In this document: in pieces, positions 1 through 27,322 of the stretch
Layout: each line of letters opens with the position of its first letter
Numbering within the stretch: the first letter of the stretch is position 1
Source: a virus
Strand: one strand, 5' to 3'
IMG/VR virus record: IMGVR_UViG_3300008267_000279
Coordinates: 1 to 27,322 of that record
Length of the DNA stretch: 27,322 nucleotides
Notes under the pieces: generated by a model
Databases searched by the model: none
The model's input: the letters and a program-made list of their open reading frames with translations, nothing else
Told to the model about the DNA's origin: nothing
Program-made: the position numbers and the translations under genes

Positions 1-1681
1 CGTTAATAAAAGCAACTGTACTACTTCCTATTTCAGTTTTATTTACATAGTGTAAGTGTGGTTTAGGATTTGCAGGAGAAATGTTTTCATCTGTAATAAG
101 TCCGTATTGTATATTAGTTTGTGTGCCGTTATTAATATCGTTTAGCCTTTCGTACACTATTTGTTCAAATGGTAAAGTATAGTCTAACGAATCACCCACT
201 AAAGGATTTCCCTCTGCATCTTCTAATTGTAAATCTTCATCACCATAACCTTGCCCCGTATTCTTTTCAAATTGTTGGTTTAACAAAGTCGTAGGTTCTT
301 GAAAAGCGTATTGAATATTATTTAAAATCTTGCCTTTTTCAACCTCTACATTTTCCGCATCTATCCATTTAGTAACGTTAATCAAACTACCTTGTGCGTA
401 ATAGTCTTTTAAAGTGTTTACATAAACGTTGCTTCTATCGTCTGCAATTACAACAAGCTTAAACATTTTAAACAACCCTGTTAAGAAATCTAAAATTTTA
501 ATATTTGGTAAATTTGCTGAAACATCAAACGTATCTATTAATAAATTTGATGAAGCAAAACTTTGCCTATCAAATGTAGAATAACTCCCACCTGTAACCT
601 GCGTCTTTTTTCTTAATAGTATGTTTGCTGAATATTCAAAACTCTCGGAACAAGAAACATAAAAAGAATACTGAAAGTCAATTAAAGTATTGGTTCTTAT
701 TGTTAAAAATTCAGTTTCTCCAGTTCCTGTAAATTCTATTCTGGCAATATCGGAATCAAAATTTTTAACTACAATCTCATAAGTTTTACTTTCAAACCCT
801 ACTGATGGCGTTACTTCTATTTTATATTGGTAATAAAACCCTCCTGCAATACCATTATCGTTTGTGTTTCCGTTCCATATATCTGTCGTATTCGATAAGC
901 CAAAATCTCCACCATTACCACTATCCCAATTTATTAACTGCTCTGTTTGGTTACCACTTGCTGTAATCGAATTGTTTACCCAAAGGAAAATATTTGAAAC
1001 TTCTTCACGCCCGAAAAAATCCCTACTAAAAGAAATATTATATTTACTTTCAATAGCTTCTATAATTGGTAAAAGTTTTATACTTGGTCTTAATTCATTC
1101 CAAGTTATACCATTTGTATTTCCTACTTCGTAATGCAAATTACTTAACGTTGGCGTATAAGTATCATCGGTTGCGTTTGAATTATAGTAGTATTGTTTCT
1201 TTGCCATTAAAGGGTAAACAACATCACCGCTAAATAAACCATCTGTTAAACCCTCTTTTACGTTATCAGAATTGTATTCGTGATTATATGCCGATAAATC
1301 TAAAACGCTTAACTCATCGTTTTTAAACGTGTCTTTTAAACTAAAAAGATTTCCTGTAAATTGAATTGAATAAGCACGAGGAACACCATTCTTAACAGAT
1401 ACCTTTTCAAGAAATATCTTACCAGTTTTAAATGGAAAACCATCTAACTCAAGGCGTGCGTTTTTAGACGTTCTTGCATCAAATGTATTATCTATATTCG
1501 CATCGTAGTAATGTTTAAAAATACGATTGTTTCTGTGCGTTGCTGGGACTGTAAAACTATTGGAATACTCTGTACTATTCTTTGTAATATCTTCAATTTT
1601 AGCAACGGAACTATTAATAGAAATATTTTCATCTTTAAATAAATCTATTTTCTCATTCTCAATGTAAATTGCTAATATCAT
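1..1681 (-). CDS. Phage tail/baseplate protein, 3' end cut by window
   Basis: Starts at the ATG at 1681, overlapping the upstream stop (ATGA), and stays open to base 1, so about 560 residues are visible and the C-terminus lies outside. The N-terminus contains 'ITKNSTEYSNSFTVPATHRN' followed by a run describing displacement-type beta structure ('RLELDGFPFKTGKIFLE'). I recognise this opening from large tail proteins of Bacteroidota phages placed after the two distal-tail-type genes. It probably belongs to the tail tip or baseplate hub. No enzymatic motif is visible. It is the fifth gene after the chaperone in a run of tail genes with 4-bp overlaps. The exact structural role is inferred from position and remembered similarity. 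Confidence 0.7.
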   Translation of the reverse strand, partial: MILAIYIENEKIDLFKDENISINSSVAKIEDITKNSTEYSNSFTVPATHRNNRIFKHYYDANIDNTFDARTSKNARLELDGFPFKTGKIFLEKVSVKNGVPRAYSIQFTGNLFSLKDTFKNDELSVLDLSAYNHEYNSDNVKEGLTDGLFSGDVVYPLMAKKQYYYNSNATDDTYTPTLSNLHYEVGNTNGITWNELRPSIKLLPIIEAIESKYNISFSRDFFGREEVSNIFLWVNNSITASGNQTEQLINWDSGNGGDFGLSNTTDIWNGNTNDNGIAGGFYYQYKIEVTPSVGFESKTYEIVVKNFDSDIARIEFTGTGETEFLTIRTNTLIDFQYSFYVSCSESFEYSANILLRKKTQVTGGSYSTFDRQSFASSNLLIDTFDVSANLPNIKILDFLTGLFKMFKLVVIADDRSNVYVNTLKDYYAQGSLINVTKWIDAENVEVEKGKILNNIQYAFQEPTTLLNQQFEKNTGQGYGDEDLQLEDAEGNPLVGDSLDYTLPFEQIVYERLNDINNGTQTNIQYGLITDENISPANPKPHLHYVNKTEIGSSTVAFIN

Positions 1682-2253
1682 TGGTTGTTTATTTCGTTAA
1701 ATGAATAGTCAAATTCTATTTCGTAGTTTATTAATCTGTCTTTTTGGCGTGTCTTATACTCTAAAGAAGTGCTTGATATGTTTAAAGGGATATAATTTGT
1801 ACCATCAAATTGCCAAACTCGCTCCGATAAAAGTAATTGTTTAAATATTTCGTTCATTTCTTCCTTAACAAAACCACTATTTACCTTTAATTTTGTACGC
1901 CCTTGTATATTAAAGTTTACGTATTGGTGGTTTCCGTTACTTGCTTGCCCTCTATCAGTCTGAAACTCCTCACGTGTTACGCTTAAACTTTCGCTTTTAG
2001 CCTTAAAAAATGGTAAAATACACAAAGCACCCTCTTTATTTTGAAACGCAATATCTATTGGAGTATATCTACATTCATCTGTAATCAATAAAGTTATCGT
2101 TTCGCCATTATAAGTTACCTCAATATACTCATCAGTTGTGGCTGGTGTTACATCAATCCAAATATTTTGCACCATTTCGCCACTATCTAAAGTTGTAAAC
2201 TCGGCAATACTTTCGTTTATCTGATTATCAGGATAAGAGATTATAGTTATCAT
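1678..2253 (-). CDS. Tail structural protein, probable distal-tail type
   Basis: A 191-aa protein without signal peptide or membrane segment, overlapping both neighbours by 4 bp (ATGA), which suggests coupled translation in the tail operon. It is rich in beta-type sequence. The C-terminal half has 'GFVKEEMNEIFKQLLLSERV' followed by a Tyr/Ile-rich stretch ending 'YEIEFDYSF', a layout I associate with small tail proteins just upstream of the large tail-tip protein in Bacteroidota phages. A tail-completion or distal-tail role fits the location between the 254-aa protein and the large tail protein. The family name is not certain. Confidence 0.6.
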   Translation of the reverse strand: MITIISYPDNQINESIAEFTTLDSGEMVQNIWIDVTPATTDEYIEVTYNGETITLLITDECRYTPIDIAFQNKEGALCILPFFKAKSESLSVTREEFQTDRGQASNGNHQYVNFNIQGRTKLKVNSGFVKEEMNEIFKQLLLSERVWQFDGTNYIPLNISSTSLEYKTRQKDRLINYEIEFDYSFNEINNQ

Positions 2254-3014
2254 ACTACTACGTTAAAAATGTTTGAATAAATATCTACTGCATTATCATT
2301 ATCATACGCAAATAATTGAACGTTATAAGTTCCCGCAACTGTTGGTAAAGTAATATCAAATGGACTTGTACTTGTTGTTTCAAAACCTAAATTCCAACTT
2401 ACGTCACCATCTAATTTATATCTATAATAAATAGTATCTAAATTACCACTTTGCGTAAAAGTTACTGTATAATCGTCTGCACTTATATAATCAATATCTG
2501 TAATAGATAAAGTACCCAATACTACTTCAGTTTCATCTATTAAAATTGGAACGTTAAAAAATCCATTGCGATTAACTTTGTAATCTATTAAAGGAATTAA
2601 TATTTTATTACTTGGTGGTTGTGGGTTTTGTCCCTCTATTCCGTAGCCGTAACCTTGTAACATTAATTGCGTGTTAATATTGCTTGGTGTAGTAGCATCT
2701 AAAGGGTTTGTTGTTTCGTAAAACGTGTCCCATTTTACCCAAACTTGATTCTGTCCGTCTACTAATTCAGTTGTTGTTCCGCTTACAGAAATAAAATCTA
2801 CAAAGTCATTTACTAACCTTGCAATGTTTATTGTGTCGTTTCCTGCAGATGCTGTCGGATTTGTTTTTGTAATCTCGTAACTTGGTGTAGCTGGTGGACT
2901 TCCTTTTGCACCATTCCAAACATACAGCCTTAATGTATAAGCTGTACAAGTAAGACTTGTTAAAGGACTTACAAAAGGTATTGAAAGGTAATAAGGTGAT
3001 AAACTTTTTATCAT
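2250..3014 (-). CDS. Tail structural protein, unknown function
   Basis: A 254-aa protein with 4-bp overlaps on both sides. Sequence is Thr/Asn/Gly-rich and beta-type. The C-terminal third ('ADDYTVTFTQSGNLDTIYYR' through 'YNVQLFAYDNDNAVDIYSNI') reads like an Ig/PKD-like beta-sandwich, common in phage tail decoration or fibre-anchoring proteins. The N-terminal part ('SPYYLSIPFVSPLTSLTCTA') resembles the partner of the following gene in Flavobacteriia phages. No catalytic residues stand out. Role is inferred from the domain style and tail-operon position. Confidence 0.55.
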   Translation of the reverse strand: MIKSLSPYYLSIPFVSPLTSLTCTAYTLRLYVWNGAKGSPPATPSYEITKTNPTASAGNDTINIARLVNDFVDFISVSGTTTELVDGQNQVWVKWDTFYETTNPLDATTPSNINTQLMLQGYGYGIEGQNPQPPSNKILIPLIDYKVNRNGFFNVPILIDETEVVLGTLSITDIDYISADDYTVTFTQSGNLDTIYYRYKLDGDVSWNLGFETTSTSPFDITLPTVAGTYNVQLFAYDNDNAVDIYSNIFNVVV

Positions 3015-3529
3015 TTTGTTGTATAATTTAATAAATTTTCCATATCTAAAGCAAATGCTTCAACTAACTCATCGGGTAACTTTTCAAAAGCTAATTCAAA
3101 TGGTCTTGTAAAGAAGTTAGTAGTTTTTAATCCTTTGTTATAAATCGAATTACGAATCAAATAAGCCGTACTATCATAACTCATAAACTTACCACTTTTT
3201 TTATCTTTGAATTGTATTCGTTTACGTTTTACCCACCCATCAATACCATTTGTTAAACCGCCTTTTTTACCGCTGCCAGTTCCAAATCTAAACGGACTAT
3301 TAGGCGCTCGGTTGCTACTTGTTTTACCCTTAACCCCTTTGTCAACAAACTGACCATAATCAGTCATTTTAAAAGATAGACTAAAACTATTTTTACTTAC
3401 TTGTAAATCATAACCTATTGAATCGTATAAATCGCCTTTATCTTTTTTATCCTTTTTAGTTAGATTAGTTTTCGATTGCTGTACTACATACTTACCGAAC
3501 TTATCTAAATATAATTTAGTTTCCATCAC
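3011..3529 (-). CDS. Tail completion protein, HK97 gp10-like
   Basis: A 172-aa basic protein starting MMET; either Met (3529 or 3526) could serve. The centre reads 'YGQFVDKGVKGKTSSNRAPN' and later 'STAYLIRNSIYNKGLKTTNF', which is the pattern of HK97-gp10-like head-tail/tail-completion proteins: an invariant 'F-V-x-x-G' turn after two beta strands and a C-terminal 'IRN-I' helix followed by aromatic residues. It overlaps its upstream neighbour by 14 bp. Proteins of this type sit at the head-tail interface. Assignment to that superfamily is by motif only. Confidence 0.55.
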   Translation of the reverse strand: MMETKLYLDKFGKYVVQQSKTNLTKKDKKDKGDLYDSIGYDLQVSKNSFSLSFKMTDYGQFVDKGVKGKTSSNRAPNSPFRFGTGSGKKGGLTNGIDGWVKRKRIQFKDKKSGKFMSYDSTAYLIRNSIYNKGLKTTNFFTRPFELAFEKLPDELVEAFALDMENLLNYTTK

Positions 3530-3974
3530 ATAAACTTATTGTAGTGTTTGGCATTTCTACATCAAAAGTAAGCACCCAACCATCAAGTAAGTTTTTACCC
3601 TCTAAAGTTCCAATTTCTAAACTTGGGTTTTCACTTGCTGTGATATTTCTTTGTTCAAAATCTCGATACATTTTTAACCAAACACGATTTAAACACGCTA
3701 AAGTTTCATTGTGATTGTCAACTTCGTTATCTTGTTCCCAAAACTTATCGTTTACTATTTCTTTGTTTATATCTCTAATATCCAAACACGATAACTCAAC
3801 GTTAAAATTAATCGTTTGACCATTTGTAAACGAACCACTTAAAATAGAAATATTAAACAGAGGGAAAATGTTCTCTTTGTTTAAATCAATTTCGCCTTTA
3901 GTAATTGTATTGATATAACTATCTTGTTCTACTAAAGATTTAATATAATATAATAGCTCGCTATAATGATTCAT
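3516..3974 (-). CDS. Probable tail terminator / neck-type protein
   Basis: A 152-aa acidic protein that starts just 1 bp after the stop of the frameshift extension upstream (stop 3976-3978, ATG 3972-3974), evidence that the extension is really translated. The N-terminus 'MNHYSELLYYIKSLVEQDSY' and central strand 'PLFNISILSGSFTNGQTINF' resemble small alpha-beta neck/tail terminator proteins encoded beside gp10-like proteins. It lies between the chaperone and the gp10-like gene, which is the expected place for a minor tail or neck component. No motif gives a firm family. Confidence 0.5.
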   Translation of the reverse strand: MNHYSELLYYIKSLVEQDSYINTITKGEIDLNKENIFPLFNISILSGSFTNGQTINFNVELSCLDIRDINKEIVNDKFWEQDNEVDNHNETLACLNRVWLKMYRDFEQRNITASENPSLEIGTLEGKNLLDGWVLTFDVEMPNTTISLCDGN

Positions 3975-3975
3975 T

Positions 3976-4733
3976 TTATAATTGTGTTACGTTTGAATTT
4001 AAACCTTTTTGGATTTCGTATTTTAATTTTTTCTTATCTATGCTGTGTGCTAAGTTTGTGTGAAATTCGTGTACGTCTAAATTTAAAATAAAATCGTATC
4101 TCCAAATTTTACCCTTTGCCATTTCATCAATCGTAGCATACCACCCCCACTTATCAAAATAGTCTAAAGCTTTACTTCCTTCTTTTGTTCCGCCACTATA
4201 AATCTCTGGATATGCTCCTCTAATTCGCTCGCTAAATTCGAAAAAAAAACAAGGGAACTATTTACAATAGATAACGGCATTGACTTCATTACGTTTGCGT
4301 ATTCTTCAGTCCCTTTATATTCTGCAATTTTATATCCTGTTAAATCTTCTTTTGTAATCGGTCTAAATAAGATAGCCATTAACTTATGTAAGTTTTCAAC
4401 ATCGCCACTATATGAAGTCATATCTACATACTCTTTAGCTGTTACCTTATCCTTTTCAAAGTTTGGTATCATTCCCATTTTAATACCATACAAATTAAAA
4501 GTAGGAGTAAAAGCAACGGTTTGATTAAGCGCTAAATCAATAGCTTCTGAAATACTTTTCAAATCTTCAATAGATATTTTATCCACTTCTTGAAATGCAA
4601 CACCGCAAAAGATTTCTATTTTTCTTTTGTCAAATCCATAGGCGTCTATATCAGTACGTTCTTGTAATTTAAAATACTTTTGATATTTACCTAAAGTTAT
4701 ATCGTTTATCGATTCAGGAATTAATACTTTCAT
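3976..4733 (-). CDS. Tail assembly chaperone, -1 frameshift (G-T type) product
   Basis: The same start as the 189-aa protein, but a -1 shift at the T9 run (4241-4249) after residue 164 opens an 88-residue extension ending at TAA 3976-3978, for a 252-aa product. The extension has no in-frame ATG until well inside it and contains 'ALDYFDKWGWYATIDEMAKG' and 'NLDVHEFHTNLAHSIDKKKL'. I recognise this W-G-W-Y and N-L-x-V-H-E pattern from the ORF following this gene in related phages. The next gene starts 1 bp past the extension's stop, so the frame is not accidental. The lambda G/GT precedent makes this a programmed frameshift; the efficiency cannot be judged from sequence. Confidence 0.65.
4164..4733 (-). 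CDS. Tail assembly chaperone, short (0-frame) product
   Basis: A 189-aa protein that begins 'MKVLIPESINDITLGKYQKY' and ends 25 residues after a Phe-Phe pair encoded by a T9 run. It is helical and acidic, directly downstream of the large terminase. Similar proteins in Bacteroidota phages, with 'EYKGTEEYANVMKSMPLSIV' near the C-terminus, are tail-assembly-chaperone-like (lambda gpG analogue). The 0-frame C-terminus past the T-run ('ASELEEHIQRFIVAEQKKEV') is the version without frameshift. See the extended product at 3976-4733. Function is inferred from gene order and the frameshift arrangement. Confidence 0.6.
   Translation of the reverse strand: MKVLIPESINDITLGKYQKYFKLQERTDIDAYGFDKRKIEIFCGVAFQEVDKISIEDLKSISEAIDLALNQTVAFTPTFNLYGIKMGMIPNFEKDKVTAKEYVDMTSYSGDVENLHKLMAILFRPITKEDLTGYKIAEYKGTEEYANVMKSMPLSIVNSSLVFFSNLASELEEHIQRFIVAEQKKEVKL
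4241..4249 (-). promoter_or_regulatory. T9 slippery run (-1 frameshift site)
   Basis: On the minus strand the message reads GTT TTT TTT TCG in frame. Slipping back one base gives TTT TTT TTC GAA and enters the -1 ORF. T TTT TTT fits the X-XXY-YYZ slippery heptamer. No strong downstream stem-loop was identified by eye. Confidence 0.6.
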
Positions 4734-4765
4734 ACTATTAAACTAAATTTTGTTTGTTTTGTTAC

Positions 4766-5968
4766 TTACCTAATATCAGGTTTATGTCCGTTTATTAATT
4801 GATATGTCACATTGTATCGAATAGCATCGATAGCGTGATTGTAATCGTCGATGTAAAGTTTAGAACCTTTGTCTAAATAAATGTAATTGTTAAACTCTTT
4901 ACCTATATTAACGGAATCAAAGTCTACAATTATTTTATAATCTCTCATTAACTCTATACCTGCGTTAATACTTCCTTCTCCCTTTACAGCTGGTCTAATA
5001 TTACAACCCAATCTTAATAATTCATCTATCAAACGAGGTTCGGCACTATCAGCAATAATCAATTTACGCCCTGCAATAGTTAAATTTATATTTGCTATTT
5101 CAGACGTGGTTAATTTAGGTTTATAAAGATGCTCTTTTAGGTAAATTATCTTTTTGCTTTTGTCAATAGCCACTTCAACTAATGTAGTTGGGTCAATACT
5201 AAAACCATAATCCTGACCGAATGAAGTCTGTAAATCATTTGGGTTAAACGTTCCGTATTCCCAATTATCAAATACAACTCCTTCTGCTTTATCTAACCAC
5301 CCCCCAAGTATAACGTGATTATATTTATTCGGGTTACTTCCTTTAATGCTTTCAATTTGATTTACAAATGATTCTGAAAGGTTATCGTAATTGTCTAAAT
5401 AGGTTGTATGAATGTAAGTAGTATCTTCTTTAATTAAATTACTACCATCTTTTACACCTTTGCCCTCAAAGAAACGTTTATAAATAAAATGCTCTTTAGT
5501 CGCTGGATTCAAAACTAAGATAACTCTATTCTGAATGCCCTTAGCACGTATAGAGAAATCAATTTTATCAAAAGTATCTTCATCGTTTAACTCTTCGGCT
5601 TCATCTAATACCCAAGTGGTAACACCTGCTAAAGATTTAAGGTTTGCAGTTTGAGTTCCTGAACTCGTTTTAATACCTTTAAATAAGATTTTAGAGCCTG
5701 TTTTTCTATTTACTATTTCATCTTTAGTAATATAGAAATCATTGCTTAAATTGGCTGTTTCAATTTTATCTATAAACTCAGGTATAATAGAAACGTGTGC
5801 AGAAGTTAGCGTATATCTTGTAAACAAAATAACGTGTCCAACTTCATAAGTAAGAAGTAGTAAAAACGAATTAAGGGAGTAGGATTTCCCAGAACCCCTA
5901 CCCCCTGTAATTACAAAGTATCTACTGTCACTTCCTAAGAGTGAATATTTATTGTTTATTGTTATCAA
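4766..5968 (-). CDS. terL: Terminase large subunit (DNA packaging ATPase/nuclease)
   Basis: A 400-aa packaging motor. The ATPase domain has Walker A GGRGSGKS at residues 22-29 and a Walker B/catalytic 'WVLDEAEEL' near 117-125, with the coupling-type 'ILVLNPATKEHF' near 150. The C-terminal RNase-H-like nuclease carries acidic residues in 'FGQDYGFSIDPTTLVEVA', 'LIIADSAEPRLIDELL' and 'DDYNHAIDAIRY', the usual three-Asp arrangement of the Terminase_3/6 type. Length is normal. It overlaps terS by 20 bp. In vivo it would cut concatemeric phage DNA and pump it into proheads through the portal, which is not encoded in this window. Confidence 0.95.
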   Translation of the reverse strand: MITINNKYSLLGSDSRYFVITGGRGSGKSYSLNSFLLLLTYEVGHVILFTRYTLTSAHVSIIPEFIDKIETANLSNDFYITKDEIVNRKTGSKILFKGIKTSSGTQTANLKSLAGVTTWVLDEAEELNDEDTFDKIDFSIRAKGIQNRVILVLNPATKEHFIYKRFFEGKGVKDGSNLIKEDTTYIHTTYLDNYDNLSESFVNQIESIKGSNPNKYNHVILGGWLDKAEGVVFDNWEYGTFNPNDLQTSFGQDYGFSIDPTTLVEVAIDKSKKIIYLKEHLYKPKLTTSEIANINLTIAGRKLIIADSAEPRLIDELLRLGCNIRPAVKGEGSINAGIELMRDYKIIVDFDSVNIGKEFNNYIYLDKGSKLYIDDYNHAIDAIRYNVTYQLINGHKPDIR

Positions 5969-6236
5969 CTTTAAACAAATCTTTAATGTTAAAATCGTTT
6001 ACGTTATGTGTAACCTCGCTTGTTTCTTTTGGTTTACCGAATATATGTTCAGCGACAAATAATTGTCCTCTTTGACTTTCTAAAAGCGTATCCTTAACGA
6101 AATGTATCTTTGCTTCCTCGTCTGTATCTTTGTTATACAATTCCTTTAAAGCCTTTAACATTATTTCGTTTGCTTTCTCTTCGTCTGCTTTAGGTGGTCG
6201 CCCTTTCCCTAATTTATTTCCTTTTTCAAATGCCAT
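5949..6236 (-). CDS. terS: Terminase small subunit
   Basis: A 95-aa protein with the basic N-terminus 'GNKLGKGRPPKADEEKANEI', typical of DNA-recognising small terminases of Gram-negative phages, followed by a helical oligomerisation region ('FVKDTLLESQRGQLFVAEHI') and 'FGKPKE'. It is immediately upstream of and overlaps terL. It would select phage DNA for packaging. The start is the only sensible Met, 3 bp after the stop of the 51-aa gene. Confidence 0.85.
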   Translation of the reverse strand: MAFEKGNKLGKGRPPKADEEKANEIMLKALKELYNKDTDEEAKIHFVKDTLLESQRGQLFVAEHIFGKPKETSEVTHNVNDFNIKDLFKVDNNKQ

Positions 6237-6238
6237 AG

Positions 6239-6394
6239 TTATAATATTTCTGTTTCTATTTTTAACTCCTTATTAAAAGGTATAAAAATAAATTTCTTGT
6301 CGTAACCATTTGAATACTTACATTCGTAAAAATACATTCCGTTTTCTTTGTTTAATGTAAGTTTTACTGAATTTAAATAATATTTATTTTCCAT
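6239..6394 (-). CDS. Hypothetical small protein, 51 aa
   Basis: Short ORF from ATG at 6394 to TAA at 6239-6241, ending 2 bp before the terS start. The product 'MENKYYLNSVKLTLNKENGM...' is basic with alternating hydrophobic residues ('KFIFIPFNKELKIE'), consistent with a small beta protein. The tight fit between the lipoprotein gene and terS, and a reading frame filling the gap, support coding. No family is recognised. Confidence 0.55.
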   Translation of the reverse strand: MENKYYLNSVKLTLNKENGMYFYECKYSNGYDKKFIFIPFNKELKIETEIL

Positions 6395-6428
6395 AGTTAA
6401 AAGTTATGTTTAAACATTCTAAATAAGA

Positions 6429-6683
6429 CTATCTTTCATTACATTCAATCTTTACAAAGAAAGTACCATTGTAAACTAAATCTAATTGCTCATCTTCGCA
6501 ATCTAAGTCGGGTCTGTTGATAGTAGAATGATATTGAAACGCTGTTGAGCCTGGTGGTAAAGTATATTTAATCTCTACGCAGTCGCAACCTTGCTCTGTT
6601 GTTCTTGTATCTTCTGCTTCACAAGAAGCACTCATTAATACAATAGCTAATAAGCTAACTAATAAAATTTTAATTGTTTTCAT
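6429..6683 (-). CDS. Small lipoprotein, unknown function
   Basis: An 84-aa protein with a lipoprotein signal peptide: Lys-rich start, hydrophobic core 'ILLVSLLAIVLMSAS', then Cys21 as probable lipidation site. The mature part has further cysteines ('QGCDCVEIKY', 'DLDCEDEQLD', 'KIECNER'), so a small disulfide-bonded outer-membrane-anchored domain is likely. Phage lipoproteins of this sort can act in superinfection exclusion or lysis, but nothing here decides between them. It is transcribed in the same direction as the sigma-like gene and terminase. Confidence 0.65.
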   Translation of the reverse strand: MKTIKILLVSLLAIVLMSASCEAEDTRTTEQGCDCVEIKYTLPPGSTAFQYHSTINRPDLDCEDEQLDLVYNGTFFVKIECNER

Positions 6684-6689
6684 AATTAT

Positions 6690-7070
6690 TTAATTTAAGT
6701 AAGTTTCATGTACTTTGTCTAATCTGTCTATTTGTTCAAGTATAACCTTTGGAGAGAAAGTCGGACAGTTGAAAGGTGCTACGTTAAAAACTGAAGCATA
6801 AAGATTAATAACATACTTTACTTGCTCTGCTGATAGTTTTAATGTTCTTACTTGTTTGAACTCTGACCATTCTTTAAACTCTTGTTCTGTCAAACATCGT
6901 GCCTTTAATCTCTTTTTAGGAAATAAAAGATTTAATTTATCTTGACGTTCATTACAACCGCAGTCTTTACCATCTAAGAATACTTCTACTACCTTATTTA
7001 TTCCTGTAACCTCTAAAGCTTTTTTGATATTATCGCCTAAACCTTTACTTTGTTTCTTTGTTATTGCCAT
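6690..7070 (-). CDS. Hypothetical phage protein with Cys-Gly-Cys motif
   Basis: A 126-aa basic protein. Residues about 34-50 read 'GKDCGCNERQDKLNLLFPKK', a Cys-x-Cys turn followed by a basic helix, and the C-terminal half is helical ('LSAEQVKYVINLYASVFNVA'). I have seen this motif in proteins beside the terminase genes of Flavobacteriia phages, where function is unknown. A third and fourth Cys (in 'KARCLTEQEF' and 'FNCPTF') would allow metal binding. Its start overlaps the end of the sigma-like gene by 26 bp, so the two are probably co-translated. Confidence 0.6.
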   Translation of the reverse strand: MAITKKQSKGLGDNIKKALEVTGINKVVEVFLDGKDCGCNERQDKLNLLFPKKRLKARCLTEQEFKEWSEFKQVRTLKLSAEQVKYVINLYASVFNVAPFNCPTFSPKVILEQIDRLDKVHETYLN

Positions 7071-7497
7071 TTGTTATTTTGTTTATTGCATCTCTTTTAG
7101 TTCTAAATACAAAAGCGTAATGTAAATTATATTCCTTTGCTATTTTACGTAAACTCTTTTCAGATGCCAGTTCTATTATTTCTCTTTCGTAAAACTTTAA
7201 GTTATTGAAATCGTTTAAAATTTGTTTTTCTCTATCTGTTAAACTGAAATCGTTTATTTTTGTTTCAAAGCTAAAGTCTAATTTGTCTAAAGGAATTGTT
7301 TTGCTTTGTTGTTTTAGATAGTCTATATATAAGTTCTTAATAGTTAGAATAACGTAGAAATCATTTATTTCTTTATCGATATGCATTAGCCTTAAATACA
7401 TTTCTTGTGTTAAATCGTCGGCTAACATTCTATCTTTACAAATAGAGTAAGCTATGTTACGCCATTGCGTATCTTTTAAGGCTAATTTTTCTAACAT
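7045..7497 (-). CDS. Sigma-70-like (ECF-type) RNA polymerase sigma factor
   Basis: A 150-aa protein with the two-domain plan of ECF sigma factors. Near residues 25-37 'LADDLTQEMYLRL' matches the region 2 helix 'DAEDLTQEVFLRL'. Residues about 105-145 ('FYEREIIELASEKSLRKIAK' followed by 'EYNLHYAFVFRTKRDAINKI') match the region 4 helix-turn-helix with 'I-A-x-x-x-x-x-x-x-x-x-V'. It sits just before the terminase and tail genes, so it probably directs host RNA polymerase to late promoters. A promoter-like element at 7517-7524 resembles that of the SSB-like gene. The region 4 helix departs somewhat from the canonical form, so it could be a sigma-like activator. Confidence 0.65.
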   Translation of the reverse strand: MLEKLALKDTQWRNIAYSICKDRMLADDLTQEMYLRLMHIDKEINDFYVILTIKNLYIDYLKQQSKTIPLDKLDFSFETKINDFSLTDREKQILNDFNNLKFYEREIIELASEKSLRKIAKEYNLHYAFVFRTKRDAINKITNGNNKETK

Positions 7498-7516
7498 TAC
7501 TATAACTTTAGTTTTT

Positions 7517-7524
7517 CAAATATA
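7517..7524 (-). promoter_or_regulatory. TATATTTG promoter element upstream of sigma-like gene
   Basis: The minus strand reads TATATTTG, matching the Bacteroidota -7 consensus TAnnTTTG, 20 bp before the sigma-like start codon. TTTG/TTTTG candidates for -33 lie 16 and 23 bp upstream, neither at the ideal 19-20. The surrounding 17 bp (7512-7528) is identical to the sequence upstream of the SSB-like gene. Confidence 0.5.
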
Positions 7525-7529
7525 CAAAT

Positions 7530-7687
7530 TTATTTAATACCAAAATACAAATGGTCGAGTTTTTTTATTATCTCTTTTAATCGTTGTGGGTTTTCTTTAC
7601 TTACATAAAGTTTTCTTTACTTACATAAAGTTTTCTTTTTTCTTCTTCGAGTTCGTTTAGCGTTGGTTGTTTAGGTTTGTTTTTCAT
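7530..7687 (-). pseudogene. Small gene broken by 20-bp tandem duplication
   Basis: ATG at 7687 reads 'MKNKPKQPTLNELEEEKRKL' and 'YVSKENFM', then stops after 28 codons inside the second copy of a 20-bp repeat (7591-7630). With one repeat copy removed, the frame continues as 'YVSKENPQRLKEIIKKLDHL' 'YFGIK' to TAA at 7530-7532, giving a coherent 45-aa charged helical protein. Twenty is not a multiple of three, so the duplication is a frameshift. The start overlaps the end of the upstream 93-aa gene by 17 bp, as real neighbours do here. Function unknown. It could be a true mutation or an assembly error. Confidence 0.6.
7591..7630. repeat. 20-bp perfect tandem duplication
   Basis: The unit ttttctttacttacataaag occurs twice head to tail (7591-7610 and 7611-7630), followed by an 8-bp partial third copy. 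It lies inside the broken 45-aa gene. Confidence 0.95.
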
Positions 7688-7952
7688 TAAAAATACTATG
7701 TATATCTAAAATTAATTCATCTACAAACCATTTCTTATCCTTACAATCTAAATTTTCCCACCCATAATCAAACTCTAACTTTTCTTTTATTTTCTCTATA
7801 ATTATTTCGTCAATTTGTTTTTTACAATCTTCTATACTTTCTCCAGAACCTATTGCAAAATCTTCATCTTCTGAAAAAAAATGCACTTTACTATTTTTTG
7901 GTGCGAATCCTGATTTATCAAATTCAAACCAATATCCTTTGTATATTTCCAT
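7671..7952 (-). CDS. Hypothetical protein, 93 aa
   Basis: Acidic soluble protein 'MEIYKGYWFEFDKSGFAPKN...' with a short N-terminal beta region and a helical C-terminal half ('DEIIIEKIKEKLEFDYGWEN'). It begins 49 bp after the 68-aa gene. No family recognised. The N-terminal part (a strand, acidic turns, then a long helix near 'IEDCKKQIDEI') is reminiscent of small HicB-like or nuclease-inhibitor folds, but this is only impression. Confidence 0.5.
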   Translation of the reverse strand: MEIYKGYWFEFDKSGFAPKNSKVHFFSEDEDFAIGSGESIEDCKKQIDEIIIEKIKEKLEFDYGWENLDCKDKKWFVDELILDIHSIFNEKQT

Positions 7953-8001
7953 AATCTTATTTTTTAGTTATATATTCCTATCATTTTGTTAAACTTGTTT
8001 C

Positions 8002-8208
8002 TTAAATTAATTTTTCAATCCTACTATATTCAACATCTGTAAAAGTACCATCATCAATATAACGAACTGATGCAATAAATTTATCCTCTTTTTTGCTTAC
8101 TCCAGATAAATAACATTTACGCCCTGATTTGCTTGTGAACTCTTTTGCTCCTGTTGGTATCTCGATACCATTTTCTATTCTTGAAATTCCTGCTCTAAGT
8201 CGTGCCAT
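8002..8208 (-). CDS. Hypothetical protein, 68 aa
   Basis: Small basic beta-rich protein: 'MARLRAGISRIENGIEIPTG' followed by 'SKSGRKCYLSGVSKKEDKFI' and 'YIDDGTFTDVEYSRIEKLI'. The start overlaps the end of the VRR-NUC gene by 34 bp. The pattern of short strands suggests an SH3- or OB-like small fold, but no motif is diagnostic. Gene order places it with DNA metabolism genes. Confidence 0.5.
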   Translation of the reverse strand: MARLRAGISRIENGIEIPTGAKEFTSKSGRKCYLSGVSKKEDKFIASVRYIDDGTFTDVEYSRIEKLI

Positions 8209-8450
8209 ACTTTTACATTTATATTTTTACTTCTTAATTCTTTTATTCTAACTTTCTGTAATTCACTTAAAACTCCTTTAGGTTTTTTAACTTCAATAAA
8301 TATAGTTTCATTTTCCTTAACTGCAATCAAATCTGGGTAACCATTTTTGTTACACTTGATTAGTTTAAGAACGAAGTAACCTCGCTTTTCTAATTGAGTT
8401 ATAATCTTCTTTTGTATTGCCTGTTCTGAAATCTCTTTTGAATGTATCAT
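8175..8450 (-). CDS. VRR-NUC domain nuclease
   Basis: Start chosen at ATG 8450, because longer in-frame starts run deeper into the helicase gene. The 91-aa product is a single VRR-NUC (PD-(D/E)xK) domain: Glu11 region 'SEQAIQKKIITQLEKRGYFV', then 'NGYPDLIAVKENETIFIEVK' with Asp40, Glu53 and Lys55 as catalytic residues, and 'LSELQ' with Gln65. Stand-alone proteins of this kind in phages act on branched DNA or on packaging and replication intermediates. It overlaps the helicase 3' end by 86 bp, unusually long, so the two are certainly co-transcribed. Confidence 0.85.
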   Translation of the reverse strand: MIHSKEISEQAIQKKIITQLEKRGYFVLKLIKCNKNGYPDLIAVKENETIFIEVKKPKGVLSELQKVRIKELRSKNINVKVWHDLEQEFQE

Positions 8451-9660
8451 TTGTATAATCTTTTTTGTTTTGTACCGCTTTATAAATTTTCTCCTCAATA
8501 CCACCCTTTGAAAATATCCAAAAGATAGTGTTTTCTTTTCGTTGCATTGTTGTAAGTCTGTCCCTTGCTTGAAAATAACTAACTGCTGAAAAGTCTATAT
8601 TCAAAAATACTAAATAATCGGCTTTTGATAATGATATTCCCTCACGACCCGAAACTATTTGTAAAGCTATATTTTTATCAGTTGAATTAAATTCATCTAA
8701 ATCTGTGGTTAGTGTTTCTTTAAACACTAACTTTAGCATTTCAAGTTCTGCTACAAATTTATAAAAAATTCCTATCTTATAGCCTTTAAACTTTTCTTTT
8801 ATAAATTCAGCCTTTGATGTATCGATAACTCTATACGTTCCATCTTCAAACTTTATCGTACCACTAAACAACTGATGTGTTTTTTGTTGTAACTTAACTC
8901 CTGTATCCGCAATAATCTCTTTACCATCTTTAGAAACAACTACTAAATCCTTGTGTAATTTTTTTATTATTGCGTGCGTAATCGGTTTCATTTCACATTC
9001 TAAAACCATTTCGTTAATCGATGTTGTAAATCCAGCTTGTTCTTGTGTGTAGGTTAAAATACTATGTCTTATTAAATGCCAGAAGTCTTTTTTGCGTGCG
9101 TTTGAATAGTCTTTTACTTGTGCATAGCCTAAATATTTTAATTGAATATCTACATATTCATTTGCCCACTTGTAGAAATTACTAAATTCTTTAAAAGGAC
9201 TATGATTTGAAAGTGTAAACAAATGATAATACTGTGAATAACTTTCGGGCGTTGGCGTTCCGCTTAAGAAAATCATAGGTATATTTCCAAACCTTGACTT
9301 TATATACTTGTGATATTTACTTGGTTTAGGATATGATGTATAACCATGCACTTCATCAATAATAACTACGTCAAAGTTATTAGTTTCTATTTTGTGTAAT
9401 GATTCACGATTTATAATAGTCAAGTCATAAGTATAACCAAAATTATTATAGTCAGATTCAATAGACGAAAACGCTTTAATTTTAGTAATAAACAAAACTT
9501 TTTTAGCATCATACTTTTTACAAGTTTCTAAAGCTGTGATTGTTTTGCCAGTTCTAACTTGCATAAAAAGACAAACTATTTTCTTACGACGCAATATTTC
9601 TACTGCGTCGCTTGAAATTTTATTCTGATAATCTCTTAGTTTAAAAGTCGATTCCATCAT
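8365..9660 (-). CDS. SNF2/DEAD-like superfamily 2 DNA helicase
   Basis: About 431 aa from the ATG pair at 9660/9657, chosen because the in-frame Met further upstream lies well inside the primase gene. Motif I 'FMQVRTGKTITAL' (Lys38), motif II DEVH near 101-104, motif III 'FLSGTPTPESY' near 130-140, motif V-like 'LQIVSGREGISLSKADYLVF' and motif VI 'YFQARDRLTTMQRK'. This is a compact phage SNF2-type helicase, probably acting in replication or recombination with the primase before it and the nuclease after it. The last 20 residues ('RTGNTKEDYNSIRKARLLRS') look like an extension past the usual end and overlap the nuclease gene. Confidence 0.85.
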   Translation of the reverse strand: MMESTFKLRDYQNKISSDAVEILRRKKIVCLFMQVRTGKTITALETCKKYDAKKVLFITKIKAFSSIESDYNNFGYTYDLTIINRESLHKIETNNFDVVIIDEVHGYTSYPKPSKYHKYIKSRFGNIPMIFLSGTPTPESYSQYYHLFTLSNHSPFKEFSNFYKWANEYVDIQLKYLGYAQVKDYSNARKKDFWHLIRHSILTYTQEQAGFTTSINEMVLECEMKPITHAIIKKLHKDLVVVSKDGKEIIADTGVKLQQKTHQLFSGTIKFEDGTYRVIDTSKAEFIKEKFKGYKIGIFYKFVAELEMLKLVFKETLTTDLDEFNSTDKNIALQIVSGREGISLSKADYLVFLNIDFSAVSYFQARDRLTTMQRKENTIFWIFSKGGIEEKIYKAVQNKKDYTNDTFKRDFRTGNTKEDYNSIRKARLLRS

Positions 9661-11992
9661 CTTCAATTTTTTTATCGTTATCATTGCTAATCATAAACCA
9701 TTGCAAACCATTTGAATTACCACTTAAATAGTTTAATCCTTTATATGTAGCATATTTTTGAATCCAAATATTAAAACGTTTACGAGTTAAGAACTTTTGA
9801 AAATCTTTATACTCATTAACAAAAGCATTGAAGTAAAAAGATTTATCGTTTCTTTCATCAATTGGCATATTATTAATATCTGAAATCCATTCGTAAAACT
9901 CCATTGAAGTTTCAGCAATAAATTTACGCAACTTAATATTTTTAGCGTTTTGATGTACTAAACCTGATTTCAAGTATTTCTGTAAACACTCAATCATATA
10001 ATTATCAAACCTTTGAAACTCTGAAGTGTCCCACTCATCAAATAATTGTTTTCCAAACTCATCATCTGGAGTTAAATTTTTTCCGTAATATTGTGCAATT
10101 TCTATTTCGTGTCTACGTCTGTTATGTGAATTACCTTCTCCTTTAATAGCATAATTTGTTGACATTAATATCTTTGGAGAATCGTGAACGTTTAATTTAA
10201 TAGCGTCTTTATTTTTACGCTCCAAAGTCATACCCTCAGTTACAAGAGAAAACTTATCCTCAAAATCAAAGTTCTTTTTAACATCATCAAATACTAATAT
10301 CTTTGTATCTAAAGAAACGGTTTGATAAGCAAATGATTTTTTACTATCAAATTGTTTGCCATCTATAATAGCGGTTTTACGCAATTGACTTAACCCCTGT
10401 ACAAATAATCCTTTTCCTGTTCCCCCTTCTGGGTTATCGCTTATAATCTCATCATTTAAAATAATAGCCTTGTTATTACTTCTATTTTTATAAGTAGATA
10501 TTAAGTAACCAATAACACACTCAATTGCAAAAGGTTCATCAGAAGATATATTATTTATAAAACGTTTATAATCATTTGTATTATCTTCTAAAGTTTTCCA
10601 TTCTCTGTCCAAAATGTGGCTACTCCAAACATAACCATCAACATCAATATAATCTATTAAGTTTACATTATCCTTTGTAACCTCTAAAATACCATTCTTA
10701 AAAGCAATATAGGATTTAAACCTATCATCATTTAACATCATTAAATCAATAGACTCAAGCATAAGTAAAAACTGCTCACTAAATAAATTTTGGTAATTAG
10801 CACAATAGTTCCAAACTTCTAACTCTTTACGTTCCATAAGATAATCAAGAACAAAATCTTTAATCTTTGATACGCTTGTAAGTTCTACCTTATTTGAATT
10901 TATAAATACGAATTGAGGCTTATCACTTTCATTTGGAAAATGTTTTTTAAATCCATTTCTTTCAAGGAATAATTTATATTTTAATGGGTTAACCGATATT
11001 TTGTTTTTATCATTTATAAACCAAAAATCTTCGGCTTCTGATACTTCCTTTATTTCATTATAAACATCCTCCTCAATGTTGTACTTTTCAATTACTTCCT
11101 TTTTACCTTTCTTTAAATCGGTTTTAATTTTCTCAATCTGTTGGTAATTCTCAAAATATTTAGAATTAAAAGAACGTCTTTTGTAAGCTGACTTAATTGT
11201 GTTTTTAGCTTCTGATTCTGAAAAATCCCCTATAACTACATTATTAAATATATAACCTAAAGCGGTGGTTTCAGATATTCCATATTCACAAAACGCTCCA
11301 GCAAGGTCAAAAATAAAAGAATTTCTTTCTCCCTCTCTAAAATCCTTTTGCCAATTGAATTTCATTATTTTATCAATAATAGTACTTTCATCATCAATTG
11401 GAATCAATGGTACTTTATCCGATACACTGAAACCCTCATCAATTAAAACAGGCTCATAACATTCAGCATCGTAATTGATATAAATATTTTCATCATAAGA
11501 CTCAAAACAAACCCTGTCTACATTACAATTTGATTTATCAAAGTAATCATAGTTAAATTCATTATTAAAAGCCTTGAAGTATTTTTCGTGTGTTATCTTA
11601 TCTGAATAAGGAATCCTCACTACCCCCTTTATACCTTTTCCACTTGGAGAAATAAACAAAGTAATAAAAGACTTATTCTTTTTTAACGTTTCAAAGTGTT
11701 CAAACATTTCCTTATCAGATGGGTATTTATCAAAATCAACAACCATCATACCAGAATGAGAAATAAGACCATTCTTATTGCGTTCTTTAAACTCGCCACT
11801 AAAAACAATACATGGTAAATTCTGTTTTAGTTTATCGGCTTCTTCTTTAGACTTTGCATTTCTAACTTGCTCAACAAGTTCTTTGCTTTTCCCTGTTCTA
11901 ATACGCTCTAAAGATTTCCAAAGTGGAATAATGTAAGGAACGTCTTTTGATTTAAGTAAGTTCTTAAATACTGAAATATTATTATCTTTCAT
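9641..11992 (-). CDS. Primase-helicase fusion (VirE N-terminal/BT4734-like plus SF3-like ATPase)
   Basis: A 783-aa replication protein. The N-terminal domain has 'SGMMVVDFDKY' (80-90), 'FISPSGKGIKGVVRI' (113-127) and 'DRVCFESYDENI' (159-170), the acidic DFD and P-S-G-x-G-x-K motifs of the BT4734-like/VirE-N archaeo-eukaryotic primase group. A PriCT-like helical region around 205-275 follows. The C-terminal D5/SF3-like ATPase has Walker A GGTGKG (523-528), Walker B 'KILVFDDV' (564-571), sensor 'ILMSTNY' (608-614) and an Arg-rich 'HNRRRHEIEIA'. It should prime and unwind phage DNA. Expression is probably controlled by the structured leader at 12006-12081, which ends 13 nt before the ATG. Confidence 0.85.
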   Translation of the reverse strand: MKDNNISVFKNLLKSKDVPYIIPLWKSLERIRTGKSKELVEQVRNAKSKEEADKLKQNLPCIVFSGEFKERNKNGLISHSGMMVVDFDKYPSDKEMFEHFETLKKNKSFITLFISPSGKGIKGVVRIPYSDKITHEKYFKAFNNEFNYDYFDKSNCNVDRVCFESYDENIYINYDAECYEPVLIDEGFSVSDKVPLIPIDDESTIIDKIMKFNWQKDFREGERNSFIFDLAGAFCEYGISETTALGYIFNNVVIGDFSESEAKNTIKSAYKRRSFNSKYFENYQQIEKIKTDLKKGKKEVIEKYNIEEDVYNEIKEVSEAEDFWFINDKNKISVNPLKYKLFLERNGFKKHFPNESDKPQFVFINSNKVELTSVSKIKDFVLDYLMERKELEVWNYCANYQNLFSEQFLLMLESIDLMMLNDDRFKSYIAFKNGILEVTKDNVNLIDYIDVDGYVWSSHILDREWKTLEDNTNDYKRFINNISSDEPFAIECVIGYLISTYKNRSNNKAIILNDEIISDNPEGGTGKGLFVQGLSQLRKTAIIDGKQFDSKKSFAYQTVSLDTKILVFDDVKKNFDFEDKFSLVTEGMTLERKNKDAIKLNVHDSPKILMSTNYAIKGEGNSHNRRRHEIEIAQYYGKNLTPDDEFGKQLFDEWDTSEFQRFDNYMIECLQKYLKSGLVHQNAKNIKLRKFIAETSMEFYEWISDINNMPIDERNDKSFYFNAFVNEYKDFQKFLTRKRFNIWIQKYATYKGLNYLSGNSNGLQWFMISNDNDKKIEDDGIDF

Positions 11993-12005
11993 ATTTATAA
12001 AAAGT

Positions 12006-12081
12006 TAAAAGGGATAAATCCACCAACTCCTACACTGGTTTCATTATCCCTTTTATATAATGTTTTCTAATTGTAGGAGTT
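12006..12081 (-). promoter_or_regulatory. Structured 5' leader of primase mRNA: interleaved stems, possible pseudoknot
   Basis: Two perfect inverted repeats are interleaved. Stem 1 pairs 12072-12081 with 12025-12034 (10 bp). Stem 2 pairs 12044-12055 with 12006-12017 (12 bp). In the minus-strand RNA the order is S1, S2, S1', S2', an H-type pseudoknot topology with linkers of 16, 9 and 7 nt, or two mutually exclusive hairpins. The predicted transcription start (about 12080) falls at the first base of stem 1 and stem 2 ends 13 nt before the ATG at 11992, so the structure fills the whole leader. After stem 2 comes CTTTTTAT, so an attenuator reading is possible as well. Confidence 0.7.
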
Positions 12082-12084
12082 ATA

Positions 12085-12115
12085 CAAAGGTAATTAAATA
12101 ATTTTAATATACAAA
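12085..12115 (-). promoter_or_regulatory. Promoter of the primase operon
   Basis: Minus strand: TTTG (12115-12112), 19 bp, TACCTTTG (12092-12085), an exact fit to the Bacteroidota TTTG-N19-TAnnTTTG promoter. It would start transcription about 88 nt before the primase ATG. Confidence 0.75.
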
Positions 12116-12292
12116 TAAAATAGTAAAAAAAATGTTCACTAAATGTTTTTCTTATTTTATAAGGCTTTAGATAGCAAAAGTCAACAAGTCAACATTTTTT
12201 TTGATTTTTGACCCCCCCCTATCAAAACAAAAATATTTTTCTTAAAGGGTGTATAGGGAACACTTTAAATGTTGACTTATTATAAATAAAAA
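12116..12292. other. Non-coding repeat region, candidate replication origin
   Basis: No ORF in this 177-bp AT-rich stretch between the SSB-like terminator and the primase promoter. It holds aaatgtt three times (12130, 12141, 12267) and inverted once (12191), two tandem aagtcaac copies (12178-12193), a 12-bp inverted repeat (12186-12197 with 12267-12278), a nested ccctat/ataggg pair (12217-12222 with 12253-12258), and a C8 tract (12212-12219) rare in such AT-rich DNA. Iteron-like repeats beside the primase suit an origin or operator. This is inference. Confidence 0.4.
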
Positions 12293-12312
12293 AGCCACCA
12301 TAATAGGTGGCT
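12293..12312 (-). terminator. Intrinsic terminator after SSB-like gene
   Basis: Stem agccacc (12293-12299) with ggtggct (12306-12312), 6-nt loop, followed on the minus strand by a T-run. It starts 7 bp past the stop of the SSB-like gene. Confidence 0.85.
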
Positions 12313-12318
12313 AATTAA

Positions 12319-12996
12319 TTAAAATTCTAAATCATCTTCGGGTTCATCATCTAATTCAAGCATTTCAATTATTGGTTCTGCCTTTGCTAAATAGGTTTTA
12401 AGATACGATTCTAAAGTATTGAAACATTCATCTGCTTGCTCCGCTTCTGTTTCTGAAAGTGAACGTTCAAACTTAAATTCAGGCATTGAGAATTTAACAG
12501 CTCCCTTTTTACCATCTTTTGTAGAATCAACAACTATCCATTCATCAGGAAGTCTTTGTTTTGTTTTTTGCGTGAATAAACCCCACTCTTGAACTGCTGA
12601 ACCTTTTAATTGTAAGTTAGCAAGCGAACCATCTTCTAACATAATGTAAATAGATTTCACATAATGTCCCCCAGCAGATTGAACTTTCTCTTTAATATCT
12701 TTATAAAGTCCTTTTGCAATTTCGTTACCTTTGAAAGGTTTAACAGTCATTATTTCTTTAGATATAAATTTAACCTCATTTGAAAAGATACCGCTTGAAG
12801 TTGCATCGTTCCAACCTTTAATTGCGTGGAGTTCATCAAGAACTAAGAATTTAAAAGGTAAAGGTACTTGAATGTTTTTTTGTTCTTCTTTGTCGTAGTA
12901 AGAGAAACATTTGTCGCTTGATTTCCAGTCAAAGAATTTAGTAGCTGGATTTGTTTGCGGTTGATTGAACGCTTGGCGTCTGTTTGAAGTACTCAT
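12319..12996 (-). CDS. Probable single-stranded DNA-binding protein
   Basis: A 225-aa soluble protein whose last residues are strongly acidic ('LELDDEPEDDLEF'), the C-terminal tail typical of SSB, gp2.5 and gp32-type proteins. The core has 'FKFLVLDELHAIKGWNDATS' and 'MTVKPFKGNEIAKGLYKDIK', a sequence I recognise from Flavobacteriia phages beside the primase, where it is usually unnamed. Its place directly before the replication genes and with its own terminator fits an abundant ssDNA-binding role. No canonical OB-fold signature can be assigned by eye. Its leader has a hairpin and a TATATTTG promoter element. Confidence 0.55.
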   Translation of the reverse strand: MSTSNRRQAFNQPQTNPATKFFDWKSSDKCFSYYDKEEQKNIQVPLPFKFLVLDELHAIKGWNDATSSGIFSNEVKFISKEIMTVKPFKGNEIAKGLYKDIKEKVQSAGGHYVKSIYIMLEDGSLANLQLKGSAVQEWGLFTQKTKQRLPDEWIVVDSTKDGKKGAVKFSMPEFKFERSLSETEAEQADECFNTLESYLKTYLAKAEPIIEMLELDDEPEDDLEF

Positions 12997-13014
12997 AATA
13001 TTATTTTTATTTAT

Positions 13015-13070
13015 GGCTTTAAATTAAGATGCTAAAGCCTTGCATCGGTTAATATTATTTTTCAAATATA
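13015..13070 (-). promoter_or_regulatory. Promoter element and leader hairpin of SSB-like gene
   Basis: Minus-strand TATATTTG at 13070-13063 without a good -33 TTTG. The 17 bp at 13058-13074 is identical to the sequence upstream of the sigma-like gene. In the leader, ggcttta (13015-13021) pairs with taaagcc (13033-13039), a 7-bp hairpin 19 bp before the ATG. Confidence 0.5.
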
Positions 13071-13123
13071 CAAAATTTATTTTGAATTTCGTTTCTTTTC
13101 TCTTAAAATAAATCTGTAATCTT

Positions 13124-13567
13124 TTAATATTTAATAGTTAGTGAATCTGCTGAATATTTTACGGAAACTTTCGGAACTTCTACACCATCACTATCATAAA
13201 AAACCTCATCTGATTTTAAAGCAAGTTTTAACAGTTCTTCACGCTGTTGAAGTTTGTGTTTTAGTTGTTGCCACATTTCATCATCTTGAAATTGTATCAT
13301 CTTACGCCCTGAAATCGGACTAATTTCTACACCAAAGGCAACGTGTTTTTCTTTAGGTAAATGACTTTTAATTTCGTCTTTGATAATTTCTAAGGCGTTT
13401 GACATTCTAACCGCTTGCGTAAATGCTTCGTACTTATCAACTTCTCCAGCTTCAATAAGTTTGTTTGCAAATTGTTTAGCTGAAAACTCAACTTCTTTTT
13501 TGTTTGGCAAAAAGTTTGATGTTTGAATTTCTTGTTCACGCATCAACTCAAAAAGGTGTTTACTCAT
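13124..13567 (-). CDS. Hypothetical replication-region protein, 147 aa
   Basis: Charged, mostly helical protein. 'SAKQFANKLIEAGEVDKYEA' and 'FTQAVRMSNALEIIKDEIKS' are followed by a long helix rich in Gln/Glu/Lys ('MWQQLKHKLQQREELLKLAL') and a C-terminal beta region ending 'VSVKYSADSLTIKY'. I recall similar proteins next to SSB- and recombination-type genes in Bacteroidota phages, with no known function. It has its own promoter at 13588-13619 and is followed by the promoter of the SSB-like gene. Confidence 0.55.
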   Translation of the reverse strand: MSKHLFELMREQEIQTSNFLPNKKEVEFSAKQFANKLIEAGEVDKYEAFTQAVRMSNALEIIKDEIKSHLPKEKHVAFGVEISPISGRKMIQFQDDEMWQQLKHKLQQREELLKLALKSDEVFYDSDGVEVPKVSVKYSADSLTIKY

Positions 13568-13587
13568 AATTGTTTAATTTAGTTTAT

Positions 13588-13619
13588 CAAATTTACTATT
13601 TTTTATTGAATTTCGCAAA
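13588..13619 (-). promoter_or_regulatory. Promoter upstream of 147-aa gene
   Basis: Minus-strand TTTG (13619-13616), 20 bp, TAAATTTG (13595-13588), matching TTTG-N20-TAnnTTTG. The start codon is 21 bp past it at 13567. Confidence 0.65.
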
Positions 13620-13623
13620 TATA

Positions 13624-14295
13624 TTACTCGAATAGTTCAATTTGCTTATCGTTTTTTTTCTTTATAATTCCTAAAGCTGTTTGAAAAATTGTTTTACCTG
13701 CTTGATAGTCTACAAGATTTCTTGCTATTTTTAAAACTCTTTGTTTCCCTTTATACTTTCTAAAATCATAATCGTGAAAATCACATAAATCCTGCATTCT
13801 TGAAGCTTGTACTAAAGCTGTATCGTTTCTGTCTGATACATTATTTGGAATTATAAAATTACTCCAATACAAATGCCTTTCTCTTTTTGAAGGATTAAAC
13901 ATTGGTTCATAATAAGGATTTACGTTTTCAACAACCCACTTACCAAAAAAATGATGTTGCAAAAAAATAATTTCTTCATAAAGCTTCATATCTGGATAAC
14001 AAGGCTGTAAACCATTTTTACCAAAACCCCAATAACGTGCTTTGCTATGACTTGGGCAAGGTGGACTTGACCATATGAAATCAAAGTTTTTATAGTTATC
14101 AAGTAAGTACTGATGTGCATCTGCTACAATTACTTTATCGTTTGGAAAACGCTCTTGATATAATTTAGCTAATTCTTCATCCAATTCCACAGCCGTTACT
14201 TCAATTTCAATTCCTTTTTCTTTCGCTACTTCATCCCATTTGTATCGATTTCCACCTAAGCAAGCGTATAGATTAAGTATTTTGTATTTTCCCAT
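13624..14295 (-). CDS. C5 cytosine-specific DNA methyltransferase
   Basis: A 223-aa protein starting at the Met codon at 14295, three codons after the first possible Met. Motif I is 'NLYACLGGN' (8-16, SAM binding), motif IV 'WSSPPCPSHS' with catalytic Cys80, motif VI 'VVENV' with Glu123. The C-terminal part after 'HLYWSNF' is short, so the target-recognition domain is small, as in compact phage methyltransferases. It probably modifies phage DNA to escape host restriction. No matching restriction enzyme is nearby, so it is an orphan enzyme. It overlaps the upstream 46-aa gene by 23 bp. Confidence 0.85.
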   Translation of the reverse strand: MGKYKILNLYACLGGNRYKWDEVAKEKGIEIEVTAVELDEELAKLYQERFPNDKVIVADAHQYLLDNYKNFDFIWSSPPCPSHSKARYWGFGKNGLQPCYPDMKLYEEIIFLQHHFFGKWVVENVNPYYEPMFNPSKRERHLYWSNFIIPNNVSDRNDTALVQASRMQDLCDFHDYDFRKYKGKQRVLKIARNLVDYQAGKTIFQTALGIIKKKNDKQIELFE

Positions 14296-14413
14296 ATTTC
14301 GCAAATATTATTTTGTGTTTTATTCTGTTTGCTCTTTCACAATTCACGCCACGTTTATAGTAAAAGTCTATAACTCGATTTATGCGTTGTAAGGCTGTAA
14401 GTTTTGTTTTCAT
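14273..14413 (-). CDS. Hypothetical basic protein, 46 aa
   Basis: Start chosen at ATG 14413, which overlaps the stop of the upstream 32-aa gene (ATGA). The longer in-frame start at 14461 would cover half of that gene. The product 'MKTKLTALQRINRVIDFYYK' 'RGVNCERANRIKHKII...' is strongly basic and helical, possibly nucleic-acid binding. It runs 23 bp into the methyltransferase gene. Function unknown. Confidence 0.55.
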   Translation of the reverse strand: MKTKLTALQRINRVIDFYYKRGVNCERANRIKHKIIFAKYGKIQNT

Positions 14414-14508
14414 AAGTTCCAAATTAAAAGTGATACGCAAATTAAAGCTACTATAATGCAACCTATTGCGATTAATTCCATTTCTGTTTGTGGGTCGAGA
14501 TTTTTCAT
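14410..14508 (-). CDS. Single-pass membrane mini-protein, 32 aa
   Basis: ATG at 14508 to TGA at 14410-14412. The acidic N-terminus 'MKNLDPQTEMEL' is followed by one hydrophobic helix 'IAIGCIIVALICVSLLIW' reaching the C-terminus, so an inner-membrane protein with N-terminal cytoplasmic or periplasmic tail. The stop overlaps the next start (ATGA) and the preceding gene ends 3 bp upstream of the ATG, which makes coding likely despite the length. It may modulate host membrane proteins or exclusion. Confidence 0.6.
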   Translation of the reverse strand: MKNLDPQTEMELIAIGCIIVALICVSLLIWNL

Positions 14509-14511
14509 AGT

Positions 14512-14679
14512 TTATCTTTTTAATAAATAACGTATTGGTTTATCTTTCAAGTGCGGAAAATCTGTCTTTGATAGTTCGATAGCTTTTAATCTTAAACTAT
14601 TTTCGTATTCGTGAATATTTCCGCTGTTAATATTTCTTGTTGTGTTTCTTCCGTTTGGGTTAGTTGGTGCTGGTTTCAT
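14512..14679 (-). CDS. Hypothetical protein, 55 aa
   Basis: ATG at 14679 (inside the 3' end of the HTH gene, 20-bp overlap) to TAA at 14512-14514. The product starts 'MKPAPTNPNGRNTTRNINSG' and continues with a helix 'IHEYENSLRLKAIELSKTDF'. The Asn/Pro-rich basic start followed by a helix suggests a small DNA- or protein-binding adaptor, but no family is known to me. Gene packing supports it. Confidence 0.55.
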   Translation of the reverse strand: MKPAPTNPNGRNTTRNINSGNIHEYENSLRLKAIELSKTDFPHLKDKPIRYLLKR

Positions 14680-15196
14680 TTTGTTTCATTATTTTGTTAT
14701 ACTCTATCCAATCTCCTTTAGTCCACTCTATAAAAACTAAATCGTTTAAGTAAGTGTTTTTAAATCTTAAGTTTGTCATTACGTTCCAAATAGAATCTCT
14801 TTGATAATCTTCTTTTGCTTTTGGTATTACCTTTTGAGCTTTAATTTGCGCTATTGTTCTTTTTCTATATCCGATGTTTCTATAACCTTTTATTTGTTCA
14901 ACTCTTTTTTCAGTTGATTTTTTCATATAAATATCAAAACTTTCTTTGTCTTTATTTTTAAAAGCCTTTTCGATATGCTTAAAAAGTTTATTTTCTTTAT
15001 AGGTGTCAATTTTTTTTAAAAGATTTATACAACTTGCGTGAGATTTAATATTTAAGTCTGTTGCTATATCTTGCCAATTCTTACCATTTTTTCGTTGCTG
15101 TTGAATGTAAAGAGATTTAAGGTGTACATATTCAATTTTTCTATTTTCTTGCCTTAAATCAATTTTAAATAGGCTTTTAATTTCTTCTATATTCAT
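14660..15196 (-). CDS. HTH-containing DNA-binding protein, possibly DnaA domain-IV-like
   Basis: A 178-aa very basic protein. Residues 21-65 ('IEYVHLKSLYIQQQRKNGKN' then 'WQDIATDLNIKSHASCINLL') have the plan of the DnaA C-terminal duplex-binding domain: R/Y-rich first helix, 'I-A-x-x-L-x-x-x-x-H-A-S' signature-like helix. The rest is lysine-rich helices with 'YRNIGYRKRTIAQIKAQ'. It could bind the phage origin or act as early regulator. The resemblance to DnaA is suggestive only. A hairpin lies just upstream at 15218-15244. Confidence 0.5.
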   Translation of the reverse strand: MNIEEIKSLFKIDLRQENRKIEYVHLKSLYIQQQRKNGKNWQDIATDLNIKSHASCINLLKKIDTYKENKLFKHIEKAFKNKDKESFDIYMKKSTEKRVEQIKGYRNIGYRKRTIAQIKAQKVIPKAKEDYQRDSIWNVMTNLRFKNTYLNDLVFIEWTKGDWIEYNKIMKQNETSTN

Positions 15197-15217
15197 AATC
15201 GTTTAGTTTTAAAATTA

Positions 15218-15244
15218 ACCCTACTTACTTTACTTCGGTAGGGT
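15218..15244 (-). terminator. Hairpin between early genes
   Basis: accctac (15218-15224) pairs with gtagggt (15238-15244), 13-nt loop, followed on the minus strand by TAATTTTAAAAC. It is either a weak terminator after the 126-aa gene or part of the leader of the 178-aa gene. The surrounding 15197-15312 has no ORF. Confidence 0.45.
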
Positions 15245-15312
15245 GTTTGCAAGTTTAATATAAAATCAAATCACGTAATTAATATGTATCACTTGCGGTG
15301 TTTAGTTAATTA

Positions 15313-15693
15313 TTACTTTCTCATACTTTGTAATTTCTGAATGTATAAAATTGCGTCCATTAATTCTTCTTTTAAATGCTGTAAAAAATCATCATTATTG
15401 TTTTCTTGTAGTGTTGTTCCGTATTTCTTAATTCCTACTTCTGAACGCTCTTTAAATTGATTTACTACGCTTTCTACTATTGAGTCTATTTTTTGTTCAG
15501 GTATATTGTTTACAATATTTATAAATTCCTCAATTGATTTTTTTCCCACATTATTTAATCGAGATAAATATTTAATATTTATTTTTCTTATATCGTAATC
15601 ATCAGAAATATTATAATAATGAGAATAATATCTTATTGAATTTCTAAGTCTAACACTTATTTTCTCATTTTTTAAAAAATCTTTTAGTTTCAT
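15313..15693 (-). CDS. RNAP alpha-CTD-like domain fused to MazG-like domain
   Basis: A 126-aa protein. The N-terminal 60 residues ('KISVRLRNSIRYYSHYYNIS' then 'IKYLSRLNNVGKKSIEEFIN') closely follow the RNA polymerase alpha C-terminal domain, including the 'L-x-R-x-x-N-x-G-K-K-S-x-x-E' helix-hairpin-helix. The C-terminal part ('QFKERSEVGIKKYGTTLQEN' then 'FLQHLKEELMDAILYIQKLQ') has the R-x-x-x-G-x-K-Y-G and H-x-x-E-E-x-x-D-A motifs of phage MazG-like nucleotide pyrophosphohydrolases. The first domain could contact sigma, host polymerase or DNA. The fusion is odd but short proteins with these halves may be known in phages. Confidence 0.6.
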   Translation of the reverse strand: MKLKDFLKNEKISVRLRNSIRYYSHYYNISDDYDIRKINIKYLSRLNNVGKKSIEEFINIVNNIPEQKIDSIVESVVNQFKERSEVGIKKYGTTLQENNNDDFLQHLKEELMDAILYIQKLQSMRK

Positions 15694-15694
15694 A

Positions 15695-15844
15695 CTAATA
15701 TACTTTAATTATTTGTTTGTTGTTAAATACTTGTGTTTCGATTATTAACCCTGTTGCAGTTTTTTCGATTAAAACTCTTTTAGGCTTTCTTAAAAGTTTG
15801 TTTAAATAACTTCTAAATGTTACGGCTTTTCTTAATAGTTTCAT
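15695..15844 (-). CDS. Hypothetical basic protein, 49 aa
   Basis: ATG at 15844 to TAG at 15695-15697, 1 bp before the next start. Product 'MKLLRKAVTFRSYLNKLLRK' 'PKRVLIEKTATGLIIETQ...' is basic with a helix then two strands. It lies 2 bp after the previous gene's stop. Packing and codon use match the early operon. No family recognised. Confidence 0.55.
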   Translation of the reverse strand: MKLLRKAVTFRSYLNKLLRKPKRVLIEKTATGLIIETQVFNNKQIIKVY

Positions 15845-15846
15845 AA

Positions 15847-16014
15847 TTATAAGTTTTTGATTAATTCTGTTAATTGTTCAGTTAGTTTTCTTTGTCTTAA
15901 AATTAACATATCATCGTTGCCAAAGCACGTTAATTCAATTTCAATATTCTCGATTTTTCTTGAAAGGTCTTTTAATTCTAAAAGTTTTTCCTCGCTTATA
16001 ATTGTTCCGTTCAT
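15847..16014 (-). CDS. Hypothetical coiled-coil-like protein, 55 aa
   Basis: ATG at 16014 overlaps the stop of the upstream gene by one base (TAATG). The product, containing 'LLELKDLSRKIENIEIELTC' and 'MLILRQRKLTEQLTELIKNL', is two heptad-like helices joined by a short acidic turn, so a small dimeric coiled coil is likely. Function unknown. Confidence 0.55.
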   Translation of the reverse strand: MNGTIISEEKLLELKDLSRKIENIEIELTCFGNDDMLILRQRKLTEQLTELIKNL

Positions 16015-16256
16015 TATTTGTTATGTATTAAAATTTGTTTTCCGTTTAAACCTTTTGAAGCCATTAACCATTTATGAGTTAAAGTTTTTTCGTATTCATT
16101 GCGTTGCTCTCTTTTAATTTCGTTTACTTCGTCTTGTAACTTATAAACTAATTCAGTTAACGCCTTAAATCTATGTTTAGAGTTGCTATAATTATATTGT
16201 ACACATTTACCTCTTAACTCTTTAGCTTTTTGTAATTGTTGAAAGATTGTTTTCAT
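16014..16256 (-). CDS. First gene of leftward early operon, hypothetical 80 aa
   Basis: The start is set at ATG 16256 ('MKTIFQQLQKAKELRGKCVQ'). A longer in-frame ATG at 16286 lies inside the -7 promoter element and so cannot be transcribed from it. The product is a charged helical protein with a coiled-coil stretch 'ELVYKLQDEVNEIKREQRNE'. Function unknown; early location suggests host takeover or regulation. Confidence 0.6.
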   Translation of the reverse strand: MKTIFQQLQKAKELRGKCVQYNYSNSKHRFKALTELVYKLQDEVNEIKREQRNEYEKTLTHKWLMASKGLNGKQILIHNK

Positions 16257-16283
16257 AATTAATTTTGTTATCGTTAGACATGG

Positions 16284-16314
16284 CAAATATACGAATAGTT
16301 TTTACATAAACAAC
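16284..16314 (-). promoter_or_regulatory. Leftward early promoter
   Basis: Minus strand: GTTG (16314-16311), 19 bp, TATATTTG (16291-16284). The -7 element is perfect, and the -33 has one change from TTTG. It decides the start of the 80-aa gene. Confidence 0.65.
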
Positions 16315-16360
16315 TATTTTTTACTAAAAGTTTATTTTTTTTTATTTTTTGTGTATTTTA

Positions 16361-16391
16361 TTTGGTAGGTAATATTTTTTGACTATATTTG
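16361..16391 (+). promoter_or_regulatory. Rightward early promoter
   Basis: TTTG (16361-16364), 19 bp, TATATTTG (16384-16391), an exact Bacteroidota promoter. It diverges from the leftward promoter, leaving about 45 bp between the two -33 boxes for an operator. Confidence 0.75.
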
Positions 16392-16418
16392 TACCATAAT
16401 AATAAACAAAAATAAATT

Positions 16419-16652
16419 ATTAAAAACTCAATTACAAATATCGCTAAACAAGTAATCGTTGAATTACAAAAATCTGAATACAAAAATTTAGATATGTACA
16501 ATTGTATCGTTTCTGGTTGCATTAATAATTCATTTATTAATTTCGATACTGAACATGCTTATATTTCTTTTAAAGTATTTATAGCTAAAGAAATTAGCGT
16601 TTTAAATAATGAATTATACAGAATAATTTTCCCAATTTGTGAATACAAATAA
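16419..16652 (+). CDS. First rightward gene, no ATG at the expected start
   Basis: After the promoter, the frame opens at ATT 16419 as (I)KNSITNIAKQVIVELQKSEY... and stays open for 77 codons to TAA 16650-16652. The context 'aataaatt-att-aaaaac' is exactly where an ATG would be expected. The first true ATG is at 16494 and gives 52 aa ('MYNCIVSGCINNSFINFDTE'). So either ATT is used as a rare start, or ATG has mutated and only the short form is made. The next gene begins 1 bp after its stop. The product is helical with a few Cys; function unknown. Confidence 0.45.
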   Translation: MKNSITNIAKQVIVELQKSEYKNLDMYNCIVSGCINNSFINFDTEHAYISFKVFIAKEISVLNNELYRIIFPICEYK

Positions 16653-16653
16653 T

Positions 16654-16812
16654 ATGAATGAAGCTATTTATATTTTAGAACGTGAAAAATATTTATTAAA
16701 ACAATGTTTAAAAGGCTTCGATGTTTAAAAATATTCAGAAGACTTTAAATAAAGAAATGATAAATTAAAAGATATTAATAACGCATTAGAAAAACTTAAA
16801 AACATTTTATGA
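16654..16812 (+). pseudogene. Small gene with two in-frame TAA codons
   Basis: ATG at 16654 reads 'MNEAIYILEREKYLLKQCLK' 'GFDV', TAA (16726-16728), 'KYSEDFK', TAA (16750-16752), 'RNDKLKDINNALEKLKNIL', TGA (16810-16812). The frame is coherent across both stops and ends in an ATGA overlap with the next gene, so this was one 52-codon gene. Both TAA could arise from GAA by one G-to-T change. The intact protein would be a two-helix coiled coil of a kind common in Flavobacteriia phages. Confidence 0.65.
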
Positions 16813-17102
16813 AAACACAGGATAAAATTGAAATTTTAAATTTAATAAAAAATGAAATAAAAGAGTTAGAACAAAATAAATTAAACGTATTGACTTTTTA
16901 TGATTTATACCAATTATTAAATAAAGCTGTTAATAAATTAAATTTAGAATTAATTGAAAACCATAAAAAAACAATAAAAGGAATAAGCGATTTGCATAAA
17001 TGTAAATGTTTACGACCTCAACCAAATTGTTTTAGTGGTTTATGTAGTTATTGCAACAAAATTATTGAAAGAAATATTACAACTAATCATTTTAAAAAAT
17101 AA
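16809..17102 (+). CDS. Hypothetical protein with C-terminal Zn-ribbon-like cluster
   Basis: A 97-aa protein: an acidic/lysine-rich helical region up to residue 60, then 'HKCKCLRPQPNCFSGLCSYC', where spaced Cys pairs (C-x-C ... C-x-x-x-x-C-x-x-C) can bind zinc. It would be a small DNA-binding or adaptor protein. It starts in ATGA overlap with the pseudogene and ends 1 bp before the HTH gene, so it belongs to the phage's own early operon. Function unknown. Confidence 0.55.
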   Translation: MKTQDKIEILNLIKNEIKELEQNKLNVLTFYDLYQLLNKAVNKLNLELIENHKKTIKGISDLHKCKCLRPQPNCFSGLCSYCNKIIERNITTNHFKK

Positions 17103-17103
17103 C

Positions 17104-17313
17104 ATGATAACAACCTTACAAACATTGGTCTTTGAATCTGGACTAAATCAAAATGAATTTGCTGAAAGAGTAGGCGTAAAATTAGGAACTCTTAAAGCAC
17201 AACTCGCAAAGAAAAACACTATTAAACACTCTTTAGAATACGCTCGTAAATTAGGACTTAATTCTGTAAAAGGCTATGAAAGTGGCTTTTATGTTGAGCT
17301 GGTTATTGGCTAA
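17104..17313 (+). CDS. Cro/Xre-like helix-turn-helix regulator, 69 aa
   Basis: Start at ATG 17104, 1 bp after the previous stop. Residues 5-48 ('LQTLVFESGLNQNEFAERVG' then 'VKLGTLKAQLAKKNTIKHSL') have the five-helix Xre plan with recognition helix around 'KLGTLKAQL'. The C-terminus 'GYESGFYVELVIG' may form a dimer strand as in Cro. It could repress the divergent promoters. Its stop codon overlaps the left end (AAC) of the first attC-like site, so the cassette array was joined exactly at the end of this gene, or this gene is itself a cassette gene whose left end has been lost. Confidence 0.7.
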   Translation: MITTLQTLVFESGLNQNEFAERVGVKLGTLKAQLAKKNTIKHSLEYARKLGLNSVKGYESGFYVELVIG

Positions 17314-17443
17314 CGTTCTCAGGCTTTGTGTCTGTTGCGACCAAAAATAAAACAAATTTTAATTTAAACACTAAAAATTACATATTATGACTGAACAAAA
17401 TTTAAAGACCGAGCCAAGCAATAGCACAAAACCTGTGTTATGT
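17308..17443 (+). repeat. attC-like site 1
   Basis: Left arm from AAC (17312-17314): AACG, spacer TTCT, CAGGCTTTGTG, T, CTGTTGC (to about 17338). Right arm 17417-17439, whose reverse complement reads AACA, CAGGTTTTGTG, CTATTGC. R' is GTTATGT (17437-17443). The loop (about 78 nt) holds the predicted ATG of the next gene. Confidence 0.8.
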
Positions 17444-17707
17444 GAAGTTAAGTGGATTCCTATATCCGAAATAAAAACCATTAACCCTACATATAGCATA
17501 ATGATTTGGCAACAGAATTTGTCAGATGAAGAATGTAGTAGATTTCAACGGGCATTTTGGTATAAAGACAGCCATATTGATATATATCCATTGACTCATA
17601 GAACTGTATTTGATTACAATGAAGAAAATGGTTTTTATGAAGGATATGACTTGGAAGGCGATATGTGTAGAGTAACACACTTTGCGATAGTAAACGCTCC
17701 AAATTAA
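17387..17707 (+). CDS. Cassette 2 gene, hypothetical; start uncertain
   Basis: The longest frame is 106 aa, but its ATG at 17387 and first 18 codons lie inside attC-like site 1 (17308-17443). GTG at 17435 (codon 17) or ATG at 17501 would give 90 or 68 aa. The body, 'YSIMIWQQNLSDEECSRFQR' and 'LTHRTVFDYNEENGFYEGYD', is an acidic, aromatic small alpha-beta protein of the kind common among integron cassettes. No family is known to me. It is the only ORF of its cassette and its stop is 8 bp before the next AAC. Confidence 0.55.
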   Translation: MTEQNLKTEPSNSTKPVLCEVKWIPISEIKTINPTYSIMIWQQNLSDEECSRFQRAFWYKDSHIDIYPLTHRTVFDYNEENGFYEGYDLEGDMCRVTHFAIVNAPN

Positions 17708-17711
17708 TTTC

Positions 17712-17828
17712 ACATAACGTTCTCCGGCTTGTAGTCAGTAGCTTGAAATCGGAACGATTTTAAAGCAATGAAAAAAGCGAAATATCAAATAAATACTAAC
17801 AAGCTATTGCTACAAACTGGTGTTAACA
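17712..17828 (+). repeat. attC-like site 2
   Basis: AAC at 17716-17718. Left arm CCGGCTTGTAG, T, CAGTAGCTTG after spacer TTCT. Right arm 17800-17820, reverse complement CCAGTTTGTAG, CAATAGCTTG. R' is GTTAACA (17822-17828). Preceding ACATAAC is the exact complement of site 1's GTTATGT. Confidence 0.8.
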
Positions 17829-17848
17829 GTAGCTTTTAAAAACAAGAA

Positions 17849-18139
17849 ATGAAACAAGATCTTTTCACTGAAGAATTTTTAAAAGAAATAGGTTTTACTT
17901 TAACTGAAAAGAAACAAAGTCAGTTTAAACCTTATTCAATTTATGGTAAAGCACAAGATAGAATTGGATTAACAATTTTACAATGGTGCGAAGAAGGTCA
18001 TTCTTGTACTTATTTTGGGGATAAATTAGAACCAAATACAAGTTTAGGAATATTAAAAGATGGAGGAACAAGAACTGTTTTTAATGGCTACGTTTATACG
18101 CAAGATGATGTTCGTAAAATATTATCGTTAACGTGGTAA
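17849..18139 (+). CDS. Cassette 3 gene, hypothetical 96 aa
   Basis: ATG 27 nt after the R' GTT of site 2, stop 14 nt before the AAC of site 3. The product 'MKQDLFTEEFLKEIGFTLTE' followed by 'FKPYSIYGKAQDRIGLTILQ' and 'LGILKDGGTRTVFNGYVYTQ' is a small beta-rich protein with a C-terminal 'DDVRKIL' helix. It is built like typical integron cassette products of unknown function. No secretion signal or membrane segment, so it should act in the cytoplasm. Confidence 0.7.
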   Translation: MKQDLFTEEFLKEIGFTLTEKKQSQFKPYSIYGKAQDRIGLTILQWCEEGHSCTYFGDKLEPNTSLGILKDGGTRTVFNGYVYTQDDVRKILSLTW

Positions 18140-18149
18140 ATAAAGTTAC

Positions 18150-18265
18150 TGTTAACGTTCCCACGCTTGGCATCAGTTGCCTAAGATGATAATCAAACGA
18201 ATCAATAACAAACAAATAATGTCAAAAGAAACACAAATGGCAATTGTGCCAAACGTGTGTTAAAA
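18150..18265 (+). repeat. attC-like site 3
   Basis: AAC at 18154-18156. Left arm CACGCTTGGCA, T, CAGTTGCC after spacer TTCC. Right arm 18239-18257, reverse complement CACGTTTGGCA, CAATTGCC. R' is GTTAAAA (18259-18265). The bases 18142-18156 are a 14/15 reverse complement of the start of cassette 3 (17822-17836). Confidence 0.85.
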
Positions 18266-18274
18266 AACGGTTTT

Positions 18275-19156
18275 ATGATAACAGTAAATTCAGTTTCAGG
18301 CGGTAAAACTTCAGCAAAATTAATGATTGATTTTCCTGCTGACCATAATATTTTTCAATTAGTTAGAACCGATGTTTTAAAAGCTAAGTTTATGAAAGGT
18401 AAAGACGAAAAAACACGTCAATTAATATCTGATAGAATTGGTTTTGAATTTGTTGGCACAATGGAAGAAGATGAATGTATTTATACAATTTTAGATTTAG
18501 AACAATTTACTGGTCAAGAAATTAAAATAAATACAAGTAAAAAAACATTTGAAGAAATGATTCTGCAACATGGTAATAGATATTTACCATCTCCACTAAG
18601 AAGATATTGCACAGAAGAATTAAAAATGCAGGTAGCTTTTGAATGGTGGAAAGAAAATATTAATGAAATTGTTGAAATGCGAATTGGTTATAGAGCTAAT
18701 GAAATGAGAAGAATGGCATCTAAAATAAAATCTTGCGATAAAAACAGAATAGAATCATTTAAGCACGTTATAGGAACAAAAGTTACTAAAAAAGGAACTC
18801 AACAAATATGGCAAACAACAAAATTTTCAAAGCCTATATTCCCTTTTATAGAATTAAAACCAACTTGGAAAGATGATATTATTAAATTTTGGCAAGATAA
18901 ACCTATAAGATTTGCTGAATTTAATAATTGTGTAGGTTGCTTTCATCGAGAACCAGCATTATTAAAATACCAATGGGAAAAGAATCCTGAAAAAATGCAA
19001 ATTTTTAGCGATTTTGAAAAAAACAGAAAGTACTCGAATGATACTTTAAAAGCCGATAAAGATATTACATACGAAAAAATTAAGAATCTAAACTTAAATG
19101 TAAAATTAACTGCTGATTCATTTTCAGAATGTGATTCTGGCTACTGCGGTTTATAA
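18275..19156 (+). CDS. Cassette 4 gene: PAPS reductase-like PP-loop enzyme
   Basis: A 293-aa protein starting at ATG 18275, 16 nt after site 3's GTT. A GTG at 18257 would start inside the attC. The PP-loop 'NSVSGGKTSAKL' (5-16, SGGKTS 8-13) binds ATP. 'LRRYCTEELK' (108-117) matches the R-x-C-T-x-x-L-K motif of phage PAPS reductase-family proteins. 'NNCVGCFHR' (Cys219, Cys222) and 'CDSGYCGL' (Cys286, Cys291) could hold an Fe-S cluster. The family includes sulfate assimilation, DndC-type DNA phosphorothioation and tRNA thiolation enzymes. Short phage forms have no proven substrate. It is a large, defined enzyme for a cassette gene. Its stop is followed by the AAC of site 4 within 13 nt. Confidence 0.8.
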   Translation: MITVNSVSGGKTSAKLMIDFPADHNIFQLVRTDVLKAKFMKGKDEKTRQLISDRIGFEFVGTMEEDECIYTILDLEQFTGQEIKINTSKKTFEEMILQHGNRYLPSPLRRYCTEELKMQVAFEWWKENINEIVEMRIGYRANEMRRMASKIKSCDKNRIESFKHVIGTKVTKKGTQQIWQTTKFSKPIFPFIELKPTWKDDIIKFWQDKPIRFAEFNNCVGCFHREPALLKYQWEKNPEKMQIFSDFEKNRKYSNDTLKADKDITYEKIKNLNLNVKLTADSFSECDSGYCGL

Positions 19157-19162
19157 ACTGTT

Positions 19163-19296
19163 TTTTAACGTTTGATAATTGTATTAGTAGCGTGCTGATA
19201 CAAAACGCATATCGCAATATAAAATATAGACAACAAGTAAAAAACAATTTTTAAATTAAACAATAACTAAGCTATTGATACAATTATTTGTTAGTA
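19163..19296 (+). repeat. attC-like site 4
   Basis: AAC at 19167-19169. Left arm GATAATTGTATTAGTAGC (to 19191). Right arm 19271-19288, reverse complement AATAATTGTATCAATAGC, 15 of 18 matching. R' is GTTAGTA (19290-19296). The bases 19154-19169 are a near-complement of the start of cassette 4 (18259-18274). Confidence 0.75.
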
Positions 19297-19319
19297 GCTG
19301 TGTTTTAAAAGACAATATT

Positions 19320-19523
19320 ATGAAAAAAGTAGCAAAAAAAACTGAATTTTTTTTAGACACAGAAAGAGAAATAAGTACAACAGGATTTAATCCAAGTAGA
19401 GGTTTTTATACTTATATAGAATTTTCAGATAAATCAAGTTTATGGATTGATTCAAAAGGAAATGAAATAGACGATAATAATTGGATAAAAAAACTTAATT
19501 ATTTTAAAGTATGTGTTGAGTAA
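19320..19523 (+). CDS. Cassette 5 gene, hypothetical 67 aa
   Basis: Start at ATG 19320, 30 nt after the GTT of site 4. A longer frame from 19275 would run through the attC arm. The product opens 'MKKVAKKTEFFLDTEREI' and continues 'GFNPSRGFYTYIEFSDKSSL' then 'NEIDDNNWIKKLNYFKV', a small strand-rich protein with acidic loops. The stop overlaps the half site that ends the array. Function unknown. Confidence 0.6.
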   Translation: MKKVAKKTEFFLDTEREISTTGFNPSRGFYTYIEFSDKSSLWIDSKGNEIDDNNWIKKLNYFKVCVE

Positions 19524-19536
19524 CATAGCTACTAAC
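19522..19536 (+). repeat. Half attC-like site ending the array
   Basis: AACATAGCTACTAAC is the 14/15 reverse complement of the beginning of cassette 5 (19290-19304), so it is its R'' end. The sequence then changes directly after AAC (19534-19536) to unrelated DNA, with no left-arm spacer and no right arm. Confidence 0.7.
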
Positions 19537-19570
19537 TATTCGATTGACGCTATAAAAGTATTACTTATTT

Positions 19571-19759
19571 ATGCCAAAGCCTATAAAATATACTAAAAGT
19601 AAAGTAGTAAAACTATCACAAACTCAATATGATACTTTAAAAAAGTTAGAAAGTTATAATATTAGAGTTTGTGATTTTATCAGAGACGCAATTTCTGAAA
19701 AGCTACAACGTGAAAAACACGAAATAATTAAACCTAAAAAGGAATATTGTCCGTTTTAA
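19571..19759 (+). CDS. Ribbon-helix-helix type DNA-binding protein, 62 aa
   Basis: Basic protein whose residues 10-48 ('SKVVKLSQTQYDTLKKLESY' then 'NIRVCDFIRDAISEKLQREK') read as one strand and two helices of the Arc/MetJ ribbon-helix-helix fold, with a C-terminal basic tail 'HEIIKPKKEYCPF'. It is the first gene after the cassette array, probably the resumption of the phage's own early operon. Likely a small repressor. Confidence 0.6.
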   Translation: MPKPIKYTKSKVVKLSQTQYDTLKKLESYNIRVCDFIRDAISEKLQREKHEIIKPKKEYCPF

Positions 19760-19763
19760 TTAT

Positions 19764-19771
19764 TATATTTG
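19764..19771 (+). promoter_or_regulatory. TATATTTG promoter element
   Basis: Matches the -7 consensus TAnnTTTG 22 bp before the ATG of the 82-aa gene. No clear -33 TTTG at 19-20 bp upstream, so a weak promoter or one helped by an activator. Confidence 0.4.
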
Positions 19772-19793
19772 TAACTAATTAAACACTAAAATT

Positions 19794-20042
19794 ATGAAAC
19801 CAATAGAAAAAGCTAAAGAATTAGTAAAAAGATTTGAACAAAAATTAAAGTATGATTATAGTAATCATTGTTATACATATAATTTTGGTCATTGTAGGGA
19901 ATGTGCTTTAATTGCAGTTGATGAAATATTAAAAGAAGTTCCTGCTGAAATATTAGATGCATATAAAGGCGAAACTCAATTTATAATAAATGATAATTAT
20001 AAATATTGGTTAAAAGTAAAAGAAGAAATACAAAAACTATGA
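19794..20042 (+). CDS. Hypothetical phage protein, 82 aa
   Basis: Helical protein 'MKPIEKAKELVKRFEQKLKY' ... 'GHCRECALIAVDEILKEVPA'. The pattern 'A-K-E-L-V-x-x-F ... C-A-L-I-A-V-D-E-I-L' is familiar from many Bacteroidota phages and prophages, where its function is not known. It overlaps the lipoprotein start (ATGA). Two Cys and two His ('NHCYTYNFGHCREC') might bind metal. Confidence 0.65.
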   Translation: MKPIEKAKELVKRFEQKLKYDYSNHCYTYNFGHCRECALIAVDEILKEVPAEILDAYKGETQFIINDNYKYWLKVKEEIQKL

Positions 20043-20458
20043 AAAAAACACTAATACTACTAACTGCATTTAGTTTGCTTTCTTGCGGTACTATGAAAAA
20101 GTCAATAGACAAAGAAGAAACCGAAACAGAAATTAAAACGGAATCTAACAGCGTTTTAGACTACGAAAAAGAATCTTATACTTTAGAGCCTGCTTTTTTG
20201 GATAAGCCTATTTTAATAAGTAATAAAGATGGTACTTATAAAGAGTTTCATAATACTATTATTAAATATGAAAAAGACAAAGGAACAGAAACTAAAAAAG
20301 AAGTTGCAGAAGTAAAGCAAGAAACTGAAACTTTAAACAAAGAAGTCGAAAGAGATAATACCACTTTATTTTTAGGAATAGCTGGAGTTATATGTTTCTT
20401 TTTATTTCTAATTGTTTTGGTTATTCTTTGGTATATTAACAAAAAACTAACTATATGA
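20039..20458 (+). CDS. Lipoprotein with C-terminal membrane helix, u-spanin-like
   Basis: A 139-aa protein starting at ATG 20039 (ATGA overlap with the gene before; an in-frame ATG at 20006 would lie inside it). The N-terminus 'MKKTLILLTAFSLLSCGTMK' is a lipoprotein signal with lipobox LLSC (Cys16). A charged, Glu/Lys-rich coiled-coil-like middle ('KKEVAEVKQETETLNKEVER') leads to one transmembrane helix near the C-terminus ('FLGIAGVICFFLFLIVLVIL', about 110-130). An outer-membrane lipid anchor plus an inner-membrane helix on one chain is the architecture of unimolecular spanins, which fuse the two membranes at lysis. It is far from the holin and amidase and on the other strand. Confidence 0.6.
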   Translation: MKKTLILLTAFSLLSCGTMKKSIDKEETETEIKTESNSVLDYEKESYTLEPAFLDKPILISNKDGTYKEFHNTIIKYEKDKGTETKKEVAEVKQETETLNKEVERDNTTLFLGIAGVICFFLFLIVLVILWYINKKLTI

Positions 20459-21645
20459 TAAAAAGCAAATGGAGTAAATTCGATAATCAAATTGAATCTT
20501 ATATAAAAGATAGCGATTTGAGTAATTCAGAAATTGCACAAACTTTATTAAACACTAAAGAAAGCGCAAGGAAAAATAAAAACGTTGATAAGTTAAGGAC
20601 TTATGTAAGTCGTTTTAGGAATAGAGGGATAAAAGATGCTACTAATAATTTACAAGTAGATACAACAAACGTTAAACACCTTTGGTTAAAAGATAAAAAT
20701 TCAAGTCTATTCGTAAAAAATCCTGATTACAAAGAGCCAAGTAAAAAAGAAATAGAAGAAATCGACTTTGAAAGCCTTTTTAAAGATAAAATAAAACCTT
20801 TAGATGTAAGTTGTAAAGAAGTAAAAGAAAGTGCCTTATTTGACCTATTAACGATTACAGACGTGCATATCGGAATGAATCCAAACCCTGATGGATTTTC
20901 TTTGTATGGTGGTGTATGGAATGAAGAAGAAGTTTTCAAAAGGCAAAGTGAACTTGTTAACCACTTGTTAAGTAATCAAAAGTCAAGCGTTCTTTATATT
21001 GATGATTTAGGCGACTATATGGACGGCTGGGACGGAGAAACAGTACGCAAAGGACACGAACTTCCGCAGAATATGGATAACCAAAAAGCATTTGATGTTG
21101 GGTTTTCTTTTAAGGTTAATCTTTTAGAAACTTTAGCAAGCCATTACAAAGAAATTACTTTAACAAATATTTGCGATGATAACCATTCTGGAGCATTTGG
21201 ATACGTAGTTAATCAAGCTGTTAAGTCATATTGCGATATTCGTTTTAAACACGTCAAAGTAATTAATCAAAGAAAATTTATCGACCATTATAAAAGAGCA
21301 AATAGAACTTTTATTTTAACTCATGGTAAAGATGGTAAAAATTTAAAGTTTGGTTTTAAACCATTTTTAGACCCAGCACAAGTTGAAAAGATTAACAACT
21401 ATTTAGACGAACATTATTTAAAACAACCCGATACAAAAATTTACTTTTGTAAAGGTGACAGCCACCAAGATATAATTGACAAAACAACCGCACAAAATTT
21501 TGAGTATTGGAATTTTCCAGCTTTTAGCCCCTCATCAAATTGGGTACAAACAAACTTTAAAAAAGGTGCAAGCGGTTTTTATGTAGTAAATTATTTTGAA
21601 ACTACCGAGTCAATAAATCCTTATTATTTTAAATGGAAAAATTAG
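20455..21645 (+). CDS. Calcineurin-like metallophosphoesterase
   Basis: A 396-aa protein. After an N-terminal basic helical part (residues 1-60, 'NSEIAQTLLNTKESARKNKN') comes the phosphoesterase core: 'LLTITDVHIGMNP' (D-x-H), 'YIDDLGDYMDGWDG' (G-D-x-x-D), 'ICDDNHSGAFGY' (G-N-H-E-like D-N-H), 'FILTHGKDGKN' (histidine) and 'FCKGDSHQDI' (G-x-x-H). These supply the two-metal site. Such proteins are frequent in Bacteroidota phages, with unknown substrate; DNA-end or nucleotide processing is possible. It overlaps the spanin-like gene by 4 bp and is followed by a terminator. Confidence 0.8.
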   Translation: MIKSKWSKFDNQIESYIKDSDLSNSEIAQTLLNTKESARKNKNVDKLRTYVSRFRNRGIKDATNNLQVDTTNVKHLWLKDKNSSLFVKNPDYKEPSKKEIEEIDFESLFKDKIKPLDVSCKEVKESALFDLLTITDVHIGMNPNPDGFSLYGGVWNEEEVFKRQSELVNHLLSNQKSSVLYIDDLGDYMDGWDGETVRKGHELPQNMDNQKAFDVGFSFKVNLLETLASHYKEITLTNICDDNHSGAFGYVVNQAVKSYCDIRFKHVKVINQRKFIDHYKRANRTFILTHGKDGKNLKFGFKPFLDPAQVEKINNYLDEHYLKQPDTKIYFCKGDSHQDIIDKTTAQNFEYWNFPAFSPSSNWVQTNFKKGASGFYVVNYFETTESINPYYFKWKN

Positions 21646-21665
21646 TTTAATTAAAAAATAAAACC

Positions 21666-21673
21666 TATATTTG
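21666..21673 (+). promoter_or_regulatory. TATATTTG promoter element after metallophosphoesterase
   Basis: Perfect -7 element 21 bp past the stop, with an imperfect -33 (ttag, 21642-21645, about 20 bp away). A transcript from here would hit the terminator at 21711-21742 after about 60 nt, so it would produce only a tiny RNA. Confidence 0.35.
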
Positions 21674-21710
21674 TTTTTTCATAATTGGTTTTTTGTTTAG
21701 TTAGTTAATT

Positions 21711-21742
21711 AAGAGGTTGCAGAAATGTAGCCTCTTTTTTTT
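21711..21742 (+). terminator. Intrinsic terminator of the rightward operon
   Basis: aagaggttgc pairs with gtagcctctt (two G-U pairs), 6-nt loop, followed by a run of eight T. It ends the rightward transcript about 66 bp after the metallophosphoesterase. Confidence 0.85.
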
Positions 21743-21770
21743 GTATATTAAAAATAAAGTGTTATCTTTG
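21740..21770 (+). promoter_or_regulatory. Promoter of 48-aa gene
   Basis: TTTG (21740-21743, at the end of the terminator T-run), 19 bp, TATCTTTG (21763-21770), matching TTTG-N19-TAnnTTTG. The ATG follows 26 bp later. Confidence 0.7.
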
Positions 21771-21795
21771 AGTAATTAATTAAAACAATAAAATT

Positions 21796-21942
21796 ATGGA
21801 AGCAGAAGATTTAGTAGGATTATTACAAGCTTATTTGCTTGAAAACAACAGATTAAAAGATTTTTTAGATTATTGTGAAGAATCAGGGAATGATAAAGAA
21901 GAAGTTTCTGATTTAATAGATAAAATTGTTTACGGAGAATAA
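21796..21942 (+). CDS. Hypothetical acidic protein, 48 aa
   Basis: ATG at 21796 to TAA at 21940-21942, served by its own consensus promoter and followed by a terminator, so it forms a monocistronic unit. The product 'MEAEDLVGLLQAYLLENNRL' 'KDFLDYCEESGNDKEEVSDL' is acidic and all-helical. Its charge and size are those of phage inhibitor-type mini-proteins (DNA mimic or enzyme inhibitor), but no target can be named. Confidence 0.7.
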   Translation: MEAEDLVGLLQAYLLENNRLKDFLDYCEESGNDKEEVSDLIDKIVYGE

Positions 21943-21960
21943 AGAGTTAAACATTAAAAA

Positions 21961-21984
21961 ACCGCTATCGTAATTGGTAGCGGT
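21961..21984. terminator. Bidirectional terminator between convergent genes
   Basis: accgcta (21961-21967) pairs with tagcggt (21978-21984), flanked by A-run on the left and T-run on the right so it works in both directions. The stop codon of the minus-strand 77-aa gene (21965-21967) lies inside the stem. Confidence 0.85.
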
Positions 21985-22198
21985 TTTTGATTTGTATTAA
22001 CTTTATCTCATTTATGCAATCTCGAATAATTATGCAGTTTTCGTAATCTTCTATTTCTTCAAATACTTTTAAGAAGTTTTGCAAATCTTCAATCGGTTGA
22101 TATAAACACCAATATTCAAACTCTAAATCAGTTTTAAAAAGACTTCTAATGTAAATCGGGTTTATTAATTCCTCGTATGCTTTAGATAAGTCTTTCAT
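21965..22198 (-). CDS. Hypothetical acidic protein, 77 aa
   Basis: Acidic helical protein 'MKDLSKAYEELINPIYIRSL' then 'YQPIEDLQNFLKVFEEIEDY' and 'CIIIRDCINEIKLIQ'. The 'E-x-x-E-D-Y-E-x-C-I-I-I-R-D' segment resembles the UVR motif of UvrB/UvrC-type proteins (paired helices), which could mediate protein contacts. Last gene of the lysis block, 9 bp after the amidase. Its final codons form the transcription terminator. Confidence 0.55.
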   Translation of the reverse strand: MKDLSKAYEELINPIYIRSLFKTDLEFEYWCLYQPIEDLQNFLKVFEEIEDYENCIIIRDCINEIKLIQIKNRYQLR

Positions 22199-22207
22199 AA
22201 CTTTTAG

Positions 22208-22618
22208 TTAAATATTAGAATACTCTTTTTTTGCGTCAAATGAGGGACACGCCTTTGCAACTCCTTTAAAATCTTTATGCCCTTGAATAATTGCGTTTGG
22301 ATATAATTTACGAGCTTGTTTTATTAGATATAAAAGACTTTCTTTTTGTTTTGGTGTTCTTGTGTCTTTTGGTTTTCCTTTTTCATCTATACCCCCTATA
22401 TAGCTAAAATGGATTGAGTTTGAATTATAACCTTTGACACCATTTGTTACTTGCTCATAGTTTGCGAGTTCGTGAATTATTCCGTTTGCATCTATTAACC
22501 TATGATAACCTACTGTTTTCCATTTCAAAACGTTTTTCCAATAGTTAAGAATTGATTGCTTTGTTGCATTTGGTTGTGATGCGGTGCAATGTATTACTAT
22601 ATAGTCAATTTTTCTCAT
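22208..22618 (-). CDS. Endolysin: N-acetylmuramoyl-L-alanine amidase
   Basis: A 136-aa Amidase_2/T7-lysozyme-like enzyme, full length for a minimal catalytic domain. 'DYIVIHCTAS' gives zinc ligand His10, and 'IQGHKDFKGVAKACPSFD' gives His114 and Cys124, with catalytic Lys122. 'VGYHRLIDANGIIHELANYE' is the family's central strand region. It cleaves the bond between N-acetylmuramic acid and L-alanine in peptidoglycan. No signal peptide, so it needs the holin encoded just upstream. Confidence 0.9.
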   Translation of the reverse strand: MRKIDYIVIHCTASQPNATKQSILNYWKNVLKWKTVGYHRLIDANGIIHELANYEQVTNGVKGYNSNSIHFSYIGGIDEKGKPKDTRTPKQKESLLYLIKQARKLYPNAIIQGHKDFKGVAKACPSFDAKKEYSNI

Positions 22619-22625
22619 ATATTAA

Positions 22626-23159
22626 TTATTTACAAACATCATTAGACTTATCTTTTAAGAAAGTAATCAAATCAGTTATTTTTTTAATTGTGCTTTTTAT
22701 ATCAATACCCATCTTTTTGAAATTCTCAAAAAATATAGAATAACTTTCTACAATACACCAAAAACCAATTACACCAATTACTAAGTTTAATTTCATATCA
22801 GAAACCAAAAGTGTAAACGTTTTTAATTGGAATATTCTTTGCAAAAAGAAAGCCGTTATAATAGTCAAAGAATAAAGCATAAATTTAACTCCTGAGCGCT
22901 TTAATTTCTCTGAAGATATAATTTCAACTAAACCAGCTTTTTTGTTTTCTTTTCGTATTTCAAAATAGTTACCAATTACGCCAGTGAAAAAATCTGTAAT
23001 CATTAAAAATATCAATAACTCGATTGCCATTCCTGTAGTCTTTGCCATTGATATTGGAATTATTACTGGTGCTAAAATCATTCCTTTTTTTGTAAACATA
23101 CTTGATGTTACAATTTTGGCTTTTAATAAATAAGCCTTTGCGTAAACTTCTAAAATCAT
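22626..23159 (-). CDS. Phage holin (holin family 4-like)
   Basis: A 177-aa membrane protein with three to four hydrophobic helices: residues about 28-60 containing 'AIELLIFLMITDFFTGVIGN', then 'FMLYSLTIITAFFLQRIF', then 'LNLVIGVIGFWCIVESYSIF'. 'D-F-F-T-G-V', 'S-x-K-L-x-R-x-G-x-K' and 'E-x-x-S-I-F-E-N-F-K-K-M-G' are the hallmarks of the Phage_holin_4 type. It makes the inner-membrane lesion that releases the amidase. 7 bp separate it from the amidase gene and it overlaps the preceding membrane protein by 4 bp. Confidence 0.85.
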   Translation of the reverse strand: MILEVYAKAYLLKAKIVTSSMFTKKGMILAPVIIPISMAKTTGMAIELLIFLMITDFFTGVIGNYFEIRKENKKAGLVEIISSEKLKRSGVKFMLYSLTIITAFFLQRIFQLKTFTLLVSDMKLNLVIGVIGFWCIVESYSIFFENFKKMGIDIKSTIKKITDLITFLKDKSNDVCK

Positions 23160-23581
23160 TTTTTAGCGTATAATGATTGAACAAAAATTAACAACGCTAA
23201 AACTAATAAAGTAAAGTTTACAACGTTTATGTAAAAAGTAGCTGTAAAGCAAAATAAAAGCGAAATAAATCCAAATAAATAGTAAACGGATAGATACATT
23301 ACTGCAGTTGCTTTACGTAGACAAAAACGCATTTTTTCACGCCATAAGAACAATGAACTAAAAACTAAAAACAAAACTAATTGTGTTAATAATGGATATA
23401 AATAACTTGCGTAAAAGTCAAACGTTTTAGGAACGTAAAACCAATTTACAACGTTGCTAAACATTTCAACTAATAACACAATAAAAACTGAATACACTAA
23501 AAAGTTTTTCTTTTTGTCTTTTAATGCGTTTTCAATCGGTTGTGTAAATCTACATAAACCGCACTTTGGAACTGATGCCAT
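23156..23581 (-). CDS. Four-helix membrane protein of the lysis block
   Basis: A 141-aa protein with a Cys pair near the N-terminus ('SVPKCGLCRF') and four hydrophobic segments, e.g. 'FLVYSVFIVLLVEMFSNVV', 'LLTQLVLFLVFSSLFLW', 'FGFISLLFCFTATFYINV' and 'LLVLALLIFVQSL'. Located directly before the holin. Could be a second holin, an antiholin, or a membrane partner of the lysis proteins. The Cys-x-x-Cys motif at the cytoplasmic end may bind metal. Confidence 0.65.
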   Translation of the reverse strand: MASVPKCGLCRFTQPIENALKDKKKNFLVYSVFIVLLVEMFSNVVNWFYVPKTFDFYASYLYPLLTQLVLFLVFSSLFLWREKMRFCLRKATAVMYLSVYYLFGFISLLFCFTATFYINVVNFTLLVLALLIFVQSLYAKK

Positions 23582-23587
23582 AACTAA

Positions 23588-23986
23588 CTATTTTAAAATT
23601 TTACAATAAGGTACAAATACTAATCCAATCAAAGTTAATAAAATAAATCTTACAACCCTTATTCCTTTTCCGTTTTTTTCCATATTCTTAATATATCGAA
23701 TATCGCAATACCACTTTTTACAAAATGATTTATTTGCACCTTTTAAATATTCGTAATCGTGAAGCATTGCGTCTAAATCTAAATTTGGTAAATCGTTTAA
23801 ATCTTTTACAATAGTTGCGCCATCGAATTTATGCGGAAATCTTTGAAAGTATTTAAAAGCGTTTTGATAGTCTTTTATATCTTTGTCGTTTCTACCTTTT
23901 AAGAAAAGCAAAATATTCATATTAGAATATAAATCGTTTAACTCGGTACGTGTTTTATAAAACGTGTTATTTTTACTCCAAAACAT
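23588..23986 (-). CDS. Hypothetical protein with C-terminal membrane helix, 132 aa
   Basis: Basic soluble N-terminal part ('KTRTELNDLYSNMNILLFLK', 'YQNAFKYFQRFPHKFDGATI', 'AMLHDYEYLKGANKSFCKKW') followed by a short hydrophobic helix 'FILLTLIGLVFVPYC' near the C-terminus. The segment 'M-L-H-D-Y-E-Y-L-K-G-A' looks like a member of the phage DUF-type proteins often found before holins in Bacteroidota phages. A role at the inner membrane during lysis or in virion structure is possible. Confidence 0.5.
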   Translation of the reverse strand: MFWSKNNTFYKTRTELNDLYSNMNILLFLKGRNDKDIKDYQNAFKYFQRFPHKFDGATIVKDLNDLPNLDLDAMLHDYEYLKGANKSFCKKWYCDIRYIKNMEKNGKGIRVVRFILLTLIGLVFVPYCKILK

Positions 23987-23989
23987 ACT

Positions 23990-24355
23990 TTAAAATATCT
24001 GCCATTGATTTGCTGAACTTCCGTAAATTGGTGCTTGTTGTGTTACATAAAGCAACGCCATAGAAATAAGTAAATCCATTTCATTAGTATAACTTTCTGT
24101 TAACTCGATAGGGTTTTGAAGCAAATAAAACAAGCCATCAATATCAGCACTTTGATAAGTTACTTGTTTGCTATTTATGAAAGTCTTAATTTCGTTTTGT
24201 TCTTCATCTTGTGAAATTACATAATCATTTACTTTAGCTACATAACGACTATTTTCAGGTTCGAAAATCCAACCATTAATTTCTAATTGTATAATTCCTT
24301 GATTACCATTTCTACTATCGTAGATTAATTCTGTTGTGCTTCTAATTTTTGCCAT
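23990..24355 (-). CDS. Hypothetical virion-region protein, 121 aa
   Basis: A 121-aa protein, beta-rich in the N-terminal half ('GIIQLEINGWIFEPENSRYV', 'YVISQDEEQNEIKTFINSKQ') with a C-terminal helix ('SYTNEMDLLISMALLYVTQQ'). It lies between the LamG protein and the lysis genes with 3-bp gaps, so it is most likely a tail-fibre-associated structural or chaperone protein. I recall similar proteins in Flavobacteriia phages without an assigned function. Confidence 0.5.
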   Translation of the reverse strand: MAKIRSTTELIYDSRNGNQGIIQLEINGWIFEPENSRYVAKVNDYVISQDEEQNEIKTFINSKQVTYQSADIDGLFYLLQNPIELTESYTNEMDLLISMALLYVTQQAPIYGSSANQWQIF

Positions 24356-24358
24356 AAT

Positions 24359-25081
24359 TTAAAAAGGATAAAATTTACCTGTTCCTGCGTTATATAATTC
24401 AGCTACTTCCGTAGCGTTTAATTCTCTGTTTTTCCAAATTGCCATTTCGTCAAGCCTTCCATTTAGATAGCCTGTTGCAGTCCAATTTGCACGCCCAATA
24501 GTAGCAGTTTGAGAGGTTATTGGCATCTTTGTATATGTTCCTGCACTTGAATTTGTAGTAGCAGTTGAAACTCCATTTTTATACCACGTTATTCCTGAAT
24601 TTGCACCATTGCCATTATAAGTAACTACATAGTGTTCCCAAACATTTAAAGTAGGTGTAGCATTTATATACTTACCTATATATATTGAAGTTGTTGTAAA
24701 TAAATTTAAATATAAATTAACTCCTACTTTAGCTATCGCCCATTGGTCGGTTACTCCAGAAGCAGCTCTTTTATTAATAACATATTGAGTCCCACTATTT
24801 GATGCGGAATAACTCCAAAATGAAAAACTAAAAGGCAAGTCGCTACTAATTGTACTGAAATCAAAATCAGTAGTTTGCGGTGTAACTATCATAGAACTTG
24901 TACCATTAAATGTCGCACAATTTCCATTTTTACCAGCGTTTGAATAACTTATATTTGTAGAAGTACCATTGTGAGAGTTTACAACGTCGTTTGCATTTGC
25001 ATCTAAATTGTAATACGCTACTAAATTAGTTAGTAAAGCACTACCATATTTACGCCCGAATATGTAATTTTTAGCTACCAT
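24359..25081 (-). CDS. LamG/concanavalin-like receptor-binding protein
   Basis: A 240-aa protein dominated by one LamG-type beta-sandwich: 'LVAYYNLDANANDVVNSHNG', 'ATFNGTSSMIVTPQTTDFDF', 'PFSFSFWSYS', 'WEHYVVTYNGNGANSGITWY', 'TATIGRANWTATGYLNGRLD' and 'EMAIWKNRELNATEVAELYN'. This is the classic Laminin_G_3 order and it binds carbohydrate or protein surfaces, so it is a probable host-adhesion domain of the tail fibre. The start ATG shares one base with the fibre stop (TAATG) behind a G8 run, so it may also be made as a fusion with the fibre. Confidence 0.85.
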   Translation of the reverse strand: MVAKNYIFGRKYGSALLTNLVAYYNLDANANDVVNSHNGTSTNISYSNAGKNGNCATFNGTSSMIVTPQTTDFDFSTISSDLPFSFSFWSYSASNSGTQYVINKRAASGVTDQWAIAKVGVNLYLNLFTTTSIYIGKYINATPTLNVWEHYVVTYNGNGANSGITWYKNGVSTATTNSSAGTYTKMPITSQTATIGRANWTATGYLNGRLDEMAIWKNRELNATEVAELYNAGTGKFYPF

Positions 25082-25785
25082 TACGAAAGTCCCCCCCCTG
25101 AAATTATATAGTTATTAGTTGTGTATTGTGCCAAAAAACTCATAGTTTTAGCGGATTGTACGTCGCCATCACTTTCAGCGTTTATAGTTGTCCCACTTGT
25201 CAAAAATGTAGCAATAGCACCAGTTAAAGTTCTAAAAGTACAATTAAAATCTGAACGTAAACCCGATGGGATTGTAATGTTACAAGTTGCAGTAACCCAA
25301 ATTACAGCGTTATGATGTGAATTACTTAAAGTTGTATTTGTTGAAAAAGTGAAATAAGATTGTGTATTTACAGCCACTTCTTTAAATGTACCACCTTGAT
25401 TAACTAAAAGTTTATCTGTGTCGCTTAATGGTAGTGTAGCGGTTGTGTAGTCTGCTATATCGTTTGATAAGGTGTTTTCAGATAAAGCTATTGTACCATT
25501 TTCATCAGGTGCGAATAACTCCCTATCGGTTGTTAAATTATTAGCTTTTAAATCGACATAATTTAAACCCTCTGTTAGTTTTACTTCAGCGGTGGTTAAA
25601 CCTAAAACTTCAATAATATTAGTGGTCGTATTGCCTAAATCAGTAACTTGTTGTAAATTTTGGTTACCACCAAACTCACTAACTGGCACTTTTTTAGTTT
25701 CTCCACCCTGTACAATAGGTACGATTTCCGTACCTGCTAAAGGTAAAGTTGCGTCGTTTAATTCTGATATTTTTTTATTTGCCAT
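25081..25785 (-). CDS. Tail fibre/appendage protein
   Basis: A 234-aa protein with an internal repeat: residues 3-38 ('KISELNDATLPLAGTEIVPI' 'VQGGETKKVPVSEF') are echoed at 108-143 ('ADYTTATLPLSDTDKLLVNQ' 'GGTFKEVAVN'). This D-x-T-x-x-x-x-x-V-Q-G-G-x-x-K-x-V repeat is common at the start of phage tail fibres and baseplate appendages. The C-terminal half ('NTTLSNSHHNAVIWVTATCN') is strand-rich. It ends 'ISGGGLS' from a G8 tract, directly joined to the LamG gene. Confidence 0.7.
   Translation of the reverse strand: MANKKISELNDATLPLAGTEIVPIVQGGETKKVPVSEFGGNQNLQQVTDLGNTTTNIIEVLGLTTAEVKLTEGLNYVDLKANNLTTDRELFAPDENGTIALSENTLSNDIADYTTATLPLSDTDKLLVNQGGTFKEVAVNTQSYFTFSTNTTLSNSHHNAVIWVTATCNITIPSGLRSDFNCTFRTLTGAIATFLTSGTTINAESDGDVQSAKTMSFLAQYTTNNYIISGGGLS
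25091..25098 (-). promoter_or_regulatory. G8 tract at fibre/LamG junction
   Basis: On the coding (minus) strand eight G lie 7 bp before the fibre's TAA. Slipping -1, or one extra G, reads GGG ACT TTC GTA ATG and joins the fibre frame to the LamG frame without a stop. Confidence 0.5.
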
Positions 25786-26342
25786 TATAGTATAATTTTA
25801 AAGACATCTTCTTGTAAAATGAAATCTCCGTTTTCTTGTAATAAATATTCGTTTGTATCTGTTCCTGCAATTATAAAACCAGCATCTTCTAAATCATTTA
25901 TAAAATAAGCTTCTCTCTCTTCTTTTCCGTCAAACGAAATCTTATAACCGTTTAAATCTGTCTTACCTCCACCGCTTGTATAATTTAAAGTACCACTTTC
26001 TAAACCATTAAATAAACCAAATATTCTATAATTACCTAATCTATCTTTAAATATAATTCGATAATCTTTATTTAAAAGTTTTTCTACTTCATCGTAAGAA
26101 TCAAATTCTAAACTGATACTTTGATTGTAGAATTTACCGCCTGCATCTTGTTCCATTTGTTGCGATGGAGTCGGACTTACTAAACTATAAAAAGGGTAAA
26201 TTGTAGTTTCAGGAAAAGAAGTCAAAAGATTACCATTAGCGACTATTTGTGAGCGTGAATATTTAACATAAGGAAAAATAAAAACTTCATAAACACCACC
26301 TAAAGAATCTTTACAATTTCTATTCCAACCAGTTACAATCAT
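25785..26342 (-). CDS. Probable tail tube / structural protein
   Basis: A 185-aa protein. 'GWNRNCKDSLGGVYEVFIFP' followed by 'YVKYSRSQIVANGNLLTSFP' near the N-terminus and 'GYKISFDGKEEREAYFINDL' near residues 143-162 follow the pattern of tail-tube-like proteins in Bacteroidota phages. The C-terminus has two similar short repeats ('NEYLLQENGDF', 'FILQEDVFKII'). It overlaps the connector gene by 23 bp and the fibre gene by one base. The tube role is inferred. Confidence 0.5.
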   Translation of the reverse strand: MIVTGWNRNCKDSLGGVYEVFIFPYVKYSRSQIVANGNLLTSFPETTIYPFYSLVSPTPSQQMEQDAGGKFYNQSISLEFDSYDEVEKLLNKDYRIIFKDRLGNYRIFGLFNGLESGTLNYTSGGGKTDLNGYKISFDGKEEREAYFINDLEDAGFIIAGTDTNEYLLQENGDFILQEDVFKIIL

Positions 26343-26859
26343 ATCCTTTGTGTTTATTGTTTGCCGTTCCGAAATACCAACCTAAAGAAGTATTAACATT
26401 TTTACTTGCATTTACTTCATCTTGCCAACATTTATATTCTGTTATCGTATTTCTACAAATCCATTTATCAAAACGCTGTATGTACATTTGTGCAATACTT
26501 CTATATTTTCCAGCTAAAGCCAAAACTTCTTCTTTGCTTACTACTTCGCTGTTTTCTGCTGTATGCTTATATAAACCACCATTAGTAAGCATATATTGTG
26601 AAATCTCAATATATTCCGCAATAGCTATATTTTTTGTAATTGGTTTTACGTAGTCTGTAAATAAAGTTAAGTATAAACCGCTTAATGTATCGGCTTCAAA
26701 ATCTTCTGCAATCTTATCGTATAACAAAGTACCTAAAAGTGGCTCTATTGTGCTTATTTGAGCTGACAGAATACAAGGTAAATATTTATCAATATCTACA
26801 TTACCACCTAAAATTGTTTCACTCGTTAAAGTTTCTGGACTTACAAATAATATTTCCAT
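26320..26859 (-). CDS. Head-tail connector-like protein (DUF6712 type)
   Basis: A 179-aa helical protein 'MEILFVSPETLTSETILGGN' 'VDIDKYLPCILSAQISTIEP' with 'FTDYVKPITKNIAIAEYIEI' and 'ALAGKYRSIAQMYIQRFDKW'. The opening and the long helical bundle match the small connector-like family seen in Bacteroidota phages (DUF6712), analogous to gp6-type adaptors, inserted between portal and tail. It is preceded by the capsid-associated gene with a 2-bp gap. Family assignment is from memory, not a search. Confidence 0.6.
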   Translation of the reverse strand: MEILFVSPETLTSETILGGNVDIDKYLPCILSAQISTIEPLLGTLLYDKIAEDFEADTLSGLYLTLFTDYVKPITKNIAIAEYIEISQYMLTNGGLYKHTAENSEVVSKEEVLALAGKYRSIAQMYIQRFDKWICRNTITEYKCWQDEVNASKNVNTSLGWYFGTANNKHKGYDCNWLE

Positions 26860-26861
26860 AA

Positions 26862-27322
26862 TTATTTATTTAATCTGCCACCATTTGGCATATTTATCGG
26901 TTCTACTCCTGCTAAACCTTTTGCAGGTTGTTGTTTACTTTCATCGATTGCAATAGGCGATTTAACATCAACTTTTACTTTATCGTTTTTTCTCTTATAT
27001 GTTAACTTTTCCCAATAATGATAACAATTAACACCGCCTTTATATTTGAAAATATCGTAAGTACTTGCGCCCTCTGGACCAAAACCAGCGTTAACAGGTT
27101 TATCTTTCATCGCTTCAATATCTTCAATACGATAAATTTTCTTTGCTCTTACCATTTTATTACAGAAATCCCTTTGTCCATTATCCCTTCCTGCGTATCT
27201 GTAACGTGTTATAGTATCAAATAAATCAAATCTTGACTTTTGGTAAGGGTTTGCCTCGCCTGTACTTGAAAAATTTAAAGCCTCTTCTTCATAAATAACT
27301 GGTTTACACTCTATTAAATCAT
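26862..27322 (-). CDS. Capsid-associated or minor head protein, C-terminal part only
   Basis: Frame open from the right edge (27322) to the stop at 26862, so the N-terminus is outside; about 152 residues are visible. 'TITRYRYAGRDNGQRDFCNK' then 'MVRAKKIYRIEDIEAM' followed by 'KPVNAGFGPEGASTYDIFKY' and 'GGVNCYHYWEKLTY' form a Cys/His-containing C-terminal domain (F-C-x-K ... N-C-x-H-x-W) that I recognise from head-morphogenesis or protease-type proteins of Bacteroidota phages. The following tail is disordered (Lys/Pro/Gly). It could equally be the end of a portal-linked protein. Confidence 0.5.
   Translation of the reverse strand, partial: DLIECKPVIYEEEALNFSSTGEANPYQKSRFDLFDTITRYRYAGRDNGQRDFCNKMVRAKKIYRIEDIEAMKDKPVNAGFGPEGASTYDIFKYKGGVNCYHYWEKLTYKRKNDKVKVDVKSPIAIDESKQQPAKGLAGVEPINMPNGGRLNK

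Follow-up and report, generated by a model that had tools for sequence, protein, structure and literature searches.

Replication genes of pT181/pIP501-type plasmids are subject to attenuation at an intrinsic terminator in the leader, the loop partner of which is a separate antisense RNA; the ColE1 RNA I–RNA II kissing complex, also intermolecular, controls the replication primer. Structured leaders are known from phages as well. In T4, T2 and RB69 a pseudoknot 67 nt upstream of the start of gene 32 is bound by the product of that gene and serves that one gene (PMC3014915, PMC535899); a 2010 review considered it possibly the only viral example in translational autoregulation (PMC3014915). The leaders of T4-type homing endonuclease genes (I-TevI, mobE, segB) carry simple hairpins that hide the Shine-Dalgarno site in read-through transcripts and contain a late promoter inside the structure (PMC2988022). 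Finally, the STAXI motif, with its tandem repeats and UUCG loops, forms a pseudoknot near DNA-handling genes (PMC2864571).

Here we describe an RNA element in the leader of a primase-helicase gene, encoded in a 27,322-nt stretch of DNA from a flavobacterial virus (henceforth the window; IMG/VR virus record IMGVR_UViG_3300008267_000279). Comparative analysis has placed this leader, as one copy among many, in a large family of promoter-proximal RNAs from the 5′ leaders of flavobacterial phage genes. The family is previously undescribed: no account of such an element was found in the papers searched, Rfam 15 at its gathering score matched neither the window element nor the further copies at eight loci, and a permissive Rfam threshold gave no match over the two copies of one cultured phage. 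A direct nucleotide search of phage records with the window leader returned only chance matches in unrelated phages.

Architecture of the primase-helicase leader

The leader occupies 12081-12006 of the minus strand and contains two helices, P1 (10 bp) and P2 (12 bp), whose strands follow one another in the order S1-S2-S1′-S2′. An earlier note on this DNA had proposed two such interleaved stems, and both are present, at 12081-12072/12034-12025 and 12055-12044/12017-12006. The features of the locus are as follows.

12293-12312 (−): terminator-like hairpin 3′ of the upstream gene (12319-12996)
12085-12115 (−): Bacteroidota-type promoter, TTTG (12115-12112), N19 and TACCTTTG (12092-12085), an exact fit to the −33/−7 form in a pattern scan
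12072-12081 (−): P1 5′ strand (S1), AACTCCTACA, pairing with TGTAGGAGTT at 12034-12025; compensated changes in relatives
12056-12071 (−): linker L1, A/U-rich, carrying the loosely conserved ACATTATAT
12044-12055 (−): P2 5′ strand (S2), TAAAAGGGATAA; G-C to C-G compensations in relatives
12036-12039 (−): P3 5′ strand, ACCA, pairing with TGGT at 12025-12022
12025-12034 (−): P1 3′ strand (S1′), TGTAGGAGTT, occupying the loop closed by P3
12022-12025 (−): P3 3′ strand, TGGT; 12025 is also in the last possible P1 pair
12006-12017 (−): P2 3′ strand (S2′), TTATCCCTTTTA, pairing with TAAAAGGGATAA
11993-12010 (−): U-rich tract, TTTTAACTTTTTATAAAT, running into the start codon
9641-11992 (−): primase-helicase gene led by the element (BT4734-like_N, PriCT_1, DUF5906; PHROG 28855)

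The third helix, P3, which encloses S1′, is an addition to the earlier description. The distance from the end of stem 2 to the ATG at 11992 is 13 nt, as had been claimed. The best two-stem pseudoknot energy of the leader (−36.2 kcal/mol) was matched by none of 400 dinucleotide shuffles, and by this energy the leader, on either strand, was the top scorer among all 128-nt windows. A second candidate in the window, at 21914-21998 (+), resembles an ordinary terminator.

The −7 box of F. psychrophilum promoters spans −12 to −5 (PMC9723704), which places the predicted transcript start at ~12080. The proposal of a promoter-started leader thus holds as regards the promoter, with its exact consensus fit, but the start falls on the second rather than the first base of stem 1. 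The predicted leader is ~88 nt long; the median in F. psychrophilum is 24 nt (PMC9723704). Given the terminator-like hairpin that follows the upstream gene (12312-12293), the leader opens a new transcription unit.

Two further features were observed in the region upstream. One is a run of 7-10 G (in primase sense) at 12208-12220, in the intergenic region preceding the primase, with similar runs in L017, L020 and L024-L037. The other, seen upstream of the promoter for the primases of L002-L011 and L017, consists of repeated AACTTCG(T/C)AC words and their reverse complement; these occur in direct and inverted copies and are possible operators or origin iterons.

Relatives, covariation and kissing loops

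Eighty relatives of the primase were fetched and their upstream regions compared: the architecture is the same, the stems are different. The earlier note had named, as an outcome that would refute its structure, that relatives keep the sequence and lose the pairing; the opposite was found, with pairing kept while the sequence changes. In a sequence-only alignment of eight leaders, made without structure (A3), P1, P2 and P3 together were 90.9% paired and 13 pairs were changed on both sides, a count equalled by 0/500 shuffles; slid controls were paired at most 47%. Compensated changes affect seven of the nine P1 pairs, and P3 also covaries (for example A-U/G-C and A-U/C-G). The same behaviour was seen in a further subfamily, mostly of primase leaders (A4), and in an endonuclease-type set (A5). 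When 24 copies were aligned by sequence alone (A6), P2 was 100% paired and each of its seven aligned pairs covaried; for P2 and P3 together the paired fraction of cells was 99.2%. The helices show a weak G·U bias (8 G·U versus 2 A·C).

Not everything in the element varies. ACATTATAT in L1 is conserved in both primase-type and endonuclease-type copies, and the internal loop between P2 and P3, usually 4×4 with tandem G·A and A·G (UGAN/NGAN-like), is kept while the stems change. This internal-loop motif, seen in L003:2816, L131, L133, L143, L129 and others, is a possible protein-binding or kinked motif.

A search of whole contigs with a structural descriptor, together with a scan for the loop-pair pattern, gave 44 distinct copies in uncultured flavophage contigs after removal of four chance-like matches; the copies are not independent of each other. 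In one descriptor scan the highest score on shuffled contigs was 35.2, and over 20 real sites scored above 36. A covariance model built with P2 and P3 only, P1 being left out (R1), finds copies beyond its training set, and all of these carry the P1 complementarity that is absent from the model. One such copy, with P1 complementarity, is on a Bacteroidia genome contig, where a small ORF and a Lin1244-type replication gene follow it. It was the one match in an R1 search of 395 Bacteroidia genomes in which only a few candidates were scored per genome. The loci examined after a scan of genome contigs with one loop-pair pattern, including three Bacteroidota ones, were chance matches.

The copies share a common layout. 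TAnnTTTR stands just upstream of P1 in 38/44 (12% at random positions) and an ATG lies 10-21 nt 3′ of P2 in 39/44, mostly at a spacing of 10-17 nt. At +1 to +5 after the outermost G-C pair of P2, T makes up 75-98% over the 44 copies against a background of 23-36% before other genes, although this statistic is biased by the descriptor, which selected for a T-rich tail. In 34 of the 44 the P3 loop has 8 or 10 nt, and P3 loop sizes fit P1 and P2/P3 forming together.

In many copies S1 is itself surrounded by a small hairpin, P0. In these copies the P0 and P3 loops can pair along almost all of their length, which makes P1 a loop-loop (kissing) helix. In the endonuclease-type copies all four helices covary (A8: P0, P1, P2 and P3 97.7% paired; 13 doubly changed pairs). 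By this pairing pattern most endonuclease-type copies are predicted intramolecular kissing-loops; the window copy, without P0 inside the predicted transcript, is a predicted H-type pseudoknot. At L017:2137 (+) the kissing-loop sequences are swapped: CGTCCAC is in the first hairpin and GTGGACG in the second.

Led genes, mobility and cultured phages

The earlier note had envisaged control specific to the primase, with an SSB-like protein or the primase itself as ligand. This claim was not supported: the led genes are unrelated and include primases, a helicase, HNH/NUMOD4 and GIY-YIG homing endonucleases, a DNA methyltransferase, a PAPS-reductase-like gene and unknown genes. Furthermore, in one clade of related primases (L024-L037) the upstream region is of another kind, the promoter standing immediately before the start codon. 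The TAnnTTTG box of this clade lies only some 5-8 nt before the primase ATG, suggesting a leaderless mRNA.

Comparison of related contigs has shown the element to be portable, as judged from the insertion seen: it moves with its promoter and gene. In G002 the promoter, leader and an HNH gene have been inserted together into a helicase gene; the insertion is absent from the related G001. The site, at about 6500-8900 of L085 (G002) versus 4380-4700 of L082 (G001), is in the coding region of the helicase Walker A motif, and the HNH endonuclease is free-standing. A recoded second 5′ part of the helicase follows the cassette, so that a full-length helicase is kept. A gene of the window, 13124-13567, has a plain short leader and its 46% identical relative in L015 has the element, from which it follows that the element is gained and lost independently of the gene. 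Elsewhere in the window, the open frame at 13624-14304 (−) matches a C5 DNA methylase model in its first quarter only and may be split or truncated.

Two copies were found in each closely examined cultured Flavobacterium phage (muumi phages). Among the virulent Flavobacterium phages of LMO6/LMO9 (PMC7077304), the endonuclease-type leader has matches in 34 records and the leader heading the replication operon in 46. In mumin6-1 one copy, at 11684, precedes the NUMOD4 endonuclease gp034 and the other, at 12722, precedes gp037, which is followed by the helicase gp038 and the VirE protein gp039. Between mumin, hattifnatt and morran, P1 differs by compensated changes only; the three cultured-phage pairings are GTGGAACG/CGTTCCAC, GTGAGACG/CGTCTCAC and GTGAGAAG/CTTCTCAC. 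No convincing copy was found in Cellulophaga phi17:1, Polaribacter Leef_1 or Flavobacterium FPSV-S1, nor in the first 50 kb each of Flavobacterium elemoE and Maribacter Panino. The presence of copies in phages already in laboratory culture makes their function testable.

Possible functions and known systems

From sequence alone we infer that the element controls expression, attenuation included. The reading that we prefer, to which we give about an even chance, is that of a cis-acting attenuator built on a kissing-loop or H-type pseudoknot and carried as a cassette with its promoter. P2/P3 and the U-tract would form an intrinsic terminator. P1 would fold first, once S1′ leaves the polymerase, and would capture the terminator loop; by competing or cooperating with P2 closure it would set the amount of transcript that reaches the gene. 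Since P2 ends next to the start codon, it may in addition impede the loading of ribosomes in these hosts, which have no Shine-Dalgarno signals. The element would thereby keep the expression of stand-alone phage genes low or timed. Several leaders may share a trans-acting factor, of phage or host, as trigger; alternatively, leakiness may simply be set kinetically.

Several observations bear on this proposal. As expected of terminators, a G-C closed stem stands directly 5′ of the U-tract in the copies. The promoter lies inside the unit, 85-90 nt upstream of the terminator-like P2, so that its transcripts have to run through P2, as in an attenuator. P1 is the dominant predicted fold of the nascent RNA in most copies as long as S2′ has not been synthesized. 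A classical antiterminator was not found, there being no conserved alternative partner for the P2 5′ strand (mean nascent pairing 0.28), and any regulation must therefore act by loop capture, not by a classical competing helix. This bears on the earlier suggestion of an attenuator made of mutually exclusive hairpins. Its terminator-like stem 2 stands, but the missing partner and loop sizes that suit joint formation of P1 and P2/P3 argue against mutual exclusion; kinetic competition between P1 and P2/P3 is possible. Copies also occur inside operons, where downstream genes are presumably needed; P2 is thus not a strong unconditional terminator, and any termination would be leaky or conditional. 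In the window copy the U-tract is interrupted, as in some other copies, and P2/P3 has an internal loop, so that termination may be weak.

The tight spacing between P2 and the ATG is fitted equally well by translational control. Because P2 is close to the ATG in hosts without Shine-Dalgarno signals (PMC6847099), the main rival is a translational gate: P2, in the 30S landing zone 10-21 nt before the ATG, would hold initiation low until opened, transcription would not be stopped, and the U-run would be an unstructured landing stretch. F. johnsoniae has no Shine-Dalgarno signals and structure at −20 to +20 lowers initiation there (PMC6847099); T4 endonucleases are gated by leader structure (PMC2988022); and A at −3 is found in 41% of led genes versus 61% of other genes. 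However, the U-run directly follows a G-C closed stem, the arrangement of intrinsic terminators, and differs from the A-rich context that these hosts favour, and a gate alone leaves the promoter-proximal kissing helix unexplained. We consider this reading rather doubtful.

Structure begins within a few nt of the predicted start (PMC9723704), and led genes are unrelated, as would be expected of a general function; both are consistent with a knot at +1 that blocks ribonucleases and stabilizes the mRNAs of stand-alone genes with no switching. Such a protector would have no need of a U-tract or of a constant spacing to the ATG, and other genes in these phages, as well as orthologues (window 13124-13567 versus L015), lack the element, making this explanation improbable.

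With a promoter and a terminator-like hairpin bracketing it, the element could also be a small RNA gene, most transcripts ending at the U-tract to give an RNA of ~85-90 nt that acts in trans, with the downstream gene expressed by read-through. Copies in one contig (L131, L133) do share the loop AGTGGACG, so pairing between these leaders is conceivable; in other genomes, however, the copies have different loop sequences, and the close, recurrent placement of the ATG counts against this reading, which we hold to be quite improbable.

An autogenous operator specific to primase or SSB, of the gene 32 kind, would account for a leader pseudoknot before a replication gene, and in the cultured phage morran9-1 an annotated SSB gene is directly upstream. 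In the window, however, the upstream gene has no SSB domain match, the stems change so freely that no conserved primary binding site is seen, and the variety of led genes, together with the primase clade that lacks the element, makes autocontrol by primase or SSB very unlikely.

Other candidates were set aside: an HDV-like ribozyme, whose topology has a hairpin between S2 and S1′, on topology, there being no such hairpin and P3 enclosing S1′ instead; a small-molecule riboswitch, disfavoured because hardly any stem position is invariant and loose conservation is confined to L1 and the GA-rich internal loop; and a DNA operator or single-stranded DNA structure, disfavoured by the placement of promoter and ATG.

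The significance of the element lies in the recurrence of one covarying leader architecture before dozens of phage genes that are unrelated to each other; cultured virulent phages of Flavobacterium LMO6/LMO9 have two copies per genome. Since Shine-Dalgarno control is lacking in Bacteroidota, the timing of phage expression in them is largely an open question, for which the element offers a concrete, testable device and possibly a shared regulon. The freedom with which its stems vary would also make it useful as an orthogonal part. More tentatively, and with well under even confidence, the preferred attenuator could represent a new class of regulatory RNA: an intramolecular kissing-loop set on an intrinsic terminator, a portable expression-control cassette of mobile endonuclease genes and replication operons in flavobacterial phages, read by one common phage or host factor that would join many unrelated genes into one RNA-controlled regulon.

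How does the element compare with the systems described at the outset? It shares with the STAXI motif a pseudoknot near DNA-handling genes, but has neither tandem repeats nor UUCG loops and no Rfam match. Like the T4 endonuclease hairpins, it precedes phage homing endonuclease genes as an RNA structure and would limit their expression; in contrast to them, its TAnnTTTG promoter precedes the whole structure (38/44 copies), Shine-Dalgarno signals are absent, and non-endonuclease genes are also served. Like the gene 32 leader, it is a pseudoknot that precedes a DNA replication gene in a phage mRNA. However, the window element leads a primase and not the gene of the single-stranded DNA-binding protein itself, stands at the 5′ end of the transcript, ends beside the ATG and has a third helix and a U-tract; its family precedes many unrelated genes, is often a kissing-loop and shows no homology. 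The gene 32 leader and the T4 endonuclease hairpins are thus functional analogues at most, not relatives. As in the ColE1 RNA I–RNA II complex, two hairpin loops of about 7-8 nt pair along nearly their whole length, but intramolecularly and next to a start codon; and as in the pT181/pIP501 attenuators, an intrinsic terminator in the leader would be influenced by loop-loop contacts, with the difference that here both loops reside in one molecule.

Follow-up and report, generated by a model that had tools for sequence, protein, structure and literature searches.

The region between positions 17311 and 19532 of a 27,322-bp virus record carries four attC-type cassettes, with all genes on a single strand. 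We read this region as a four-cassette CALIN of a phage-type integron, consisting of site-plus-gene units which would be moved by a tyrosine recombinase acting here in trans, and give this reading a probability of roughly 0.86. We also consider it likely that such arrays form a distinct integron lineage of Bacteroidota phages. The recombinase of this lineage would be compact and, at today's cut-offs, classed as neither IntI nor Xer. The lineage would have an attI of its own (TAAC/TATnATATATA, the slash marking the boundary here and below) and genes reversed relative to attC that often start inside the attC loop. The array studied here and those of the lytic Flavobacterium 'Moomin' phages would be satellites of it, trading cassettes in trans.

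A cassette array in a tailed phage

The window, as we call the whole 27,322-nt stretch analysed, belongs to a tailed phage (terminase large subunit, primase and amidase are among its proteins) whose nearest named relatives at the DNA level are Flavobacterium and Cellulophaga phages. A CALIN comprises at least two attC sites close together with no integron integrase nearby. The window has four sites in 2 kb and no recombinase among its scanned proteins, in agreement with an earlier note on this DNA which had seen no integrase. As the contig is a 27-kb fragment, the recombinase gene may be missing from it rather than absent from the phage; other phages with the same type of array do carry a linked recombinase. 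The features of the array are as follows.

17101..17313, + strand: non-cassette HTH-like gene that borders the array 5'; also found beside the array of contig L023
17311..17714, + strand: cassette 1, site 1 and ORF; unit ends complementary at 6/7 positions; TAACG at both boundaries
17310..17442, + strand: attC-type site 1; covariance 66.3 bits, scan 34.5; ORF start codon in the loop; copies in Moomin phages
17387..17707, + strand: cassette 1 ORF, 106 aa, without family match
17715..18152, + strand: cassette 2, site 2 and ORF; unit ends complementary at 6/7; gene relatives in phage arrays L021 and L022
17714..17827, + strand: attC-type site 2; covariance 47.9 bits, scan 40.0
17849..18139, + strand: cassette 2 ORF, 96 aa, phrog_37031
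18153..19165, + strand: cassette 3, site 3 and ORF; unit ends complementary at 6/7
18152..18264, + strand: attC-type site 3; covariance 55.9 bits, scan 38.5
18275..19156, + strand: cassette 3 ORF, 293 aa, phosphoadenosine phosphosulfate (PAPS) reductase-like, phrog_424
19166..19532, + strand: cassette 4, site 4 and ORF; unit ends complementary at 6/7; 100% identical copy in L023 with unrelated flanks
19165..19295, + strand: attC-type site 4; covariance 54.5 bits, scan 34.5
19320..19523, + strand: cassette 4 ORF, 67 aa, without family match
19533..19546, + strand: array 3' end, TAAC/TATTCGATTG, in attI-like position; cassette 4 stops exactly here; motif match weak (rank 41/1245)

The genes do lie on one strand, one per cassette, as the earlier note had described, although its description of them as small fails for gene 3 with its 293 aa. 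Pfam and PHROGs searches left the cassette genes mostly as ORFans, a search of viral contigs with the cassette 1 gene found no relative, and an Rfam search of the window gave zero matches.

Structure of the four sites

In an ad hoc scan for AACG-stem-GTT hairpins the four sites scored 34.5-40.0, the next best element elsewhere (on the - strand) reached 30.5, and shuffled versions of the window (n = 20) gave no site scoring at least 30. A covariance model trained on 63 sites from other phages only, all recombinase-linked, recovered the four sites at 47.9-66.3 bits with filters off (E-values from this model are rough), against 14.4 bits for the next hit in the 5.4-kb stretch. With default Infernal filters the same model reported no site in the window, and the L023 copy of site 4, identical in sequence, scored 58 bits under those filters. 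The covariance alignment contains two-sided compensatory changes in 16/23 pairs, and one G.T pair is kept in 61/63 sites. The four attC-like sites in one orientation that the earlier note had proposed, and had been ready to give up should a covariance search find nothing, are thus real.

The single extra T described for sites 1-3 is present and lies on the left (5') arm. This is the position expected of a classic gene-to-attC site and is not simply reconciled with a reversed layout. In a set of 222 sites neither arm was free of extra bases, the counts being 48 for the 5' arm and 36 for the 3' arm.

Recombinase-linked arrays in other phages

Contig L021, reached through a relative of the cassette 2 gene, has six cassettes that terminate at GGTAAC/TATACTATATATG, with the gene of a 267-aa tyrosine recombinase directly behind them. 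In the viral collection, 193 matching stretches encode a relative of this enzyme (~267 aa); 80 of these loci were read. Around these 80 recombinase genes the scan placed 312 sites upstream on the + strand, 21 upstream on the - strand and 8 downstream. In a selection of 48 loci with two or more sites each, the longest ORF per unit was co-directional with the recombinase in 197 units versus 14. The attI-like motif given above was found 36-77 bp before the recombinase gene in 61/64 loci, compared with 54/1240 control windows, a match requiring AAC and then agreement with TATTATATATAA in at least 8 of 12 positions. The recombinase-bearing phages, with this motif before the gene and the Freya insertions just ahead of the integrase (see below), would have the attI arrangement of a complete integron; the window has only a weak attI-like end and no recombinase. 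IMG/VR contigs can be miscalled; assignment to phages is firm for the Polaribacter and Cellulophaga isolates.

The arrays are situated within phage operons, and phage replication functions (clamp loader, thymidylate synthase, RNA ligase) lie downstream of the recombinase loci. Cassette ORFs have a median length of 85 aa and at most 4/77 have a Pfam match; their PHROGs matches include several methyltransferases. The cassettes would most likely serve in counter-defence against the host.

The phage recombinase scored 161 bits in two pieces on the IntI model TIGR02249 (cut-off 265) and lacks the IntI-specific region at model positions ~179-237, whereas proteobacterial IntI proteins scored 299-487 bits. 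It was likewise below the cut-offs for XerA (189 bits; 220), XerC (155.5; 335) and XerD (153.9; 330). R133, K158, H217, R220, H243 and Y252 are invariant in 35 aligned rows, placing the enzyme in the tyrosine recombinase superfamily, and its AlphaFold model (mean pLDDT 86) matched VchIntI4 (2a3v) best, followed by XerA. In a quick tree, one branch (SH-aLRT 97) united the phage rows with Freya, Ingeline and four genome contigs; the exact positions of Freya and Ingeline, whose long branches meet, are unsure. Bacteroidota chromosomal enzymes were its neighbours, proteobacterial IntI were separate (100) and Flavobacteriales XerC/XerD stood apart. One genome hit inside the phage branch, L211, has no sites in its 3.8 kb.

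Relatives in host chromosomes

Chromosomal relatives of the recombinase occur in 92/149 Flavobacteriaceae genomes. They score at most 124 bits per piece on TIGR02249, also without model positions 179-237, and have arrays downstream of the recombinase gene, in canonical gene-to-attC order in those inspected. The sites of these host arrays belong to the same class as the phage sites and are placed on the antisense strand. The short arms of window site 3 are 91-96% identical over 28-35 nt to sites in Flavobacterium genomes.

Given how common the host enzyme is, the shared site class and the kinship of the site 3 arms, it is a real possibility, if somewhat below even odds, that the same cassettes are moved in the window and Moomin phages by a chromosomal XerA/IntI-like recombinase rather than by a phage enzyme. 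Phage-type attI-like ends and genes in reversed order are however a phage feature, and no window cassette gene turned up in 199 Flavobacterium genomes, which matched the cassettes over short stretches only.

Boundaries of the cassette unit

The earlier note had joined each gene to the site that follows it. This assignment was wrong: the site belongs with the gene 3' of it and the cut falls at its 5' AAC/G end. Cassette 4 and its L023 copy are identical exactly from 19166 (TAACG) to the next TAAC at 19533. In all four window units the six bases after GTTA pair with the six before the TAAC closing the same unit (6/7 positions), whilst comparison with the bases ahead of the same site gave just 1, 2, 2 and 1 of 7. 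Over 122 units of recombinase-linked phage arrays, end complementarity averaged 4.93/7, versus 2.45 for the same site and 2.28 (sd 0.11) after shuffling; it was 5.48/7 in Moomin phages (23 units) and 5.61/7 in host arrays (28 units). In integrons, complementary cassette ends are the two that meet in the excised circular cassette (R''/R'). As judged from sequence comparison, the cassette unit is a site and the following gene, from TAAC to the next TAAC, cut at TAAC/G.

Integron cassettes have a core cut G/TT (TAA/C) with two bounding cores, complementary unit ends, and a gene followed by attC in the same direction. The first was found in the L023 comparison, the Moomin isolates and Freya, and the second in the window units; the third is absent, the site preceding its gene. 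With the site before the gene and the cut at the 5' AAC/G end, the genes are reversed relative to classic gene-to-attC cassettes. Along with the scan and covariance results, the L023 comparison and the unit-end complementarity support the earlier note's identification of integron-type cassettes without an integrase in the contig.

These boundaries weigh against the reading of the region as a classic CALIN, in which units of a gene and its following attC would have been acquired from an integron of bacteria, with the cut at GTT. The 5'-arm extra base of sites 1-3 sits where the classic orientation would place it, and the Bacteroidota chromosomal arrays show gene-to-attC order with the same site class. 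Yet the TAAC/G boundaries put each site ahead of its gene, and complementarity pairs it with the close of the unit that holds the gene behind it rather than with the preceding unit, making the classic arrangement very unlikely.

Unit differences between sister isolates

Near-identical Flavobacterium phage isolates differ by whole units. In lillamy9-7 relative to lillamy9-1, a 439-bp unit with 100% identity is shifted from mid-array to a place beside the attI-like end; the same unit is present in one of sniff9-1/9-2 and absent in the other, and mumin6-1 and 6-3 differ by one 506-bp unit. Among eight Moomin genomes, 184/322 alignment breakpoints lay at most 8 bp from a site core, with 10.3 expected; kinship counts some breakpoints repeatedly, and merging by genome and position gave 84/143.

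The Polaribacter phages Freya_1, _6, _8, _9 and _10 have AAC/ACCCCTATAACAAC in common ~55 bp before the integrase gene, with four different left sides. At this point Freya_10 has about 4.9 kb that Freya_1 is without, and exactly one unit of Freya_10, 304-305 bp long, is missing from Freya_9. Just three sites were detected in the Freya array, so some of the added genes there are without a recognised site. In Freya, Ingeline, Leef and Danklef the enzyme bears the annotation 'integrase', which the authors of the genomes interpreted as a hint that the phages may be temperate (PMC8776804). Because the cassette differences fall exactly at AAC/ACCCC ahead of the phage's own integrase gene, cassette exchange is likely the job of the Freya enzyme. 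The exact unit differences between sister isolates point to live cassette swapping.

That genes are shuffled by homologous recombination at similar intergenic repeats, the hairpins being no more than such repeats, is very improbable. Site 1 copies with 86-96% identity do precede different genes, which leaves room for a measure of homology-driven exchange. Junctions in lillamy, sniff and Freya nevertheless join dissimilar sites with no more than about 6 bp in common, always at the AAC core, and the ~6 bp in common at the recombined lillamy, sniff and mumin sites argues against homologous recombination. In addition, relatives of these phages have the linked recombinase and attI motif.

The putative folded strand and start codons

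With symmetric scoring, the AACG strand had 477 G.T versus 88 A.C oppositions in phage sites, and 241 versus 135 in host sites. This strand is coding in phages but non-coding in hosts, and the gene-sense strand of phage sites folds better than its complement. We infer that the AACG strand is the folded, single-stranded substrate in phages and hosts alike, in which case phage genes would be reversed relative to both attC and attI.

With open reading frames as the sole criterion, a start codon lay inside the loop in 81/120 long sites (~120 nt) with a nearby ORF, and in 4/60 short sites (~85 nt). The arm of a start-bearing long site then encodes a predicted N-terminal stretch such as MKDLTHIRRFNESEENLNISDVRS. 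That the hairpins are instead RNA elements of the early operon (processing sites, start-site structures or attenuators), with gene exchange secondary, is hardly credible: start codons in loops speak for it, and the better-folding gene-sense strand is what an RNA element would show, but host arrays have the same site class on the antisense strand, and neither unit-end complementarity nor exact breakpoints have a reason under this explanation. The sites could still have a role in expression besides recombination.

A model for cassette movement

In the phage-type integron that we favour, each cassette would run from TAAC to the next TAAC and hold an attC-type site, then one gene read away from it. 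The tyrosine recombinase, as the presumed catalyst, would act on the gene-sense strand, which corresponds to the 'bottom strand' of integrons, folded as an AACG...GTT hairpin, and cut in the TAAC core so that the unit leaves as a circle. The circle would be inserted at the attI-like TAAC at the 3' end of the array and read as part of the phage operon. Many related phages have the recombinase gene directly behind this attI-like site. With the recombinase absent from the window, its cassettes, which are probably still mobile, would move in trans. No recombinase was found in the Moomin phages, nor in the annotated complete genome of lillamy9-1; since neither this genome nor the window has one, we infer the enzyme acting there, which may come from a co-resident phage or be the host's related chromosomal recombinase.

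Such a system offers a concrete mechanism by which phages could swap single accessory genes, methyltransferases included. Several methyltransferases of Moomin phages are located in such arrays, and Nilsson et al. 2020 reported that phages plating poorly on strain LMO6 were without one particular methyltransferase (PMC7077304). It also suggests an alternative role for phage 'integrases' that are at present taken to indicate lysogeny. Freya, lillamy, sniff and mumin provide isolated phage-host pairs for the direct study of cassette exchange.

Comparison with known systems

The phage cassettes are like those through which resistance genes pass between bacteria. Like classic integrons, the phage system has the core G/TTA, a hairpin site, complementary cassette ends, insertion next to attI and mostly small ORFan genes. 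It differs in that its genes are reversed relative to attC, its array lies upstream of the recombinase and is read in the same direction, and its recombinase falls below the TIGR02249 cut-off and lacks model positions ~179-237. The Bacteroidota chromosomal arrays with a 347-375 aa XerA/IntI-like recombinase (for example Flavobacterium saccharophilum L146 and F. terrisoli L163) have in common with it the site class, unit-end complementarity and a recombinase without the IntI-specific region. Theirs, however, have the recombinase upstream of the array and canonical gene-to-attC order, and the phage recombinases form their own branch. With the tyrosine integrases of prophage insertion the system has in common the 'integrase' annotation of the Freya, Ingeline, Leef and Danklef enzymes, but the cassette differences among Freya isolates fall exactly at the site preceding this gene.

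The earlier note was right that integron cassettes in phages are rarely described, but they are not new: Qi, Rajabal, Ghaly, Tetu and Gillings 2023 reported 17 phage CALINs, including one in Polaribacter phage P12002L (PMC9892861). In their work five out of six phage sites underwent IntI1-mediated recombination between attC and attI1, and attC2 of P12002L recombined with attI1 (PMC9892861). Their CALINs resemble the present array in having attC sites and small genes, some of them methyltransferases, in lytic phages without an integrase. By contrast, they were read as classic cassettes with 'divergent' attC directions, and for these virulent phages no dedicated recombinase family, attI, reversed unit or exact exchange between isolates was described (PMC9892861). 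In our scan the P12002L sites lie on the gene-sense strand only, so its layout seems to be reversed too. A search of an open-access library of papers turned up no account of a phage recombinase linked to arrays of this kind. Cassettes without an integrase were already known in phages, but the wider system, with its linked recombinase, attI-like motif and reversed genes, appears to be new.

Cassette sites and their genes

The four attC-type sites of the window scored 48-66 bits in an unfiltered Infernal search with a covariance model built from 63 sites of other phages; under the default filters none of them was reported.

We found window site 1 twice in the Moomin phage morran9-1 (L002), at 95.6% and 86.5% identity. 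The two copies lie in two places in the one phage, apparently with different genes behind them. The gene of cassette 2 was about 82% identical, from its ATG onward, to relatives in two phage contigs (window 17715-18139 against L021 3842-4291 and L022 3837-4288), with no similarity reaching into the cassette 2 site in either alignment. Over longer periods, a cassette gene is therefore not always moved along with its site.

Among long sites of about 120 nt with a nearby ORF (L024-L103), roughly two thirds carried the start ATG of the gene inside the attC loop, as at window position 17387. The N-terminus of such a protein is therefore encoded by the site, and a recurrent N-terminal stretch from long sites reads ...NLNISDV.

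Related arrays in phages and on chromosomes

In Moomin phages, L011 and L015 among them, DNA methyltransferase genes were interspersed with the cassette sites at about 1.6-8 kb. One methyltransferase has been linked to phage plating on strain LMO6 (Nilsson et al. 2020, PMC7077304). Given the position of these genes among cassette sites, this link may therefore be a cassette effect.

A contig from a MAG binned as Methylophaga (L113, PAJP01000008.1) showed the phage-type layout and was placed in the phage branch of the recombinase tree; it probably either comes from a phage or was assigned to the wrong bin. On Bacteroidota chromosomes (L113-L192, L211-L240), integron-like arrays were widespread and were accompanied by a XerA/IntI-like recombinase. 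These recombinases scored below the IntI model cut-off, and standard tools may thus overlook their arrays.
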